Source: Betaproteobacteria bacterium
Lineage (GTDB): Bacteria > Pseudomonadota > Gammaproteobacteria > Burkholderiales > Burkholderiaceae_C
Length of the DNA stretch: 64,000 nucleotides
Reading direction: 5' to 3'
NCBI GenBank assembly: GCA_947453725.1
Contig: CANGHH010000004.1
Span: forward strand, 124,001-188,000
In this document: positions 1 through 64,000 of the stretch, in pieces
How the letters are laid out: every line of letters starts with the position of its first letter
Position numbering within the stretch: position 1 is the first letter of the stretch
The notes under the pieces: model-generated
The model's input: the letters and a program-made list of their open reading frames with translations, nothing else
Told to the model about the DNA's origin: nothing
Database searches by the model: none
Translations under genes and position numbers: made by a program

Positions 1-999
1 CGCGGCGGCGTCGAGGTGGCGGCCGATGAAGACCAGCCGGCTGCTGCGCTGCTCGTCGGCGCGCCACGGCCGCTGGTGGTCGCCTTCGAGGATCATGTGG
101 ACGGCCTGGAAGACCAGGCGTCGCTCGTCGCCAGCGATGTCGATGATGCCCTTGGCGCGCAGGATGTCGGCGCCCTGCGTCGCCACCAGCTGCGTCAGCC
201 AGGCCTGCACGCGCGCGGCATCCATCGGCTGGTCCGCGCTGAGCGAGACGCTGGCGATGCCGCTGTCGTGGACATGGTCGCCGGAATGGGCGGCGTGGTC
301 ATGCCCATGGCCACAGTGTTCGTCGTGCACATGCCCCGGCGCGCCGTGCGCCGGCTGCAGAAAGGCCGGCTCCCGCATGACGATGCGGTCGAGGTCGAAG
401 CCGCCCCGGCCGAGCACCGTGTCCAGCGCCACGCCGCTGCGCAGCGCGCGCTGGATCGGCGCCAGCGGGTTCAGGCGGCGAAGCAGGCGCTCGACGGCCT
501 GCAGCTCGCCTTCGGTCGCCAGGTCGGTCTTGTTGAGCACGATCTGGTCGGCGAAGGCGATCTGCTCGGCGGCCTCGAAGCTGTCAGCCAGTTGCCCGGC
601 GATGTGGCGCGCATCGACCAGGGTGGTGATCGAATCCAGCCGCAATTGAGCGCGCAGCCCGGCATCGACGAAGAAGGTCTGCGCCACCGGCCCGGGGTCG
701 GCCAGGCCGGTGGTCTCGACGATCACCGCATCGAAGCGCCCCGGCCGCGCGAGCAGGCCGTGCAGCGTGCGGATCAGGTCGCCGCGCACGGTGCAGCAGA
801 TGCAGCCGTTGTTCATCTCGAACAACTCTTCATCGCTGTGGACGATCAAGTCCGCGTCGATGCCGATCTCGCCGAACTCGTTGACGATGACGGCGTAGCG
901 CTCGCCGTGGCTGCCGCCGAGGATGCGGTTCAGCAGCGTCGTCTTGCCGGCACCCAGGTAGCCGGTCAGCACCGTCACCGGGATCCGCTGGTCCTGCAC
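1..999 (-). CDS. G3E-family GTPase (CobW/YjiA type), C-terminus beyond window
   Basis: Metal-chaperone GTPase of the COG0523 class. From a GTG start at 999 the protein reads Walker A GYLGAGKTT (residues 13-21), the family metal motif CICC (C66, C68, C69), NKTD-type guanine specificity, a linker rich in His (HDEHCGHGHDH) and the CobW C-terminal domain ending near LVFIGRHLDAA, where the window stops. There is no ATG, and GTG at 999 lies directly before the conserved beta-strand and P-loop. The gene starts 9 nt after the alcohol dehydrogenase stop, so it is the last visible gene of the catabolic operon. It may supply metal to one of the operon's metalloenzymes; that role is inferred from position only. 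Confidence 0.9.
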   Translation of the reverse strand, partial: MQDQRIPVTVLTGYLGAGKTTLLNRILGGSHGERYAVIVNEFGEIGIDADLIVHSDEELFEMNNGCICCTVRGDLIRTLHGLLARPGRFDAVIVETTGLADPGPVAQTFFVDAGLRAQLRLDSITTLVDARHIAGQLADSFEAAEQIAFADQIVLNKTDLATEGELQAVERLLRRLNPLAPIQRALRSGVALDTVLGRGGFDLDRIVMREPAFLQPAHGAPGHVHDEHCGHGHDHAAHSGDHVHDSGIASVSLSADQPMDAARVQAWLTQLVATQGADILRAKGIIDIAGDERRLVFQAVHMILEGDHQRPWRADEQRSSRLVFIGRHLDAAA

Positions 1000-1007
1000 T
1001 TTGAGCG

Positions 1008-2114
1008 TTATTCCCAGGGCATCAGCGAGGCGTGGATGACGCCTGGCACGCCGGCGTTGCCGACCGAGCGGATCGCCAGGTCGGTGTCCTTCAGGCCGAA
1101 ACGGTGGGTGGTGACCTTCTCCAGCGGGAAGCGCTTCGAAGCCAGCTGGGCCAGCGCCAGCTCGCAGGCCCGGTAGCTGTGGCCCCGCGCGCTTTTCAGC
1201 GTGATCCACTTCAGCGTCATCTTGGCCAGCGGGAAGTTGGGGAAATCGCCCATCTCGCCCTGCACCACCATCAGCCCGCCCTTGCGTTTCAGCGCCTCGA
1301 TGCCCAGCAGGATGGGCGTGGTGCCGGCGCCGGCAGTGCAGTCGAGCACCACGTCCACGCCGCGGCCGCCGGTCAGCTGCTGGATGCGTTCCAGCGGGTT
1401 TTCCACGGTCACGTCGATGACGTGGTCAGCGCCCAGCAGCTTGGCCACTTCCAGCCGCGCGGCGTCCTTGCTGGTGCCGGTGACGATGATCATGCTGGCG
1501 CCGGCCTGCTTGCAGATCACCGTCTGCGACAGGCCCTGCTGGCCCGGCCCCTGAATCAGCACGATGTCGTCGTACTTGACGCCGCCGTCGAACAGCGACC
1601 ATTCGACGCCATTGGCCATCGGCGTGACCAGGCCGGCCATCTCGGGCGTGACGCCGGCCGGCACCTTGTGCACGATGCTGTTCCACGGCAGGAAGACGTA
1701 CTGCGCGAAGCCGCCCCACAGGTGCGGCGCCTTCTCGGTGGAGGTGTAGCCGAAGCGCAGGCCGTCGGGGTTGCCGCGCCAGTCGGTGGCCACGCAATGG
1801 CGGTACTCGCCACGGTGGCACCACTCGCACTTCATGCAGCCGACGTAGTGCTCGACGAAGACCAGGTCGCCTTCCTTGAAGCCCTTGCGCCGCGTGAATT
1901 CGCGGCCGGCCTTGGCGATGTAACCGATGTTCTCGTGGCCCATGATGACCGGCGCGCCCTTCAGCGCTTCCTTGTACATCTTGACGTCGGTGCCGCAGAT
2001 GCCGGCGACTTCCATCTTCAGCAGCGCGCAGTCTTCCGGCACCTCGGGCATGTCGTATTCGCGGATCTCGATCTTGCTCGGGCCGGTCTTCACCGCAGCC
2101 AGTACTTTTTCCAT
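1008..2114 (-). CDS. Zinc-dependent medium-chain alcohol dehydrogenase
   Basis: Medium-chain dehydrogenase/reductase of 368 residues, cytosolic and NAD(P)-dependent. The N-terminal GroES-like fold carries catalytic zinc ligands in GICGTD and GHEN, and the structural zinc site appears as C-x2-C-x2-C-x7-C in GCMKCEWCHRGEYRHC. A Rossmann glycine motif is seen in GPGQQGLSQ. It lies downstream of the LigK-like aldolase in the catabolic operon, 48 nt away, and would oxidise or reduce an alcohol/aldehyde intermediate there. The substrate cannot be read from the sequence. Confidence 0.9.
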   Translation of the reverse strand: MEKVLAAVKTGPSKIEIREYDMPEVPEDCALLKMEVAGICGTDVKMYKEALKGAPVIMGHENIGYIAKAGREFTRRKGFKEGDLVFVEHYVGCMKCEWCHRGEYRHCVATDWRGNPDGLRFGYTSTEKAPHLWGGFAQYVFLPWNSIVHKVPAGVTPEMAGLVTPMANGVEWSLFDGGVKYDDIVLIQGPGQQGLSQTVICKQAGASMIIVTGTSKDAARLEVAKLLGADHVIDVTVENPLERIQQLTGGRGVDVVLDCTAGAGTTPILLGIEALKRKGGLMVVQGEMGDFPNFPLAKMTLKWITLKSARGHSYRACELALAQLASKRFPLEKVTTHRFGLKDTDLAIRSVGNAGVPGVIHASLMPWE

Positions 2115-2162
2115 TGCCAGTCTCCAGGTATTCGGGGTTGTCGGCTTGCGCTCAGCGCCGGC

Positions 2163-2855
2163 TCACAGGGTTTCGCCGGCCTTCAGGACGCCGGCGGCGA
2201 CCAGCGCGGCTTCCAGCCACTTCGGCCGGATCGGGCCGCCGCCGGTGATGTCGGCGATGCGCTTGCGCTCGTCGGCCACCTTGGCGGCGGCCAGCGGCAG
2301 CAGCGACGCCACCTTCTCGCGTTCGATGACGACCACGCCGTCGGCGTCGCCGACGATCAGGTCACCGGGGTTGACGGCCGCGCCGCCGCAGCCGACGGGC
2401 CAGTTGATTCGGCCGGGCACGTTCTTCGTCGGACCGTTGGGGTTGGCGCCGACGGCCCACACCGGAAAACCCAGCTCGATCAGCTCTTCGGTGTCGCGGA
2501 TCGAGGCGTCGAGCACCACGCCGGCGAAGCCCAGGCGCTTGCAGGCGTTGAGCATGATGCTGCCCATCAGCGCGGCGCTGCGGTCGGCCTTGCCGTCGAT
2601 GACCAGCACGTCGCCGGGCTTGGCCATCGCCATCGCGGCGTGGATCATCAGGTTGTCGCCCGGCCGCACCTCGATGGTGAAGGCCGGGCCGCAGACGCGC
2701 ATCGATGGGCTCAGCGGCGCGATGCGGCCGTCCATCGTGCCGCGGCGACCGGCCACGTCGGCCAGGATGGACGCGGCGTAGGCCGAAGCCTGCTGCACCA
2801 GGGCGGGGTCGACGCGGGTGAAGTCGCGGCGGATGTCGTTCAGGTCGATGGTCAT
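2163..2855 (-). CDS. ligK: RraA-like 4-carboxy-4-hydroxy-2-oxoadipate aldolase (LigK/ProA type)
   Basis: Class II pyruvate aldolase of the RraA fold, about 230 residues. The LigK family splits 4-carboxy-4-hydroxy-2-oxoadipate into pyruvate and oxaloacetate, the last step of protocatechuate 4,5-cleavage and gallate degradation. The start MTIDLND at 2855 is preferred to ATG 2873 because GAGATCACC sits just before it, and its reading frame overlaps the end of the LigJ-like gene only if the longer start is used. Family marks include the GRRGTMDGRI region, the LMIHAAMAMAKPGDVLVIDG segment and LGFAGVVLDASIRD with the substrate-binding Arg-Asp. Coupling to a LigJ homologue immediately upstream supports the pathway call. 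Confidence 0.82.
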   Translation of the reverse strand: MTIDLNDIRRDFTRVDPALVQQASAYAASILADVAGRRGTMDGRIAPLSPSMRVCGPAFTIEVRPGDNLMIHAAMAMAKPGDVLVIDGKADRSAALMGSIMLNACKRLGFAGVVLDASIRDTEELIELGFPVWAVGANPNGPTKNVPGRINWPVGCGGAAVNPGDLIVGDADGVVVIEREKVASLLPLAAAKVADERKRIADITGGGPIRPKWLEAALVAAGVLKAGETL

Positions 2856-2862
2856 GGTGATC

Positions 2863-3894
2863 TCAGTGCCCACGTTGTTTCAGCAGCGCGTCCAGCCGGG
2901 GGTAGACGCGCCGCGCATTGCCTTCGAACAGCGCGTGGCGGCTGGCCGCATCCAGCCCGGTCAGCTGGTCGATGTAGCGCTTGGTGTCGTCGAAGGGGAA
3001 GCCGTTGTCGGGGTCGATGCCGGGCACCGCGCCCAGCATTTCCGAGGCGAAGAGGATGTTCGACATCGGCACCACCTCGGTCATCAGCCGGATGCCCGGC
3101 AGGTGGTAGACGCAGGTGTCGAAGAAGACGTTGTTCAGCAGGTGCTCGGCGAGCGGCTTCTTCTGGATGCTCAGGCACAGGCCGCGATAACGGCCCCAGT
3201 GGAAGGGCACCGCGCCGCCGCCGTGCGGGATGACGAACTTCAGGTCGGGGAAGTCCTTGAACAGATTGCCCTGGATCAACTGCATGAAGGCCGTGGTGTC
3301 GGCGTTGATGTAGTGCGCCCCGGTGTGGTGGAAGTTGGGGTTGCAGCAGCTGCTGACGTGGATCATCGCCGGCATCTGCAGCTCGACCAGCTTCTCGTAC
3401 AGCGGGTACCAGCTGCGGTCGGTCAGCGGCGGGCCACTCCACCAGCCGCCGCTGGGGTCGGGGTTCAGGTTGACGCCGACGAAGCCCAGGTCGGCCAGGC
3501 GCTGCAGCTCGGCGATGCACTCGCTGGGTGCGACACCGGGGAACTGCGGCAGCTGCCCGACGCCGACGAAGTTGTCGGGCAGCAGCCCGCACAGGCGATG
3601 GATCAGGTCGTTGCTGATGCCCGTCCACTGCCGGCTGACGTCGGCGTTGCCGACGTGGTGGGCCATGCCGGCGGCACGAGGGCTGAAGATGGTCAGGTCA
3701 CTGCCGCGGTCCTTCTGCAGCTTCAGCTGGGGCTGCAGGCTGGCGACGATCTGCTCGTCGCTGATGGCCAGGTCGGCCAGGGTCCTGGCCGCTGGCTTGC
3801 GCATCGCGTCGGCCAGCCCGGCCAGCTGCTTGTCGCGGAAGTTGTGCAGCGCGGCGGGCTCGGTCGTGTAATGGCAGTGGATGTCGATGATCAT
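2863..3894 (-). CDS. ligJ: 4-oxalomesaconate hydratase-like amidohydrolase (LigJ type)
   Basis: Amidohydrolase-2 family protein of 343 residues. LigJ hydrates 4-oxalomesaconate to 4-carboxy-4-hydroxy-2-oxoadipate, the substrate of the neighbouring LigK-like aldolase. The start MIIDIHCHYTT at 3894 places the metal-binding HxH at residues 6-8. Further family segments are TIFSPRAAGMAHHVG, NLNPDPSGGW, PAMIHVSS, FVIPHGGGAVPFHWGR, NNVFFDTCVYH and ILFASEMLGAV, which closely follow what I know of Sphingobium LigJ. It ends 8 nt after the LigK-like start. Relationship to ACMSD-like decarboxylases is the main alternative, but the adjacent aldolase favours hydratase. Confidence 0.82.
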   Translation of the reverse strand: MIIDIHCHYTTEPAALHNFRDKQLAGLADAMRKPAARTLADLAISDEQIVASLQPQLKLQKDRGSDLTIFSPRAAGMAHHVGNADVSRQWTGISNDLIHRLCGLLPDNFVGVGQLPQFPGVAPSECIAELQRLADLGFVGVNLNPDPSGGWWSGPPLTDRSWYPLYEKLVELQMPAMIHVSSCCNPNFHHTGAHYINADTTAFMQLIQGNLFKDFPDLKFVIPHGGGAVPFHWGRYRGLCLSIQKKPLAEHLLNNVFFDTCVYHLPGIRLMTEVVPMSNILFASEMLGAVPGIDPDNGFPFDDTKRYIDQLTGLDAASRHALFEGNARRVYPRLDALLKQRGH

Positions 3895-3943
3895 GGTCGG
3901 CTCGGGTACGGGTGCGGACGCTGGTGAAGGCCGTGCGCCGCGA

Positions 3944-4795
3944 TCAGGCCACGCCGGCCAGGAACTGCAGCAGCCGCGACGGTGCGCTGGCTTCGGTCTG
4001 CTCGGCGGGCAGCGCGTCCCAGTAGTCGGCGCGCGGCAGGCACTCTTCCAGGTAGCGCGCGGCCGAGGTCGCGTGCGAGGCATCGCGGCCCGGCACGATC
4101 AGCGCCGGAATGTCGAGCTGCAGCAGCTGTTCGGGTTCGGCGCCGGGTGCGGTGTCGCGGTCGAGCAGCGCGCGGGCCATGCCGCCGACGCTGAGCTTGT
4201 AGCGCTCGAGGTCCTGCGCCACGTAGGCCGCGGCAAAGGCGGCATCGTGGCGCAGCACGCTGACCCAGGGCCCACCGCGCGGGTCTTCGCCGAAGCTCTT
4301 GCTGCTGCTGTTCGCCAGCGCCAGCACCGCCGCCAGGCCTTCCTGCTGCACGAAAGCCAGGTGCTGCGCGAAACGCAGCTGCCCGTTGATGCGGTACTTC
4401 GCGCCACCGACCGGCCAGTAGAGGACCATGCTGCGCGTCGCTTCGGGGTAGGTCGCGGCGAAAGCCACCACCGGCGCGCAGCCCATGCAGCCGCCCATCA
4501 GGTGGGCTTGCGAAATGCCCAGGTGGTCGAGCAGGCCCTTGCCCTGGGCCACGTAATGGGCCCAGCTGATGCGCTCGACGCGCCCGCCCGACTGCCCGGT
4601 CTCGCGGCGGTCGAACAGGATGCACTGGTAGTTGGCGGTCAAAGCGCCCAGCATCTTCGTCTTGCCGTAGACGCCCAGCGAAGACCACTTTTCCAGAGTC
4701 GCGTCGAAGCCGCCCGGCGAGAACATCAGCAGCGGTGCGCCGCTGCCGACCACCGCGTAGCGGGTGGCGATGCCATCGATGATCGCGGTCGCCAT
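3944..4795 (-). CDS. Alpha/beta hydrolase with Cys at the nucleophile position
   Basis: Alpha/beta-fold hydrolase of 283 residues. The nucleophile elbow reads G-G-C-M-G with Cys103 where most relatives have Ser, as in dienelactone hydrolases. A likely acid and histidine are in PGRDASH near residue 240. It begins one nucleotide after the PanB-like stop and ends 49 nt before the LigJ-like gene, so translation is probably coupled within the catabolic operon. By context it may open a lactone, pyrone or ring-fission product; the substrate is not evident. No signal peptide, so cytosolic. Confidence 0.85.
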   Translation of the reverse strand: MATAIIDGIATRYAVVGSGAPLLMFSPGGFDATLEKWSSLGVYGKTKMLGALTANYQCILFDRRETGQSGGRVERISWAHYVAQGKGLLDHLGISQAHLMGGCMGCAPVVAFAATYPEATRSMVLYWPVGGAKYRINGQLRFAQHLAFVQQEGLAAVLALANSSSKSFGEDPRGGPWVSVLRHDAAFAAAYVAQDLERYKLSVGGMARALLDRDTAPGAEPEQLLQLDIPALIVPGRDASHATSAARYLEECLPRADYWDALPAEQTEASAPSRLLQFLAGVA

Positions 4796-4796
4796 C

Positions 4797-5645
4797 TCAG
4801 AGCGCCCGGATCGGGATGCCGCCCTTGATCTGGCGGCCGGCGCGCACGTCGTCGATCAGGGCCGTCATGGCGTCCAGCGTGGCCCGCGCGGTGTGGCTGT
4901 AGGTCTCGGGCGCCTGGTCGATGGTGGCTGCCGCGTAGCCGATGGCCGCGTTGGCCATGCGCACGCGACCGTCGAGCCAGGGGCCGCCGCCGAGGCCGCC
5001 GATGACCGGGATCTTGACCGCGGCGACGACGGCCGGGCCGGCGACCGGGCCGCTGTGCGTGAAGTCCAGCATCGCCGCACCAGCGGCTTCCAGCCGCTGC
5101 GCCTCGGCCACCAGTTGCGCGGTCAGCGTCGGCGGCAGCTGGACGCCGACCTTCAGCGTGTTCTTGTAGTCGACGCCGTGCTTCAGCGCCGTCTGCGGCG
5201 TGATGCCGAACTGCGCGAAAACCGGGATGCCAGCCCGCGTGATGGCGGCCACCGCGTCGGGGAAGTCGGCCGCGCCGTCGAGCTTGACCATGTCGACGCC
5301 GGCCTCCTTGACGAAGCGGATCGCCGCGTCCAGCGCGGCCTGCGTGCCCTGCTGCAGCGGGCCGTAGGGGAAGTCGACGCTGACCAGCGCGCGCTTGACA
5401 CCACGCCGCACGGCCTTGGTGACGACGAGCATTTCCTCCATCGTCACTTCCAGCGGGTTGGCGTGGCCCCACAGGTTGACGCCGACGGTGTCGCCGACGC
5501 TGACGATGTCGACACCGGCACGGTCGACGATCTGCGCCATCTGCCAGTCCCAGGCCACGACGCCGACGATCTTGCGGCCGTCGTGCTTCATCTGCTGCAG
5601 GGCGGAGACGGTCATCGGGGTCGTGCTGGGTACGGCGCTGGACAT
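4797..5645 (-). CDS. PanB-like hydroxymethyltransferase/aldolase, variant metal site
   Basis: TIM-barrel protein of 282 residues in the ketopantoate hydroxymethyltransferase (PanB) family. The start MSSAVPSTTP at 5645 follows a short gap from the decarboxylase-like gene. Recognisable are VGDTVGV (Asp52), VSVDFPYG (Asp90), FAQFGITPQ and IGGLGGG. Where PanB has Glu in VKLEGG and VLE, this protein has Asp (VKLDGAADF, MLDFTHSGP). Its place inside an aromatic-type catabolic operon and these substitutions suggest a catabolic aldolase or transferase rather than pantothenate synthesis. That reassignment is my inference. Confidence 0.75.
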   Translation of the reverse strand: MSSAVPSTTPMTVSALQQMKHDGRKIVGVVAWDWQMAQIVDRAGVDIVSVGDTVGVNLWGHANPLEVTMEEMLVVTKAVRRGVKRALVSVDFPYGPLQQGTQAALDAAIRFVKEAGVDMVKLDGAADFPDAVAAITRAGIPVFAQFGITPQTALKHGVDYKNTLKVGVQLPPTLTAQLVAEAQRLEAAGAAMLDFTHSGPVAGPAVVAAVKIPVIGGLGGGPWLDGRVRMANAAIGYAAATIDQAPETYSHTARATLDAMTALIDDVRAGRQIKGGIPIRAL

Positions 5646-5667
5646 GGTGATTCCTGGGTTGTCGGGT

Positions 5668-6615
5668 TCATGCCACCAGGGCGTGGGTGCCGGGTGCGAA
5701 AAGTTCTTCCAGCGCGGGCGCTCGGTCGACGATGCCTTGCTCGACCGCCGACGACAGCGCGGTTTCCAGCATGCGGCGGTTGGGCTCGATGCCGTAGGGC
5801 AGCGGGTCGGCACCGGTGATCGCCATCACCTGGCGGTGCATCTCGTCGACCGCCGTCGGCGCGGCGATGCCGCCGGCGCGCAGCGCCTCGACATACAGCC
5901 GCTTGCTCTGGGCGAAGGCGTCGAACACGGCGCGAGCGACACCGGGGTGGGCGGCCAGCACCTCGTCCTTGACCACCACCAGGTGGTTGATCGGGTAGTG
6001 GCCGTGGTCGCGCAGCGCGTCCAGTCCGGCCTGCGCGGCGTCGGCGATCAGCGGCTGGACGTGGGGCACGCCGACCTCGACGCCGATGGCGCCGGCGAGT
6101 TCGCCGCTGGCCACCATCTCGGCCATCTTGCGGCCCTTCTCGATCGGCTGCACATAGCCCGGCAGTCGGTACTCGGCAACATGCTCGTCGCCCGACAGCA
6201 CCCAGGTGATCTTGGTCAGGTCGACACCGTACTGGTGCTGCAGCACGCTGCGCGCCCACAGGCCGGTGGTCACCGTCCAGCCGCGGTTGACGCCGACCTT
6301 GCGGCCTTCCAGGTCCTTGGGATGCCGGATGTCGAGTTCGGTGTTGACCAGGATGGCGCCGTGGTGGAAAGCCCGCACCAGGAAGATCGGCAGTGCGGTG
6401 AAACGCTTGCCATGGGCGCGGGCGCAGACGTAGGTCGTCAGCGCCATCTCGCTGACGTCGAATTCCAGCCCGCGCACCATGCGCCGGAAGCCGTCGATCA
6501 GCACCGGCACGTCTTCGAAGGCCAAGGCGCAGCCGTCGGGCTTGACGCGGCCGTCTTTCAGCGCCGCGTTGTTGCCCTGCGTGCGCGTGACAGTCTTGAG
6601 CAGAAGTTCGGCCAT
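5668..6615 (-). CDS. 4,5-dihydroxyphthalate decarboxylase-like protein (Pht5 family)
   Basis: Cytosolic protein of 315 residues with a periplasmic-binding-protein-like fold but no signal peptide. It resembles Pht5-type 4,5-dihydroxyphthalate decarboxylases in segments FDVSEMALTTYV, IFLVRAFHHGAILV, IRHPKDLEGRKVGV, QHQYGVDLTKITWV and YPINHLVVV. The start MAELLLKTV at 6615 is the first in-frame ATG at the conserved N-terminus. In phthalate degradation this enzyme makes protocatechuate, which would feed LigJ/LigK-type enzymes after ring cleavage. No ring-cleavage dioxygenase is present in this window, so the true substrate is open. Confidence 0.78.
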   Translation of the reverse strand: MAELLLKTVTRTQGNNAALKDGRVKPDGCALAFEDVPVLIDGFRRMVRGLEFDVSEMALTTYVCARAHGKRFTALPIFLVRAFHHGAILVNTELDIRHPKDLEGRKVGVNRGWTVTTGLWARSVLQHQYGVDLTKITWVLSGDEHVAEYRLPGYVQPIEKGRKMAEMVASGELAGAIGVEVGVPHVQPLIADAAQAGLDALRDHGHYPINHLVVVKDEVLAAHPGVARAVFDAFAQSKRLYVEALRAGGIAAPTAVDEMHRQVMAITGADPLPYGIEPNRRMLETALSSAVEQGIVDRAPALEELFAPGTHALVA

Positions 6616-6664
6616 ATGCCCTGATCCCTGGTTTTGTTGTTGCTGGTTGTCGGCGGTACAGCGG

Positions 6665-6973
6665 TCAGCAGCAGTCACAGACCCCGTCGGGCGGCGCCGC
6701 CAGCGCATCGCGCATCCACCACGGCGGCAGGTCGTCGGGATGCACCTGCTGCACCGGCTTGAAGACCTTCAGGTGGTGGCGGACGGCGTCGGCCGTCGCC
6801 GCCGTCCAGTAGGCGACCACCGTCTCCAGCGGCGGGCAGCCCGGCAACGGGCAGGCCAGTTCGCTGACCATCACCACGGCCTCGGGCGCCAGCCTGAAGC
6901 GCTCGCGCACCCAGGCTGCCACCTGGGCCACGGCCGCATCGTGCTGCGGGCCTTGCGCCAGCGTGCCGAACAT
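6665..6973 (-). CDS. Hypothetical 102-residue Cys-rich protein
   Basis: Small cytosolic protein lying 34 nt after the Rieske oxygenase and 49 nt before the decarboxylase-like gene, hence in the operon. It has a central ELACPLPGCPP motif followed by ETVVAYW and a KVFKPVQQVHPDDLPPWW stretch, and ends in the cysteine cluster CDCC. I recognise the Leu-Ala-Cys-x2-Pro-Gly-Cys-Pro-Pro pattern from small proteins of unknown function but cannot assign a role. The paired cysteines suggest metal or Fe-S handling in support of the oxygenase. Confidence 0.65.
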   Translation of the reverse strand: MFGTLAQGPQHDAAVAQVAAWVRERFRLAPEAVVMVSELACPLPGCPPLETVVAYWTAATADAVRHHLKVFKPVQQVHPDDLPPWWMRDALAAPPDGVCDCC

Positions 6974-7007
6974 CTGAGGCGGCCGGTGCAGCCGGGCCGG
7001 GGTGCAT

Positions 7008-8294
7008 CTAGACCGACGTCTGGCGCGTGCCCGGCACGGCCCGCAGCGCGTCGCGCGCGGCTTCCTTGAAGACCTGGTCGCGCTTCAGCAGCACGGCGGC
7101 CGAACGCACTTTCTGGTGCTCCGGATCGACACCCGGCGGCGTCGTGCCGTTGTCGGCCAGGGCCTTGGCGGCCTTCATCAGCCGCTGCCGCATCATGATG
7201 ATGCCGTTGTCGGTGGCGACCAGGTTTTCGCGGGTGCGGTCCTGGATGGCCCCCATGCTTTCCTGCAGCGAAGCGTCCTGCATCGCGATGCCTTCGATGC
7301 CGCTGTAGCTGGTGCCGGCCTTCTGCGCGGCACGGTCCATCAGGTAGTCGTTGGTCTTGTTCTGCAGCGGGATGTAGGTGCCCGGCACGTACTTCACGTG
7401 GATGCCCTGACCGTCCTTCATGGCCTGCACTTCCTCATCGTGCAGCGGCCGTGCGGGGTGGTAGTCGAAGCTCCAGGCCCAGTTGTTGCGGTCGTCGATC
7501 GGGACCCAGAAGTGGCCGTGCAGCGGGTGGTCACCGCGCGGCGGGACCTGCGTGAAGCAGGGCATGACCCAGGGCGTGATGCGCCAGTAGTACTGGTCGT
7601 CCTCGGCGTTGCGGCGCGCGCCGACGAACAGGCCGCCGTCGGCCTGCGCCACGTCGAAGACCGGCTTCTTGTCGGCGATGTTGTACTGGTTGCCCTTGGC
7701 GCCCTTGAACAGCGGGTCGGTGTTCAGCGAGCCGCTGTGCAGGAAGCTGACGTGGCTGCTGTCGATGCCGCCTTCCAGCGCCTGCAGCCAGTTGCACTCC
7801 TGCAGCCGCTTGCTGGTGAAGCTCTGGTTGGCCGGCACGGTGGCGAATTCGAATTCGGGCAGCGGCGGCTGCAGTTCCGGCGGACCCATGTAGATCCACA
7901 GCACACCGCCGCGCTCCACCAGCGGGTAGCCCTTGAGCTTGATGCGCTCGCAGTAGCCGCTCTCCTCGGGCTCGCTGGGAACGTCCACGCACTGACCGGT
8001 GACGTCGTACTTCCAGCCGTGGTAAGGGCAGCGCAGGCCGCCTTCCTCATTGCGGCCGAACCACAGCGAGACACCCCGGTGGGCGCACAACTCGTCGATG
8101 GCGCCGAGCCGGCCCTGCGTGTCGCGGAAGGCGATCAGGTTCTCGGACAGCAGGCGCAGCTTGACCGGCGCACAGTCGGGCGCGGGCAACTCCTCGGCCA
8201 ACAGCGCCGGCAGCCAGTAGCGGCGGAAGAGGTTCCCCATGGCCGTTCCCGGCCCGGTCTGGGTGACAAGTTCGTTCTGTTCTGGCTTCAGCAT
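7008..8294 (-). CDS. Rieske non-heme iron oxygenase, phthalate 4,5-dioxygenase-like alpha subunit
   Basis: Ring-hydroxylating or demethylating oxygenase of 428 residues. The N-terminal Rieske domain shows C70-x-H72-x16-C89-x2-H92. The mononuclear iron ligands appear as D178-x2-H181-x4-H186, and the later QDASLQESMGAIQDRT segment holds the third carboxylate region. The start MLKPEQNELV at 8294 is preceded by AAGGGGA with 6-nt spacing. Overall it is closest in layout to phthalate 4,5-dioxygenase. The divergent ferredoxin gene at 8400 is its likely electron donor; no reductase is encoded nearby. First gene of the catabolic operon, under the operator at 8318. Confidence 0.9.
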   Translation of the reverse strand: MLKPEQNELVTQTGPGTAMGNLFRRYWLPALLAEELPAPDCAPVKLRLLSENLIAFRDTQGRLGAIDELCAHRGVSLWFGRNEEGGLRCPYHGWKYDVTGQCVDVPSEPEESGYCERIKLKGYPLVERGGVLWIYMGPPELQPPLPEFEFATVPANQSFTSKRLQECNWLQALEGGIDSSHVSFLHSGSLNTDPLFKGAKGNQYNIADKKPVFDVAQADGGLFVGARRNAEDDQYYWRITPWVMPCFTQVPPRGDHPLHGHFWVPIDDRNNWAWSFDYHPARPLHDEEVQAMKDGQGIHVKYVPGTYIPLQNKTNDYLMDRAAQKAGTSYSGIEGIAMQDASLQESMGAIQDRTRENLVATDNGIIMMRQRLMKAAKALADNGTTPPGVDPEHQKVRSAAVLLKRDQVFKEAARDALRAVPGTRQTSV

Positions 8295-8317
8295 GTGCGT
8301 CCCCTTGGCGGTGAACC

Positions 8318-8334
8318 GTTCTATATACAAGAAC
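8318..8334. promoter_or_regulatory. 17-bp inverted repeat, candidate operator 1
   Basis: GTTCTATATACAAGAAC is an inverted repeat with arms GTTCT/AGAAC and a 7-nt centre, lying between the divergent Rieske oxygenase and ferredoxin genes. A second palindrome, GAACAGTGTTC, overlaps its right end at 8331-8341. The site at 12707 agrees in 15 of 17 positions. The size and architecture would suit an IclR- or GntR-type regulator; none is encoded in the window. Confidence 0.65.
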
Positions 8335-8399
8335 AGTGTTCCTTTATTCAAAACGACGATATCATTCGACGTCGTCGATTGTCAATTGGAGCTTGGGGC

Positions 8400-8720
8400 A
8401 TGTCAGCACCCTGTGAACGCATCGCCTTGTGTCGCCCGGAGGCTGTCGCCACCGGCACCGCCATCCGCATCGAGAAGGGCAAACTGACCCTCGCGGTGTT
8501 CAACCTGGATGGCGAATACTTCGTCACCGACGACCTCTGCACCCACGGCCCGGGCTCGCTGTCCGAAGGCTGCATCGAAGGCGACACGGTGGAATGCGAT
8601 TTCCACAATGGCGCCTTCAACATCCGCACCGGCGCGGTCGTGACACCGCCGTGCATGGTGCCGGTACAGACCTACCGCACGGTGGTCGACGCCGACGGCT
8701 TCGTCGCCATCGAGATCTAG
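8400..8720 (+). CDS. Rieske [2Fe-2S] ferredoxin
   Basis: Rieske-type ferredoxin of 106 residues with ligands C47-x-H49-x16-C66-x2-H69, matching the ferredoxin components of three-component ring-hydroxylating oxygenases (BphF/NahAb size). The ATG at 8400 begins MSAPCERIALC. It is divergent from the Rieske oxygenase gene across a 105-nt region holding two palindromes, and convergent with the TctC-type gene, whose stop is 10 nt away. It most likely carries electrons to the oxygenase; the reductase must come from elsewhere. Confidence 0.9.
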   Translation: MSAPCERIALCRPEAVATGTAIRIEKGKLTLAVFNLDGEYFVTDDLCTHGPGSLSEGCIEGDTVECDFHNGAFNIRTGAVVTPPCMVPVQTYRTVVDADGFVAIEI

Positions 8721-8730
8721 CGCCGCGGCT

Positions 8731-9738
8731 TCAGGACCTGACGCTCGCCCCCAGCGAGCGGATGGCTGGCGTCCAGCGGGCAATCTCGCCCGCCACGAAA
8801 CGGCTGAAACCGGGCGCGTCGTAGTCGACGCTTTCCATGCTTTCCGCGGTCATCGCGGCGCGCAGTGCCGGGCTTTGAAGGCCTCGGCGGATCTCGGCAT
8901 TGAGCTTCTCCACCACCGCCGGCGGCATGCCCGGCGGGCCCGACACCGAGAACCAGGTCGTCCCCGTCAGAGCCGGGTAGCCCAGCTCGGCCATCGTCGG
9001 CGCGTCGGGGTAGGCCGCGACGCGCTTGGTCGCCGTCACCGCCAGCAGGCGCAGCTTGCCGCTGTCGACGTGGGCGTTGGCCGAACTCAGCGTCATGAAA
9101 GCGGCCGGGATCTGGTTGCCCAGCAGGTCGGCAACGGCCGGGCCGGCGCCCTTGTAGCTGATGTGGACCATGTTCAGCTTGTTGGCTTGGCGGAACAGTT
9201 CACCCGTCAGGTGCCCGTGCGTGCCCTGCCCCGGCGAGCCCCAGCTCAGGCCCTTGGGGTTGGCATTGACGTGGGCGATGAAGCCCTTGACGTCCTTCAC
9301 CGGCAGTTCGGCGTTGACCACCATCGCCAGCGGCGGGCCGCCGAGCAGGGCGATGTGGCTGAAATCTTTCAGCGGGTCGAAGACGGTGGGCGATTCGATG
9401 GGCGCGATGACGTGCGAGCCGATGCCCGAGATGACCAGCGTGTAGCCATCGGAGGCCGACTTGGCCACCGCCTGCGAGCCGATCACGCCGCCCGCGCCGC
9501 TGCGGTTCTCGACGACGATGGTCTGCCGCAATGCGTCTTGCAGATGCCGGCCGATGAGCCGGCCCAGCGTGTCGCTGCTGCCGCCCGGCGCGTAGGGCAC
9601 GACCAGCCGGATGGACTTGGCAGGCCAGTCGCCTTGCGCCCGGGCACCCCCGGGCGCCAGCGCGGCGACCGTCGACGCGAGGCCGAGTTGCAGGGTGCGG
9701 CGGCGCGTGGCCGGCAGGATGGAATCAGGGTGCTTCAT
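8731..9738 (-). CDS. TctC/Bug-family tripartite tricarboxylate-type binding protein
   Basis: Periplasmic solute-binding protein of 335 residues with an N-terminal export signal after MKHPDSILPATRRRTLQLG. Family segments include VPYAPGGSSDTLGR, VVENRSGAGG, SDGYTLV and PYKG-like SYKGAGPA. Bug proteins bind carboxylates and are expanded in Burkholderiales. No TctA/TctB permease is nearby, so it may serve as an orphan receptor. It is the last gene of the iorA-iorB operon (46 nt after iorB), which hints that the substrate of that oxidase is an imported aromatic or heterocyclic acid. Confidence 0.88.
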   Translation of the reverse strand: MKHPDSILPATRRRTLQLGLASTVAALAPGGARAQGDWPAKSIRLVVPYAPGGSSDTLGRLIGRHLQDALRQTIVVENRSGAGGVIGSQAVAKSASDGYTLVISGIGSHVIAPIESPTVFDPLKDFSHIALLGGPPLAMVVNAELPVKDVKGFIAHVNANPKGLSWGSPGQGTHGHLTGELFRQANKLNMVHISYKGAGPAVADLLGNQIPAAFMTLSSANAHVDSGKLRLLAVTATKRVAAYPDAPTMAELGYPALTGTTWFSVSGPPGMPPAVVEKLNAEIRRGLQSPALRAAMTAESMESVDYDAPGFSRFVAGEIARWTPAIRSLGASVRS

Positions 9739-9784
9739 GCGGGGAGCGTGGCTTGGAAAGGGATGGGTTTGGGCAGCGCGATTT

Positions 9785-12052
9785 TCAGGCCGGCGCGGTA
9801 TCGGCGCTGAGCGCGGCGAGAACCCGCTCGGGCGTGAAGGGCACCCGCCGCAAGCGGCGGCCGGACGCGTCGAACAGCGCATTGGCCAGCGCGCCGGCCA
9901 CCGGGCGCGACGAGGGTTCGCCGGCGCCGTAGCTGCGGCCGGGCTGGTTGCCGACCAGCACCACGTCGATGCGGTCGGGCACTTCGGTCATGTCCAGGAT
10001 CGGATACGTCAACCAGTCGACACTCAGCACGCGCTCGGCGTCGAAACGCACGGCCTCGTGCCGCGTGCGGCTCAGCGACATCAGCAGGTTGGACTCGATG
10101 ACGCGCTCCAGGCTCAGCGGGTTGATGACCTGCCCGCAGTCGTGGGCGACGACGAAGCGCGTGGCGCGCCACTGCCCGGTGGCACGCTCGACTTCGACTT
10201 CAGCGACGATGGCCACCACCGCGCCATTGCGCGGCGCGTAGGCGATGCCGCGGCCGCGCAGCGTGGCGCCGCTGCTGGCGGGGTTGGGACCGACGCGCGG
10301 CTGCCATTGCGCGCGCTCGGCGGCGGCGCGCACCACGGCCGCGTGGCGCGGGTCGCCGAGGTGCTGCAGGCGGAAGGCCACCGGGTCCATGCCGGCGGCC
10401 AGCGCCAGCTCATCGATGAAGCTCTCGCTGGCGAAGGTGGTGGCCATGCCGTCGGGGTCGCGCAGGTGGGCCGTGCGCAGGCCGGTGCTGAGCGAAGACC
10501 GCCAGTCGATCAGCTCGCCGCTGACCCGCTGGTGGTCGAAGCGGTAGCTCTCGGCCGAAGCCTGGTAGAGGTCTTCGCTGACCGTCACGCCGTTGCCGAT
10601 CAACTGCGCCGCCAGCGTGTCGCCATAGCGTTGCGTGCCCGACGGCCGCGTGCGGCCCGAGTAGCCACGCGAGTGGTAGTCGAAGGCCACGACCCGGCCG
10701 GCGGCGTCGAGCCCGCCGCGCAGGCGGAAGACGCCGGGCGGACCCTTCGGATCCCAGGCGGTGGCATCGCTGCGCGCGTATTGCAGGCGCACCGGACGGC
10801 CCACCGCCTGCGCGACGATGACCGCGTCGACCGCCGCGTCGTCGGCGTCGTTCATGCCGTAGGAGCCGGGGCCCGGCATCCAAACCACACGGACTTCGGC
10901 GGCCGGCCGGCCCAGCAGTTCGGCGACGGTCTTGCGCAGCGGGTAAGGCTTCTGGCCGCCCATCCAGACCGTCACGCCGGCGGCCTCCACCTGGGCCAGC
11001 GCGCAGGCCGGGCCCATGCAGGCGTGCGACTGGAAGGGGTATTCGTAGGCCGCCTCGATGCGCCGGGCAGCGGTCTGCAGGGCGGCGTCGACATCGCCGT
11101 TGCTGCGGTCGACCTTGGCGCTCTTCGCCGGGGCGCTGCGCAGGCTGTCGTAGAGCGCGTCGTAGTCCGTCGCGAAGCGCAGCTGGGGCGCCGACCATTC
11201 AAGCTGCACGCTGCGCGCGGCCTGCACGGCCTGCTCTTCACGTTCGGCCACCACGGCGACGAAATTGCCCTGCTGCACGACGCGGATGAAGCCGGGGGTG
11301 GCCGGCAAGGCCTTGATGCCGATGAAGCGGGCGCCGGCCGTCGGCGGCCGCAGCACGCGGGCGTGGACCATGCCGGGCAGGCGGTGGTCGACCAGGTAGC
11401 GGAACTCGGCGCGCACCTTGGGCGGGATGTCGCTGCGCGGCAGCGGCTTGCCGACGACGCGGTACCGCGCCGGGTTCTTGGGCTGCGCCTTGGCGTCGTA
11501 GGCCAGTTCGAAGCGCCCACCGCGCAGCAGTTCGGCGTAACTGACAGCTCGGCTCGGATCAGCCTGCGCACGGACCACGCCGTCGCGCACTTCCAGCTGC
11601 GCCAGCGGCAGCGACAGCCGTTCGGCGGCCCGGCCCAGCAGGAAGGCGCGCGCCTGGGCGCCGGCCGCACGCAGCGCGGTGCCGCCATCGGTGATGCCGT
11701 TGCTCGACCCGGTGCCGCGCTGGTCGGGCGTGGTGGCGGTGTCGCCCATGCGGACGCTGACCTGCTCGAAAGCCACGTCCAGCTCGTCGGCGACGATCTG
11801 TGCGAAGGCCGTCGCGATCCCCAGGCCGGCGTCGATCTTGCCGACCGAAGCCAGCACGCGGCCATCGGCGGCCACCGCCAGCCAGGTGTCGAGCCGGTCA
11901 CGCGGCTGGCCGTCGCCGACCTGGTCACCGCCTTCAGACTGCGCCGATGCCGGCAGTGTCAGCGTCACGAGCAGGCCGCTGCCGGCGGCCAGGAAGCTGC
12001 GGCGGTCGAGTTGCGGCGCGGCCAGCGCGCCGGCGGCGTGGCCGGCCTTCAT
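9785..12052 (-). CDS. iorB: Molybdopterin-binding subunit of an IorB-type molybdenum hydroxylase
   Basis: Large subunit of 755 residues in the xanthine-oxidase superfamily, of the kind found in isoquinoline 1-oxidoreductase and aldehyde dehydrogenases. A twin-arginine-type leader is visible (LDRRSFLAAGSGLLVTLTLP), so the enzyme is probably periplasmic or membrane-associated. Molybdopterin-site segments include GMGDTATTPDQRGTGSSNG-like sequence near residue 105 and ACMGPACALAQVE. It overlaps iorA by ATGA. It hydroxylates using water and passes electrons to the small subunit. An N-heteroaromatic or aldehyde substrate is possible; not determinable from sequence. Confidence 0.88.
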   Translation of the reverse strand: MKAGHAAGALAAPQLDRRSFLAAGSGLLVTLTLPASAQSEGGDQVGDGQPRDRLDTWLAVAADGRVLASVGKIDAGLGIATAFAQIVADELDVAFEQVSVRMGDTATTPDQRGTGSSNGITDGGTALRAAGAQARAFLLGRAAERLSLPLAQLEVRDGVVRAQADPSRAVSYAELLRGGRFELAYDAKAQPKNPARYRVVGKPLPRSDIPPKVRAEFRYLVDHRLPGMVHARVLRPPTAGARFIGIKALPATPGFIRVVQQGNFVAVVAEREEQAVQAARSVQLEWSAPQLRFATDYDALYDSLRSAPAKSAKVDRSNGDVDAALQTAARRIEAAYEYPFQSHACMGPACALAQVEAAGVTVWMGGQKPYPLRKTVAELLGRPAAEVRVVWMPGPGSYGMNDADDAAVDAVIVAQAVGRPVRLQYARSDATAWDPKGPPGVFRLRGGLDAAGRVVAFDYHSRGYSGRTRPSGTQRYGDTLAAQLIGNGVTVSEDLYQASAESYRFDHQRVSGELIDWRSSLSTGLRTAHLRDPDGMATTFASESFIDELALAAGMDPVAFRLQHLGDPRHAAVVRAAAERAQWQPRVGPNPASSGATLRGRGIAYAPRNGAVVAIVAEVEVERATGQWRATRFVVAHDCGQVINPLSLERVIESNLLMSLSRTRHEAVRFDAERVLSVDWLTYPILDMTEVPDRIDVVLVGNQPGRSYGAGEPSSRPVAGALANALFDASGRRLRRVPFTPERVLAALSADTAPA

Positions 12053-12594
12053 GCCAGCACCTTGACGCCGCTGACCTGGGCTTCACGGGCCTTGGCCTCG
12101 CGCATCACCTTCGCCGCGCGCTTGACGGCCCGCAGCACGCTGACCTGCGTGCCGCAACGGCATTTCAGGCCCGACAGGCCCAGCCGCAGTTCGCTGTCGC
12201 TGGCCTGCGGCTTCTCGGCCAGCAGCGCAGCGGCGGTCATGATCCAGCCGTTGATGCAGTAGCCGCACTGCGCGGCCTGCTCGTCGATGAAGGCCTGCTG
12301 CACCGGGTGCAGCACCGCCGGGTCGCTGATGCCCTGGCTTTGCCGCCAGCGCGCCGCCAGCCCATCCAGCGTGGTCACGTCGCGGCCCTGCGCGACCGTC
12401 AGCGGCGTCACGCAGGACCGCGTGGCACGGCCGTCCACGTGCACCGTGCAGGCGCCGCACTGCGCCAGCCCGCAACCGAAGCGCGGACCGTGCTGGTCGA
12501 GCTCGTTGCGCAGCACATAAAGCAGGGGCGTTTGCGCCTCGGCAGCCGACAGTGCCGGCTGCCCGTTCAAGCGCCAGCGGATGGGCTGGTCCAT
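12049..12594 (-). CDS. iorA: [2Fe-2S] small subunit of IorA-type molybdenum hydroxylase
   Basis: Iron-sulfur subunit of 181 residues with two [2Fe-2S] clusters: the plant-type set in GCGLAQCGAC with a following Cys at RSC, and the helical-domain set in QCGYC and KCRCG. It carries electrons from the IorB molybdenum site to an external acceptor, normally a cytochrome. It is the first gene of the operon iorA-iorB-tctC, whose promoter region carries an operator nearly identical to that of the Rieske divergon. Confidence 0.9.
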   Translation of the reverse strand: MDQPIRWRLNGQPALSAAEAQTPLLYVLRNELDQHGPRFGCGLAQCGACTVHVDGRATRSCVTPLTVAQGRDVTTLDGLAARWRQSQGISDPAVLHPVQQAFIDEQAAQCGYCINGWIMTAAALLAEKPQASDSELRLGLSGLKCRCGTQVSVLRAVKRAAKVMREAKAREAQVSGVKVLA

Positions 12595-12706
12595 GGCTGA
12601 AGTCTCCGGTGGGTTGCTGGGGTGCTCGGTCGGCGCCCTGGCCGCGCCCTGCGCGGCGCTGCACTGTCGTGGAGATTTCGCCAGCCGTCAACCATAGCAG
12701 ACCGTC

Positions 12707-12723
12707 GTTCCATATAAAAGAAC
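12707..12723. promoter_or_regulatory. 17-bp inverted repeat, candidate operator 2
   Basis: GTTCCATATAAAAGAAC differs from the repeat at 8318 in two positions only. It lies about 113 nt upstream of iorA (minus strand) and 11 nt before the CIRCE element of rpoH (plus strand). The remaining DNA between iorA and this site, 12595-12706, shows no gene. Its duplication at the two accessory operons suggests one common regulator. Confidence 0.65.
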
Positions 12724-12733
12724 ATTCTGCGAA

Positions 12734-12760
12734 TCAGCACTCTCGGTCCGAGAGTGCTAA
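12734..12760. promoter_or_regulatory. CIRCE element (HrcA operator) upstream of rpoH
   Basis: TCAGCACTC, nine nucleotides, GAGTGCTAA: one mismatch from the classical CIRCE arms TTAGCACTC/GAGTGCTAA with the exact N9 spacing. It ends 42 nt before the rpoH start. HrcA repressor binding here would place synthesis of the heat-shock sigma factor under HrcA control. Confidence 0.88.
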
Positions 12761-12802
12761 TATTTGTTCAACCGATGTCTCCTCCAGGAGTCGAGCAAGA
12801 CC

Positions 12803-13720
12803 ATGAACGCTGCCAACATTTCCGCCCTGTCCGTCCGCGACCCCTGGTTGCTGGTGCCCTCGCTGGGCAACCTGGACGCCTATGTCTCGGCCGTCAACCG
12901 CATGCCCATGCTGAGCCCGGCCGAGGAAACCCGCCTCGCCCGCGCCCTGCGCGACGATGGTGATGTGCAGGCTGCTGGCCGCATGGTGCTGTCGCACCTG
13001 CGGCTGGTGGTGTCGATCTCGCGCCAATACCTGGGTTACGGCCTGCCGCAGGGCGACCTGATCCAGGAAGGCAATGTCGGCCTGATGAAGGCCGTCAAGC
13101 GCTTCGACCCCGAACAGGGGGTGCGCTTGGTCAGCTATGCGATGCACTGGATCAAGGCCGAAATCCACGAGTACATCCTGAAGAATTGGCGCATGGTCAA
13201 GGTGGCCACCACCAAGGCGCAGCGCAAGCTCTTCTTCAACCTGCGTTCGATGAAGCAGGGCATGAAGGGCGATGCGCTGGACGCCGACACCCACCGCAAC
13301 ACGCTGACGCCGACCGAGGTGGCGAAAATGGCCCGTGAGCTGAACGTCAAGCCCGACGAGGTCATCGAGATGGAGATGCGCCTGTCGGGTGGCGACGTCG
13401 CGATGGAGTCGCAGAACGACGACGGCGAAGAAGCCTACGCGCCGATCGCCTACCTGGCCGACGACAGCAGCGAACCGACCCAGCGCATCGAGGCCAGCCA
13501 CCGCGACTGGCTGGCCGGCGACGGCATCGCGCAGGCCTTGGACACGCTGGACGAGCGCAGCCGGCGCATCGTCGAAGAGCGCTGGCTGAAGGTCAACGAC
13601 GACAGCTCGGGCGGCATGACGCTGCACGAGCTGGCGGCCGTCTACGGCGTCAGCGCCGAGCGCATCCGCCAGATCGAGGTGGCGGCGATGAAGAAGATGC
13701 GCAAGGCCCTGGAAATCTGA
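12803..13720 (+). CDS. rpoH: RNA polymerase heat-shock sigma factor RpoH (sigma-32)
   Basis: Sigma-70 family factor of 305 residues directing heat-shock transcription. Region 2 is evident in GDLIQEGNVGLMKAVKRFDP and SYAMHWIKAEIHEYILKNW, followed by the RpoH box region KLFFNLR, and region 4 in LHELAAVYGVSAERIRQIE. The start MNAANISALSV at 12803 aligns with the family; an ATG-like codon at 12764 would lie too close to the CIRCE element. GGAG lies about 12 nt before the start. Its position beside the cytochrome oxidase assembly genes is common in Burkholderiales. Confidence 0.97.
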   Translation: MNAANISALSVRDPWLLVPSLGNLDAYVSAVNRMPMLSPAEETRLARALRDDGDVQAAGRMVLSHLRLVVSISRQYLGYGLPQGDLIQEGNVGLMKAVKRFDPEQGVRLVSYAMHWIKAEIHEYILKNWRMVKVATTKAQRKLFFNLRSMKQGMKGDALDADTHRNTLTPTEVAKMARELNVKPDEVIEMEMRLSGGDVAMESQNDDGEEAYAPIAYLADDSSEPTQRIEASHRDWLAGDGIAQALDTLDERSRRIVEERWLKVNDDSSGGMTLHELAAVYGVSAERIRQIEVAAMKKMRKALEI

Positions 13721-13728
13721 CCACCCCC

Positions 13729-13747
13729 GGAGCGCCTTCGGCGCTCC
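13729..13747. terminator. Hairpin after rpoH
   Basis: GGAGCGCC-TTC-GGCGCTCC is a perfect 8-bp stem with a 3-nt loop, 9 nt after the rpoH stop. There is no U-tract. It is continuous with the dispersed repeat at 13748-13797, so it may be part of that element. Confidence 0.6.
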
Positions 13748-13797
13748 CCCTCAGGGGGCGACGCCAGCGGCCCGGCAAAGCCGGTTCCGCGGCGTCC
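13729..13797 (-). repeat. Dispersed REP-like palindromic element, copy A
   Basis: On the minus strand it reads GGAACCGGCTTTGCCGGGCC then a C-rich palindrome CCCCCTGAGGGGG. The same two-part structure recurs at 34179, 52773 and in part at 50795. It sits between the convergent rpoH and SCO genes. Confidence 0.7.
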
Positions 13798-13807
13798 GCT
13801 TGGTGGA

Positions 13808-14425
13808 TCAAGCGCCGTTCAACAGCAAGCGCAGGTCGTGGGTCAGCGCCTCGGCGCCACTGCCGTAGCGCGTGAACAGCCGGATGCGGCCCTGGGTGTC
13901 GAAGATGTAGCTGCCTGCGGTGTGGTCCATGGTGTAGCGCTCGGGCATCTGGCCCGGCACCTTGGCGTAGAACACCTTGAATTCCTTGGCAGCGGCCTTG
14001 GTTTCCTCGGCCGTGCCGCGCAGCGCGACGAAGTCGGGGCTGAAGTTGCCGACGTAGGCCTTCAGCACCGCGGCGCTGTCGCGTTCGGGGTCGATGGTGA
14101 CGAAAACGCCCTGCACGCGTGCACCGTCGGCGCCCAGCGCCTGCTTGACCTGAGCCAGCTCCACCATCGTCGTCGGGCAGACGTCCGGGCACTGCGTGAA
14201 CCCGAAGAAGACCACCACCACCTTGCCCTTGAAATCGGCGAGGTGGCGGCGCTGGCCATCGGCGTCGGTGAGGTCCAGCGCGCGGCCGTATTCAGCGCCG
14301 GTGATGTCGATGGACTTGAAGGCCGGCCAATCAGCCGGGCCAGCCGGCTTCTGGCAGCCACCCAGTGCCAGCATGGCGCAGGCCAGCGCCAGCGCGCGCC
14401 TCAACGGACGAGGTAGGACAGCCAT
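13808..14425 (-). CDS. SCO1/SenC-family copper chaperone lipoprotein
   Basis: Thioredoxin-fold protein of 205 residues that delivers copper to the CuA site of cytochrome c oxidase. A lipoprotein signal ends at LALGGC (Cys24). The copper/redox motif is C79-x3-C83 in FTQCPDVCP, and the distal His is in [12 protein letters not shown]. The ATG at 14425 overlaps the end of ctaB by 25 nt. Last gene of the oxidase-assembly run, convergent with rpoH. Confidence 0.93.
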
Positions 14426-15318
14426 GGGCCGAGGTAGTGGTCGATCAGCAGCGCCAGGAACAGCAGCGACAGGTGCCAGATCGAGAAGCGGAAGGTGCGG
14501 CGCGCCAGCGCATCGCTGTAGTCGCGCCACAGCTGCCAGGCGTAGACCATGAAGCCGACGCCCAGCGCCACCGCCGATGCGAGGTAGATCAGGCCGCTCA
14601 TGCCGTAGACATAAGGCAGCAGCGTCGCCGCGAACAGCACGACGGTGTACAGCAACACCTGCAGCCGCGTGAAGGCCGAACCGTGGGTGATCGGCAACAT
14701 GGGCAGGCCGGCCTTGCGGTAGTCCTCGACGCGGTACAGCGCCAGCGCCCAGAAGTGCGGCGGCGTCCACAGGAAGATGATCAGGCACAGCATCAGCGCT
14801 TCCGGGCCGACGTCGCCGGTCATCGCGGCCCAGCCCAGCACCGGCGGCATCGCCCCGGAAGCGCCGCCGATGACGATGTTCTGCGGCGTGGCCGGTTTCA
14901 GCACGACGGTGTAAATGACCGCGTAGCCGACGAAGGTGGCGAAAGTCAGCCACATCGTCAGCGGGTTGACCCAGGCGTAGAGGATCGCGCTGCCGACGGT
15001 GCACAGCCCGGCCGAGAAGGCCAGGGTCTGCGTGTTGGTCAGCTGGCCCTTGGCGGTTGGCCGCCAGGCGGTGCGCTGCATGCGGCTGTCGATGTGCTGC
15101 TCGACGATGCAGTTGAAGGCTGCCGCCGCGGCGGCGACCAGCCAGATGCCCAGCGTGGCCGCGCCGGCCAACCGCCAGTCGGGCCAGCCGGGTTCGGCCA
15201 GCAACATGCCGATCAGCGCGCAGAAGACGATCAGCTGCACCACGCGCGGCTTGGTCAGCGCGTAGAACTGCGACCACTTGGAGGTGGTCGGGACGGGAGC
15301 GACGAGGATCTGGACCAT
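14401..15318 (-). CDS. ctaB: Protoheme IX farnesyltransferase (heme O synthase)
   Basis: Integral membrane prenyltransferase of 305 residues that converts heme B to heme O. Prenyltransferase Asp-rich motifs are present in [15 protein letters not shown] and in the [16 protein letters not shown] segment, with about eight hydrophobic helices. It starts 14 nt after ctaA, whose product turns heme O into heme A, and it overlaps the SCO gene, so one transcript is likely. Confidence 0.95.
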
Positions 15319-15332
15319 GGAAGGGCGTGATT

Positions 15333-16469
15333 CTAGGCAGCGGCGGTCACGCCGGACGGCGCCAGGGCCTGGCGCCGTGGATCGCTGCGCGCCAGCAGCA
15401 GGGTCAGCGTCAACACCAGGCCCGCTGCGCCGGCGGTGTGGGCCAGCGCGGCGACCAGTGGCCAGCCGAGCACGACGTTGGACAGGCCGGTGGCCAGCTG
15501 CGCGGCGAGCAGCAGCGCCAGCGCAAGGCCGAAACGCCGGGCCAGGGCTTGTGCGGCTTGCCGCAGCCGCCAGGCCAGGGCCAGCAGGGCCAGGACCACC
15601 ACGCCGGCGAACAGCCGGTGCGCAAGGTGGATGGCGACCAGACCGTCGAGCGTCAGCGGCCGGCCGTGCGCCGCCACCCCGCCCAGTTCACGCAGCAGCG
15701 TGAAGCCGCCGGCGAAATCGGCCGCCGGCCACCAACTGCCGTTGCACTGCGGAAATCCGCTGCAGGCCAGCACCGCGTAGTTGCTGCTGACCCAGCCGCC
15801 CAGCGCGACTTGCATCGCCAACAGGATCAGCGTCGCGGCCACGGCGCTGCGCAGGCCGGCCGGCAAGGCCAGCGGGCGCTGGCGGTAGGCCTCGTGTTGG
15901 GCCGCCAGCAGACCGAGCAGCGTCAGGCCGCCCAGCAGGTGCAGCGTGACGACCGCCGGGTAGAGCTTCAGTGTGACGGTGTATTTCCCGAACAGGCCCT
16001 GCACGAAGACCCAGACCACCGTCAGCAGCGGCCAGGCCAGCGAGAAGGGCAGGCGTCGCCGCTCGCGCCAGCTGACGGCAGCCAGCGCCACGATCAGCAC
16101 GCCCACCGTCATCGCCAGGTAGCGGTGGATCATCTCGATCCAGGCCTTGTTCCAGGTCACCGGGCCGCTGGGCAATTCGGCCTGCGCGGCTTGGATGGCC
16201 TGGTGCGCACCCAGCGGGCTGGCCGCGCCGTAGCAGCCGGGCCAGTCGGGGCAGCCCAGACCCGAATCGGTGAGCCGGGTGAAGGCACCGAAGACCACCA
16301 GGTCGAAGGTCAGGAACAGCGTCAGGGCGGTGAGGGCCGCCAGCCGGCCGCGCGTGTCGGCGCCGCGCTGTCGCAGCCAGACCCAGCTCAGCGGCAGCAG
16401 CGCGGCCACGCCAGCCAGCAGGAGCAGGCGCAGCGCGGGCGTGAAGTCGACGAGGGCTTGCGGGTTCAT
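15333..16469 (-). CDS. ctaA: Heme A synthase (COX15/CtaA)
   Basis: Membrane protein of 378 residues oxidising heme O to heme A. The start [12 protein letters not shown] at 16469 is placed at the first transmembrane segment; the open frame continues upstream as antisense-like sequence of the preceding gene and is not used. Family landmarks are [43 protein letters not shown] and the C-terminal IHLAHRLFA with heme-ligand His. Eight helices are visible. It lies 17 nt after the SCO-like gene. Confidence 0.95.
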
Positions 16470-16486
16470 CGCGGCAGACAGCAGGC

Positions 16487-17221
16487 TCAGCGGCCCGGGA
16501 GGTCCCACGAAGCCGATGCGCGCAGCAGACGCTCGAGGTCGCGCTTGGTCTTGCCGGGGTCGGGCTGGGGCGGCAGGCGCATCATCAGTTCGCCCATCGG
16601 GTCGACAACGTAGAGGTGGTCTTGCAGCGCCTGGCCCGCCGTCGGCGCCAGCCAGCGCGCCAGTGCAGCGGGGTCGACGCGCAGCGCGGTGACCTCGGGC
16701 TTGCTTGCGATGGCCGCGGCCAGCGCCGGCGCCAGCGGCGCGCGGTCGGTGATCAGCCAGACCTTGTCGACGCGGTCGCGCTCGCGGCCCAGCATCTCGC
16801 GGAACTGGCGTTGCGCGAAGAGGCGCTGGTCGCAGGCGGTGTCGCAGGTCGACGGGCCCACCGTCAGCAGCAGCCACTGGCCGTGCAGGCTGCGCGCCGT
16901 GACGGCGGTACCGTCGAGTCGCGTCAGCGCCAGGTCGTCGGGCAGGCTGCGCGTCGGCACGATCAGCTGGCCGTAGCTGCTGTGGCTGCCCGGACGGATG
17001 ACGAAGTAGGTCAGGTAGGAGGCGATGACCGGCGCCGCGCAGACCGCCAGCACCAGCAGCATGCGCAGTCGGCCCTGCTTCGTGCGGTGGCGCGCGGCCA
17101 GGTCGCTGTCGTCGAGGTCGGGCGCGGCAATGCCGTGCACGCTCAGCGTCAGCGGTTCGGCTTCAGCGCGTGCGGCGGTTGCGGAAGGGTTGGATGATCT
17201 GGAACCAGGCATAGAGGGCAA
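16487..17221 (-). CDS. Membrane-anchored SCO-like thioredoxin-fold protein
   Basis: Protein of up to 244 residues with one transmembrane segment (about residues 53-75) and a periplasmic domain. It keeps the copper-chaperone features C126-x3-C130 (STCDTACDQ) and a distal His in QDHLYVVDPMGEL, so it looks like a second SCO paralogue rather than an inert relic. The start is uncertain: the ATG at 17221 overlaps SURF1 by 59 nt, while GTG at 17140 would give a shorter leader. Its position between SURF1 and ctaA indicates an oxidase-assembly role. Confidence 0.8.
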   Translation of the reverse strand: MPSMPGSRSSNPSATAARAEAEPLTLSVHGIAAPDLDDSDLAARHRTKQGRLRMLLVLAVCAAPVIASYLTYFVIRPGSHSSYGQLIVPTRSLPDDLALTRLDGTAVTARSLHGQWLLLTVGPSTCDTACDQRLFAQRQFREMLGRERDRVDKVWLITDRAPLAPALAAAIASKPEVTALRVDPAALARWLAPTAGQALQDHLYVVDPMGELMMRLPPQPDPGKTKRDLERLLRASASWDLPGR

Positions 17222-17894
17222 TCGTCAGTGTGCTCAGTGCGAACCACTGAAAGGCATAGCCGTAGTGCTTGTGAACGTCGGCGGCCGGCGCCGGCCAATG
17301 TCGGATCAAGCCGTCCTGCGGAGCCGTTGGGCCGTCTTCCTCGACCACCGACAACGGGCGCAGCGGCAAGGCGGTTTCACGCGCATAGGCCGCCAGATCC
17401 AGATTCTGACGGATGGGCCCCGAGGCTGCGCCGGCGAAGTCGTAGATCCGCCCCGGGCCAGGGGCGATGCGGCCTTGCACGGCGACCTGGCCGGCCGGCG
17501 CCGGCGGGGCGACGATCCGCGTGCGGTCGGTCTGGTCGCGTGGCAGCCAGCCGCGCTGCACCAGCACCGCCGTGCCGTCGTCGAGCTGCAGCGGCGTGAC
17601 GGCGTAGAAGCCGACGCGGGTGTCCATCTGCCGGTTCTCGAGGTAGACCGTCAGCGCGGACAGCCAGCGGCCTTGCAGCGTGACCCGCCGCCCATGCTGG
17701 ACGGCGGCGTCAGCGGCTTGCAGCGCCAGGGCCGAGGCCGGCAGCGGTGGCAGCGAGCGGCGTTCGTTCAAGGCCGCTTGCGCGCGGTTCTTCTGGTCGG
17801 CGCGGTCCAGTTGCCAGACACCAAGCCGGGCCGTCAGCACGGCGAGCAGCAGCGCCGCCACCAACACCACCCAGCCACGCGCCTTCAGTCGCAT
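17163..17894 (-). CDS. SURF1-family cytochrome oxidase assembly protein
   Basis: Inner-membrane protein of 243 residues with two membrane segments, one at residues 7-28 and one near 215-235, flanking a periplasmic domain. SURF1 marks are LGVWQLDRADQK, LQGRWL, VLVQRGWLPRD and HYGYAFQWFALS. It is thought to help insert heme A into subunit I. Transcribed towards the SCO-like gene with overlap; divergent from the small DUF2909 gene. Confidence 0.94.
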   Translation of the reverse strand: MRLKARGWVVLVAALLLAVLTARLGVWQLDRADQKNRAQAALNERRSLPPLPASALALQAADAAVQHGRRVTLQGRWLSALTVYLENRQMDTRVGFYAVTPLQLDDGTAVLVQRGWLPRDQTDRTRIVAPPAPAGQVAVQGRIAPGPGRIYDFAGAASGPIRQNLDLAAYARETALPLRPLSVVEEDGPTAPQDGLIRHWPAPAADVHKHYGYAFQWFALSTLTIALYAWFQIIQPFRNRRTR

Positions 17895-17936
17895 GCAAGC
17901 ACCGGATGCGGCGCCGGATGCGGATAATCGCGACCC

Positions 17937-18161
17937 ATGAAAACCGTGATGGTGTTGATGTTCGTGGCCGTGCTGATGGCACTCGCCGGTGCCGGAATCT
18001 TCATGCTGCGCAAGGGCCAGCAGGACGCTGACCGCCGCAGCAAGAACATGGCGCGGGCGCTGGCCCTGCGCGTCGGCCTGTCGGTGGCGCTGTTCCTGTT
18101 CATCCTGCTCAGCTGGTCCATGGGCTGGGTCAAGCCGACCGGCATCCCCATCAACGGCTGA
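17937..18161 (+). CDS. Twin-transmembrane DUF2909-type small protein
   Basis: 74-residue membrane protein with two hydrophobic helices (about 4-23 and 46-65) separated by a charged loop RKGQQDADRRSKN. It is the only plus-strand gene inside the oxidase cluster. A GATAAT -10-like box at 17923-17928 is so close to the ATG that the transcript would be nearly leaderless. A role in oxidase biogenesis is suggested by location alone. Confidence 0.82.
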   Translation: MKTVMVLMFVAVLMALAGAGIFMLRKGQQDADRRSKNMARALALRVGLSVALFLFILLSWSMGWVKPTGIPING

Positions 18162-18178
18162 CCCCGGCCCAGCAACGC

Positions 18179-18203
18179 AAAACGCCGCGCGATGCGGCGT
18201 TTT
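18179..18203. terminator. Bidirectional intrinsic terminator between DUF2909 and ctaE
   Basis: AAAACGCCGC-GCGAT-GCGGCGTTTT: a perfect 10-bp stem with a 5-nt loop ending in T4 on the plus strand and in T4 on the minus strand. It serves both the small plus-strand gene and the minus-strand ctaE. Confidence 0.88.
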
Positions 18204-18221
18204 GCCGACGGCGTGTCGCGA

Positions 18222-19106
18222 TCAGAGCCAGTAGACCAGGAAGTACAGGCCGAGCCAGACCACGTCGACGAAGTGCCAGTACCAGGCCGCGCCTTCGAAG
18301 CCGAAGTGACGCTCGGGTGTGAAGTGCCCCTTCATCAGCCGGATGGTGATGAAGGTCAGCATCAGCATGCCGACGAAGACGTGGAAGCCGTGGAAGCCGG
18401 TCAGCATGAAGAAGGTCGAGCCGAAGATGCCCGAGGTCAGCTTCAGGTTGAGTTCGCTGTAGGCGTGGTGGTACTCGAAGGCCTGGACGGCGACGAAGGT
18501 GGCGCCCAGCGCGACCGTGATCCACATCCAGGCGATGGTCTTGGCGCGGTGGCCGGCGATCAGCGCGTGGTGGGCGATGGTCAGCGTCACGCCCGAGGTC
18601 AACAGCAGCGCGGTGTTGATGGTCGGCAGCGGCCACGGGCCGACGGTGGTGAAGGGCTCGATGGTGTTGGCCGGCGAGGCGGTGAAGCCGACGCCATTGC
18701 TGGGCCAGACGGCCTTGAAGTCGGGCCACAGGATCTGGTGGTCGAGATTGCCCAGATTCGGCACCGAATGCACACGGGCCCAGTACAGCGCGCCGAAGAA
18801 GGCAGCGAAGAACATCACCTCGCTGAAGATGAACCAGCTCATGCTCCAGCGGAAGGACACGTCGATGCGGTCGGAATACAGACCGCCTTCGCTTTCACCG
18901 ATGGACTGGCGGAACCACTGGAACATCACGGTCAGCCAGACCGCGACACCGGCCAGCAGCACGTAGGCGGCCCAGCCGGCGCCATTGACCCATTGGCCGG
19001 CGCCGAAGATGACCAGGAACAGGCCGAAGGCCATCAGCACCGGGTGACGCGAGGGCGCCGGAATGTAGTAGTAGGGGGCGGTTCCCGCCGGGGTAAGGGC
19101 TGACAT
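18222..19106 (-). CDS. ctaE: Cytochrome c oxidase subunit III
   Basis: Membrane subunit of 294 residues with seven helices. The start MSALTPAG at 19106 has GAGGAG about 10 nt upstream. Family marks are the early PHPVLMAF-like region after YYYIPAPSRHP, WFIFSEVMFFAAFFGALYW, FHGFHVFVG and a C-terminal AAWYWHFVDVVWLGLYFLVYW. Last gene of the structural operon, followed by a terminator hairpin. Confidence 0.96.
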   Translation of the reverse strand: MSALTPAGTAPYYYIPAPSRHPVLMAFGLFLVIFGAGQWVNGAGWAAYVLLAGVAVWLTVMFQWFRQSIGESEGGLYSDRIDVSFRWSMSWFIFSEVMFFAAFFGALYWARVHSVPNLGNLDHQILWPDFKAVWPSNGVGFTASPANTIEPFTTVGPWPLPTINTALLLTSGVTLTIAHHALIAGHRAKTIAWMWITVALGATFVAVQAFEYHHAYSELNLKLTSGIFGSTFFMLTGFHGFHVFVGMLMLTFITIRLMKGHFTPERHFGFEGAAWYWHFVDVVWLGLYFLVYWL

Positions 19107-19155
19107 GACCAGTTCTCTCCTCAAACCAAAAATCGAATTGTCCGGATGGTGGCGT

Positions 19156-19383
19156 TCAAACGGCGACGCCGCTGCCGACCACCCAACGAACCAGGAATAC
19201 CAGTGCGGCAATCAACAGTGCCGCGCCGAAGACGCCGGCAATGATGACGTGCACCGGGTTCAGCTTCTGCAGGTCCTGCTCCAGCCCCTTCGAACGGCGG
19301 ATGCCGAAGAAGGACCAGCCCACCGCCTGCACCGTCTGCAGGAAAGAGCCGCGCCGCGATGCAGCCTCGCGCAGGTCGCTCAT
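19156..19383 (-). CDS. DUF2970-type small membrane protein
   Basis: 75-residue protein with one hydrophobic helix near residues 45-69 and a conserved AVGWSFFGIRRSKG region. Its ATG overlaps the ctaG stop by four bases (ATGA), which implies translational coupling. Proteins of this kind are routinely found between ctaG and ctaE in Burkholderiales, probably as oxidase accessory factors; function not established. Confidence 0.85.
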   Translation of the reverse strand: MSDLREAASRRGSFLQTVQAVGWSFFGIRRSKGLEQDLQKLNPVHVIIAGVFGAALLIAALVFLVRWVVGSGVAV

Positions 19384-20000
19384 GCGCCGGCCGCCTTGGC
19401 CGTGGCGGCCCAGGCACCGCCAGCCGGCGCTGCCGGCACCTTGCCGCCGACCTCGAAGAAGGTGTAGGACAGCGTGATGGTGTTGACGTCCTTGGGCAGC
19501 TTGGGGTCGATGACGAAGACCACCGGCCAGGACTTGCTTTCGCCCGGCGCCAGCGACCATTCCTTGAAGCAGAAACATTCCAGCTTGTTGAAATGCGCCA
19601 TCGCCACCATCGGCGCATAGCTGGGTATGGCTTGTGCGGCCATCGTCCGGCTTTGCCGGTTGCGGAACTCGTACATCACGGTCGTGACCTCACCCGGATG
19701 CACCTGCAGGTAGCGCGAAGCCGGCTTGAAGTCCCAGGGACCGCGCGCGTTGGCGTCGAACTCGATGGTGACGGTGCGGGTCAGATCGACCTGGGTGTTG
19801 GCCGCCAGCGTGCCGGTCGCCCAGCTGCCGCTGGAGGTGCGCTGGTCGGACAGGGTCAGCACGTTGATACCGAGCGCCTCGCAGATGGTGCGGTACATCG
19901 GCACCAGCGCATAGCCAAAACCGAACATCAAGGCGGCGATGACCGCCAGCTTGCCCAGCAAGCGGCGGTTGTCGACCAACAAGGGGTTCAGCACGGCCAT
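19380..20000 (-). CDS. ctaG: Cytochrome c oxidase assembly protein CtaG (COX11)
   Basis: Membrane-anchored copper chaperone of 206 residues that supplies CuB to subunit I. One N-terminal transmembrane helix is followed by a periplasmic immunoglobulin-like domain. The copper motif is CFCF in KLECFCFKEW, with family segments VPMYRTICEALGIN and SYTFFEV. It lies 7 nt after the 38-residue assembly gene. Confidence 0.96.
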   Translation of the reverse strand: MAVLNPLLVDNRRLLGKLAVIAALMFGFGYALVPMYRTICEALGINVLTLSDQRTSSGSWATGTLAANTQVDLTRTVTIEFDANARGPWDFKPASRYLQVHPGEVTTVMYEFRNRQSRTMAAQAIPSYAPMVAMAHFNKLECFCFKEWSLAPGESKSWPVVFVIDPKLPKDVNTITLSYTFFEVGGKVPAAPAGGAWAATAKAAGA

Positions 20001-20007
20001 GGCTGCA

Positions 20008-20124
20008 TCAACGGCCGAAGAAGATCACCTTCAGCACGAAACCCGCGCCGAACAGAATGGCCGCCGAGGCCAGGATCAGACCCAGCCTGACGTTGGCCTT
20101 GCGTTGCTGTTCGCTGGTGGCCAT
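20008..20124 (-). CDS. Cytochrome oxidase small assembly protein (38 residues)
   Basis: A tiny frame between ctaD and ctaG: it starts MATSEQQRKANVRLG and ends VLKVIFFGR. It consists of a basic N-terminus and one hydrophobic helix. The ATG lies one nucleotide after the ctaD stop, with no room for a separate ribosome site, so translation is probably coupled. Peptides of this size and pattern at this spot are known as small oxidase assembly proteins. Short enough to be missed by automatic callers. Confidence 0.85.
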   Translation of the reverse strand: MATSEQQRKANVRLGLILASAAILFGAGFVLKVIFFGR

Positions 20125-20125
20125 C

Positions 20126-21751
20126 TCAGCCGATCACGCGGGTGGCGGTGATGTCGAGCTTCGGCGGGTGCTCGAAGGTGTGCCACGGGGCGGGCGACGG
20201 CACTTCCCATTCCAGGCCTTCGGCAGCTTCCCAGGGCTTCTGCGGCGCCGGGGCACCCTGGCCGCGCATGGCCGGCACGACCACGAAGAAGAAGAAGTAG
20301 ACCTGCATCAGGCCGAAACCGAAAGCACCGATCGAGGCCAGCATGTTGAAGTCGGCGAACTGCAGCGGGTAGTCGGCATAGCGGCGCGGCATGCCGGCCA
20401 GACCCAGGAAGTGCATCGGGAAGAAAGTGACGTTGAAGAAGATCAACGAACCCCAGAAGTGGATCTTGCCGCGGGTTTCCGAATACATCACGCCGGTCCA
20501 CTTCGGGCTCCAGTAGTAATAGCCGGCAAACATCGCATAGAGCGAGCCGGCGACCAGCACGTAGTGGAAGTGGGCGACGACGTAGTAGGTGTCCTGCAGC
20601 TGGATGTCGATCGGGGCCATGGCCAGGATCAGGCCGGTGAAGCCGCCCATCGAGAACACGAACAGGAAGCCGACGGCGAAGAGCATCGGCGTCTCGAAGG
20701 TCATCGAACCGCGCCACATCGTGGCGATCCAGTTGAAAACCTTCACGCCTGTGGGCACCGCGATCAGCATCGTCGCGTACATGAAGAAGAGCTGACCCGT
20801 CACCGGCATGCCGGTCGTGTACATGTGGTGGGCCCACACGATGAAGGACAGGATGGCGATGGACGAGGTGGCGTAGACCATCGAGGTGTAGCCGAACAGC
20901 TTCTTGCGCGCGAAGGCCGGGATGATGGCGCTGACGATGCCGAAAGCCGGCAGGATCATGATGTAGACCTCGGGGTGACCGAAGAACCAGAAGATGTGCT
21001 GGTACATGATCGGGTCACCGCCGCCGGCGGGGTTGAAGAACGACGTGCCGAAGTGGCGGTCGGTCAGCGTCATCGTGATGGCCCCGGCCAGCACCGGCAT
21101 CACGGCGATCAGCAGGTAGGCGGTAATCAGCCAGGTCCAGCAGAACAGCGGCATCTTCATCAGCGTCATGCCCGGCGCGCGCATGTTCAGGATGGTGACG
21201 ATGATGTTGATCGAACCCATGATGGACGAGGCGCCCATGATGTGCATCGCGAAGATGCCGGCGTCCATGCTCGGGCCCATCTGCAGCGTCAGCGGCGCAT
21301 ACAGCGTCCAGCCGGCGGCCGGCGCACCACCGGGCATGAAGAAGGAACCGACGAGCATCGTGGCGGCCGGGATCAGCAGCCAGAAGCTGAGGTTGTTCAT
21401 GCGCGCGAAGGCCATGTCCGCCGCGCCGATCTGCAGCGGGATCATCCAGTTCGCGAAACCCACGAAGGCCGGCATGATGGCGCCGAACACCATGATCAGG
21501 CCGTGCATCGTGGTGAACTGGTTGAACAGTTCGGGATTGAAGAACTGCAGGCCGGGCTGGAACAACTCGGTCCGGATCAACAGCGCCAGCACGCCACCCA
21601 CCATCAGCATCGTGAAGCTGAACAGCAGGTACATCGTGCCGATGTCCTTGTGGTTGGTGGCGAACAGCCAGCGGCGCCAGCCGTGCGGGTGGCCGTGATC
21701 ATGGTCGTGATCGTCGGCGTGGTGACCGGGGTGGTCGAGAACTGCGCTCAT
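20126..21751 (-). CDS. ctaD: Cytochrome c oxidase subunit I
   Basis: Catalytic subunit of 541 residues with twelve helices, carrying heme a and the heme a3-CuB centre. Visible are the low-spin heme His in TTMHGLIMVFG, the CuB/cross-linked Tyr region FWFFGHPEVYIMILPAFG, the double His in VWAHHMYTTG and the heme pair in VVAHFHYVL. The N-terminus has a His/Asp-rich stretch (DHPGHHADDHDHDHGHPHG) that could bind metal. It starts 24 nt after ctaC. Confidence 0.98.
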   Translation of the reverse strand: MSAVLDHPGHHADDHDHDHGHPHGWRRWLFATNHKDIGTMYLLFSFTMLMVGGVLALLIRTELFQPGLQFFNPELFNQFTTMHGLIMVFGAIMPAFVGFANWMIPLQIGAADMAFARMNNLSFWLLIPAATMLVGSFFMPGGAPAAGWTLYAPLTLQMGPSMDAGIFAMHIMGASSIMGSINIIVTILNMRAPGMTLMKMPLFCWTWLITAYLLIAVMPVLAGAITMTLTDRHFGTSFFNPAGGGDPIMYQHIFWFFGHPEVYIMILPAFGIVSAIIPAFARKKLFGYTSMVYATSSIAILSFIVWAHHMYTTGMPVTGQLFFMYATMLIAVPTGVKVFNWIATMWRGSMTFETPMLFAVGFLFVFSMGGFTGLILAMAPIDIQLQDTYYVVAHFHYVLVAGSLYAMFAGYYYWSPKWTGVMYSETRGKIHFWGSLIFFNVTFFPMHFLGLAGMPRRYADYPLQFADFNMLASIGAFGFGLMQVYFFFFVVVPAMRGQGAPAPQKPWEAAEGLEWEVPSPAPWHTFEHPPKLDITATRVIG

Positions 21752-21775
21752 GGGAATTCCTTCGCGATCGACGTT

Positions 21776-22972
21776 TTACTTGCGGGCCGCAACAACTTCG
21801 GACGGCTGCACGGCCTGCCCGGTCTTGTTGCTCCAGTTGTTCTTGGTGTAGGTGATGACGGCCGCCAGTTCGGTGTCCGACAGCGCCTTCCACGAGGGCA
21901 TCGCACCGTTGTTCTGGCCGTTGAGCAGCACATGGATCTGCTTGCTCTTGTCGGCGTCCTGCACCACGGCCGCGCCGTCCAGCGGCTTGACCGGGCCGGC
22001 GCCCTTGCCGTCAGGCTTGTGGCAGGCGGCGCAATTGGCGGCGTAGACCTTCTCGCCGCGGGCGATCAGTTCCACCAAGGTCCATTCCTTGGTCGGATCG
22101 TCGGCCAGCGCGGCCATTTCCTTTTTCTTGCCATCGACCCACTTGGCGTAATCGGCGGCGCTGACCACCTTCACGTGGATCGGCATGTAGGCGTGTTCCT
22201 TGCCGCACAACTCGGCGCACTGGCCGTAGAAGTCGCCGGTCTTTTCAGCGCGGAACCAGGTGTCGCGCACGAAGCCGGGGATGGCATCCTGCTTGACGCC
22301 GAGCGCCGGCACCATCCAGGCGTGGATCACGTCGTTGGCGGTGGTGATGATGCGGACCTTCTTGTCGACCGGCACGACCAGCGGGTTGTCGACCTTCAGC
22401 AGGTAGTTGTCGACCGCCGGCGGCTTGCCGCTGTTCGACATTTCGCGCTGGGCGACGTCGAGCGTGGCAACGAAGTTGATGCCTTCGCCCTCGCCCTTGA
22501 GGTAGTCGTAACCCCATTTCCACTGGTAGCCGGTTGCCTTGATGGTCAGGTCGGCGTTGCTGGTGTCCTTCATCGCCACGACGGTGCGCGTGGCCATCGC
22601 GCCCATCGCGATGACGATGACAAACGGCACGATGGTCCAGGCGATTTCCACCGCGACGCTCTCGTGGAAGCTGGCCGCCTTGTGGCCCAGCGACTTGCGG
22701 TGCTTGAGGATGGAATAGAACATCACACCAAAGACCGCCACGAAGATCAGCACGCAGATCACGAGCATGACGTTGTGCAGCCAGTGCTGCTGTTGGGCGA
22801 TCTGGGTGACGCCCAGCGGGAGATCCAGCTGGCGCACGCCGGGGCCGCCGGGCAGGTCATTCACGGCCTGCGCCAGGCCGGCGGTGAGCATCACACCCAG
22901 GCCCAAGGCCGCCGCCCTGAGGCGGTGTCGCAGCACAGATGTCATCTTGAGCGTCGTCTTCATCGTCTTCAT
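21776..22972 (-). CDS. ctaC: Cytochrome c oxidase subunit II with C-terminal heme c domain
   Basis: 398-residue subunit II: signal peptide (ending near AGLAQA), two membrane helices, a CuA cupredoxin domain with CAELCGKEHAYM ligands, and a C-terminal cytochrome c domain with CAACH and an axial-Met region GAMPSW. That fusion is the caa3-like form in which subunit II also accepts electrons directly from a soluble carrier. The start MKTMKTTLK at 22972 is one nucleotide after the DUF2244 stop. The fused heme domain makes it a plausible terminal acceptor for the periplasmic carriers of the quinoprotein island. Confidence 0.97.
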   Translation of the reverse strand: MKTMKTTLKMTSVLRHRLRAAALGLGVMLTAGLAQAVNDLPGGPGVRQLDLPLGVTQIAQQQHWLHNVMLVICVLIFVAVFGVMFYSILKHRKSLGHKAASFHESVAVEIAWTIVPFVIVIAMGAMATRTVVAMKDTSNADLTIKATGYQWKWGYDYLKGEGEGINFVATLDVAQREMSNSGKPPAVDNYLLKVDNPLVVPVDKKVRIITTANDVIHAWMVPALGVKQDAIPGFVRDTWFRAEKTGDFYGQCAELCGKEHAYMPIHVKVVSAADYAKWVDGKKKEMAALADDPTKEWTLVELIARGEKVYAANCAACHKPDGKGAGPVKPLDGAAVVQDADKSKQIHVLLNGQNNGAMPSWKALSDTELAAVITYTKNNWSNKTGQAVQPSEVVAARK

Positions 22973-22973
22973 T

Positions 22974-23567
22974 TCAGTTCGTATCGGTCTTGGCATCGGC
23001 CGGGGGCACATCTGACACGGGCGTCCGGCGCAAGGCCAGACGCAATTCACGCGCAAACGCACCACGGAGTTCAGGGCGCAGAAAACGGCCCACACGCACA
23101 CTTTGGCCGCGGCTGCTCAGTTCAACCAGCGAGCCCTGCCCGGCAGCAGGTTCGACGGTCAGCCAATCAGCGGCGAAATCGGTTCGGGCCAGCCGGCTGC
23201 CGCTGCACTGCTCAACCTGCAGCGACCGGCCCACCAGGGTCAGGGTTTCGTGGTCGGCGGCATGGCGCGCGAAGACCAGCAAGGCAGCACCCACAGCCAG
23301 CAGTTCCACGCCGGCGAAAGCCAGCACCAGCGGCGCGCCCTGGGCAAAGAAACCGGCCGCGATCAGCAGCGACACCGCACACAGGGAACCGTAGACGATG
23401 CCCAACTGGCGGGGGGTGATCGAGCAGTTGCGCAGCAGTCGCCACTGGAGCGCCCGGGTGGCGCTGGCGCCTTCGCCGATCAGCACCTCGCGACCGAACA
23501 ACCAGGGCGTGCTGCGGGACAGGCCCGGCGGCATCGGCCAAGGGCTGGGAGCGAGTGTGGCAGTCAT
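22974..23567 (-). CDS. DUF2244 membrane protein
   Basis: 197-residue protein with two adjacent membrane helices (about residues 57-100) and a soluble C-terminal domain; conserved segments are RNCSITPRQLG and the C-terminal FLRPELRGAFARELRLAL. First gene of the oxidase operon, directly abutting ctaC. DUF2244 proteins regularly precede subunit II in betaproteobacteria; no biochemical role is known to me. The 140 nt upstream hold its promoter; I see no further gene there. Confidence 0.87.
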   Translation of the reverse strand: MTATLAPSPWPMPPGLSRSTPWLFGREVLIGEGASATRALQWRLLRNCSITPRQLGIVYGSLCAVSLLIAAGFFAQGAPLVLAFAGVELLAVGAALLVFARHAADHETLTLVGRSLQVEQCSGSRLARTDFAADWLTVEPAAGQGSLVELSSRGQSVRVGRFLRPELRGAFARELRLALRRTPVSDVPPADAKTDTN

Positions 23568-23707
23568 TCAGCGCGGGGGAATCAGGCGGGCGGGATAACG
23601 TTCGGCGGGCAACAAGAAAACTTCGGCGCACTGCAAACCACAGCGCGCAGCCTTGATCCTGGACAGCCTGAAATTCTATCGCAGGTGCAGCAATTCGAGT
23701 CGCCGGG

Positions 23708-24619
23708 TCAACGCGCCGGGCGCCCGGCGCGCACCATGGCGCGCAGGTCGTCCAGCGGGACGGCCGTTTCAGCAGCCAGGCTCGGCCGCGGCGCCGGGCG
23801 GAAGGCGTGACCGTAGACGATTTCGAAGTCCAGCGCGATGCGCCCGTCGCGGCTGCAGACGGCCTGCAGTTGTTCGATCAGGAGGTCGCGCCAGCGAGGG
23901 GTGCGCAGGCCGGCCGCGCGCCCGGCGGCGACATTGCCGCCCAGCCCACGCAACTCGGCCAGCGCCGCTTCGGCCGTCGGCCAGGTCAGCGTCAGCTGCT
24001 CCTGGTCCATCACCGGATCGGCGAAGCCGGCGTGCAGCAGCATGTCGCCGAGGTCGTGCATGTCGACGAAGGGCGCGAACGGCGCGGGCCAGCCCTGACC
24101 CGCGTACAAGGCCCGCAGGCTGCCAAGCGTGCCCGGGCCCAGGGTCGAGAACATCAGGAAACCGTCCACCGCCAGCGCCTGCTGCCAGCGCTGCATCTCG
24201 GCCTGCGGGTCGGCCACGCCGTGCAGCCCCATGTTGGCCCACAGCAACTGGCCCGCGCCGCCACCGACCTCAGCCGGTGTCGTGGCCGCGCTGTCGGGGC
24301 CGGACCAGCGGGCCGGCGACCACCAGGGCCGCTGCAGCGAGGCGGCGGTGGCGTCGCGCCGCGCGGCGTCGGGCTCGACGGCGATCAGCCGGGCCTGCGG
24401 GTAGGCCGCGCGCAGCAGGCCGCTGCTGGCGCCGAGAAAGCTGCCCCAGTCGATGGCGCTGGCCGGTTGCAGCCTGACGATGGGCAGGCGTTCGACCATC
24501 CGCCGCGCCACCTCGCCATGCAGCCAGGGCGCTGCGGAAGCCCGGTTGAGCCGGCACTGGACACGCGCCAGCGCCACCGCGTCGAGCGGTCGTCGGGTGC
24601 TGCGCTCGGGGGTTGCCAT
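23708..24619 (-). CDS. BioC-like SAM-dependent methyltransferase
   Basis: Class I methyltransferase of 303 residues. The SAM motif region IDWGSFLGASSGLLRAAYP and acidic ARLIAVEPD follow the standard layout, and LLWANMGLHGVADPQAEMQRW matches the motif around the BioC family NLALQW sequence. It could methylate malonyl-ACP in biotin synthesis, but no other bio gene is nearby. The start MATPERSTRR at 24619 faces comF across 22 nt. Confidence 0.8.
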   Translation of the reverse strand: MATPERSTRRPLDAVALARVQCRLNRASAAPWLHGEVARRMVERLPIVRLQPASAIDWGSFLGASSGLLRAAYPQARLIAVEPDAARRDATAASLQRPWWSPARWSGPDSAATTPAEVGGGAGQLLWANMGLHGVADPQAEMQRWQQALAVDGFLMFSTLGPGTLGSLRALYAGQGWPAPFAPFVDMHDLGDMLLHAGFADPVMDQEQLTLTWPTAEAALAELRGLGGNVAAGRAAGLRTPRWRDLLIEQLQAVCSRDGRIALDFEIVYGHAFRPAPRPSLAAETAVPLDDLRAMVRAGRPAR

Positions 24620-24641
24620 CGACGGCCAGTATATTGAGCCC
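24620..24641. promoter_or_regulatory. Overlapping divergent -10 elements between methyltransferase and comF
   Basis: Only 22 nt separate two start codons. TATATT (24630-24635, plus strand) and TATACT (24633-24628, minus strand) overlap. Both are 6-8 nt from the opposing start codons, so both transcripts would begin at or next to the start codon. This is a bidirectional symmetric -10 arrangement with leaderless mRNAs. No good -35 box is visible for either. Confidence 0.55.
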
Positions 24642-25355
24642 ATGGCCCTGCCCTTCTTCCTGCGCGCCACCGGCACTGCGCGGCTGCCCAGCCCCTGCGA
24701 GGTCTGCCGCAGCTGGTCCGGTGCCGCCCTGTGCCCGGCCTGCGTGGCCCGATTTGCGGCGCCGCGCCCGCGCTGTGCCCGCTGCGGCATCGGCCTGGCT
24801 CAGGCTGCGGCGGCCTGCGGCGCCTGCCTGCGCGAGCCGCCGCCGTTCGAGCGAACGGTCTGCGTCGCCGACTACGGCTTCCCCTGGGACCGCCTGATCG
24901 CCGACTTCAAGTTCCACGGCCGCGCCGAACTGGCGGGCGCGCTGGCCGAACAGCTGACCCTTGCGGTGGGTGCCGCCGGCCTGCGGCTGCCCGACGGCGT
25001 GCTGCCGGTGCCGCTGTCGGACAAGCGGCTGGCCGAACGCGGCTACAACCAGGCCTGGGAACTGGCGCGCCGCGTCGCCGGGGCGCTGGCCATCCCGGCA
25101 ACGGCCACGCTGCTGCGGCGTCCGCTGGACGCCGCGCACCAGATCGAACTCGACCGCCCGGCGCGCCAGCGCAACCTGCGCCGCGCCTTCATGGTCGATC
25201 CGGCGCAGCGCGCCGGCGTGCCGGGCCGGCGCTTCGCGCTGGTCGACGACGTGATGACCACCGGCGCCACCGCCCACGCTGCCGCCGACGCGTTGCGGCG
25301 TGCCGGTGCCGCGGCGGTCGAGGTCTGGGTGCTGGCGCGCACGCCCGCACACTGA
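24642..25355 (+). CDS. comF: ComF-family phosphoribosyltransferase-like protein
   Basis: 237-residue ComF/GntX protein: N-terminal double zinc ribbon (CEVC..CPAC, CARC..CGAC) and a C-terminal phosphoribosyltransferase fold with the PRPP loop ALVDDVMTTGAT. In naturally competent bacteria ComF acts in DNA uptake or processing after import. The start MALPFFLRATG at 24642 fits the family. Probably cotranscribed with trmL, 9 nt downstream. Confidence 0.92.
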   Translation: MALPFFLRATGTARLPSPCEVCRSWSGAALCPACVARFAAPRPRCARCGIGLAQAAAACGACLREPPPFERTVCVADYGFPWDRLIADFKFHGRAELAGALAEQLTLAVGAAGLRLPDGVLPVPLSDKRLAERGYNQAWELARRVAGALAIPATATLLRRPLDAAHQIELDRPARQRNLRRAFMVDPAQRAGVPGRRFALVDDVMTTGATAHAAADALRRAGAAAVEVWVLARTPAH

Positions 25356-25364
25356 ACGGCGGCC

Positions 25365-25835
25365 ATGTTCAACATCGTCCTGGTCGCCCCCGAGATCCCG
25401 CCCAACACCGGCAACATCATCCGCCTGGCGGCCAACACCGGCTGCAGCCTGCACCTCGTCGAACCCCTCGGCTTCGCGATGGAAGACCGGCAGTTGCGCC
25501 GCGCCGGGCTGGATTACCACGAGTACGCCGCGGTGCGCGTGCATGCCTCCTGGGCAGCGCTGCTGCAGGCCGAACAGCCCGACCCGGCTCGCTGTTTCGC
25601 CTTCACCACGCGCGGCAGCCGGCCTTTCGCCGACGCGGCCTGGCAGGCCGGCGACTGGCTGGTCTTCGGCAGCGAAACAGCCGGCCTGTCCGAAGCCGTG
25701 CGCGCCGGCTTTGCCGACGCGCAGCGCCTGCGCCTGCCGATGCGGCCGGGCCAGCGCAGCCTGAACCTGAGCAACGCGGTGGCCGTCGCCGTCTTCGAAG
25801 CCTGGCGGCAGACGGGCTACGCCGGCGGCGGCTGA
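25365..25835 (+). CDS. trmL: tRNA (cytidine/uridine-34-2'-O)-methyltransferase TrmL
   Basis: SPOUT-class methyltransferase of 156 residues that methylates the ribose of the wobble base in certain leucine tRNAs. Knot motifs are present: NTGNIIRLAANTG, LVFGSETAGL and LPMRPGQRSLNLSNAVAV. The stop codon lies in the centre of a long perfect palindrome. Confidence 0.95.
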   Translation: MFNIVLVAPEIPPNTGNIIRLAANTGCSLHLVEPLGFAMEDRQLRRAGLDYHEYAAVRVHASWAALLQAEQPDPARCFAFTTRGSRPFADAAWQAGDWLVFGSETAGLSEAVRAGFADAQRLRLPMRPGQRSLNLSNAVAVAVFEAWRQTGYAGGG

Positions 25836-25850
25836 AGCCGCCGCCGGCGT
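25819..25850. terminator. Perfect 15-bp-arm palindrome at the trmL/gpsA convergence
   Basis: Arms ACGCCGGCGGCGGCT and AGCCGCCGCCGGCGT are exact reverse complements with only GA between them. The left arm is the last coding sequence of trmL, whose stop TGA sits in the loop. The right arm abuts the gpsA stop. It lacks T-runs, so it may stop either transcript weakly, or pair the two mRNA 3' ends. Confidence 0.6.
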
Positions 25851-26846
25851 TCAGACCTCGGAGCGCGCCCCGCGCGACATCAGCCGCGCCACCGCCTCGG
25901 GCGGCGTGATGCGGCCCTGCAGCACGTCGACCACCGCCTGGGCGATCGGCATGTCGACGCCCAGCCGCTGCGCGCGGGCCAGCACGGTCGGCGCCGACAG
26001 CACGCCTTCGGCGACGTGACCCAAGGAGCGCAGCGCCTCGCTCAGCGGCAGACCGGCGGCCAGCAGCAGGCCGACGCGACGGTTGCGCGACAGGTCGCCG
26101 GTGGCCGTCAGCACCAGGTCGCCCAGACCCGACAGCCCCATGAAGGTTTCGGCCTGCGCGCCCAGCGCCACGCCCAGCCGCGTCATCTCGGCCAGGCCGC
26201 GCGTGATCAGCGCGGCGCGCGCGTTCAGACCGGCTTCGGGCAGGCCGTCGAGGATGCCGACCGCAATCGCCATCACGTTCTTCACCGCGCCGCCGACTTC
26301 GACCCCGACCAAGTCGCTGCTGGTGTAGACGCGCAGCGAATCGCTGTGGAAAGCGGCGACGGCCGCCGCCGCCAAGGCCGCATCGGCACTGGCGGCGACC
26401 AGCGCGGTCGGCTGGCCGCGTGCCACTTCCAGCGCGAAGCTGGGGCCCGACAGCACGCCGCAGAGCGCACCCGGGCGCAGGGCGCGCGCGATCTCGTGAC
26501 CCAGGCTGCCGGCGGAAGGGCCGCTGCCGGCCTCGAAGCCCTTGCACAGCCACAGCACCGGCCGATCATCGGGCAGCGTGGCCAGTTGTTCGCGCAGCGC
26601 CGCCATCGGCGTGGCGATGACCGTCAGGCCGTCCCGCGAGTGGGCCAGCGCGGCGTCGCGGTCGGCGCTGATGCGCAGTGCAGCGGGCAGCTCGACGTCG
26701 GCCAGGTAGCGCGCGTTGCCGCGCAGCTGCGCCATCGCGACGGCCTGTGCCGGGTCACGCGCCCAGAGCAGCGTGTCGTGCCGCGCGGCTGCGTGGATGG
26801 CCAAGGCCGTACCCCAGGCGCCGGCACCCAGCATCGTGATTTTCAT
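25851..26846 (-). CDS. gpsA: NAD(P)-dependent glycerol-3-phosphate dehydrogenase
   Basis: 331-residue cytosolic enzyme making sn-glycerol 3-phosphate for phospholipids. The Rossmann motif is [12 protein letters not shown], with [19 protein letters not shown], the catalytic Lys region [14 protein letters not shown] and the substrate site LSRNRRVG. Follows secB by 52 nt; convergent with trmL. Confidence 0.96.
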
Positions 26847-26898
26847 CGTGACCCCGAATCAGCGAGGGTGACCCGCGCACCGCGCAGGTCTTGGGGCC

Positions 26899-27372
26899 TC
26901 AGTTCGCGCCAGCGATGATCCCCGAACCGCCATTGGCATGCGCCGCGACTTGCTGCTGCTGGGCTTCGTACATGGCCTGGAAGTTGACTTCGGTCAGCAG
27001 GATCGGCGGGAAGCCGGCGCGCGTGCAGACGTCGGACACGATGGCGCGCAGGTAGGGGTAGACCATCTGCGGGCAGACGATGCTCAGGATGCCCTGCATC
27101 TGGTCTTCGGGCACGTTGCGGATCTCGAAGATGCCGGCCTGCTTGGCCTCGACGAGGAACAGCACCTTGTCCTTGACCTTGGTCGTCACGGTGGCCGTGA
27201 CGGTCACTTCGAAGACCCCGTCGGCGACCGGCTCGGTGCCCATCATCAGGTTGATGTCGACCTGCGGCTGCGATTGCTCGAGCAGGATCTGCGGTGAATT
27301 CGGCTGCTCCAGCGACAGGTCCTTGAGGTACATGCGCTGGATCTGGAAAACGGGGGTCGCGTCGTCGGCCAT
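26899..27372 (-). CDS. secB: Protein-export chaperone SecB
   Basis: 157-residue tetrameric chaperone that holds precursors unfolded for SecA. Family segments are [23 protein letters not shown] and [17 protein letters not shown]. The start MADDATPVF at 27372 is preferred to an ATG four codons upstream because it matches the family N-terminus. In the run rhodanese-grxC-secB-gpsA. Confidence 0.96.
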
Positions 27373-27476
27373 GGTGGGTTCCAAAGTGTCTGTGCCAGAT
27401 GCCGGATGGCAGCTGGGGTGGGCGGCGGATTATGTCCGAGGGCTGGTGACAGATCGACCCGTGCGGGCCGGCTGTT

Positions 27477-27734
27477 TCAGGCCTGCAGCAAAGGCAGCAG
27501 GCCGCCGCGCTGGTCGAGCGCCACCAGCTCGTCGCAACCGCCGACATGGGTCTCGCCGATGAAAATCTGCGGCACGGTGCGCCGGCCGGTGATGTCCATC
27601 ATGTGCTGCCGCTGAGCCGGGTCCAGGTCGATGCGGACTTCTTCGATCTCGACCACGCCGCGCTGCTTCAGCAAGGCCTTGGCGCGGATGCAGAATGGGC
27701 AGACCTGGGTGGTGTACATCTTGACGGTGGGCAT
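27477..27734 (-). CDS. grxC: Glutaredoxin 3
   Basis: 85-residue glutaredoxin with the dithiol active site CPFC, the TVPQIFIG cis-Pro loop and the GGCDEL glutathione-binding segment. Cytosolic disulfide reductase. Typical order ahead of secB in Burkholderiales. Confidence 0.96.
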
Positions 27735-27808
27735 CTCGGGATCCTGCTTCGGGTCGGGTCACAAATCGGCGGCCAACAGCGGGCCGTCAGGCGGTTGCCA
27801 AGCGGCTG

Positions 27809-28219
27809 TCAGGCGGCCTTCTCGATCGGCAGGCTGGCTTCGCGCCAGGCCGCGGTACCGCCCGCGACGGCGACAGCGCCGGCGTGGCCGGCCTTGCGCA
27901 GCAGCGCCGCAGCCTTCGCCGAACGCGTGCCACTGGGGCACATCAGCACGATCGGGATGGTCTTGTTGGTCGGCAGGCCCTTGGCACCTTCGATCTGGCC
28001 CAGTGGCACATTGCGCGCGCCGCCGGCGTGGGCGGCGGCGAATTCGGCCGGCTCGGAGACGTCCACCAGCACGCCCTTTTCGCGGTTGATCAAGCGCACC
28101 GCCTCCGTGGTGCTGACGGCAGCGCCGCCGGCGCCGGGCTTGACGACCGGCCACAGCAGCAAGCCGCCGGAAACCAGCGCGGCGAGGATGAGAATCCAGT
28201 TCTCGATGATGAAAGTCAT
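27809..28219 (-). CDS. Membrane-anchored rhodanese-like protein
   Basis: 136 residues: an N-terminal helix ([20 protein letters not shown]) and one rhodanese domain with active-site Cys in MCPSGTRS. It begins MTFIIENW at 28219. It faces gpmA across a 100-nt region and is the first gene of the grxC-secB-gpsA run. Probably a sulfurtransferase or thiol redox protein at the inner membrane. Confidence 0.9.
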
Positions 28220-28319
28220 GCAATTCCCGTGGAAAACGCCGCCGGCCAGCGGCCTGCAGCAGCGGACCCGGGCACTGAGCGCCCTGGGCCGCCAAACCGC
28301 CAATTATAGAATCCGGCGC

Positions 28320-29063
28320 ATGTACAAACTTGTCCTCATCCGCCACGGGGAATCCACCTGGAACCTCGAGAACCGTTTCACCGGCTGGACCGACGTTCCG
28401 CTGACGCCCACCGGCGTCGAGCAGGCGCGCCAGGCCGGGCGCATGCTCAAGGAAGCCGGTTACGACTTCGATGTCGCCTACACCTCGGTGCTCAAGCGCG
28501 CGGTGTGGACGCTGTGGCACGCGCTTGACACGCTGGACCGCACCTGGCTGCCGGTGCAGAACGACTGGCGCCTGAACGAGCGCCACTACGGCGCGCTGCA
28601 GGGCCTGAACAAGGCCGACATGGCCAAACAGTTCGGTGACGAGCAGGTGCTGATCTGGCGCCGCAGCTACGACACCCAGCCGCCGGCGCTGGAAACGACC
28701 GACCCGCGCAGCGAGATCGCCGACCCGCGCTATGCCAAGCTGGCTGCGGGCCAGGTGCCACTGACCGAATGCCTGAAGGACACCGTGGCGCGCGTGCTGC
28801 CGGCCTGGAACGAGCGCATCGCGCCGGCCATCCGCAGCGGCCAGCGGGTGGTCATTGCCGCGCACGGCAACAGCATCCGGGCGCTGGTGAAGTACCTGGA
28901 CAACATCGCCGACGACGCCATCGTTGGCGTCAACATCCCGAACGGCATCCCGCTGGTCTACGAACTCGACGCCGAACTGAAGCCGATCAGGCACTACTAC
29001 CTGGGCGACGCCGCGGCGGCCGCGCAGGCCGCGGCCGCCGTGGCGGGCCAGGCCAAGACCTGA
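28320..29063 (+). CDS. gpmA: 2,3-bisphosphoglycerate-dependent phosphoglycerate mutase
   Basis: 247-residue glycolytic mutase with the catalytic His in [10 protein letters not shown], the EN/FTGW region, RRSYDTQPP and [10 protein letters not shown]. The extended C-terminus ends in an Ala-rich tail (about 20 residues) beyond the normal end. A TATAGAAT box at 28305-28312 lies 8-15 nt before the ATG, implying an almost leaderless mRNA. Confidence 0.96.
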
Positions 29064-29117
29064 AGCCGGGGCGCCGCGTCGGTCAGGCCGCGCCAGCCCG
29101 ATGGCCCGACCGGCGCT

Positions 29118-29501
29118 TCACGTCGGGCGCAGCGCCAGGATCCAGCCGACCAGCGCGCGCGCTTCGGCTTCGCTGATCGCCACTTCGTTGGGTGGCATGG
29201 CCAGCCCGCTGACCCGGCCCTTCCAGTGGCTGGCGTAGGGGTTGGAGCCGGTCATCACGGTGCGGGTCAACTGGTCGATCGCGCCGGTCTTGCCGCGGTA
29301 CCGCCCGGCCACGTCGCGCCAGGCCGGACCGATGGGCGGCAGGCCGTCGGGCCCCTTCGCGCCGGGGTCGACGTGGTGGCAGGTCATGCAGCCGCTGCTG
29401 ACGGCCAGCTTCAGCATCGCCGCATCGTCGGCAGCCCAGGCGGGCGCTGCGACCCAGGCGCAGACAGCCAGGGTGAACGCTGCAATTTCCTTGCGTTTCA
29501 T
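29118..29501 (-). CDS. Periplasmic c-type cytochrome (c551/c552-like)
   Basis: 127-residue class I cytochrome: signal peptide ending AAPAWA, heme site C38-M-T-C41-H42, and axial Met in LAMPPNEV. The start MKRKEIAAF is at 29501. Last gene of the six-gene minus-strand operon that starts at the sigma-54 promoter at 34771. Probably one of the electron carriers between the quinoprotein and the oxidase. Confidence 0.9.
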   Translation of the reverse strand: MKRKEIAAFTLAVCAWVAAPAWAADDAAMLKLAVSSGCMTCHHVDPGAKGPDGLPPIGPAWRDVAGRYRGKTGAIDQLTRTVMTGSNPYASHWKGRVSGLAMPPNEVAISEAEARALVGWILALRPT

Positions 29502-29554
29502 GCCTTCTCCTCGGTGTGCATGCCATTCGGCGCGGCGCCCCGCAACGCCCGCCG

Positions 29555-30502
29555 TCATCGGATGGCGACGCCCCAGGGCAGCTTGCCCACGGCAATGTCC
29601 TGCAGCTTGACCTGGCGTTCGGTGTCGATGACGCTGACCGCGCCCGAGCGCCCGCAGGCCACGTAGAGCTTCTTGCCGTCGGGCGTCAGCGCCATGTTCC
29701 AGGGCCGCTGGCCGACGCCCACGGTGGCGGTGAACTTCAGCGCCACCGCATCAAAGACCGACACCGTCGCGTCGCCGCCGTTGGACACGAAGACCCGCTG
29801 CCCGTCCGGGTGCACCGCGATGCCGTTGCTGCGTGGGCCGGCTTTGACCTGGGCCAGCACCTTGAAGTCGGCGGTGCTGATCACGTAGAGCTCGCTCGAA
29901 GTTTCCGCCGCCACGTAGGCACGGCTGCCGTCGGGCGAAAAGCCGATGCCGCGCGGCCGCGCGCCGACCGGCACCTGGGCCACTTGCTCGCGCCGGCCGA
30001 AGTCGATGATGTCGACAGCGTCGCCCTCTTCGGCGCTGACGAAAACCCAGCGGCCGTCGGGGCTGAAGACCGCGTGTTCGGGGTTCTTGCCGCGCACCTT
30101 GACGGCGAAGGCCCGCGCCTGGGTCTGCGTGTCGACGAAGACGACCTCGTTGGATTCCTCGATGGCCGCCACGACCCAGCGGCCGTCGGCCGAGATGCCG
30201 ACGCCTTCGGGCGATTCACCGAGCGCGATGCTGCCCGTCGCCGCGCGCTTCACCAGGTCGACCACCACCAGGCGGTTGGCCGGCTGGTCGCTGACGTAGG
30301 CCTGCTTGCCGTCCAGGCTGATGACGGTACCGCGCGGCTTGGTGCCGGTGGCGATCTCGGCCACCACCCGGTCGGTCTGGGTGTCGATCACGCTCAAGCT
30401 GGCCGAGCCCTCGTTCGGCACGTAGGCGAAGGGGGCGGCCTGCACGCCACCGGCCAGGAGCAGGCCGCAGGCCCAGGCCATCGAACGCAGTTTCAGATTC
30501 AT
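29555..30502 (-). CDS. Secreted YVTN-type beta-propeller protein
   Basis: 315 residues: signal peptide ending GVQA, then seven-fold-like repeats with motifs such as AYVPNEGSASLSVIDT, AYVSDQPANRLVVVD, VFVSAEEGDAVDIID, AYVAAETSSELYVIS, VFVSNGGDATVSVFD and LYVACGRSGAVSVID. Family members of this kind accompany PQQ-dependent alcohol dehydrogenases. No catalytic residues can be named. It starts 26 nt after the cytochrome b561 stop and probably assists maturation or electron transfer in the periplasm. Confidence 0.87.
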   Translation of the reverse strand: MNLKLRSMAWACGLLLAGGVQAAPFAYVPNEGSASLSVIDTQTDRVVAEIATGTKPRGTVISLDGKQAYVSDQPANRLVVVDLVKRAATGSIALGESPEGVGISADGRWVVAAIEESNEVVFVDTQTQARAFAVKVRGKNPEHAVFSPDGRWVFVSAEEGDAVDIIDFGRREQVAQVPVGARPRGIGFSPDGSRAYVAAETSSELYVISTADFKVLAQVKAGPRSNGIAVHPDGQRVFVSNGGDATVSVFDAVALKFTATVGVGQRPWNMALTPDGKKLYVACGRSGAVSVIDTERQVKLQDIAVGKLPWGVAIR

Positions 30503-30528
30503 CAGGGTGTCCAGTCAGGCAGTCGGGC

Positions 30529-31077
30529 TCAGCCGCGCAGCGACATGCGGGCCAGCAGGCCGTCGCGGTCGATGAAGGCATGTTTCAGCGCCATCAGCAC
30601 ATGGCCGGCGATCAGCGCCGCCAGCAGCCAGGCCGTCAGCTCGTGCACGGTGTTGAAGAACTTGTAGACGCCGGGCAGGTCCGGCCCCAGCGGCGCCAGC
30701 GCCAGGCCGAAGAACTTCACGCCGTGCTTGCTGAAGTTGGACCCGATGGCGCCCGACGCGGGCAGCACCAGCATCGCCGCGTACAGCGCGCGGTGGCCCC
30801 ACTGCGCTGCCGCGCGCTGCGCGCCGGACATCGAAACGGGCCAGGTCGGCGGCCGGTGGCCCAGCCGCCACAGCAGGCGCAGCACGATCAGCAGGCCCAG
30901 CACCAGGCCCAGCGACTTGTGCAGGTTGATCACTGACGCCCGGCCTGGCGTGCCTTTCGGGGCCAGATCGTCGAGCAGCACGCCGAAGACGATCTGCGCG
31001 GCCAGCGCCAGGCCGATCAGCGCATGCAGGTAGCGGGCGACACGGTCGTAGCGGTTGTTGTAGAGGCTGAAGTTCAT
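30529..31077 (-). CDS. Cytochrome b561
   Basis: 182-residue four-helix integral membrane cytochrome with heme-ligand His in RYLHALIGLALA, INLHKSLGLVLGLLIVLRL, WGHRALYAAMLV and NTVHELTAWLLAALIAGHV. It exchanges electrons between periplasmic carriers and quinone. Its ATG overlaps the TonB-receptor stop (TGATG), so translation is coupled. Confidence 0.9.
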   Translation of the reverse strand: MNFSLYNNRYDRVARYLHALIGLALAAQIVFGVLLDDLAPKGTPGRASVINLHKSLGLVLGLLIVLRLLWRLGHRPPTWPVSMSGAQRAAAQWGHRALYAAMLVLPASGAIGSNFSKHGVKFFGLALAPLGPDLPGVYKFFNTVHELTAWLLAALIAGHVLMALKHAFIDRDGLLARMSLRG

Positions 31078-33248
31078 CAGAAGCTCGCGGTGACGGAGAA
31101 GCTGGCCAGCGCGCTGCGGCCGGGGGCCGGCTCGAAGAAGCGGCTGTTGCCTTCGTTGACGATGACCGAACCCGTGTAACGACGGTTGAACAGGTTGTCG
31201 ACGCGCACGAAGGCGTTCAGCGCCAGCGGGCCGGCCTGCAGCAGGTAGCCCAGATTCGCCGACGCCACCGCATGGGCCGCGGCCGCGTCGCTGTTGACAT
31301 CGTTGACATAGACCTTGCTCAGCGTGCGCGCTTCCAGACCGCCACGCCAGCCGCTGCCCGGCGCCCAGGCCAGGGCCGCGGTGCCGGCACTGCGCGCGAT
31401 GCCCGGGATGCGGCTGCTGGCCGCCACCATCACATTGGCGATGCTGCAGGGCGTGACGGTGCAGGTGGTGAAGGCATCGCGGTATCGGGCGTCGAGCAAG
31501 GTGTACGCAGCCTGCAGCTGCAGGTCGCCGAACCAGCGCTGCGACCAGGCCAGCTCCAGCCCCTGACGCTGCGTGGCGCCGGCATTCTGGAAGGTGGCGC
31601 GGCCGCCGCTGTTGGTCTGGGTGACGATCTCGCTGCGGGTGCCGGTCTGGAAGACCGCCACCGTCCACGCGCCCAGGCCGGCAGGCCTGGCCTTGACGCC
31701 GAATTCGAGGCTGTCGCTGCGGGCCGGCTGCAGGCCGAAGTTCAGGCCTGTGCCGCCGCCGCTGCGATAGGCCAGCTCGTTCAGCGTTGGGGTCTCGAAG
31801 CCGCGACCGGCGGTGGCGTAGACGTGCAGCGCGTCGCTGGCTGCAAACATCACACCCAAGGCCGGCAGCGTTGCGCCGTAGCGCGCGCCGCCGCTGTCGT
31901 CGGGGTTGCTGCCGACGACGTAGGCGTCGCTGGACTTGAAGCGCACGCTGCTGCGGCGCAGGCCGGTGTTGAGCGTCCACTGCGGCGCCAGCTGCCAGCT
32001 GGCCTGCAGGTAGGGGTCGGCGCTCGTGACCTCGTTGGTTTCGTCGCGGCGCAGCGCGCCTTTCACGCCCAGCACGCTGCCGACGAAGTTCTGGTAGCCG
32101 CGGCGGTGCTCCTTCAGCGTGTCGTAGGCCAGGCCGCCGACGAGCTTGACCGGCACGCTGCCGACGGGGCCGTCGGCCGTCCAGCGCACGTCGGCGCCGC
32201 GGTAATCGCGGCCCAGCGAGATCACGCCGCCCGGGTGCAGCGCATTGGCCTGCGTGGCCACCGCGATGCTCTGGTATTGCTCGGTGCTGCGGTGGCCGCC
32301 GTAGGCCAGCAGTTGCAGGCTGCCCCAGGCGCCGAAGCCGCGTTCGTAGACCGCACCGGCCTGCGACTGGCCGACGGTCTTGCGGGTGTCGAAAGTGACG
32401 GCCGACGGGTCGACGCCGCGCGGATTGGCCTCGGCCTGGGCGCGACTCAGGCCCAGCGGGTCCTGCGCACGCGGCAGCGACACGCTGTTGACGACCAGGG
32501 TCAGCTTGCTGGCCCCGTCAGGCTTGAGCGTGAACTTGGCATTGCCCAGCCAGCGCGTCGTGGCGCTGTGGTCGCGGTAGCCGTCGGTGCTGAAGCGGCT
32601 GGCGCCGGCGGTGTAGCCCACCGCGCCCAGACCGGTGCCGATGCGGCCGGCGGCCTGCGCGCTCAGACGCAGCAGGCCGTCGTTGCCGGTGGCGCTGCCC
32701 AGCGTCAGGCGCGGCTCGCCCTGGCCTTCTTCGGTGAAGACCTGGATCACGCCGCCCGAGGAATTGCCGTACAGCGCCGAATAGGGCCCGCGCAGCACCT
32801 CGATGCGGTCCACCGTGCCGAGGTCGACGTTGCCGATCTGGCCCTGGCCATCGGGCAGCGTGGCCGGTATGCCGTCGACATAGAGGCGCACGCCGCGGAT
32901 GCCGAAGGTCGAGCGCGCGCCGAAGCCGCGCACCGAGATCTGCACGTCCTGCGCGTAGTTCTGCCGGTCGCGGGCCAGCAGACCGGGCACGCCGCCGAGG
33001 CTTTCGGACAAGTTGATCTGGGCGCGGCCGGCGCGCACCTCGTCGCCGGCGATCCGGTCGACCGAAGCCGGCAGGTCGAAGGGGCGTGCTTCGGTCCGGG
33101 TGGCGGTGATGACGACCGCTTCGGCGGCGATGGCGGGGGCCGTCGGCGTCGGCGCGGCGGTCTGGGCCTGCAGCGGGGCGTGGGCGGCGGCACCCAGGCC
33201 CGCCGCCAGCGCGCACCGGGCGCCGCGGCGCAGGGAACTCAAGGGCAT
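31077..33248 (-). CDS. TonB-dependent outer-membrane receptor 1
   Basis: 723 residues: signal peptide ending near PLQAQ, TonB-box-like EAVVITATRTE, plug domain with VRGFGARSTFGIRGVRLYVDG and RIEVLRGPYSALYGNSSGG, and a 22-strand barrel ending in aromatic ASFSVTASF. The start MPLSSLRRG is at 33248. Inside the sigma-54-controlled operon of cytochromes and the binding protein, so it may import a cofactor (PQQ, lanthanide or copper complex) for the periplasmic quinoprotein. The ligand is not deducible. Confidence 0.92.
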   Translation of the reverse strand: MPLSSLRRGARCALAAGLGAAAHAPLQAQTAAPTPTAPAIAAEAVVITATRTEARPFDLPASVDRIAGDEVRAGRAQINLSESLGGVPGLLARDRQNYAQDVQISVRGFGARSTFGIRGVRLYVDGIPATLPDGQGQIGNVDLGTVDRIEVLRGPYSALYGNSSGGVIQVFTEEGQGEPRLTLGSATGNDGLLRLSAQAAGRIGTGLGAVGYTAGASRFSTDGYRDHSATTRWLGNAKFTLKPDGASKLTLVVNSVSLPRAQDPLGLSRAQAEANPRGVDPSAVTFDTRKTVGQSQAGAVYERGFGAWGSLQLLAYGGHRSTEQYQSIAVATQANALHPGGVISLGRDYRGADVRWTADGPVGSVPVKLVGGLAYDTLKEHRRGYQNFVGSVLGVKGALRRDETNEVTSADPYLQASWQLAPQWTLNTGLRRSSVRFKSSDAYVVGSNPDDSGGARYGATLPALGVMFAASDALHVYATAGRGFETPTLNELAYRSGGGTGLNFGLQPARSDSLEFGVKARPAGLGAWTVAVFQTGTRSEIVTQTNSGGRATFQNAGATQRQGLELAWSQRWFGDLQLQAAYTLLDARYRDAFTTCTVTPCSIANVMVAASSRIPGIARSAGTAALAWAPGSGWRGGLEARTLSKVYVNDVNSDAAAAHAVASANLGYLLQAGPLALNAFVRVDNLFNRRYTGSVIVNEGNSRFFEPAPGRSALASFSVTASF

Positions 33249-33330
33249 GTCGTCTCCACGATCGTTGTTCGGCTGGCCGGGCAGCGGGTCCGTCGACACC
33301 CGAACCCGGCTCTGGGCCCGCGCCCGCAGT

Positions 33331-34233
33331 TCAGACCGGGCGCCAGCCCACGTTGTGCCGGGCGAAGATGTCTTTCAGCCGCCCATTCTGGCTGAGCTGC
33401 GTCATCGCGGCCTGCAGCGCCTGCGCCAGGTCGGCGCCGTCCTTCTTCACGGCCAGGCCGGCGGCCCAGCCGTCGCGCGGTGCGCGCGGCAGCGGCAGCG
33501 GCTCGATGGCGAAGCGGGCGTCGCCGCGCAGCACCGTTTCCAGCTCCGAAGCCAGGCCGGCGGCCACCGTCACTTCGCCCCGCAGCAAGGCGCGAGCGGC
33601 CTCGCAGCCGTCCTTCCACTGCGTGCGCAGCTGCTGGGCATAGGCGCCGTCGTCGGCGCCCAGCAACAGCCAGCCGGCGAGCGTCTGACCGGGCACGGCC
33701 ACGGCCTGAGTGGCCAGCGGCTTCAGCGTGTCGAGCAGCGGTACCTGCGCCAGGTTGCGCGCGATGACCACGCGGTCGCGGTAATAAGGGGCGAAGATGG
33801 TGACCTGCGGCGTGGCGTCGATCAGCGGCTTGTCCACCGGCACGTGCATCAGCACGTCGGCCGGGCCGTAGCCCAGGTAATGCCCCTTCCAGACCATGTT
33901 GCGCAGGTCGTCGTTCATGTTCTCGTCGGCGTTGAAGGGCAGCAGCGACAGCTTGACCTGCAGGGCCTCGGCCAGCTCGCCGGCGATGTCGATGTCGATG
34001 CCCTTGCCGGCCACGTGAAAGGGCGGCATGTCTTCGTAGATGCCGACGATCAGGCTGCCGCGCTCCCTGACCTTGGCCAGTGTCGTGGCACCGGCAGCAA
34101 GGGGCAGCAAGGCGGCCCCGGCAACGCCCAGCAGCCCGCGCAGGCAGGCTCTCCGATCGACGCCTTGATCAAGCTGCCCACCGTGGAACCGGCTTGGCCG
34201 GGCCGCTGGTGGACGGCCCCCCTGGGGCGCCAT
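33331..34233 (-). CDS. Quinoprotein-associated periplasmic solute-binding protein (family 3)
   Basis: About 300 residues. After a leader (CLRGLLGVAGAALLPLAAG) comes a family-3 binding domain: REERGSLIVG-like start, YEDMPPFHVAGKGIDIDIAGELAEAL, and VLMHVPVDKPLI. The MxaJ/XoxJ relatives that sit beside PQQ dehydrogenases have this fold. The ATG at 34233 comes one nucleotide after the cytochrome stop, but the first 20 or so codons coincide with a dispersed palindromic repeat. TTG at 34173 is a possible alternative start. Either way the mature protein is unaffected. Confidence 0.82.
   Translation of the reverse strand: MAPQGGRPPAARPSRFHGGQLDQGVDRRACLRGLLGVAGAALLPLAAGATTLAKVRERGSLIVGIYEDMPPFHVAGKGIDIDIAGELAEALQVKLSLLPFNADENMNDDLRNMVWKGHYLGYGPADVLMHVPVDKPLIDATPQVTIFAPYYRDRVVIARNLAQVPLLDTLKPLATQAVAVPGQTLAGWLLLGADDGAYAQQLRTQWKDGCEAARALLRGEVTVAAGLASELETVLRGDARFAIEPLPLPRAPRDGWAAGLAVKKDGADLAQALQAAMTQLSQNGRLKDIFARHNVGWRPV
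34179..34230 (+). repeat. REP-like palindromic element, copy B, inside coding sequence
   Basis: GGAACCGGCTTGGCCGGGCC (34185-34204) then GGACGGCCCCCCTGGGGCGC. It matches copies at 13729 and 52773 apart from one base in the first palindrome (T to G). It overlaps the presumed first codons of the solute-binding protein, translated as GGRPPAARPSRFHG. Confidence 0.72.
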
Positions 34234-34234
34234 G

Positions 34235-34717
34235 TCACAGCGCCTTGTCACGGCGGCTTTCGAGGTAGGCCTTGATGGCCCACATCGCTTCCTGGTTGAA
34301 GATGCCTTCGAAGGGCGGCATGTAGACCGCGCCATTGCGCGTGCGGCCGTGGCGCACGGTGGTCAGGAAGTACTCATCGTTTTCCTTGACGCAGGCCGCC
34401 TTGCGGGCGGCGTCTTTCAGCGAGGCGCAGTCGTTGTCGAGCTTGCGCAGGTCGGGTGCGATGCCGCCCGAGACGGCTTCCAGGCCGTGGCAGCGCGCGC
34501 AGTTCTGGTTGTAGGCCGAGGTGCCGACCTTCAGCGCCGCCTCGTTGCCGCGGTAGGGGTTCTCCCCGCGCCAGGCTTCGCCCAGCACGGGCAGGCTGCT
34601 GGTGTCCACAGCCTGTGGGGTGACATCGCCATGCGACCAGGCCGGCGTGGCCGAGCCGATCAGGAGCGCCAGCACAGCCAGGACGGCGGCGGCGGGTGGG
34701 ACGGTGTGGCGGGGCAT
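34235..34717 (-). CDS. pedF: Cytochrome c-550 PedF-like
   Basis: 160-residue secreted cytochrome: signal peptide ending PAWS, then HGDVTPQAVDTSSLP, heme site C73-A-R-C76-H77 and axial Met in VYMPPFEG. The YRGNEAALKVGTSAYNQNCARCHGLEAVSGGIAPDL stretch, broken here for length at about residues 55-90, is the PedF signature. PedF accepts electrons from PQQ ethanol/2-phenylethanol dehydrogenases. First gene of the operon, 54 nt from the sigma-54 site. Confidence 0.88.
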   Translation of the reverse strand: MPRHTVPPAAAVLAVLALLIGSATPAWSHGDVTPQAVDTSSLPVLGEAWRGENPYRGNEAALKVGTSAYNQNCARCHGLEAVSGGIAPDLRKLDNDCASLKDAARKAACVKENDEYFLTTVRHGRTRNGAVYMPPFEGIFNQEAMWAIKAYLESRRDKAL

Positions 34718-34770
34718 CGCGGGAGTCTCCGGTGTTCTGGGTCGGGTCGCAGGTGGCACTGCCGGGCTTC

Positions 34771-34786
34771 TGCAATCGCTGTGCCA
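34771..34786 (-). promoter_or_regulatory. Sigma-54 promoter of the pedF operon
   Basis: On the minus strand TGGCACAGCGATTGCA is a perfect match to TGGCAC-N5-TTGCA (-24/-12). It lies 54 nt before the pedF start and directly beside the divergent gene for a sigma-54 activator. It is the best sigma-54 site in the window. Confidence 0.85.
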
Positions 34787-34952
34787 AAGGCGGTCTGTTG
34801 CAAGTTGGAGCAGCGCCGGCAGACCACCCCGGAAAGTGCTCTGGACAAGCGCGCTCGCTTGGCACAGCATCGACGGGCCCATAGAGGCCCAAGTCGCGCC
34901 ACATCCGCAGGGCTCCGACAAGACCAGCACACGCAGCCTGAGAGACAAGGCC

Positions 34953-37154
34953 ATGACCAGCTACCGCCGCGAAGGGACCCCGCCATCAGCCCCGCCCTCT
35001 GCGGGGCTGGCGGGCGATGCGGCTGCACAGACCGCGCCGCAGTTGCGCTCGGAAGTCATCCGCCAGTCGCACCGGCGCAGCGCCGCCCTGGGACTGTCGC
35101 GCGGCGAACGACTGGAATTCGGGCCGATGATGCGCAGCGACCTGATCGTGGCGCGCGAGCGCAACCAGCGGCTGTGCGTGCATGCCGCGCCGGTGATGCA
35201 GGTGCTCTTCGAGCAGATCGCGGGCACCGAGAGCATGATCGTGCTGACCGACTCGCACGGCACCATCCTGCACTCGGTCGGCGACGACGATTTCCTGGCC
35301 CGCGCCACCAAGGTCGCCCTGGCGCCCGGCGAGAACTGGGCCGAGCATGCCAAGGGCACCAACGCCATCGGCACCGCGCTGTTCGAGGAAAAGCCGACCC
35401 TCGTGCACGCCAACGAACACTACATCCACGCCAACAGTTTCCTGACCTGTTCGGCGGTGCCCATCTTCGACCCGCGCGGCCAGGTGCTGGGGGTGCTGGA
35501 CGTGACCGGCGACCACCGCGCCTACCACCAGCACACCATGGGGCTGGTCCGAATGTCGGCGCGGATGATCGAGAACCACTGGCTCAGCGACGACTACAAC
35601 CAGCACCTGCGGCTGCATTTCCACAGCCGGCCCGAATTCATCGGTACGCTGCTGGAAGGCATCATCGCGGTGGCGCCCGACGGCAAGATACTGGGCGGCA
35701 ACCGCAGCGCCATGGACCAGTTGGGCCTGAGCGGCAGCGCGCTGCGTGCGCAAACCCTGGCCGGCCTGTTCGGCACCAGCACGGCCGCGCTGCACGACCA
35801 CTTCCGCACGCCGCTGGCCGCGCCGATGCCGCTGAGGCTGCCGACCGGCCAGTACTTCTGCGTCAGCGCCCGGCTCGACTGGCTTGCGCAGCCGATGGTG
35901 TCGCACGTGGCACGCAGCGAGGCCGCCGCCAGCCGGCTGACGGCGGCCGCCGAGCCCGCGTCGGCCCTGGCGCTGCCGTCGCCCCCAGACGACCCCGTCT
36001 GCGCGGCTGTGGCGCCCCCGGGCACGGGCCTCCAGTACCTGTGCACGGGCGACCCGCAGATCGAACTGGTGGCGCAGAAGCTGCGTCGCGTCATCGACCG
36101 CGACATCCCGCTGCTGATCCTGGGCGAAACCGGCACCGGCAAGGAACTGGTGGCGCGCGCCGTGCACCAGGATTCGGCGCGCGCGCGCCAGCCTTTCGTG
36201 GCCGTGAATTGCGCTTCGATCCCCGAATCGCTGATCGAGGCCGAGCTCTTCGGCTACGAGGACGGCGCCTTCACGGGCGCGCGGCGCAAGGGCGCGCCGG
36301 GGCGCATCGTGCAGGCCAACGGCGGCACGCTGTTCCTGGACGAGATCGGCGACATGCCGCAAGCCCTGCAGGCGCGTTTGCTGCGCGTGCTGCAGGAGCG
36401 CAGCGTGACGCCGCTGGGCAGCGCCAAGACCATCACGGTGGATATCGCGGTCATCGGCGCCACCCACCGCAACCTGCGCGAAATGATCAACCGGCATGAA
36501 TTCCGCGAAGACCTGTATTACCGTCTGAACGGCCTGGCGCTGCGCCTGCCGCCGCTGCGCGAACGCAGCGACCTCGAAGTGGTAGCGCGGCGTATCGTGC
36601 TGGCCCACCGGCCCACCGACCCGCCCCACATCAGCCCGCAGGTGATGGACCTGTTCCGCCGCTACAGCTGGCCGGGCAACATCCGCCAGCTGGCCAATGT
36701 GCTGCGCACCGCGGCGGTGATGTCGGCCGGCGAACGCAGCATCACCACCGCCCACCTGTCGGACGACTTTCTGGAAGAAGCGCGCAGCCCCGCCCAGGCG
36801 GCCAACGCACCAGCAGGCCCGCCGACCGGCGCTTCGGTGGCCGAAGCCGTGATGCCGGCGCCGCTGGCCGGCGCCAAACCCGCGAACCACCCCGGGCCAG
36901 CCGGCTGGGACCAGCACCCACCGGCGAACGACCACCACGGCGCCGGCGAGCCGGTCGAACGCGCCGCCCGCCATGCACTGCCGCCGGCCGAACCGCTGCC
37001 GACGCGCACGCTGGACCAGGCCGAGACCGATCTGATCCGCAGCACGCTGCAGGCGCTGGGCGGCAACATCTCGGCGGCGTCGAAGCAACTGGGCATCAGC
37101 CGCAACACCATCTACCGCAAGCTGCGCTGGAACACCGCCCCGGGGGCGCCCTGA
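34953..37154 (+). CDS. Sigma-54-dependent activator, AcoR-like (GAF-AAA-Fis)
   Basis: 733-residue enhancer-binding protein. An N-terminal GAF-type sensor (about 75-215, NAIGTALFEEKP region) is followed by a PAS-like segment, an AAA+ domain with Walker A GETGTGKE near residue 388, the sigma-54 loop GAFTGA near 437, Walker B LFLDEIGD, and a C-terminal Fis-type helix-turn-helix (NISAASKQLGISRNTIYRKL). It is AcoR-type, the class that regulates alcohol and acetoin catabolism. The start MTSYRREGT at 34953 faces the pedF promoter. It is the evident regulator of the island. Confidence 0.93.
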   Translation: MTSYRREGTPPSAPPSAGLAGDAAAQTAPQLRSEVIRQSHRRSAALGLSRGERLEFGPMMRSDLIVARERNQRLCVHAAPVMQVLFEQIAGTESMIVLTDSHGTILHSVGDDDFLARATKVALAPGENWAEHAKGTNAIGTALFEEKPTLVHANEHYIHANSFLTCSAVPIFDPRGQVLGVLDVTGDHRAYHQHTMGLVRMSARMIENHWLSDDYNQHLRLHFHSRPEFIGTLLEGIIAVAPDGKILGGNRSAMDQLGLSGSALRAQTLAGLFGTSTAALHDHFRTPLAAPMPLRLPTGQYFCVSARLDWLAQPMVSHVARSEAAASRLTAAAEPASALALPSPPDDPVCAAVAPPGTGLQYLCTGDPQIELVAQKLRRVIDRDIPLLILGETGTGKELVARAVHQDSARARQPFVAVNCASIPESLIEAELFGYEDGAFTGARRKGAPGRIVQANGGTLFLDEIGDMPQALQARLLRVLQERSVTPLGSAKTITVDIAVIGATHRNLREMINRHEFREDLYYRLNGLALRLPPLRERSDLEVVARRIVLAHRPTDPPHISPQVMDLFRRYSWPGNIRQLANVLRTAAVMSAGERSITTAHLSDDFLEEARSPAQAANAPAGPPTGASVAEAVMPAPLAGAKPANHPGPAGWDQHPPANDHHGAGEPVERAARHALPPAEPLPTRTLDQAETDLIRSTLQALGGNISAASKQLGISRNTIYRKLRWNTAPGAP

Positions 37155-37167
37155 AGGCGCCACGCGT

Positions 37168-38151
37168 TCAGCGGAAGATCGTCGGTTCCAGGGCCAGCCA
37201 CAGGTGCTGAACGTTCAGCGGATGGCGCAGCGCGTAGCCCGGCAAGGGCTGCCAGGCGGGCAGGTCCAGGGGCGAGGCTCCCCACAAGTCGCCGCGCGCC
37301 AGGGCCGCTTCGGTGGCGGCCTGCAAGGCCTGCAGGTAATCGATGTGGGCGTCGATGTCGCGGGCATGGCCGAAGCCGCCTTGCTCGCCCAGCAGCGGCG
37401 AGCCGGCCGCCCAGTCGCGCAGTGCGCGCCAGCTGGCGAGCAGCAAGTCCGCCCGACTGCCGCGCAGCTCGGGCACGTCGCCGACCCACAGCAGGCCTTG
37501 CGCCAGCACGAGGGGGTCGGCGCCCCGCAGGCGCAGCACCAGCGTGCGTTCAGGGACGCTGCGCGGCAAGGCCAGCCAGTCGAAAGGCCCGAGGCGGCCC
37601 GTGGTCTGGCCCTCGCGACCGACCGGTCGCGTCGGTGCGCGGATGGCCGCGGGCTGCAGGCTCGCGCCGGCCGCACCCAGCTGGTCCTTCAAGCGCGCCT
37701 GACAGACCCCGCAACGGGCCTGCATCGCCCGCGCCACATCGGGCAGGGCCCACAGCCGGGCGCCGGGAAAGGCCCCGTTGCCCATCGCCAGTTCGGGCGC
37801 AGCGCGGGTGTTGACGATGTCGGTGACGCTGCGGTGCAGGGTCCACCGCACGGCACAGGCCAAGGCTGCGCCGAAGGCCGGCGTGGGCCCGCTGCCGACC
37901 AGCCACAGCCGCGCGCCGTCGCCCACCAGCAGCAGCTGCACCGTGCGCCCGGCGTTGGCTGCGTCGGGCTCGCCGCGCTCCGCAGCCACCCACCAGCGCT
38001 GCCGGCCCAGCGGCTGCAAGGCCGGCAAGGGCCCCGCCTCCGCCCGCTGCGCACAGGCGGTGGCGGCCTGTGCGGGGTGCAACCCGCACAGCAGGCTCCA
38101 CAAGGCGGCGAAACAGGCCCCGTGGAATCCCGTGGGCCTGTGCCGCTGCAC
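37168..38151 (-). CDS. Degenerate metallo-beta-lactamase-fold protein of the quinoprotein relay type
   Basis: 327-residue secreted protein from GTG at 38151 (an ATG at 38253 would add 34 residues); signal sequence ends near PAQAA. The body aligns with the SoxH-related quinoprotein-relay hydrolases: NTRAAPELAMGNGAF occupies the place of NTHxHPDHxxGNAAF, and the C-terminus DIDAHIDYLQALQAA...LPGYALRHPLNVQHLW is typical. All four ligands of the HxHxDH motif are replaced (R116, A118, E120, L121), and no PxHG motif is visible. It should not bind zinc in the normal way. Convergent with the activator gene; divergent from the ExbB-like operon. Confidence 0.78.
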   Translation of the reverse strand: MQRHRPTGFHGACFAALWSLLCGLHPAQAATACAQRAEAGPLPALQPLGRQRWWVAAERGEPDAANAGRTVQLLLVGDGARLWLVGSGPTPAFGAALACAVRWTLHRSVTDIVNTRAAPELAMGNGAFPGARLWALPDVARAMQARCGVCQARLKDQLGAAGASLQPAAIRAPTRPVGREGQTTGRLGPFDWLALPRSVPERTLVLRLRGADPLVLAQGLLWVGDVPELRGSRADLLLASWRALRDWAAGSPLLGEQGGFGHARDIDAHIDYLQALQAATEAALARGDLWGASPLDLPAWQPLPGYALRHPLNVQHLWLALEPTIFR

Positions 38152-38221
38152 CTGGTCCGATTTGGAACAGGCACAGCCGCCGGACCGCTTGAAAACACGC
38201 CGCCAGCACGCTGCAGCGTGG

Positions 38222-38237
38222 CGGCATGGGTATTGCA
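38222..38237 (+). promoter_or_regulatory. Sigma-54 promoter of the ExbB-like/TonB operon
   Basis: CGGCATGGGTATTGCA keeps GG and GC at the exact -24/-12 spacing (cGGCAt-N5-TTGCA). It is 90 nt before the ExbB-like start. A nested inverted repeat (CCTGGTCC/GGAACAGG, CTGTGCC/GGCACAG) lies about 50-80 nt upstream and may be an activator site; that is tentative. Confidence 0.7.
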
Positions 38238-38326
38238 GAACGGCTTTGCGCATCACCGGCCAACTGCAAGCAAGCTCTCTGCCGGGCCCGGCTGGTGCCC
38301 ACCCTGACCTCTGCGCGCCCCCTGAC

Positions 38327-39052
38327 GTGAACCCTTCTTCCCGCTTCGCCCGACTCGCCGCCCCGCGCCGCCGCGCCCCGCAACCGGTGGCCCTGCCCGA
38401 ACCGCTGTGGCTGGAATGGCTGGCCCTCGGCGGGGTGCTGGCCTTCGCGACCTGGCTGCTCGGCGCGCGCGGCGTCTGGGGCCTGCTGCTGCGCTCGGAT
38501 CCGACCGGCATCACGCTGGTCATCATCGTGCTGTTCGGCGCATCCACGCTGTGGTGCGGCGCGCGGGCGCGGGTCCTCCATCGACAGCGCTCGGCGCTGG
38601 CCTTGCAGCAGCAGGCCAGCGCCGCGCCCGGCCCTGAAGGCGACCCCGACTGGTCGGCCGACTACTGTCGCGCGCTGGCCGGGCCGCAGGGAGACAGCGC
38701 GACGGCGCTCGACCTGCTGCTGGAACAGACCCACGGCCCGCATGTCACCGCCTGGTGGGTCAACGGCATCCAGCTGAAGCTGGGGCTGCTGGGCAAGGTC
38801 ATCGGCTTCTCGATCCTGGCGCTGAACATCGGCAGCCTGCAGAGCTTCGACCCGGCGCAGTCGCAGGACCTGCTGCGCAGCCTGACCACCGGCCTGGGCG
38901 TGGCGCTGCTGACGACGATGGTCGGCCTGGTCGGCAACATCCTGCTGGGCCTGCAGCTGACACGGCTGGACCGCTACGCCGACGCGCTGGTGGCCGACAT
39001 CCAGCGGCTGGGCCTGGCCCGGCAAGCCGCAGCGGCAGAGGGCCGCGCTTGA
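38327..39052 (+). CDS. MotA/TolQ/ExbB-family proton channel protein
   Basis: 241 residues from GTG 38327. Two N-terminal membrane helices (about 25-45 and 55-78), a cytosolic segment, and the conserved proton-channel pair GLLGKVIGFSILALNIGSL and TTGLGVALLTTMVGLVGNI. It matches ExbB/TolQ/MotA helices 3-4. With the next gene it would form a proton-driven motor in the inner membrane. First gene of a five-gene operon ending in a TonB receptor. Confidence 0.82.
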   Translation: MNPSSRFARLAAPRRRAPQPVALPEPLWLEWLALGGVLAFATWLLGARGVWGLLLRSDPTGITLVIIVLFGASTLWCGARARVLHRQRSALALQQQASAAPGPEGDPDWSADYCRALAGPQGDSATALDLLLEQTHGPHVTAWWVNGIQLKLGLLGKVIGFSILALNIGSLQSFDPAQSQDLLRSLTTGLGVALLTTMVGLVGNILLGLQLTRLDRYADALVADIQRLGLARQAAAAEGRA

Positions 39053-39054
39053 CG

Positions 39055-39660
39055 ATGCGCCGCCGAAGGCCGGGCCGCGAGGCCGAGGTCGACCCCTTCT
39101 ACGACATGTTGTTCAACATGCTGATCGCCTTCGTCTTCTGTTTCATCATCGCGCTGCTGGCGATGAACCCGAAGGCGCTGAAGGCCGGCGACATCCCGTC
39201 GAAGGCCGAGTACATCGTCAACGTCAGCTGGCCCGACCGCAACCCCAACGACATCGACACCTGGGTCCAGGACCCGGGCGGCAACCTGGTCTGGTTCCGT
39301 GCCCGCGAAGCCGGCTTGATGTATCTCGACCGCGACGACCGCGGCGACGCCAACGACGCCATCGTCATCAACGGCCAGCGCATCCAGAGCCCCTTCCGCC
39401 AGGAGGTGGTGACACTGCGCGGCATCGTGCCCGGCGAGTTCACGGTCAACGTGCAGTACTACCAGTCGCGCGACGGCCAGCCGGTGGAGGTGACGGTCTC
39501 GGTGATCAAGGTCAACCCCAAGGCCGAGGTCGTCTTCTACGGCCAATTGAAGCTGGCGCGCCAGGGCGACGAAGCCACCGCGGCGCGCTTCACGCTGCTG
39601 CCCGACGGCAGCGTGGTCAACGTCAACACCCTGCCCAAATCACTGGTCCAAAGACTATGA
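39055..39660 (+). CDS. ExbD/TolR-like single-helix protein with an unusual periplasmic domain
   Basis: 201 residues: a basic N-terminus (MRRRRPGREAE) and one helix with DPFYDMLFNMLIAFVF. The P-F-x-D pattern puts Asp17 where ExbD/TolR carry their proton-binding Asp (PFIDV). The periplasmic domain (about 45-201) has SWPDRNPNDIDTWVQDPGGN and looks like a beta-sandwich, not the usual ExbD/TolR domain. It starts 2 nt after the ExbB-like stop. The call rests on the helix pattern and gene order. Confidence 0.72.
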   Translation: MRRRRPGREAEVDPFYDMLFNMLIAFVFCFIIALLAMNPKALKAGDIPSKAEYIVNVSWPDRNPNDIDTWVQDPGGNLVWFRAREAGLMYLDRDDRGDANDAIVINGQRIQSPFRQEVVTLRGIVPGEFTVNVQYYQSRDGQPVEVTVSVIKVNPKAEVVFYGQLKLARQGDEATAARFTLLPDGSVVNVNTLPKSLVQRL

Positions 39661-40151
39661 CCCTGCCTGTCGTTCTGAGCTTTGCCGCGCTGGCCTTCAT
39701 CGCGCTGCTGGCGCTGCTGTGGTCGCGCTGGCCGGCGTGGCTGAAGGGCCTGCTGGTGGTCGGCGTGACGGCCTTCTATTTCTTCGCCAACGACGTGGTC
39801 CACAGCGTCTGGGGCTGGCCCAGCAGCGACGCCCTGCCCGCGCGCTTCGTGCTGCTGGCGGCGGTCATCGAAGAGCCCAGCAACAAGACGCCGGGCGCGC
39901 TATTCGTGTGGGTCAACGCGCTGGAAGACGGCAAGCCGGCCGCCCAGCCGCGGGCCTACAGACTGGCCTACGCGAAAGACCTGCACGCGCTGCTGAACGA
40001 GGGCCTGAAGAAGGTGCGCGAAGGGGTCAGCCAGTACGGCACCAGCGAGCCCAAGGTCGGCAAGGGCGGTATGAGCTGGCTGCGCCCGGGCAACGACGAA
40101 CAGGCCGTGAAGCTGCGTGACCTGCCGTCCCCGCAGCTACCCGAAAAATGA
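39657..40151 (+). CDS. Unknown membrane protein, two N-terminal helices
   Basis: 164 residues: two hydrophobic helices (about 3-22 and 30-48), then a soluble domain with FVLLAAVIEEPSNKTPGALFVWVNALEDG and a C-terminal tail rich in polar residues. I do not recognise it. It overlaps the ExbD-like gene by four bases (ATGA) and the following lipoprotein gene by four, so it is translated in coupling with both. A structural part of the putative transport complex is the simplest reading. Confidence 0.7.
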   Translation: MTLPVVLSFAALAFIALLALLWSRWPAWLKGLLVVGVTAFYFFANDVVHSVWGWPSSDALPARFVLLAAVIEEPSNKTPGALFVWVNALEDGKPAAQPRAYRLAYAKDLHALLNEGLKKVREGVSQYGTSEPKVGKGGMSWLRPGNDEQAVKLRDLPSPQLPEK

Positions 40152-40858
40152 AGCACCCTGCCCTGCTGGCGACCGCCTGTTTCCTGCTCGCCGGCTGCAC
40201 CGCAAAGCCACCAGCCGACGCGCTGTTCCCGCTGGAGGGCGGGCACCGCTGGACCTACCGCGTGACCACGCTGAGCGGCGACGACAGCATCGAGCGCGAG
40301 ACGCTGACGCTGCGCACCCTGGGCGCCGAGGCCCTGCCGCTGCTGGACACGAAGAGCGCCTGGCGCCGGCGCAGCGACAGCGGCATCGACTACTGGCTGC
40401 GCGCCGATGAGACCGGCATCTACCGCGTGGCCAGCAAGACCGACATCCAGGTCGAAGCGGTGCTCGACAAACCGCTGCGCTTCGTCTTGAAAGCCCCCTA
40501 TACCGTGGGCACGCAGTGGCAGGCCACGACCACCTCCTACCTGCTGATGCGGCGCAGCGAATTCCCGCGCGAGATCCGCCACAGCCACCCGAGCATCCCG
40601 ATGAACTACCAGATCGAGGCCGTGGACGGGCGCATCGACACACCGGCCGGCCCCTTCACGAACTGCCTGCGCGTGAAAGGCGTCGGCAGCGTGCGCGTCT
40701 ACGCCGACCCGGCCAGCGGCTGGCGCGACCTGCCGCTGACCAGCACCGAGTGGTACTGCAAAGGCGTCGGCCTGGTGAAGGTGCAGCGTGACGAGCCCGC
40801 GCAGTCGGCTTTCCTGACCGGCGGCTCGCGCACGCTGGAGCTGGAGTCCTGGGAATGA
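40148..40858 (+). CDS. Periplasmic lipoprotein of unknown function
   Basis: 236 residues with a lipobox LLAGC (Cys17) and a globular beta-rich domain: FPLEGGHRWTYRV, KAPYTVGTQWQATTTSY and NCLRVKGVGSVRVYADPASGW. The fold resembles the small beta-sandwich of DUF3108-type proteins, but I cannot assign it firmly. ATGA overlaps on both sides place it between the unknown membrane protein and the receptor. It may bind the imported ligand or anchor the complex. Confidence 0.7.
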   Translation: MKHPALLATACFLLAGCTAKPPADALFPLEGGHRWTYRVTTLSGDDSIERETLTLRTLGAEALPLLDTKSAWRRRSDSGIDYWLRADETGIYRVASKTDIQVEAVLDKPLRFVLKAPYTVGTQWQATTTSYLLMRRSEFPREIRHSHPSIPMNYQIEAVDGRIDTPAGPFTNCLRVKGVGSVRVYADPASGWRDLPLTSTEWYCKGVGLVKVQRDEPAQSAFLTGGSRTLELESWE

Positions 40859-43455
40859 AGCGGGCCGCGCCGGCTGGTTTCAGGGTGACCGCCACGGCTG
40901 CGGCCTGCGCGGCGTGGGCCACCTTGTTGGGCGCGGGGTCGGCGGCCGCGCAACAGGTGGCTGCCGTCGCCGTGCAGCGCATCGAGATCATCGGCACCAC
41001 GCCGCTGCACGGCCTGGGCAGCGCGGCCGGCCAGTTGCCGTCGAACGTCCAGACCGCCAACGCCGACGCGCTGGACCGCAGCCACGCGCTCGACCTGGCC
41101 GCCTACCTGAACCGCGCGCTGGGCAGCGTCAGCCTGGGCGATCTGCAAGGCAACGCCTACCAGCCCGACGTCAACTTCCGCGGCTACACCGCTTCGCCGC
41201 TCCTGGGCACGCCGCAGGGTTTGTCGGTTTACCTGGACGGCGTGCGCATGAACCAGCCATTCGGCGACGTGGTCAACTGGGATTTGATTCCCCGCGCGGC
41301 CATCGCGCAAGTCACGCTGATGCCCGGCAGCAACCCGCTGTTCGGCCTGAACACGCTGGGCGGCGCGCTGGCCGTGCAGACCAAGACCGGCCTCACCGAC
41401 CCCGGCACCACGGTGCAATTGCTGGCCGGCGCGCACCGGCGTGCGGGGGTGGAATTCGAGCACGGCTTCAGCCGCCTGGGCGGCGACAGCAGCCCCGGCG
41501 GGCTGAACGGCTACATCACTGGCAACCGCTTCCATGAACAGGGCTGGCGGGCGACCACGCCGTCCGACATCAGCCAGCTCTTCGGCACGCTGGGCTACAC
41601 CGCAGCGCGCAGCGCCGAACCCGGCGCCGGACCCAGCGCCGGCCGCAGCGAGTGGCGCCTCAGTGCCGCCGTGGCCGACAACCGCCTCACCGGCAGCGGC
41701 TTGCAGGAACAAGGCGCGTTGCAGCGCGACTGGGCCGGCGCCTACACCACGCCCGACACCACGCGCAACCGTTCGCTGCTGCTGGCCGCCTCGGCGCGGC
41801 ATGCGTTCGACAGCGGGCTGGCACTGGCCGTCAACGCGCACGCGCGGCGGCTGAACACCCGCACCCTCAACGGCGACCTCAACGAAGCCGCGCTGGACCA
41901 AGCCGTCTACCAACCCGGCGCCGCGGAACTTGCCGCCCTGGCCGTCGCCGGCTACACGGGCGTGCCGGTCAGCGGCGCCAGCGCCGCCAGCACACCCTTC
42001 CCGCAGTGGCGCTGCGTGGCCCATGTGCTGCTCAACGAAGAGCCGAACGAAAAGTGCACCGGGCTGATCAACCGCACGGCCACCGTGCAAAGCGACGGCG
42101 GCCTGACCATCGAGATGTCTGCCATGCCGCACTGGGCCGGCGTCGACCATCGCGCGGTGCTGGGCCTGGGCTACGACGCCAGCCGCGTGCAATTCACGCA
42201 GGGCACTCAGTTCGGGTTCATCAACCCTGACCGCTCGGTCACGGCCCCTGCCGGCAGCGGGCCCGGCGCCTTTGCCGACGGCACGCAGCATTCCGAGAAC
42301 GCCTACGACGCCCGTGTGGCGCTGACCAGCCGCGCACAAACCGCCAGCGCCTACGCCAGCGACACCTTGGCGCTCAACGCCCAAACGCTGCTGACGCTGG
42401 CCGGCCGCTACAACCGCAACAGCGTGCAGCTGCGCGACGGGATCACGCACGGCGGCGGCCCCGGCTCGCTGGACGGCAACCACCGTTTTGCCCGCTTCAA
42501 CCCGGCCGTCGGGGTCCTTTGGACAGCCAGCCCCGCGCTCAGCGCCTACGCCGGCGCCAACCAGGGCAGCCGCGCACCCACGGCGGTGGAACTGGGCTGC
42601 GCCGACCCGGCCAGCCCCTGCAAACTGCCGAATGCATTCGCCGGCGACCCACCCTTGCGGCAGGTGGTGACCACGACAGTGGAGGCCGGCCTGCGCGGCA
42701 GCGTCAAGACCGCAGCGCTGGGGGATGTGGCGTGGAACTTCGGCCTCTTTCGCGCCGTCAACCGCGACGACCTGCTCTTCGTTTCGGACAACGCCAGCGG
42801 CTACGGCTACTTCAAGAATTTCGGCCTGACGCGCCGCCAGGGCCTCGAAGCAGGCCTGACCGTGAAGCCCGGCGCGGCGTTCAGCGTGGGCGGCAACCTC
42901 ACGCTGCTGGACGCCACCTACCGCAGCCCCGAGGTGGTGGGCGGTGCCGGCAACAGCAGCAACGGTTCGGCGTTGGCCGGCTTTCCGGGCACCGACGGCA
43001 CCATCGCGATACGCCCCGGCAACCGCATACCGCTGCTGCCGCGCGGCCAGTTGAAACTGTTCGCCGGGTGGGAAGTGAACGCGCAGTGGCAACTGAGCGG
43101 CGACCTCAACGCCGCCACCGGCGCACCCGCGCGCGGCAATGAAAACGGCCAGCACCAGCCTGACGGCGTGAACTACACCGGGTCCGGCCGCAGCGCGGGC
43201 TACGCGGTGCTGAACGCGGGCGTGGAGTGGCAGCCCACGCCGCGCTGGCGGGTCTTCGCGCAGCTCAACAACTTGCTGGACGCGCGCTACAGCAGCGCTG
43301 CGCAGCTGGGGGCCAACGGCTTCGACGCACAGGGCCGCTACGTCGCCCGCCCGCTGCCACGCAACGCCAACGGCGACTACCCGCTGGTGCGCAGCACCTT
43401 CCTGGCACCGGGCGCGCCGCGCACCGGCTGGGTGGGCTTGCGCATCACGCTCTGA
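40855..43455 (+). CDS. TonB-dependent outer-membrane receptor 2
   Basis: 866 residues: signal peptide ending AAAQ, TonB-box-like VQRIEIIGTTPL, plug with NFRGYTASPLLGTPQGLSVYLDGVRMN and MPGSNPLFGLNTLGGA, barrel ending near TGWVGLRITL. Two Cys in WRCVAHVLLNEEPNEKCTG could form a loop disulfide. It is the last gene of the operon (ATGA overlap with the lipoprotein). Receptors of this length move large chelates. In this context a lanthanide, copper or PQQ-linked compound is plausible. Confidence 0.9.
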   Translation: MKRAAPAGFRVTATAAACAAWATLLGAGSAAAQQVAAVAVQRIEIIGTTPLHGLGSAAGQLPSNVQTANADALDRSHALDLAAYLNRALGSVSLGDLQGNAYQPDVNFRGYTASPLLGTPQGLSVYLDGVRMNQPFGDVVNWDLIPRAAIAQVTLMPGSNPLFGLNTLGGALAVQTKTGLTDPGTTVQLLAGAHRRAGVEFEHGFSRLGGDSSPGGLNGYITGNRFHEQGWRATTPSDISQLFGTLGYTAARSAEPGAGPSAGRSEWRLSAAVADNRLTGSGLQEQGALQRDWAGAYTTPDTTRNRSLLLAASARHAFDSGLALAVNAHARRLNTRTLNGDLNEAALDQAVYQPGAAELAALAVAGYTGVPVSGASAASTPFPQWRCVAHVLLNEEPNEKCTGLINRTATVQSDGGLTIEMSAMPHWAGVDHRAVLGLGYDASRVQFTQGTQFGFINPDRSVTAPAGSGPGAFADGTQHSENAYDARVALTSRAQTASAYASDTLALNAQTLLTLAGRYNRNSVQLRDGITHGGGPGSLDGNHRFARFNPAVGVLWTASPALSAYAGANQGSRAPTAVELGCADPASPCKLPNAFAGDPPLRQVVTTTVEAGLRGSVKTAALGDVAWNFGLFRAVNRDDLLFVSDNASGYGYFKNFGLTRRQGLEAGLTVKPGAAFSVGGNLTLLDATYRSPEVVGGAGNSSNGSALAGFPGTDGTIAIRPGNRIPLLPRGQLKLFAGWEVNAQWQLSGDLNAATGAPARGNENGQHQPDGVNYTGSGRSAGYAVLNAGVEWQPTPRWRVFAQLNNLLDARYSSAAQLGANGFDAQGRYVARPLPRNANGDYPLVRSTFLAPGAPRTGWVGLRITL

Positions 43456-43468
43456 ACCACAAAGAAAA

Positions 43469-43491
43469 ACGGCAGGCCCGCGGCCCGCCGT
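43469..43491 (-). terminator. Terminator for the HiPIP/dehydrogenase operon
   Basis: ACGGCAGGCC-CGC-GGCCCGCCGT: a ten-pair stem with one mismatch. On the minus strand it runs into T5-C-T3 (43469-43461), a proper U-tract. The plus-strand TonB receptor gene ends just before it and could share the hairpin. Confidence 0.82.
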
Positions 43492-43512
43492 TCGGTCTGG
43501 CTGCTGAGACCA

Positions 43513-43836
43513 TCAGCCCGGCGCTTTGGCCCAGGCACTGCACCAGCCGCCCTGGGCGATGTGCTTGCGGCCGAACATCGCGCAGCCGGCCCAGGCGTCG
43601 GTCGGCTTGCCCTGCCAGAACGAGCAGTTGGCGCATTGCTGCTGCACGTCGTGCTTCGGGTACTTCTTGCCGTCCACCTTGTGGGTGTCTTGCTTGTACC
43701 CCAGCGCGACGGCCTGTTCGTCGGCTTCGTCGACATGCGCGCCGGCCTGCGCGAAGGCTGGCGTGACGACCGGCGAGGCGCCCACCGCGACGCCGGTGGC
43801 GATGATGAAATTGCGTCGTGTGGGGCGCATCGTCAT
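43513..43836 (-). CDS. High-potential iron-sulfur protein (HiPIP)
   Basis: 107 residues with a twin-arginine leader (TRRNFIIATG) and cleavage near AFAQ. The four cluster ligands are C68-x2-C71-x13-C85-x13-C99. HiPIPs carry single electrons in the periplasm, mainly in photosynthetic or other Burkholderiales. GGAG lies 7 nt upstream of the ATG at 43836. It follows the PQQ dehydrogenase by 24 nt, so the two are co-expressed and it may be its electron acceptor or the link to the oxidase. Confidence 0.92.
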   Translation of the reverse strand: MTMRPTRRNFIIATGVAVGASPVVTPAFAQAGAHVDEADEQAVALGYKQDTHKVDGKKYPKHDVQQQCANCSFWQGKPTDAWAGCAMFGRKHIAQGGWCSAWAKAPG

Positions 43837-43860
43837 GTCCAGACTCCTGGTAGCGGGCGT

Positions 43861-45651
43861 TCAGTTGGCCTTGGCGACCTTGACGTCGCCGCCGGCCTTG
43901 GGAATCTTGAAGACCCAGACCATGCCGCCCTGCTCCAGGAAGTTGACCTTGGTCGCCACGTCGCCGCCCCACAGCGGGACCGCGCCGCCCCAGCCGGACA
44001 CGACGCTGACGTACTGCTCGCCGTTCTGCATCCAGGTGGTCGGTGGTGCCACGACGCCCGAGCCGGTCTGGAATTCCCAGACGACCTTGCCGGTCTTGGC
44101 GTCGGCGGCCTTCAGGTAGCCCTCGGGCGTGCCCCAGAACACCAGGTTGCCGGCGGTGGTCAGCACGCCGCCCCACAGCGGCGCGTTGTTCTTGACTTCC
44201 CAGACGATCTTGCCGGTCTTCGGGTCGATCGCGCGCATCGCGCCGATGTAGTCGTTGTTGATGGTCTTGATCGTGAAGCCGGCGCCCATGTAGGCGGCGC
44301 CCTTCTTGTAGGTGACCGGCTCGTTCCAGATCTCCATGCCCCACTCGTTGGCCGGCACGTAGAACAGCTTGGTGTCGGGGCTGTAGGCCATCGGCATCTG
44401 GTTCTTGCCGCCGAGGAAGGACGGTGCGGCGAAGACCACATTGCCCTTCTTGCCGTCGGCGCCCGCGGTCGGGTTGCCCGGGCGGTTTTCCGGCACGAAG
44501 TTCGGCCGGCCGGTCTTCAGGTCGATGCCGGTGGCCCAGGTCACCTTCTTGACGAAGGGGAAGGCGTTTTCGAGCTTGCCGGTGGTCGCGTCGAGCACGT
44601 AGAAGAAGCCGTTGCGGTCGGCCTTGCCGCCCAGGCGCTTGCCGCCGTCGTCATAGGTCACGAATTCATTGACGCCGTCGAAGTCCCAGCCGTCGTTCGG
44701 CGTGCCCTGGTAGTGCCACTTGATCTGGCCGGTCTTCACGTCGATGGCCACGGTGGCGCAGCTGAACAGGTTGTCGCCCTGGCGCAGGTGGCTGTTCCAC
44801 GGCGCCGGGTTGCCGGTGCCGAAATAGGCCAGGCCGGTCTTGGCGTCGTAGGTGCCGCCCAGCCAGGTGGCCGCGCCGCCGGTCTTCCAGAGGTCACCCG
44901 GCCAGCTCTTGTTGGTGGTACCCGAAATACCGTTTTCCTTCTTGTTGCCGGCGGCGTCGTAGGTGTAGCCCATGTGGCCCTCGACCGTCGGACGGCTCCA
45001 GACCATCTTGCCGGTACGCGGGTCGCGCGCCTCGACGCGGCCGACGACGCCGAATTCGCCGCCCGACACGCCGGTCAGCAGCAAACCCTGGGCAATGATC
45101 GGCGCTGCGGTGGCGGAATAGCCGGCCGCGTATTCGTCGATCTTCTCTTTCCAGACGACGTCGCCGGTGTCGGCGTTCAGCGCCACCAGTTGCGCGTCGA
45201 GGGTGGCGAAGATCACCAGGTTGTCGTAGAGCGCCGCGCCGCGATTGACGACGTCGCAGCAGGGCATGATGCCTTCGGGCAGGCGGTGTTCGTACTTCCA
45301 CAGCTTCTTGCCGGTGGCCGCGTCGAGCGCAAAGATGCGCGAATACGAGGCCGTGACGAACATCTTGCCGTTGTGCACCAGCGGCTGCGATTCCTGGCCG
45401 CGCTGCTTCTCGCCGCCGAAGCTGAAGGCCCAGGCCGGCACCAGGCGGGCGACGTTGCCGGTGTTGACCTGCTTCAGCGCCGAGTAGCGCTGGCCCTGCG
45501 TGCCCAGGCCCCAGGACAGGACCTCGTTGCCGGTCTTGGCCGAGTCCTCGATCATCTTGTCGGTCACGGCATCGCCAGCGGCATGGGCGGCCGGCACGGC
45601 CATCGCGGCCAGGGCCAGGGTGGTCAGCAGAGTCAGAAGCTTCGGTTGCAT
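43861..45651 (-). CDS. PQQ-dependent alcohol dehydrogenase, lanthanide-type signature
   Basis: 596-residue periplasmic quinoprotein with eight W-type propeller blades. Signal peptide ends at AAHA; the vicinal disulfide is C131-C132 (MPCCDVV). Metal/PQQ ligands follow the XoxF/ExaF pattern: E199 (SGGEF), N281 (GNPAPWN), catalytic D323, and D325 in GWDFDGVNE. The second Asp is the lanthanide mark; Ca enzymes have Ala or Ser there. GAGGAG precedes the ATG at 45651. Oxidises primary alcohols; which one is unknown. Confidence 0.92.
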
Positions 45652-45719
45652 GGGGGTGTCTCCTCGTGGTTTGGGGCGCTCGCCCGGCGCAACACGCAGG
45701 GTCGGACGGCTTCCATAAG

Positions 45720-45735
45720 GGCAACAACCATGCCA
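45720..45735 (-). promoter_or_regulatory. Sigma-54 promoter of the dehydrogenase-HiPIP operon
   Basis: Minus strand TGGCATGGTTGTTGCC, with GG and GC at exact -24/-12 spacing and two base differences from TGGCAC-N5-TTGCA. It is 69 nt before the dehydrogenase start. The leader of about 57 nt is normal. Confidence 0.75.
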
Positions 45736-45842
45736 CCGGGAAGGAGCCCGAATGGAGCAGCCGCGGGGCTGCGGCGGCAGGGAGGACGGCATCGGCGCTG
45801 CGGGTTTGCCCGCCCGCTGCTACATCCTTGAACAGGTCCGTC

Positions 45843-45855
45843 GTGACAATGTCAC
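45843..45855. promoter_or_regulatory. Palindrome upstream of the dehydrogenase promoter, candidate enhancer
   Basis: GTGACAATGTCAC, arms GTGAC/GTCAC with a 3-nt centre, lies 108 nt upstream of the sigma-54 site, the usual range for an enhancer bound by a Fis-type domain. No equally good copy was found at the other two sigma-54 promoters, so ownership by the neighbouring activator is uncertain. The rest of 45652-45928 has no gene. Confidence 0.45.
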
Positions 45856-45928
45856 AGTCGGTGATCCGCCGTGCTGCGGGCGGCGCGGCGGGTGGTCATG
45901 GCGGTGGCGCCGGGACTGTGCCGGGCGC

Positions 45929-46909
45929 TCAGGGCCGGCGGGCCAGCGCCGCCTGTTCATAACGCGGATAGAGATGGGCCACGTTGCGCGTGTATTCGGT
46001 ATCGAAAGCGGCCCAGGCCCGGTACCCGGCCGGCACCGGCAGGCGCAGGACCTCGTTCATCTCGAGACCGCGTGCGGCGGCGTCGCTGAAGGTGGCGTCC
46101 AGCCAGGCCAGGTAGCGGGCCGTGCCACTGAGGGCCGCCGCAACCGCGTCGGCGTCGGTGGCAACCGGCCCGTGGCTGGGCACCAGCAGGCTGGCGTTCA
46201 GGCCTTGCAGGTCACGCAGGCTGGCCTGCCAGGCCGGCAATTGCGCGTGGGGCGTGGTCGGCACGCGCTGCGCGAAGACCAGGCCGCCGGCAAAGACGAT
46301 GCCGCTGCGGCGGTCGATCAGCACGGTGTCGCTGGTGGTGTGGCCTTGCAGTTCGCGCAGTTCGATCTCGCGGCTGCCGATGCGCTGCACGCCGGGCTGC
46401 AGGTCGGTGGACGGCGGCAGCAGCTCGCTGCCCCGCATCCAGTCGCCACACAGGCGGTAGAGGTTGTCCTCGTAGGCCTTGCCCTCGCGCTGGATGCCGG
46501 CGCGCGTGGCCGGCGTGGCCGCCCGCGGCACGTCGGCGAAGGCCTGGTTGCCGAAGACGTAGTCGGGGTGCAGATTGAAGTTGAAGACCTGGACGACGGG
46601 CTCGGCCGTCGTGCGCCCGATCAGCGCGCGCAGCTGCTCGCCGTAGCGCTTCGACGGTCCGCTGTTGACGACGAGTACGCCGGCCCCGGTGACGATGAAG
46701 CCGGTGTTGATGATGTTGCAGCCGTTGGCGATGCTGAAGTCGGCGTTGGCCCCTTCGACCACGTAGACGCCCGGCGCCAGCAACCGAGCCTGCAGGCCGT
46801 AATCGAAAGTCGCCGCGTCGACCCGCGGCGCAGCGGCCGCAGCCGGGCCGGCCCAGGCGGCCGCCCACAGGCACGCGGCGGCGACCGCGGCCGGCCAGCC
46901 GCGCCTCAA
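45929..46909 (-). CDS. Quinoprotein relay metallohydrolase, altered zinc site
   Basis: 326 residues, secreted (signal ending PAAAAA). Metallo-beta-lactamase fold: VYVVEGANADFSIANGCNIINTGFIVTGAGVLVVNSG, split here at residues 49-84, then NFNLHPDYVFGNQAF at the HxHxDH place, GHTTSDTVLID, and VPSHGPV. Two ligands are changed (N112 for His, Y117 for His) and FAGGLVF has Gly where Asp is usual; H114, D116 and the later His residues remain. Four-base overlap with the SoxYZ-like gene. Confidence 0.82.
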   Translation of the reverse strand: MRRGWPAAVAAACLWAAAWAGPAAAAAPRVDAATFDYGLQARLLAPGVYVVEGANADFSIANGCNIINTGFIVTGAGVLVVNSGPSKRYGEQLRALIGRTTAEPVVQVFNFNLHPDYVFGNQAFADVPRAATPATRAGIQREGKAYEDNLYRLCGDWMRGSELLPPSTDLQPGVQRIGSREIELRELQGHTTSDTVLIDRRSGIVFAGGLVFAQRVPTTPHAQLPAWQASLRDLQGLNASLLVPSHGPVATDADAVAAALSGTARYLAWLDATFSDAAARGLEMNEVLRLPVPAGYRAWAAFDTEYTRNVAHLYPRYEQAALARRP

Positions 46910-47754
46910 TCCACCGCCCCCGTGATGCGGTTGCCGTTGTTGTCGCTGCCCACCAGCTGCAGCCGCCCGTTCGGCAAGCCGACGAAATCGAAGCTGAAGA
47001 TCGGGTTCTCGCTGACCGGCTCATAGGCGTTGAGGCGCAGCAGTTCGCGGCCGGCTTCGTCGCGCAGCGACAGGCGGTTGAGGTAGAAAGCCGGTATGCC
47101 GCCGGCCAGTCCGGTGTCCATCGGGTGCATCACGCGCAGCCGCAGGCGGGTGGCGGCCTGCGCCCCGTCCACGCCGGCCGCGCCGGCCGGCACCGACTGC
47201 GGGAAGACGCGGGCGCTGACCTCGCCCAGCGACCGGGCCCAGCTGCCGTCCTTGCGGGTTTCACCGGGCACGGTGCAGCCGCCGCCGGCCGAATCGACCA
47301 GCGTGCCGCCGACATGCCAGACGCCGTCGCGCGTCTTCACCGCGGCGCGCACCGGGCTGGCCTGCTGCAGCTTGAAGCGGAAGCTGACGCGCGGCAGCGC
47401 GCCCAGCGGCAGGTAATCCAGCACCTTGCGGATCGGGTTGCGGTCGACCAGGACCGTGATCAGCTCGATGTCGGCCAGGCCGTCGGCAAAGACCGTGATC
47501 GGCACGTTCATCGGGTCTTCGGCGAAGACCGGGCCGCTGACCTTCACGCGGTCGTCGAAGACCACCGTCCCGCTGCCGAGGAATTCAGCGCGCAGGTCGG
47601 GCCAGAGGAAGGAGCCAAAGGGGTCGCCGCCGGTCGGGTCGGCCGCTGCGGGCTTGGGCGGGTCCGCCGCCCAGACGGGCAGGCCGTTGATGGCGGCCAT
47701 GGCAACGACCAAGCTGCGGCTGAGTGCTGCGCGGCGGAACAGGTTCAGGGCCAT
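46906..47754 (-). CDS. SoxYZ-like quinoprotein-associated carrier protein
   Basis: 282 residues, exported (signal ending PVWAA). A SoxY-like N-terminal half (about 45-160) ends with GGGCTV (C160), the place of the SoxY substrate-carrying Cys, though not at the extreme C-terminus. A SoxZ-like half follows (about 165-280: RLRVMHPMDTGLAGGIPAFYLNRLSLRDEAG is near its core, residues 205-240). Family members are known as carriers in quinoprotein relay systems. Sits 48 nt after the phosphoribosyl gene. Confidence 0.85.
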   Translation of the reverse strand: MALNLFRRAALSRSLVVAMAAINGLPVWAADPPKPAAADPTGGDPFGSFLWPDLRAEFLGSGTVVFDDRVKVSGPVFAEDPMNVPITVFADGLADIELITVLVDRNPIRKVLDYLPLGALPRVSFRFKLQQASPVRAAVKTRDGVWHVGGTLVDSAGGGCTVPGETRKDGSWARSLGEVSARVFPQSVPAGAAGVDGAQAATRLRLRVMHPMDTGLAGGIPAFYLNRLSLRDEAGRELLRLNAYEPVSENPIFSFDFVGLPNGRLQLVGSDNNGNRITGAVD

Positions 47755-47802
47755 GCGCGGTGGAATGCAACTTTCGTGCTTCGCCGGGCGCAGCTTGGGC
47801 GA

Positions 47803-48702
47803 CTACAGCCTGCGCAGCGCCGCCGCCAGCAGCGGCACCACGCTGACCGCGTTGCTGGCGTGCGGCACGCAGTCGCTGCTCCAGACCGTCCGGACGCCGG
47901 CAGCCTGCACCTGAGCCAACGCGTCGCCGACGAAGAGCGCGTGCGTGACCGCCACGTCGACGCTGGTGGCGCCGGCGGCCAGCACACCACGCGCCGCGGC
48001 GGCCAGCGTGCGGCCGGTGCTGGCCACGTCGTCGAGCAGCACCACGGCGCGGCCAGCCACGACACCAGCCGGCAGCGGCAGCACCACGTCCACGTCGCGG
48101 TCGCCGTGGCGTGTCTTGTGGCACACGGCGTGGTCCAGGCCGTGGGCCTGCGCGGCGCGCTTCACCCACTGGCCGGCTTCCTCGTCGGGCGCCAGCAGCA
48201 GTGCGCCCGGCACCTGCTGCGCAACGTGGCCGCCCAGCAGTTCGGCGGCCGTCAGCGCGATGCCGCGCCGGCCCGGCACCACCTCGTCCATCGTGGCCAC
48301 ACGGTGCAGGTGCGGATCGACCGTGACGACGGCGTCGAAGGCACTCGCCAGCAGCCGGCCGATGTGGCGCTGGCTGACCACCTCACCGGGCGTGAAGGCC
48401 AGGTCTTGACGCATGTAGGCCAAGTAAGGGCTGACTAACGTCAGATGCTGCGCGCCGAGTTCCCGCACGCCAGCGGCCGCCAGCAGCAAAGGCGTGAACT
48501 TGGCGTTCGGGTCTTGCAGGCCGCGGAGCAGCACCACGCGCGCCGGCAGTTGCGGCGGCAGGCGCAGGCGCGTTTCGCCGTCGGGAAAGCCATGCTGATC
48601 GATCAGCGCCCAGGGCCAGCCCAGCGCGGCGGCCAGGCCCTGGGCCAGCGCGGCTTCGTCGGCGCAGGCCAGCAGCATCGGCGTCGAAATGGGCGTCGGC
48701 AT
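47803..48702 (-). CDS. Ribose-phosphate pyrophosphokinase-like protein
   Basis: 299 residues with two phosphoribosyltransferase-type domains. FPDGETRLRL, LVSPYLAYMRQD, TVDPHLHR and the PRPP loop VVLLDDVASTGRTL are present. It lacks the YxRQDR(K)-type long flexible loop of bacterial Prs, so it fits the shorter archaeal-like class. Start MPTPISTPM at 48702 lies 11 nt after the acyltransferase. It may supply PRPP for pyrimidine synthesis by its neighbours. Confidence 0.82.
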   Translation of the reverse strand: MPTPISTPMLLACADEAALAQGLAAALGWPWALIDQHGFPDGETRLRLPPQLPARVVLLRGLQDPNAKFTPLLLAAAGVRELGAQHLTLVSPYLAYMRQDLAFTPGEVVSQRHIGRLLASAFDAVVTVDPHLHRVATMDEVVPGRRGIALTAAELLGGHVAQQVPGALLLAPDEEAGQWVKRAAQAHGLDHAVCHKTRHGDRDVDVVLPLPAGVVAGRAVVLLDDVASTGRTLAAAARGVLAAGATSVDVAVTHALFVGDALAQVQAAGVRTVWSSDCVPHASNAVSVVPLLAAALRRL

Positions 48703-48713
48703 GGGTGACGCCG

Positions 48714-49448
48714 TCAAGCCGGCAATTCGGCGGCCATCAACTCGCGCAGGTGCGCGGCCAGCGCGCGGCGGTCGGCGTGGGTGGTGCCGATGGGCGGCAT
48801 GACGTGCACATGGGCCGTCAACCCACGCGCCGAGGCCACCCGCCAGACGCTCTGCAGCAGCGTCGTCTCGCCGATGTATTGCACCGACGGGCTGTAGGCC
48901 TGTTGGGCATCGGCAAAGCGCAGCACGATGGGCTGCACCGGCGTGGCGGTGGCGATGGCTGCCTGCAGCAGGTTGGCGTGGAAGGGCAGCAGTTCGGAGC
49001 CCGCGCCGGTGGTGCCTTCGGGAAAGACGGCCACGGTGTCGCCGGCCTGCATCGCTTGCGCCATCGCGTGCACCACGCGCACCGCGTCGCGCTTGCGTTC
49101 GCGTTCGATGAACAGCGTGCCGGCGTTCTTGATCAGCCAGCCGAGCAGCGGCCAGGCCAGCACGTCGGCCTTGCTGACGAAGCGGGCGTGCGGCGCGGCG
49201 GCGTGGATGGCCGCGATGTCGATCCAAGAGATGTGGTTGGCCACCACCAGCGTGGCGCCCGGGCGCGGCGCCGTGCCACTCACTTGAACCGCCATGCCGA
49301 CCGCGCGCAGCAGGCCGACCGACCACCAGCGGATGCGTTCGTGGCGCCCCGCCGCGTCGAGCAGCGGGAAGCGCGTCATCACCAGCATGCCGTGCAGCAC
49401 ATGCAGCACGGCGCGCAACAGGCGCCAGGCCGCCAGCAAACGGCGCAT
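48714..49448 (-). CDS. 1-acyl-sn-glycerol-3-phosphate acyltransferase (PlsC type)
   Basis: 244 residues. The catalytic NHISWID (HX4D) and FPEGTTG blocks are clear, with hydrophobic stretches before them. It makes phosphatidic acid. The start MRRLLAAW overlaps the pyrC' stop (TGATG). Confidence 0.93.
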   Translation of the reverse strand: MRRLLAAWRLLRAVLHVLHGMLVMTRFPLLDAAGRHERIRWWSVGLLRAVGMAVQVSGTAPRPGATLVVANHISWIDIAAIHAAAPHARFVSKADVLAWPLLGWLIKNAGTLFIERERKRDAVRVVHAMAQAMQAGDTVAVFPEGTTGAGSELLPFHANLLQAAIATATPVQPIVLRFADAQQAYSPSVQYIGETTLLQSVWRVASARGLTAHVHVMPPIGTTHADRRALAAHLRELMAAELPA

Positions 49449-50785
49449 CAGCGGGCTGCCTCGGCAGCGGCTTCGTAGGCGACCGTGCCGGCGACCAGCG
49501 TGGCGCGCACGCGGCCGGGCAGCGCCATGCCGGTGGACGCGAAGCTGAAGGGCGTGTGCTTGCCCTGGCTGGCCAGCAGCGCCGGACTGACCATCCATTC
49601 GGCCGCCGGGTCGAAGATGCAGACATCGGCGACGCCGCCGTCCACCAGCCGTCCGGCGCTGCTGGCCAGCGAGCCCAGCGCGTCGCCGAGCACGCGCACC
49701 GGGTCGTGGGTCACGCGGCCCAGCGTGTGAACCAGCGGCAGGCCGCTGTCGGCGCCCCAGCGCAGCGCCAGGCTGAGCAGCAGTTCCAGCCCGGTAGCGC
49801 CCGGTTCGGCTTCACCGAAAGGCAGGTTCTTCATGTCGTCGGCGACCGGGTTGTGGTCGGAGACCAGCGCGTCCACGGTGCCGTCGGCCAGCGCAGCGCG
49901 CAGGGCGGCGCGATCGGGACCCTGGCGCAGCGGCGGCGTCAGGCGCATGTCGGCGTTGAAGTAGCCGATGTCGACGTCGGTCAGGTGCAGCGAGTTGATG
50001 TTGACGTCGGCCGTCACCGGCAATCCTTCGGCCTTGGCCGCGCGCAGCAGCGCCACGCCGGCGGCGCTGGACAGCCGGCACAGGTGGACGCGCGCCTTGG
50101 TGACCCGCACGAGCTCGAAGATGGTGTGCAGCGCGATGGTCTCGGCCACGGCCGGCACGCCGGACAAACCCAGCCGCGTGGCCATCGCGCCCTGCGCCGC
50201 CACGCCCTTGCCGAGCCAGGCGTCCAGGGGGCGCAGCCACACCGTGTAGCCGAAAGTGGCTGCGTATTGCAGCGCGCGCAGCAGCACCTGGCTGTCGGTA
50301 ACGGGCACGTCGGCCTGCGAGAAACCGACGCAGCCGGCCTCGGTCAGTTCGGCCATCTCGGTCAGCGTGTGGCCTTCGAGCCGGCGCGTCAGCGCGCCCA
50401 GCGGAAAGACGCGGCAGCGGCTGAGTTTGCGGGCGCGGAACTTCAACATTTCCACCAGGCCCGGCTCGTCCAGCGTGGGGTCGGTGTCGGGCGGGCAGAC
50501 CAGGCTGGTGACGCCGCCGGCTGCGGCTGCCGCCAGTTCGCTCTCCAGCATGCCTTCGTGTTCCTGGCCCGGTTCGCGCAGGCGCGCCGCCAGATCGACC
50601 AGGCCGGGTGCGACGACCAGGCCGCGGGCGTCGATGACGCGGTCGGCGCCGAAGTCGGGCAGCTTGCCCTGCCCGGCGGCCGCCACGATGGCCACGATGC
50701 GCCCGCTGGCGATGGCCACATCGGCCACCTCGTCGCGGCCCGAGGCCGGGTCGATGACACGGCCGTTCTGGATGAGGATCTTCAT
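49448..50785 (-). CDS. pyrC': Dihydroorotase-like protein without HxH (PyrC'/PyrX)
   Basis: 445 residues of dihydroorotase fold. The zinc motif of active enzymes (DxHxHxRxP) reads DLAARLREP here, so the first two His are gone; SDHNPV is kept. Pseudomonads and Burkholderiales carry such an inactive subunit that is needed to build active aspartate transcarbamoylase. Downstream of pyrB across a 70-nt gap that holds a palindromic repeat. Confidence 0.92.
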   Translation of the reverse strand: MKILIQNGRVIDPASGRDEVADVAIASGRIVAIVAAAGQGKLPDFGADRVIDARGLVVAPGLVDLAARLREPGQEHEGMLESELAAAAAGGVTSLVCPPDTDPTLDEPGLVEMLKFRARKLSRCRVFPLGALTRRLEGHTLTEMAELTEAGCVGFSQADVPVTDSQVLLRALQYAATFGYTVWLRPLDAWLGKGVAAQGAMATRLGLSGVPAVAETIALHTIFELVRVTKARVHLCRLSSAAGVALLRAAKAEGLPVTADVNINSLHLTDVDIGYFNADMRLTPPLRQGPDRAALRAALADGTVDALVSDHNPVADDMKNLPFGEAEPGATGLELLLSLALRWGADSGLPLVHTLGRVTHDPVRVLGDALGSLASSAGRLVDGGVADVCIFDPAAEWMVSPALLASQGKHTPFSFASTGMALPGRVRATLVAGTVAYEAAAEAAR

Positions 50786-50794
50786 GTCGCCTCC

Positions 50795-50854
50795 TTGGCG
50801 CTGCGCGCCGTCCCCCCGAGGGGGAGCGAGCGTCTTGGGAGCGGCCCGGCGGCG
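50795..50854 (-). repeat. Palindromic element, partial copy D
   Basis: CCGTCCCCCCGAGGGGGAGCG resembles the second part of the other copies, but the GGAACCGGCTTTGCCGGGCC half is largely missing; only GCGGCCCGGCGGCGC remains. It fills the pyrB-pyrC' gap. Confidence 0.55.
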
Positions 50855-50855
50855 C

Positions 50856-51818
50856 TCATGCCTGGTTCCCTGCGATCGTGCTCATCACGGCCATCCGCAC
50901 CGCGATGCCGAAGGTCACCTGCGGCAGGATCACGCTGTGGCTGCCGTCGGCCACGCTGCTGTCGATCTCGACGCCGCGGTTGATCGGCCCGGGGTGCATC
51001 ACGATGCAGTCGGGCCTGGCCAGCGCCAGCTTCTCGGGCGTCAGGCCGTAGTTCTTGAAGAACTCGCCGGCGCTGGGCAGCATGCCGCCGCTCATGCGTT
51101 CATTCTGCAGGCGCAGCATGATGATGACGTCAGCGTCCTTGATGCCCTCTTCCATGCTGTGGCAGACCCGCACGCCCATGCCGGCCAGATCGCCGGGGAC
51201 CAGGGTCTTGGGGCCGACGGCGCGGATCTCGGGCACGCCCAGCGTGGTCAGCGCGTGGATGTCGCTGCGCGCCACACGGCTGTGCACGATGTCGCCGACG
51301 ATGGCCACGCGCAGCTGCGTGAAGTCCTTCTTGTAGTGGCGGATGGTGTACATGTCCAGCAGCCCCTGCGTGGGGTGGGCGTGGCGACCGTCGCCGGCAT
51401 TCACGACGTGGACATGGGGCGCCACGTGCTGGGCGATCAGGTAGGGCGCGCCGCTTTCGGCGTGGCGCACGATGAACATGTCGGCGTGCATCGCCGACAG
51501 GTTGGCAATCGTGTCGAGCAGGCTCTCGCCCTTGGCCGTGCTGCTCTTGGCGATGTCGAGGTTGATGACATCTGCACTCAAGCGCTTCGCGGCGATCTCG
51601 AAGGTGGTGCGGGTGCGCGTGCTGTTCTCGAAGAACAGGTTGAAGACGCTCTTGCCGCGCAGCAAAGGCACTTTCTTGACGTCGCGGTCGTTGACGCTGA
51701 GGAAGGTGCCGGCGGTGTCCAGGATCTGCGTCAACACGGCCTTGGGCAGGCCTTCGATGGACAGCAGGTGGATGAGTTCGCCGTGCGCGTTGAGCTGGGG
51801 GTTGCGTCGGGACAGCAT
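50856..51818 (-). CDS. pyrB: Aspartate carbamoyltransferase catalytic chain
   Basis: 320 residues. Carbamoyl-phosphate site [24 protein letters not shown] and the aspartate-site [12 protein letters not shown] are intact. Commits carbamoyl phosphate to pyrimidines; probably in complex with PyrC'. 17 nt after pyrR. Confidence 0.97.
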
Positions 51819-51835
51819 GGTGCGGACTTGGATGG

Positions 51836-52360
51836 TTAGGCGGCGCGGGCTTCGCTGACGCTGAAGTGGAAACCGCCGTCGCTGTCCGGGCCATCCCGGC
51901 GGCCCAGCGACAGCGTCTGGTTGGCCGGCAAGGCGATCTTGGCGGCCGAGAAGGCGGCAGCCATCGGCAGTTCGCGGCCGCCGCGGTCAACCAGCACGGC
52001 CAGGGTCACGCTGGCCGGTCGACCGAAGTCGAACAGTTCGTTGAGTGCCGCGCGCAGGGTGCGGCCGGTGTAGAGCACGTCGTCGATCAGCACGATGTGC
52101 TGACCATCGATGGCAAACGGCAGGCGGGTCGGATCGCTGCCCGAAGCCAGGCCACGGGCGCCGAAATCGTCGCGGTGCAGCGTGCTGCTGATCACGCCGT
52201 AGCCCTTGTCGCCGCCGGGCAGGCCCAGGTCGCGCTGCAGGCGTTCGGCCAACCAGGCGCCGCCCGACCAGACGCCGACCAGCACCGCGCCGGGCTTGAG
52301 CAGGGGGCGCACACCGGCCAGCAGTTCGGCATACAGGGCTTCGGCGTCAAGTTGCAGCAT
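51836..52360 (-). CDS. pyrR: PyrR-type bifunctional regulator/uracil phosphoribosyltransferase
   Basis: 174 residues; the PRPP motif is [13 protein letters not shown] and the fold is PyrR. The start [10 protein letters not shown] at 52360 overlaps ruvX by 14 nt. No obvious attenuator was seen before pyrB, so enzymatic rather than RNA-binding function is more likely here. Confidence 0.92.
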
Positions 52361-52760
52361 CGGGGGTCTCCGAGGGTTCGGGCAGGGCGCGCAGATACTG
52401 GTCGAGGATGATGACGGCCGATGCCGCGTCGGCATCTTTGGCGCCATCGGACAAGGCTTCGGTGGTGCTGTAGCGTTCGTCCACCTCGTGCACCGCCAGG
52501 CGGAAGCGGCCGTGAAGTTGGCGGGCAAAGCGGCGCGCCTTCACGGTGTTCTCGTGCGCGACGCCGTCGGGGTGGAAGGGCACGCCGACGACCAGCGCGT
52601 CGGGCTGCCATTCGGCAATCAGCTGGGCGATGGCCGCGAAGCGCGCGTCGCCCTCGCTGGCCACGGTCTTCAGCGGGCTGGCGCGGCGCAACAGCGTGTT
52701 GCCGGTGGCCACGCCGACGCGGCGGGTGCCGAAGTCGAAGGCCATGAAGCTACGCGGCAC
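52347..52760 (-). CDS. ruvX: RuvX/YqgF Holliday-junction-resolvase-like nuclease
   Basis: 137 residues; RNase H fold with FDFGTRRVGVATGN, VVGVPFHPDG, ERYSTTEA and the C-terminal Asp pair ASAVIILDQYL. GTG 52760 is preferred (GGAAG upstream); ATG 52745 is also possible. Family role is 16S rRNA 5'-end maturation. Confidence 0.93.
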   Translation of the reverse strand: MPRSFMAFDFGTRRVGVATGNTLLRRASPLKTVASEGDARFAAIAQLIAEWQPDALVVGVPFHPDGVAHENTVKARRFARQLHGRFRLAVHEVDERYSTTEALSDGAKDADAASAVIILDQYLRALPEPSETPDAAT

Positions 52761-52772
52761 GACAACCCAGCT

Positions 52773-52855
52773 TCCCCCCACGGAACCGGCTTTGCCGGGC
52801 CGTAGGGGGACGGCCCCCTTGGGGGGTAGCGAGCGCCAGCGAGCTTGGGGGCCCC
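52773..52855 (+). repeat. REP-like palindromic element, copy C
   Basis: GGAACCGGCTTTGCCGGGCC (52782-52801) then GGACGGCCCCCTTGGGGGG and AGCGAGCGCCAGCGAGC. It is the most complete copy and fills the gap between yqgE and ruvX. Confidence 0.75.
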
Positions 52856-52858
52856 ATG

Positions 52859-53440
52859 CTACGCATGGCCAGCCTCTTGCGACAGCATGCGGGGGTCGAT
52901 GCCCAGCAAACCGACCGCGCGGTCGTAGCGCTGGTCTATGGGCGTGTCGAAGATCACCTTGGGGTCGGCCTGGACGGTCAGCCAGCCGTTGCGGCCGATC
53001 TCGTCTTCCAGTTGCCCGGCCTGCCAGCCGCTGTAGCCCAGCGTGATCAGCACCTTGCGCGGGCCGCCGCCTCCGGCCATGGCTTCCAGCACGTCCTTGC
53101 TGGTGGTCATGGCGAGGCCGCCGGGGACGGACAGCGTGCTGTTGTAAGGCAGCGTGCCCTCGCCGATCTTCTCGTGCAGCACGAAGCCGCGTTCGGTCTG
53201 CACCGGTCCGCCGAAATAGACCGGCTCGTCGCCCAGGGCGTCCAGGCCGAGCTGGAGCTCGACCTTCTCGAAGAGCTTGCGCAGCTTGATGTCGATGGGC
53301 TTGTTGATGACCAGGCCCAGCGCACCCTTTTCGTTGTGCTCGCAGAGGTAGACCACCGCGCCCGCAAAGGTCTCGTCGGCCATGCCGGGCATGGCGATCA
53401 GGAACTGGTTGGTGAGGTCGATGCGGAAGCCGCTGGGCAT
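52859..53440 (-). CDS. yqgE: YqgE/AlgH family protein (UPF0301)
   Basis: 193 residues. Conserved NQFLIAMPGMADETFAGAVVYLCEHNEKGALGLVINKP occupies residues 11-48, here named by its ends NQFLIAMPG and GLVINKP. FGGPV and TLGYSGW are also typical. Function unknown; almost always beside ruvX. Divergent from phrB. Confidence 0.95.
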   Translation of the reverse strand: MPSGFRIDLTNQFLIAMPGMADETFAGAVVYLCEHNEKGALGLVINKPIDIKLRKLFEKVELQLGLDALGDEPVYFGGPVQTERGFVLHEKIGEGTLPYNSTLSVPGGLAMTTSKDVLEAMAGGGGPRKVLITLGYSGWQAGQLEDEIGRNGWLTVQADPKVIFDTPIDQRYDRAVGLLGIDPRMLSQEAGHA

Positions 53441-53472
53441 GCCCGAATTCTATTCCCGGCACACTTGCGGTC

Positions 53473-54984
53473 GTGAGCCATCCCTACCCCTCGGAAACCT
53501 TCGCCCGCGCCCTGGTCTGGCTGCGCCGTGACCTGCGCACCGCCGACCACGCCGCGCTGCACCACGCCTTGCGCCATGCGCGCCAGGTGTGGTGCGTCTT
53601 CGTCTTCGACCGCCAGATCCTCGACCCCTTGCCGCGCAGCGACCGCCGCGTCGAATTCATCCGCGACAGCCTGGTCGGCGTCGACGCCGAGTTGCGCGCG
53701 CTGGCCGCGTCGCACGGGGTCGAAGGCGCCGGTCTGATCGTTCGCCACGGCTGGGCGGCCAGCGAGATCCCGGCGCTGGCCCACAGCCTGGGCGTGCAGG
53801 CCGTCTACGCCAACCACGACGACGAACCGGCCGCGCTGGCCCGCGACGCCACCGTGCGCGGCCGGCTGGCCGACGCCGGCGTGGTGCTGCATACCGGCAA
53901 GGACCACGTGGTCTTCGAACGCAGCGAAGTGATGACGCTGGGCGGCGGGCCGTTTTCGGTGTTCACGCCCTACAAGAACGCCTGGCTGAAGAAGGCCGAC
54001 GCCTTCTTCCTCAGCAGTTACCCGGTGGCACGCCACGCCGGCACGCTGGCGCCGCGGCCGGCGGCCGAGCCCGGCGTGCCGGCGCTGGAAACCCTGGGCT
54101 TCGAGAAGACCAATCTGCACACGCTGCGCCTGCCCACCGGCCCGGCCGGCGGCCAGGAATTGCTCGATGACTTCCTGACGCGCATCGACCGTTACGGCGA
54201 GCTGCGCGATTTCCCGGCCTTGAAGGGCCCGAGCTACCTGAGCACCCACCTGCGCTTCGGCACCGTCAGCATCCGCCGCCTGGCGCGCGAGGCGCATGCG
54301 CGGGCGCAGGCCGGATCGCGCGGCGCCCAGGTCTGGCTGTCGGAGCTCATCTGGCGCGATTTCTACCACCAGATCCTGTACCACCACCCGCGCGTCGTGA
54401 CGGGCTCGTTCAAACCGGACTACGACCGCATCCACTGGGAACACGGCAAGCAGGGCGAGGCGCTGTTCGCCGCCTGGTGCGAAGGCCGCACCGGCTACCC
54501 GCTGGTCGACGCCGCGATGCACCAGCTCAGCCAGACCGGCTACATGCACAACCGCCTGCGCATGGTGGTGGCCAGCTTCCTGAGCAAGGACCTCGGCATC
54601 GATTGGCGACGCGGCGAGGCCTGGTTCGCGCTGCATTTGAATGACTTCGACCTGGCCGCCAACAACGGCGGCTGGCAGTGGGCGGCGTCATCAGGCTGCG
54701 ACGCCCAGCCCTATTTCCGCATCTTCAACCCGGTGACGCAGAGCGAGCGTTTCGACCCCGACGGCCGCTTCATCCGCCGCTACCTGCCGCAGCTGAACGG
54801 CCTTTCGGCCCAGCTGATCCACGCCCCGTGGACCGCGCCGCCGCTGGACCTGGCGGCCGCCGGCATCGTGCTGGGCCCGGCCGGCAACTACCCGCTGCCG
54901 GTGGTCGACCACGCCGAGGCGCGCGCCAAGACGCTGACGCGCTATGCGGTGGTGAAGGCCGCTGCGGCCCCAGGCTCGCGTTGA
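53473..54984 (+). CDS. phrB: CPD-type DNA photolyase
   Basis: 503 residues from GTG 53473. N-terminal antenna domain (LVWLRRDLRTADHAALHHAL) and FAD domain with GRTGYPLVDAAMHQL, TGYMHNRLRMVVASFL and NNGGWQWAASSGCDAQPYFR. Class I cyclobutane dimer repair using light. It is separated from yqgE by 32 nt. Confidence 0.95.
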   Translation: MSHPYPSETFARALVWLRRDLRTADHAALHHALRHARQVWCVFVFDRQILDPLPRSDRRVEFIRDSLVGVDAELRALAASHGVEGAGLIVRHGWAASEIPALAHSLGVQAVYANHDDEPAALARDATVRGRLADAGVVLHTGKDHVVFERSEVMTLGGGPFSVFTPYKNAWLKKADAFFLSSYPVARHAGTLAPRPAAEPGVPALETLGFEKTNLHTLRLPTGPAGGQELLDDFLTRIDRYGELRDFPALKGPSYLSTHLRFGTVSIRRLAREAHARAQAGSRGAQVWLSELIWRDFYHQILYHHPRVVTGSFKPDYDRIHWEHGKQGEALFAAWCEGRTGYPLVDAAMHQLSQTGYMHNRLRMVVASFLSKDLGIDWRRGEAWFALHLNDFDLAANNGGWQWAASSGCDAQPYFRIFNPVTQSERFDPDGRFIRRYLPQLNGLSAQLIHAPWTAPPLDLAAAGIVLGPAGNYPLPVVDHAEARAKTLTRYAVVKAAAAPGSR

Positions 54985-55015
54985 CCAGCCAGGCAGTCGG
55001 CTGGCGCGGCAGGCT

Positions 55016-56005
55016 TCAGGTGCGCGATTCGGCGTAGCGGTGCAGCACGGCCGCGTTCTGACGCTGCCACCGTGCCAGGCTGCCATCGGCGCCTTCAAAG
55101 ACCTGGCGCAGGAAGGCCAGCACCAGGGTCTGGGTGGCGGCCTTCTTCTGCAGGTTCAACGGGTCGCCGGCGGCCAGGATGCGGTCGCTCAGCATGTTGT
55201 GGGCGCCGCCCTCGTAAACGACCAGCCATTTGCGCGGGCTGCCGATGGCGTCATAGACATCGACCCGGTCTTGCCAGCCGCTGTAATAACCGGGAATCCG
55301 GATGATGTCCTCGGTGGACGTGATGTGCAGGCTGGGCACGGCCACCGAGCCCAGCACCTTGCGCGGCGCAGCTTGGCCATAAAAGGGCGGTGACGACAGC
55401 ACGATGGCCGCGCAAAGGCGGCTGTCCTGCAGGTCGACCAGCCGGCCTTGGCTTTCGACGCGCGCCCCGCAGGCCAGCAAGGTGGTGTTGGCACCGTAGC
55501 TGTGGCCGGCGGCCACCAGGCGACGGCGGTCCACGAGCAGGCCGAAATCACCGCCCAGCAGGGTGTCCAGCGCGAAGCGCAGGTCCAGCGCGCGCGCGAT
55601 GGCCTCGCCTTCCTGCGCGGCCTGCTGCAAGCGGCCCACCACGGTCAGCGGGTTGCCGCTCCAGATCTGGCGGTCGCTGCCCACATGCTGCAAGTGCAGG
55701 CTGGCCACGCCGTGGCTGGCGAAGTGCTCGCCCAGCCAACTGAAGCTGCGCCGCGTGCCCCCGATGCCATGCGAAAACACCACCAGCGGCAGTTCGCTGG
55801 CGGGCTGGGCCGGGCTTGCGGCCCTGGGCAGGTACAGGCGCACCGGTACCGGGCGCTGACGCGACTTGTCGACCCAGTCCAGGTCGATCGCTCCGAAGGA
55901 CGGCGCCTCCGCGGCACGCAGCGGCAAGGCCGCCGCGACGCAGGACGCAGCGCCCATGCGCAGGCAGTCGCGGCGCGTCGACCGCTGCGTCAGCAAGGGA
56001 CTCAT
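55016..56005 (-). CDS. Secreted alpha/beta hydrolase
   Basis: 329 residues with a twin-Arg leader (TRRDCLRMGAASC). Oxyanion HGIGG, nucleophile GHSYGAN and His in GGAHNML. PAF-acetylhydrolase/dienelactone-hydrolase-like. The gene overlaps the RND gene by four bases (ATGA) and ends the efflux operon. Confidence 0.9.
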   Translation of the reverse strand: MSPLLTQRSTRRDCLRMGAASCVAAALPLRAAEAPSFGAIDLDWVDKSRQRPVPVRLYLPRAASPAQPASELPLVVFSHGIGGTRRSFSWLGEHFASHGVASLHLQHVGSDRQIWSGNPLTVVGRLQQAAQEGEAIARALDLRFALDTLLGGDFGLLVDRRRLVAAGHSYGANTTLLACGARVESQGRLVDLQDSRLCAAIVLSSPPFYGQAAPRKVLGSVAVPSLHITSTEDIIRIPGYYSGWQDRVDVYDAIGSPRKWLVVYEGGAHNMLSDRILAAGDPLNLQKKAATQTLVLAFLRQVFEGADGSLARWQRQNAAVLHRYAESRT

Positions 56006-59000
56006 GCCCGGACCTCCGGGGCTGGCAGCGGTGCGGCGTGACGGCGCCTGATCAGGCGCTGGCTGTAGGCGATGGCGTCGTCGACGTAGGTGAACAGCAC
56101 CGGGATGACCAGCAGGCTGAGGAAGGTCGAGGTGATCAGCCCGCCGATGACGACGATGGCCATCGGCGAGCGGAAGCTCGGGTCGGTGCCCAGGCCCAGC
56201 GCGATCGGCAGCATGCCGGCGGCCATCGCGAAGGTCGTCATCACGATCGGCTGGGCCCGCTTGTGGCAGGCGTCGAGCACCGATTCGATGCGCCCCAGCC
56301 CGTGTTCGCGCCGCGCCAGGATCACGTAGTCGACGAGCAGGATGCTGTTCTTGGTGGCAATGCCCATCAGCATGATCAGGCCGATCATGCTGGGCATCGA
56401 CAGCGCGGTGTGGGTGACGAAGAGCGCCAGGAAAGCGCCAGGCACCGACAGCACCAGCGCGCCCAGGATGGTGGCCGGCTGCACGAAGTCCTTGAACAGC
56501 AGCACCAGCACGACGTAGATGCACAGCACGCCAGTCAGCATCGCCAGGCCGAAGCTGGCGAAGAGCTCTTCCATCGCCTCGGCATCGCCGATCTCGGTCT
56601 GGATCACGCCCGGCGGCAGGTTCTTCAGGCTGGGCAAATTCAGCGCCAGGGTCTTGACCTCGCCCAGCGGCTGGCCGTTCAGCTCGATCTCGAAGTTGAC
56701 GTTGCGCTGCCGGTTGTAGCGGTCGATCTGCGCCGGCCCGCTGGCGATGGTCAAGCTGGCCACATTGCCCAGCGCCACTGGCCCGGCCTTGCCCGGCACG
56801 GGCAGGCGCGACAGCAGGTTCAGGTCGGCGCGCGCGCTGGCCGGCAGCCGGATGACGATGGGCACCTGGCGCTGGCTGAGGTTCAGCTTGGGCAGGCTCT
56901 GGTCGTAGTCGCCGGCGGTGGCGATGCGCAGCGTGTCGGCGATGGCCGCGCTGGTCACGCCGAGGTCGGCGGCGCGGGCCGGGTCGGGCCTGACGATCAG
57001 TTCGGGCCGCACCAGGCTGGAACTGGAGGTCACCGCGCCGATGCCCGGGATGCCGCGCAATTCGCGTTCGACCTGCACCGCGTGGGCGCCCAGCGTGGCG
57101 CCATCAGCGCCGGCCAGCACCAGCACGTACTTCTCGCTGCTCTGGCCGAAGCCGACGTTGACGCGGGCGCCCGGCAGCACGGCCAGCAGTTCGCGCATCC
57201 GGCCTTCGACCTGCTGCTTGGTCACGCCGTGGCGTTCGCCGCGCGGCGTCATGTTGATGGTCAAAGTGGCCTTGCGCACGTCGGCCAGGCCGCTGCCGGG
57301 GTCGAAGGTGTTGCCGCCGGTGGCACCGCCGCCGATGGCCGTGTAGACCATCTGCACATGTTCGTTCTGCTGCACCAGCAGCCGCGCCTGCTCGGCGGCG
57401 GCGAGGGTCTGGGTGTAGGTGCTGCCGGGCGGCAAGGTGACCGTCACCTGGGTCTGGCTCAGGTCGTCGGGCGGCAGGAAGCCGGTCGGCAGGTAAGGCA
57501 CCAGCATGAAGCTGCCGACGAAGAACACCGCCGTGGCCGTCAGCGTCAGCACGCGGTGCTGCAGGCACCAGCCGGCCCAGCCCAGGTAGCGCGTCATCCA
57601 GGCCGCATCGCGGTGGCCGCGCTTCGGCGCTTTCAGGATGTAGGCCGCCATCATCGGCGTCAGCGCCCGAGCGACGACCAGGCTGAAGAAGACCGCGATG
57701 GCCGCCGTCCAGCCGAACTGCACGAAGAACTTGCCCGGCACGCCGGCCATGAAGGCGGTGGGCAGGAAGACGGCGATCAGCGTGAAGGTGGTGGCGATCA
57801 CCGCCAGGCCGATCTCATCGGCGGCTTCCATCGCGGCGTCGTAAGGCGACTTGCCCATGCGCAGGTGGCGCATGATGTTCTCGATCTCGACGATCGCGTC
57901 GTCGACCAGGATGCCGACCACCAGCGACAGCGACAGCAGCGTCACCGTGTTCAGCGAAAAACCGAACAGGACGTACATCGCGCCGAAGGTCGGAATGATC
58001 GACAGCGGCAAGGCGGTCGCGGCGACAAGCGTGGCGCGCCAGTCGCGCAGGAAGAGGAAGACCACCAGCACCGCCAGCGCCGCGCCTTCGATCAGCAGAT
58101 ACATGCTGCCGTGGTAGTTTTCGACCACCGGGTCGACGAAATTGAAGGCCTCGGTGACCTCGACATCGGCGTGCGCCGCGCGCAGCCGGGCCAGCGCGGC
58201 GCGCACGCCGTCGGCCACGGCCATCTCGCTCGCACCGCGCGAACGCACGACCTCGAAGCCGACCACCGGCTTGCCGTTCAGCAAGGCGCCGCTGCGCTGT
58301 TCGGCCACCGTGTCGCTGATGGTCGCGACCTGGTCGAGGCGGATGCGCCGGCCGTCGCTGAGGGCGATGTCCAGCCGCGCCAGTTCGGCCGCGCTTTTCA
58401 CGGTGGCGATGGTGCGGACAGCCTGCTCGATGCCGCCGACCTCGGCGCGACCGCCCGAAGCGTCCTGCTGCACCGCGCGCAACTGGCGCGAGATGTCGGC
58501 CGCCGTGGCATTCAGTGCCAGCAGGCGTGCCGGGTCGATTTCGACGCGCACCTCGCGCGCCACGCCGCCGACCCGCGCCACGCTGCCGACGCCGCGTACT
58601 GCCAGGATGGCCTTGGCGACCTCGTTGTCGACGAACCAGGACAGCGCGACGTCGTCCATCCGGCTCGACGCCACGGTGTAGGTCAGGATCGGCGCGCCAG
58701 CCAGATCGACCTTGGCGATGACCGGGTCGCGCAGTTCGCCAGGCAGGTCGGCGCGCACGCGCTGGACCGCCGCGCGGGTGTCGTCCAGCGCTTCCTGGGT
58801 CGGCTTTTCGAGGCGGAATTCCACCGTCACCAGGGCCACGCCGTCCTGCACCTTGGTGTAGATGTTCTTCACGCCCGGCACAGAAGCCACGGCGTTTTCG
58901 AGCTTGCGCGCGACCTCGGTTTCCAGCTGCGCCGGGGCCGCACCGGGCAGGCTGGCGCTGATGGTGATGGTCGGCAGGTCGATGTCGGGGAACTGCTGCA

Positions 59001-59100
59001 CCTTCATCGCGTTGAAACCCATCACGCCGACGGCGGTGAGCATCACGAACAGCATCACCGCCGGTATCGGGTTGCGGATACTCCAGGCTGAAACGTTCAT
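56002..59100 (-). CDS. RND efflux transporter (HAE family inner-membrane pump)
   Basis: 1032 residues; twelve helices and two periplasmic loops. The proton relay Asp pair is in LVVGILVDDAIVEIENI, and GxP-type segments start MNVSAWSIRNPIPAVML. The MFP and outer-membrane genes lie upstream; a hydrolase gene overlaps its end. The substrate of the pump is unknown. Confidence 0.95.
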   Translation of the reverse strand: MNVSAWSIRNPIPAVMLFVMLTAVGVMGFNAMKVQQFPDIDLPTITISASLPGAAPAQLETEVARKLENAVASVPGVKNIYTKVQDGVALVTVEFRLEKPTQEALDDTRAAVQRVRADLPGELRDPVIAKVDLAGAPILTYTVASSRMDDVALSWFVDNEVAKAILAVRGVGSVARVGGVAREVRVEIDPARLLALNATAADISRQLRAVQQDASGGRAEVGGIEQAVRTIATVKSAAELARLDIALSDGRRIRLDQVATISDTVAEQRSGALLNGKPVVGFEVVRSRGASEMAVADGVRAALARLRAAHADVEVTEAFNFVDPVVENYHGSMYLLIEGAALAVLVVFLFLRDWRATLVAATALPLSIIPTFGAMYVLFGFSLNTVTLLSLSLVVGILVDDAIVEIENIMRHLRMGKSPYDAAMEAADEIGLAVIATTFTLIAVFLPTAFMAGVPGKFFVQFGWTAAIAVFFSLVVARALTPMMAAYILKAPKRGHRDAAWMTRYLGWAGWCLQHRVLTLTATAVFFVGSFMLVPYLPTGFLPPDDLSQTQVTVTLPPGSTYTQTLAAAEQARLLVQQNEHVQMVYTAIGGGATGGNTFDPGSGLADVRKATLTINMTPRGERHGVTKQQVEGRMRELLAVLPGARVNVGFGQSSEKYVLVLAGADGATLGAHAVQVERELRGIPGIGAVTSSSSLVRPELIVRPDPARAADLGVTSAAIADTLRIATAGDYDQSLPKLNLSQRQVPIVIRLPASARADLNLLSRLPVPGKAGPVALGNVASLTIASGPAQIDRYNRQRNVNFEIELNGQPLGEVKTLALNLPSLKNLPPGVIQTEIGDAEAMEELFASFGLAMLTGVLCIYVVLVLLFKDFVQPATILGALVLSVPGAFLALFVTHTALSMPSMIGLIMLMGIATKNSILLVDYVILARREHGLGRIESVLDACHKRAQPIVMTTFAMAAGMLPIALGLGTDPSFRSPMAIVVIGGLITSTFLSLLVIPVLFTYVDDAIAYSQRLIRRRHAAPLPAPEVRA

Positions 59101-59113
59101 CGGGCGGCTCCTG

Positions 59114-60274
59114 TCACTTCGGCGCCGCGGCGGCTTCGACCACCCGCACCGTGTCGCCGTCGCCGAGGAAACCGGCGCCGGCCGCCACCACCCGGGCGTT
59201 GACGTCCAGGCCGCGGGTGATCTCGATGCGGTCACCGACACGCCGCCCGACACCGACCTGGACCTGCTGGACCTTGTTGCCGGCGACGAGCTTGAAGACG
59301 ACGCTGAAACCGTCGCGCAGCAGCACCGCGGTCTGCGGCAGCGTCATCGCGGCGCTGCGCGCGATGTCGAATTCGCCGCGGGCGAACATGCCGGCGCGTG
59401 CGCCACCCTGCAAGGCCGCCGGCAAGTCCACGTAGACGATGCCGTTGCGGGTGGCGGCGTCCACCGTCGGCGCCACCATGCGCACCTTGCCGGCCACCGT
59501 GCTGCCGCCGGCGGTGGTCACGCGCACCGCCATGCCGGGCTGGATCAGGCCGAGCTCGCTGGCCGCCACTTCGGCGCGCCATTCCAGGCGGCTCTGGCGG
59601 ATCAGCCGGAACAGCTCCTGGCCCGCCGGCACCACCGCGCCGACGGTGGCACTGCGCGACGAGATCACGCCCGCGTCGGGCGCCAGCACCTGGGTCTGCG
59701 CCAGCCGCAACTGCTGCACCTGGGCACTGGCCCGCAGCGCGGCGAGGCGGGCCTGCGCGGTGCGCTCGGCGGTCAGGAACTGGTTGATCTGCTGCGCCGA
59801 CAGCGCGCCCGTGGTCTGCAGTTCACGGGCCCGCGCGGCGTTGGCGGCAGCCTCCAAGGCGTTGGCTTCGGCCTCGGCCACGCCTGCCTTGCTTTGTGCC
59901 AGGTCGGCGTTGGCCATGTCGGCGGTGAAAGTGGCCAACACCTGGCCCCGCCTGACCAGGTCGCCGACGTTGGCGCGCACTTCGGCCAGCCGCCAGCCAT
60001 TGCCTTCGGCACCGACGATGGCTTCCTGCCAAGGGGCGACATTGCCGTTGGCAGCCACCGTCACCGCCAGGTCGGTGCGCTGCGCCTGGGTGAGCGTGAC
60101 GGTCAGCGAAGGCTGAGGGGCACCCGGGGCTGCAGCCGGCTTGCTGTCGGCGGCGCGTGCCGCCCAGGTCGCAGCCAGGCCAGCGGCCACCACCACCGCG
60201 ACGGCGATCCAGCTCAGGCGCGAGGCGGTGGTCAGCAGCAGCCTGGGGTGGGCAAAGGGCTGGGCTTTGTGCAT
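59114..60274 (-). CDS. RND periplasmic adaptor (membrane-fusion protein)
   Basis: 386 residues: N-terminal anchor (LSWIAVAVVVAAGLAATW), lipoyl halves, a long coiled-coil rich in Ala/Gln (ADLAQSKAGVAEAEANALEA), and beta-barrel domain. Starts MHKAQPFAH at 60274; 13 nt before the pump gene. Confidence 0.94.
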   Translation of the reverse strand: MHKAQPFAHPRLLLTTASRLSWIAVAVVVAAGLAATWAARAADSKPAAAPGAPQPSLTVTLTQAQRTDLAVTVAANGNVAPWQEAIVGAEGNGWRLAEVRANVGDLVRRGQVLATFTADMANADLAQSKAGVAEAEANALEAAANAARARELQTTGALSAQQINQFLTAERTAQARLAALRASAQVQQLRLAQTQVLAPDAGVISSRSATVGAVVPAGQELFRLIRQSRLEWRAEVAASELGLIQPGMAVRVTTAGGSTVAGKVRMVAPTVDAATRNGIVYVDLPAALQGGARAGMFARGEFDIARSAAMTLPQTAVLLRDGFSVVFKLVAGNKVQQVQVGVGRRVGDRIEITRGLDVNARVVAAGAGFLGDGDTVRVVEAAAAPK

Positions 60275-60312
60275 GGCGTCGGTCTCGGAGGGTGTTGTCA
60301 CGGTCTGCAGGT

Positions 60313-61782
60313 TCAAGGTGCCGCTGCGGCGGCGCTCAGCGTGTTGGCGTCCCAGCCCCCGCCCAAGGCGCGGAACAGGGCGATCCAGGCCTCGGCGCGT
60401 TCGCGCTGCAGGTCGATCAGCACGCTCTGCGCGGCCACCGCGCTGCGCCGCGCGGCTTCCAGATCGAACAGGCTGGCCAGGCCGGCGCGCTGGCGGGCCG
60501 CCGTGGCGCGCACCGAAATCTCGAAGTCCTGTGCGGCGACGGTGGCGTCGTTCTGGCGCTGGGTGGCCGATTCCAGCGCCACCAGTGCGACCTCGACCTC
60601 GCGCACCGCGCGGCGCGCCAGGCCGCGGTACTGCAGCACGGCGTCGTCGTAGGCTGCCCGGGCGGCGACGGTGTTGGCGGCGCGCCGCCCGGCGTCGAAC
60701 AGGGGGAAGTCGACCAGCAGCGGGCCGAAGCTCCAGACCGCCCCGCTGGCGGTGACGCCACTGGACCGGCCCGCACCACCGGCCAGCCAGCCACTGAGGC
60801 TGACGCTCGGCCGCTCGAGCGCGGCGGTCTGGGCCTGGTCGCCGGCCGCAGCCAGCACCGCCGCTTCGGCCCGAACCAGGTCGGGCCGGCGGGCCAGCAG
60901 GCTGGCCGGCAGGCTCAGCGCCAGCGTGAACGAAGGTGGCGCGAACAGCGCCCCGGCGCCACCCAGCTTCGCGTCGAGGCGCCGGCGCAGTTCGGGTTCG
61001 GGAAGTGCGGTCAGCTCGACCAGCGACTTCAGCAGCGTGTCGCAGGCAGCACCTTGGCTGACCAGCTGGTTGCGCGCGTTGGCCGCGCCGGCGCGGGCCA
61101 GCGCGGCGTCGGCCGGCGGCGTGAAGCCGGCGTTGGCGCTGAGTTCGGTCAGGCGGGCGGTCTCGCCGCGCGACTGCGCGTCCTGGCCGACCAGCCGGGT
61201 CTGCGCCTCGCAGGCGCCGAGCGCGACATAGCTGCTGGCCACTTCGGCGGCCACCGCCAGGCGGGCGTCGTGCCAACCGGCCTGGGCGGCGCGCAAGCGG
61301 GCGTCGGCCGCAGCGCGGCCGGCAGCACCGGCGCCGAAGAGGTCGATCTCCCAGGCCGACTGCAGGCCGATCTGGGCGCTGGCGGTCGCGGCGCCGCGCG
61401 GCACGGTCCTGGTCTGCAGCGCCTGGGCCTGCAGGTCCAGGCTGGGCAGCAAGGCCGCGCCGGCTGCAGCCCGGGTGGCTCGGGCCTGGGCGATGCGCGC
61501 TGCCGCGCCGGATAGCGTGGGGCTGGCCGCTTGCGCCGCGGCGATCAGTTCGGGCAAGGTCGCACCAAAGCCGTCCCAGCTGTGGTCGGCCACCGGCAGC
61601 GCCGGGCCACCCCCGGTAGGCGGCGCCTGCCATTGGGCCGGCAGGGCCGGGACCGCCGCAGCCAGCGCATCGCTGCCGGGCGGGCCTGCAGGCCCGCCGG
61701 CACAGGCGCTCAACAGCGCGGACAGGGCGAGCAGGCCAGCCGGCGCCAGGGCCGGCGTGCAGCGAAACACAGACAGCGTCAA
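60313..61782 (-). CDS. NodT-family outer-membrane efflux lipoprotein
   Basis: 489 residues from TTG 61782 with GGAAG six nt before it; lipobox LLSAC (about residue 27). Paired OEP repeats with GLQSAWEIDLFGAGAAGRAA and SLPASLLARRPDLVRAEA. Exit duct of the pump. Confidence 0.94.
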   Translation of the reverse strand: MTLSVFRCTPALAPAGLLALSALLSACAGGPAGPPGSDALAAAVPALPAQWQAPPTGGGPALPVADHSWDGFGATLPELIAAAQAASPTLSGAAARIAQARATRAAAGAALLPSLDLQAQALQTRTVPRGAATASAQIGLQSAWEIDLFGAGAAGRAAADARLRAAQAGWHDARLAVAAEVASSYVALGACEAQTRLVGQDAQSRGETARLTELSANAGFTPPADAALARAGAANARNQLVSQGAACDTLLKSLVELTALPEPELRRRLDAKLGGAGALFAPPSFTLALSLPASLLARRPDLVRAEAAVLAAAGDQAQTAALERPSVSLSGWLAGGAGRSSGVTASGAVWSFGPLLVDFPLFDAGRRAANTVAARAAYDDAVLQYRGLARRAVREVEVALVALESATQRQNDATVAAQDFEISVRATAARQRAGLASLFDLEAARRSAVAAQSVLIDLQRERAEAWIALFRALGGGWDANTLSAAAAAP

Positions 61783-61870
61783 GGCGCACTTCCTTTCAGG
61801 TGGATGCCACGCCGCGTGGCTGCGGCCCACAGCCGGGGCAGTCGGCTCGCCAACCATGTGAGCGCCGCGG

Positions 61871-64000
61871 TCAAATCGGCACGGCGACGCTGGCGTAGCG
61901 GGCGACCAGCACCAGCAGTTCCTCTTCGGCAAAGGGCTTGCCCAGGTAATGCTGCACGCCCAGCTCGGCGGCGTAGTCGCGGTGCTTCTGCGCGATGCGC
62001 GAGGTGATCATGACCACCGGCAGGTCGGCCAGCCTGGCGTCGGCGCGCACATTGCGGACCAGGTCGAAGCCGTCCATGCGCGGCATCTCGATGTCCGACA
62101 GCAGCACGCAGGGCCGCTCTTCGGCCAGCCGTTCCAGCGCCTCCAGGCCGTCCTTGGCGAGCACCACGCGGTAGCCCTCGCGCAGCAGCAGGCGCTGGGT
62201 GACGCGGCGCACGGTCAGCGAATCGTCGACCACCAGCACCAGCGGCAGACGCCCGGGCCGGGGCGCGGCCTGGAAGGGCTGGCTGGCTTCGGCGGCAGGC
62301 TGCTGCAACTGGCCGACGCGGGCGGCGTCGCCGTAAAGGTTGGCCAGTGCGACCGGGTTGTAGATCAGCGCGACCCCGCCCGAGGGCAGGATCGTCACGC
62401 CAGCCAGACCGGGCAGGCGCGCCAGTTGCGGGCCGACGTTCTTGACCACCACTTCCTGGTTGCCGACGACTTCATCGACGTGCACGGCCACGCGCTGGGC
62501 GGCGCTGCGCACGATGACCACGGTTTCGCTGCGGCCACTGACCGTGCCGCGCAAGCCGGCGCGCAGCAGGCTCGGCAGCCAGAAGAAGGGCAGGCTGGTG
62601 TCGCCATAGGCGTAGCGGCCGGTGGCGTAGGCGTCCTCGACCTCGGCGCGCGGCGCGCGGCGCACCAGTTCGATCAGCGGCGAGGGCACCGCGATCTGCA
62701 GTTCGCCGCAGCGCAGCATCACCACCTGCGTGACGGCCGTCGTCAGCGGCAGCAGGAGCTTGAAGTGCGTGCCCTGGCCGGGCTGGCTGACGGTTTCGAT
62801 GCGCCCGCCCATCGCGTTGACTTCGGCCCGCACCACGTCCAGACCGACGCCGCGGCCGGCCAGTTCGGTGATGGTCTCGGCGGTGCTGAAACCGGGCGCG
62901 AAGATCAGGCCGGCCAGTTCGCCGTCGCTGGTCGGGGCGTCGGCGGCGAGCAACTGGCGTTCGATGCCGCGCTGGCGGATGCGCGCCAGGTCCAGGCCGG
63001 CGCCGTCGTCGGCGAATTCGACGGCCACTTCATTGCCCGCCTGGGCCACGGTGATGGTGATGACACCGGTCGCGTCCTTGCCCGCCCGCCTGCGTGCGGC
63101 CGGTGTCTCGATGCCGTGGACCACGCTGTTCCGCAGCAGGTGTTCGAAGGCGCCGACCATGCGTTCGAGCACGCCACGGTCGACCTCGATGGCCCCGCCG
63201 ACGATCTCGACCTTGACCTGCTTGGCGGTTTCCTTGGCCGCCTGGCGCACGGTCCGGAACAGGCGCTCGGCGAGGCTGTCGAACTCGATCATCCGCGTGC
63301 GCAGCAGGTCGTCCTGCAGCTCGCGTGTCAGCCGCGCCTGGGCCGCCAGTTCGTCTTCGGTGGACTGCAGCGTGCGCTGCAGGCTGCGCTGCAGCGTGGC
63401 GACGTCGTTGACCGACTCGGCCATGAAGCGCGTCAATTCCTGGAAGCGCGTGAAGCGGTCCATTTCCAGCGGATCGAAGGCCTGGGCGGCGGCCTTGGCG
63501 GCCTCGATGCGCGTGGTGATCTGCGTTTCGGCCTGCAGTTCGATGTCGCGCAGTTGGCGGCGCATGCGCTCCAGGCTGTCGGTCAGGTCGCCCAGAGAAG
63601 TCTGCAGGTGCTTGACGTCGGTGGCCATGCGGGCCCGCGTGATGCTCACTTCGCCAGCCTGGTTGACCAGGCGGTCGAGCAGACCGGCGCGCACCCGGAC
63701 GACGGCACCGGCACCGGGCCGCTCGGCGGCCGGCAGCGCCTCGGTCGCGCCGGCCGCAAAGCGCTGCCAGTCGATGTCCAGCGGGGCGACGACGACCGCC
63801 GCCGGTGGCGACGCGGCGGCAGCCCAGGTCGCCAGCGGTTCGGCATGCGGCGCAGCGATGGGCTCGGCGACGGGTGCGGCAAACGGCTCGGCGAAGGGCC
63901 CGGCGGCCGGCTCGACCAGAGCCGGCGGCGGCGCTGGCGGCTGGCGCATGGCGTCGAAGGCCGCACTCATCGCGTCCGCCTGGGCCAGCAGCGGCACCAG
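61871..64000 (-). CDS. ChpA/PilL-like hybrid chemosensory histidine kinase, 5' part outside window
   Basis: About 710 residues are visible; the N-terminal HPt domains are outside. Seen in order: CheA dimerisation (LLDRLVNQAGEVSITRARM), ATPase (LLRNSVVHGIE, FADDGAGLD, GRGVGLDVV), a CheW-like domain, and a C-terminal receiver (VVDDSLTVRR, LSDIEMPRMDG with phospho-Asp, YLGKPF). It is the architecture of type IV pilus/twitching kinases. Confidence 0.92.
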   Translation of the reverse strand: MVPLLAQADAMSAAFDAMRQPPAPPPALVEPAAGPFAEPFAAPVAEPIAAPHAEPLATWAAAASPPAAVVVAPLDIDWQRFAAGATEALPAAERPGAGAVVRVRAGLLDRLVNQAGEVSITRARMATDVKHLQTSLGDLTDSLERMRRQLRDIELQAETQITTRIEAAKAAAQAFDPLEMDRFTRFQELTRFMAESVNDVATLQRSLQRTLQSTEDELAAQARLTRELQDDLLRTRMIEFDSLAERLFRTVRQAAKETAKQVKVEIVGGAIEVDRGVLERMVGAFEHLLRNSVVHGIETPAARRRAGKDATGVITITVAQAGNEVAVEFADDGAGLDLARIRQRGIERQLLAADAPTSDGELAGLIFAPGFSTAETITELAGRGVGLDVVRAEVNAMGGRIETVSQPGQGTHFKLLLPLTTAVTQVVMLRCGELQIAVPSPLIELVRRAPRAEVEDAYATGRYAYGDTSLPFFWLPSLLRAGLRGTVSGRSETVVIVRSAAQRVAVHVDEVVGNQEVVVKNVGPQLARLPGLAGVTILPSGGVALIYNPVALANLYGDAARVGQLQQPAAEASQPFQAAPRPGRLPLVLVVDDSLTVRRVTQRLLLREGYRVVLAKDGLEALERLAEERPCVLLSDIEMPRMDGFDLVRNVRADARLADLPVVMITSRIAQKHRDYAAELGVQHYLGKPFAEEELLVLVARYASVAVPI

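Follow-up and report, generated by a model that had tools for sequence, protein, structure and literature searches.

A conserved gene set with a MotA/TolQ/ExbB-family protein beside PQQ-dependent, mostly lanthanide-type alcohol oxidation genes

In the envelope motors MotAB, TolQR, GldLM and AglRQS the channel gene adjoins a gene for an arm protein with a single transmembrane helix, as described in parts of PMC9389320 and PMC12505986. The locus reported here has the same layout, but its arm protein lacks the OmpA, ExbD and GldM Pfam families and its transmembrane Asp17 is lost in two groups of relatives. The Ton system is also close: the product of the first gene (A) is of the ExbB/TolQ/MotA family, that of the second (B) has an N-terminal transmembrane helix with a PFxD Asp, and a receptor gene lies downstream in the window. 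Unlike the Ton system, the operon is without TonB, B has a DUF2135-like sandwich and no ExbD domain, C and D are additional, and the receptor is optional. With the lut and pedA1A2BC clusters many relatives' loci share a PQQ_ABC_bind ABC transporter, beta-propeller proteins, PqqB, PedF and a lanthanide-type dehydrogenase, whereas the words ExbB, ExbD and MotA are absent from the main text of PMC7391723, and ExbB from that of PMC6839425 (only these words were sought). According to excerpts, a PedA1A2BC-type transporter is required for growth of Pseudomonas at nanomolar Ln3+ (PMC6839425), and the lanthanide route across the outer membrane to the periplasmic dehydrogenases is open for some well-studied bacteria, as stated for P. 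putida in PMC12997753. No description of the operon was found in searches of open-licence PubMed Central papers.

The window, i.e. the whole stretch of 64,000 nt that was analysed, comprises positions 124,001-188,000 of the forward strand of contig CANGHH010000004.1 (GCA_947453725.1; host Betaproteobacteria bacterium). Positions 38327-43455 contain five co-directional reading frames, A to E, all on the plus strand, and the following features are referred to below.

34235-34717, minus strand: cytochrome c-550 PedF (TIGR04494, 200.5 bits, cut-off 122)
35043-37154, plus strand: sigma-54 activator, a recurrent neighbour of the operon in relatives
38327-39052 (start possibly 38387), plus strand: gene A, MotA/TolQ/ExbB-family channel protein (PF01618, hhalign, hydropathy)
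39055-39660, plus strand: gene B, one transmembrane helix with an ExbD-like PFxD Asp17 and a putative periplasmic DUF2135-related beta-sandwich with invariant acidic residues (AF2, hhalign, residue counts)
39657-40151, plus strand: gene C, two predicted transmembrane helices and a small periplasmic domain whose strand order is OB-like (AF2)
40148-40858, plus strand: gene D, DUF3108-like lipoprotein (LLAGC lipobox, DUF3108_like)
40855-43455, plus strand: gene E, TonB-dependent receptor other than PqqU (Pfam plug and barrel)
43861-45651, minus strand: PQQ-dependent alcohol dehydrogenase with the lanthanide-type motif WDFD (TIGR03075, 752 bits; motif)

An earlier note had described a five-gene operon with the last four genes joined by ATGA overlaps, and this layout was confirmed: all frames are present, and the junctions, read directly, overlap at 39657 (B-C), 40148 (C-D) and 40855 (D-E). 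Gene A may begin at GTG 38327 or at GTG 38387, the latter picked by the codon model, and its stop codon is the TGA at 39050-39052; B starts at ATG 39055, with TTG 39049 as a possible alternative. Genes were called by a simple codon-model script, which missed or mis-started some, and neighbouring genes were labelled by blastp or HMM comparison with a few references, not by curated names. The relatives' loci named are the top 80 of at least 521, which biases them toward near relatives; those with at least 8 kb on either side of B (n = 42) are called full loci. The operon is more than a chance arrangement, because the order A-B-C(-D) is kept in relatives with B identity down to about 34%.

Gene A scored 22.5-23.2 bits against PF01618, which is borderline at a cut-off of 22.9. 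The family was matched by 31/31 members of the A alignment, including that of the window (E ≤ 0.01; best 2.3e-11), and hhalign aligned A with three ExbB/TolQ-type proteins encoded elsewhere in the host genome at E 2.5e-6, in line with the earlier assignment of the first gene to the MotA/ExbB type. Hydropathy indicated about four hydrophobic stretches, the number also present in MotA. A PDB sequence search was uninformative, with one chain, TMH4C4 (E 5.9e-5 over 57 residues). Judged by its sequence, A is a divergent MotA/TolQ/ExbB-family protein. Reading the operon as a Zorya defence system was rejected, as ZorA reached only E 0.046 with A, and B, C and D had no ZorA or ZorB match.

The numbering of Asp17 in B proved correct when counted from ATG 39055. 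The residue was found in 114/125 rows, the others having Val (6) or Ala (4), with one row cut short; the ten replaced rows fall in two groups, and Asp13 is kept in the 9/9 of these that show the position. For the proposal that Asp17 matches the proton-carrying Asp of ExbD/TolR the picture is mixed: the residue stands in an ExbD-like PFxD motif of a transmembrane helix and is frequent, and it is replaced by Val or Ala in two groups. That the periplasmic part is unlike ExbD/TolR was borne out, since hhalign aligned B with ExbD over the transmembrane segment only (24 columns, E 0.044) and PF02472 was absent from the 24 families that 42 B members matched at E ≤ 1; neither were OmpA or GldM families among the Pfam matches of B and these members. 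B itself matched nothing in Pfam or NCBIfam at E ≤ 1 and found no PDB chain by sequence at E ≤ 10, nor did its AF2 model (mean pLDDT 79) give a Foldseek match at E ≤ 0.001. A TonB_C match in 1/42 members (E 0.17) was taken as chance. Profile comparison related B to E. coli YfaP, a single DUF2135 protein, at an hhalign E of 2.1e-5; E. coli K-12 supplied the comparison gene because no DUF2135 was found in 56 genomes of the class at E ≤ 1e-8. DUF2135 (PF09906) was matched at E ≤ 1 by 14/42 B members (best 0.0039), the window's B not among them. By profile the YfaP domain is related to the B arm, but its gene lies in the operon yfaA-T-S-Q-P, without a motor gene. From these profiles B appears to be an ExbD-like transmembrane segment carrying a DUF2135-related beta-sandwich.

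Six acidic residues of B (D66, D68, D94, D95, E117, E173) were invariant in 125/125 rows, near-copies included. Such an arm could bind Ln3+ or Ca2+ in a periplasmic motor that loads metal into the PQQ dehydrogenase or assembles it, an explanation that we regard as improbable. Besides the invariance, it draws on Foldseek, in which the best probability among the 50 rows listed belonged to the calcium-bound protein 2lge (0.98), and on MEALZ_3990/3991 of M. alcaliphilum, La-repressed together with mxa genes according to part of PMC6277846 and likened to A by the label 'MotA/TolQ/ExbB' only. However, the acidic residues are equally kept in genomes without PQQ dehydrogenase, the calcium-protein fold match (E 5.7e-3) is not significant, and metal binding by B is putative.

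The AF2 model of C (mean pLDDT 74) has two helices and a domain with OB-like strand order; its Foldseek matches were weak, none at E ≤ 0.001, and the only profile match of C was DUF4131 (E 0.0087), under its cut-off. D has an LLAGC lipobox, and the only profile match of the window's D was DUF3108_like (E 0.013, under its cut-off); this family was matched at E ≤ 0.1 by 24/27 D members (best 3.2e-8). A lipobox was recognised in 79 of 85 rows, and in 12 of these 79 Asp directly follows the Cys, a share that gives no clear pointer to the membrane holding D.

Gene E matched the TonB-dependent receptor domains of Pfam (plug 6.8e-11, barrel 1.1e-31), as expected from the earlier description of the fifth gene. 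It was rejected as PqqU, as it scored 64 bits with NF041535 against a cut-off of 1200, and its PDB matches, YncD and a PQQ transporter, covered residues 530-693 only. The claim that the operon is without a TonB protein was upheld by the lack of any TonB_C match in A-E. If A-B-C nevertheless replaced ExbB-ExbD-TonB, the three proteins would open the adjoining receptor for a Ln3+ chelate or PQQ; the ATGA overlap of D with E fits this, as does a La-repressed receptor gene, lutH, in M. extorquens (excerpt of PMC7391723). A receptor was also found within the stretch read in 19/42 full loci; in L022 one lies directly 5' of A, and in L032 and L034 60-62% relatives lie behind D. On the other hand, the remaining 23/42 show none, C has no TonB_C match and a different predicted strand order, and the host genome contains PF01618, ExbD and TonB_C genes outside the operon. 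The receptor was the next gene after D in 1/69 relatives' loci; this rarity lowers the chance of such a Ton-like role, which we consider unlikely, and the receptor was not upheld as a constant partner of the operon. Strict membership in the Ton system was rejected, as B has no ExbD domain, the unit has no TonB_C, and the receptor is not constant.

The gene order A-D beside PQQ genes, which the earlier note suggested seeking in other genomes, was recovered: A-D were accompanied by at least one PQQ/ped marker in 42/42 full loci, a count that stays the same when the sigma-54 activator and the solute-binding protein, both weak markers, are disregarded. A DxD PQQ dehydrogenase lay within the stretch read in 27/42 full loci. 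The lanthanide-type motif WD[YF]D was present in 45/49 nearby PQQ-dehydrogenase rows longer than 400 aa, two loci being counted twice; the others were two WDFS and two distant rows with other DxD forms. A same-strand PQQ dehydrogenase gene followed D after 20-705 bases in 14/69 loci having a gene there, and a PedC-type permease gene, the last of the PedA1A2BC-type transporter genes (NCBIfam naming in one locus, L017), preceded A in 24/73 loci with a gene at that place. A homologous NarL-type regulator was located near the module in 15/42 full loci and in 5/6 loci from another class of the phylum. In the class sample (n = 369), a PQQ dehydrogenase over cut-off was found in 26/41 genomes with B and 34/328 without (Fisher p 1.7e-13, kinship ignored), and in 9/9 genomes with A-B-C-D; in the order sample, 5/6 genomes with B had one, each time on one contig with B and no more than 24 kb away. 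Conversely, 34/60 PQQ-dehydrogenase genomes of the class sample lacked B. On the sequence side, neither a placement of the small genes in well-known unrelated families nor an absence of co-occurrence was found.

Our preferred reading, held tentatively and with slightly less than even confidence, is that A-D form a dedicated ion-driven envelope motor serving lanthanide-dependent PQQ alcohol oxidation, most likely by supplying metal to the dehydrogenase. A, the channel, and B, with its transmembrane Asp helix and DUF2135-like arm, would be the stator unit, driven by ion flow; C and the lipoprotein D might link its movement to a partner in the periplasm or the outer membrane. The motor would then either act on a receptor that binds lanthanides, possibly E in this locus, or pass Ln3+ on in the periplasm. 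In a bolder form, which we think very unlikely, this would be a new motor class with a metal-binding, DUF2135-like arm, a mechanically driven metallochaperone in which A-B ion flow drives the passage of Ln3+, or of a chelate of it, via C and D from the outer membrane to the dehydrogenase. Opening a receptor and maturing the dehydrogenase are narrower versions of the motor reading and overlap with it. Among ion-driven envelope motors the operon would be a further member, distinguished by its arm. Because it travels with lanthanide-type dehydrogenases, also in named isolates such as strains of Leptothrix discophora, Paucibacter and Ideonella, it is a testable candidate for lanthanide supply. It may help to supply or fit the rare-earth metal, although the putative motor core is likewise present in bacteria that lack such enzymes.

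A-B-C is widespread, and A-B-C-D is its alcohol-oxidation version. As 15/41 genomes with B have no PQQ dehydrogenase over cut-off (G048 and G254 among them with strong sub-threshold matches), A-B-C alone is not specific to alcohol oxidation; of the claimed dedication, the tie to mostly lanthanide-type PQQ genes stood, and exclusivity of the core did not. The surroundings were read in 32/41 class genomes with B, the window included (G048, G082, G204, G240, G257, G330, G342, G356 and G390 were left out). The module was rejected as a methanotroph marker: PF02461 (methane/ammonia monooxygenase) was found in 1/43 genomes, i.e. the 41 of the class and two of another. Among 30 D-less rows, six with an incomplete module, neighbours of A-B-C were an L,D-transpeptidase (12/30), a DUF302 lipoprotein (11/30) and a kinase (10/30). 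VWA-FHA-protein relatives, one of them checked with Pfam, follow in 11/30, a further point for metal loading or assembly of the dehydrogenase. The other neighbours are consistent with a general envelope module, e.g. one that maintains the cell wall or outer membrane or senses stress, merely placed in an alcohol-oxidation regulon in some lineages, and so is the position of A-B-C between fumC and acnA in G182 and G295, genomes of 1.0-1.1 Mb without a PQQ dehydrogenase over cut-off. We judge this rather unlikely, although it deserves some weight; against it stand the association of A-B-C-D with PQQ genes described above and the finding that every genome in which the L,D-transpeptidase/DUF302/VWA-FHA type was seen has a PQQ dehydrogenase (14/14).

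The operon and three further features of the window (genome G000, 4.4 Mb, C4:124001-188000) are as follows.

38327-43455, forward strand, genes A-E
31077-33299, reverse strand, PqqU-like TonB-dependent receptor, different from E (806 bits, equivalog cut-off 1200)
37168-37989, reverse strand, divergent metallohydrolase-like gene (weak SoxH_rel_PQQ_1 match, 38 of 300 bits)
45929-46909, protein over the SoxH_rel_PQQ_1 cut-off

Junctions read directly revealed ATGA overlaps at B-C, C-D and D-E, as the earlier note had described, and no overlap between A and B. Gene A encodes 241 aa (221 aa if the start is 38387), followed by B (201 aa, start 39055), C (164 aa), D (236 aa) and E (866 aa). The PqqU-like receptor gene, which represents a second receptor of the same neighbourhood, adjoins a cytochrome b561-like gene and a beta-propeller protein; the metallohydrolase-like gene recurs beside the operon in relatives.

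Taken alone, the window protein A is borderline against Pfam MotA_ExbB (22.5-23.2 bits, cut-off 22.9). In a diverse alignment of A, window protein included, all 31 members matched this family at E<=0.01, and comparing the A profile with three ExbB/TolQ-type proteins from this genome gave a match across the last two helices (E 2.5e-6). The family of A is established, and hydropathy indicated about four hydrophobic stretches.

In B, P14, F15 and D17 of the DPFYDMLFN motif align with PFID of ExbD-type proteins, with weak statistical support (24 columns, E 0.044). The AlphaFold2 model (mean pLDDT 79) has a single helix at residues 14-37 and a beta sandwich, for which no ExbD match was found. DUF2135 was matched at E<=1 by 14 of 42 B members (best 0.0039; window B not among them), and E. 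coli YfaP matched the B profile at E 2.1e-5; judged by these profiles, the sandwich is a distant relative of DUF2135, and the arm type of B is shown through this distant match. Highest in probability among the 50 Foldseek matches listed was 2lge, a Parabacteroides protein in its calcium-bound form, a match that did not reach significance (prob 0.98, E 5.7e-3). An alignment of 125 rows, some of them near-copies, showed no change at D66, D68, R93, D94, D95, E117, R122 and E173. Position 17 is Asp in 114 rows, Val in six (loci of another class of the phylum) and Ala in four (class-sample loci), and is absent in one cut row. Asp13 was kept in all nine D17-replaced rows showing that position, the tenth having a late called start; three deep-branching rows (L023, L154, L155) lack D13 and keep D17, and position 13 is Glu in L164 and a gap in L194. 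These counts argue against taking Asp17 simply as a 'conserved proton Asp'.

The predicted structure of C comprises two helices followed by a b-b-b-a-b-b domain, in which the strands are ordered as in an OB fold. Foldseek gave no match for C at E<=0.001; its list was headed by AB5 toxin B subunits, PriB and SSB, which we take to be OB folds. D is a lipoprotein, with DUF3108_like matched at E<=0.1 by 24 of 27 members, and E is a TonB-dependent receptor. Its identification as PqqU was ruled out by profile and PDB comparisons.

One scan of genome contigs returned at least 521 B relatives, and the best 80 of these were analyzed as loci. Their titles name genera of the Burkholderiales and MAGs labelled beta- or pseudomonadotal; one MAG is titled Vitreoscilla. 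The complete A-D set was called in 75 of these best 80; L065, L076, L078, L083 and L101 are short contigs or had genes missed by the gene caller. In the 42 of the best 80 with at least 8 kb on each side, A-D occurred in 42, a sigma-54 activator in 28, a DxD PQQ dehydrogenase and cytochrome c-550 (PedF) in 27 each, a PedC-type permease in 20 and a TonB-dependent receptor in 19. By blastp (E 1e-8, 30% identity), some PQQ dehydrogenase homologue >300 aa was present in 31, and one or more of PQQ dehydrogenase, PedF, PqqB, PQQ_ABC_bind and SoxYZ in all 42. A homologous NarL-type regulator occurred in 15, 13 of them also with a receptor. The order A-B-C(-D) is established as conserved. In relatives, activator, reversed metallohydrolase, PqqB-like, PQQ_ABC_ATP, beta propeller, PQQ_ABC_bind and PedC-type permease are frequently followed by A-B-C-D, a TctC-like protein, two-component genes, receptor and dehydrogenase. 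The permease immediately precedes A in 24 of 73 loci, and in 14 of 69 D has a PQQ dehydrogenase gene of the same orientation as its next neighbour, at a distance of 20-705 bases. Because of the recounts of next genes and full-flank loci, the already improbable alternative that the operon is a Ton-like energiser of the neighbouring receptor was marked down slightly further, to unlikely; the other explanations kept their weight. In the window, the interval from activator to dehydrogenase holds no ABC transporter or two-component genes of the relatives' order.

B was present in 41 of 369 genomes of the class sample, 6 of 250 of the order sample, 9 of 41 when 40 near relatives and the own genome were considered, and 17 of 398 of the phylum sample, ten of the latter belonging to one family outside the class (f256). 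The sampled class probably corresponds to the Gammaproteobacteria of GTDB, and f256 is probably a family of Alphaproteobacteria. In a tree of 42 B proteins the A-B-C-D loci cluster (4 changes vs 13.9 shuffled) and were not recovered as one clade.

The genomic link to PQQ genes is likewise established. In the class sample, PQQ dehydrogenase over cut-off was found in 26 of 41 genomes with B vs 34 of 328 without (Fisher p 1.7e-13, without kinship correction); in the phylum sample, it was found in 10 of 10 f256 genomes with B. Within the class sample, it was present in 9/9 genomes classed A-B-C-D (G180 by positions, its A-C being missed by the gene caller) and in 14/14 with the module type flanked by L,D-transpeptidase, DUF302 and VWA-FHA; the two sets share three genomes. 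In G159, D lies beside A-B-C in reverse orientation. Among the 15 genomes with B and no dehydrogenase over cut-off, G048 and G254 gave strong matches below the threshold, and some carry a D-less module beside fumC/acnA, purB or infC. The motif DxD indicates a lanthanide enzyme, DxS a calcium enzyme. The PQQ-dehydrogenase homologues >400 aa in the loci (49 rows, two loci counted twice under different ids) comprise WD[YF]D in 45, WDFS in two and other DxD forms in two (38% and 33% identical); the dehydrogenase adjoining the operon in the window has WDFD.

The products of A-D would form a complex, driven by ion flow, which may serve the supply of lanthanide or, less likely, of PQQ. Supply is the preferred role since PedA1A2BC-type transporter genes are often found immediately ahead of the operon, which also travels with lanthanide-type enzymes; the complex may act on the receptor, within the periplasm or in loading the enzyme. 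Such transporter genes are reported to be required in P. putida for Ln-dependent growth at nanomolar Ln (PMC6839425); in Methylomicrobium alcaliphilum, La represses MEALZ_3990 and MEALZ_3991, annotated MotA/TolQ/ExbB and possible relatives of A, along with mxa genes (PMC6277846); the receptor gene lutH is La-repressed too in M. extorquens (PMC7391723), and ordinary exbB/exbD were lowered with Nd in another methylotroph (PMC10848612).

No description of the operon was found in the open-licence PubMed Central papers searched. Passages on ion-driven motors name MotAB, ExbBD, TolQR, AglRQS and GldLM (PMC9389320, PMC12505986), one of them also mentioning generic ion transporters of unknown function, and ExbB, MotA and TolQ are absent from the main text of the lanthanome paper PMC12482762. 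PMC6839425 refers to Keltjens 2014 and Wu 2015 for the conservation of a 'TonB-like transporter protein' among bacteria that have Ln-dependent methanol dehydrogenases; the work of these authors could overlap with what is described here.

L189-L193 and L199, which belong to a different class of the phylum, carry A-B-C with Val17 and Asp13 in all six B; in five a kinase and a NarL-type regulator lie beside A-B-C, and the regulator, present in 5/6 loci from outside the class, shares 39-48% identity with its best Burkholderiales counterparts. In relatives, PqqB-like proteins (L016:2500-3474; L017:3064-3828, 132 of 245 bits) are encoded immediately ahead of the operon or of its transporter genes. 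The D-less module lies between L,D-transpeptidase, DUF302 lipoprotein and VWA-FHA-like protein in L135, L137, L139, L144, L146, L148, L162, L163, L166 and L167, among others, with dnaE-accA-tilS close by in most such stretches. In L153 and L164, from small genomes (1.0-1.1 Mb) with no PQQ alcohol dehydrogenase over cut-off, A-B-C lies between fumC and acnA.
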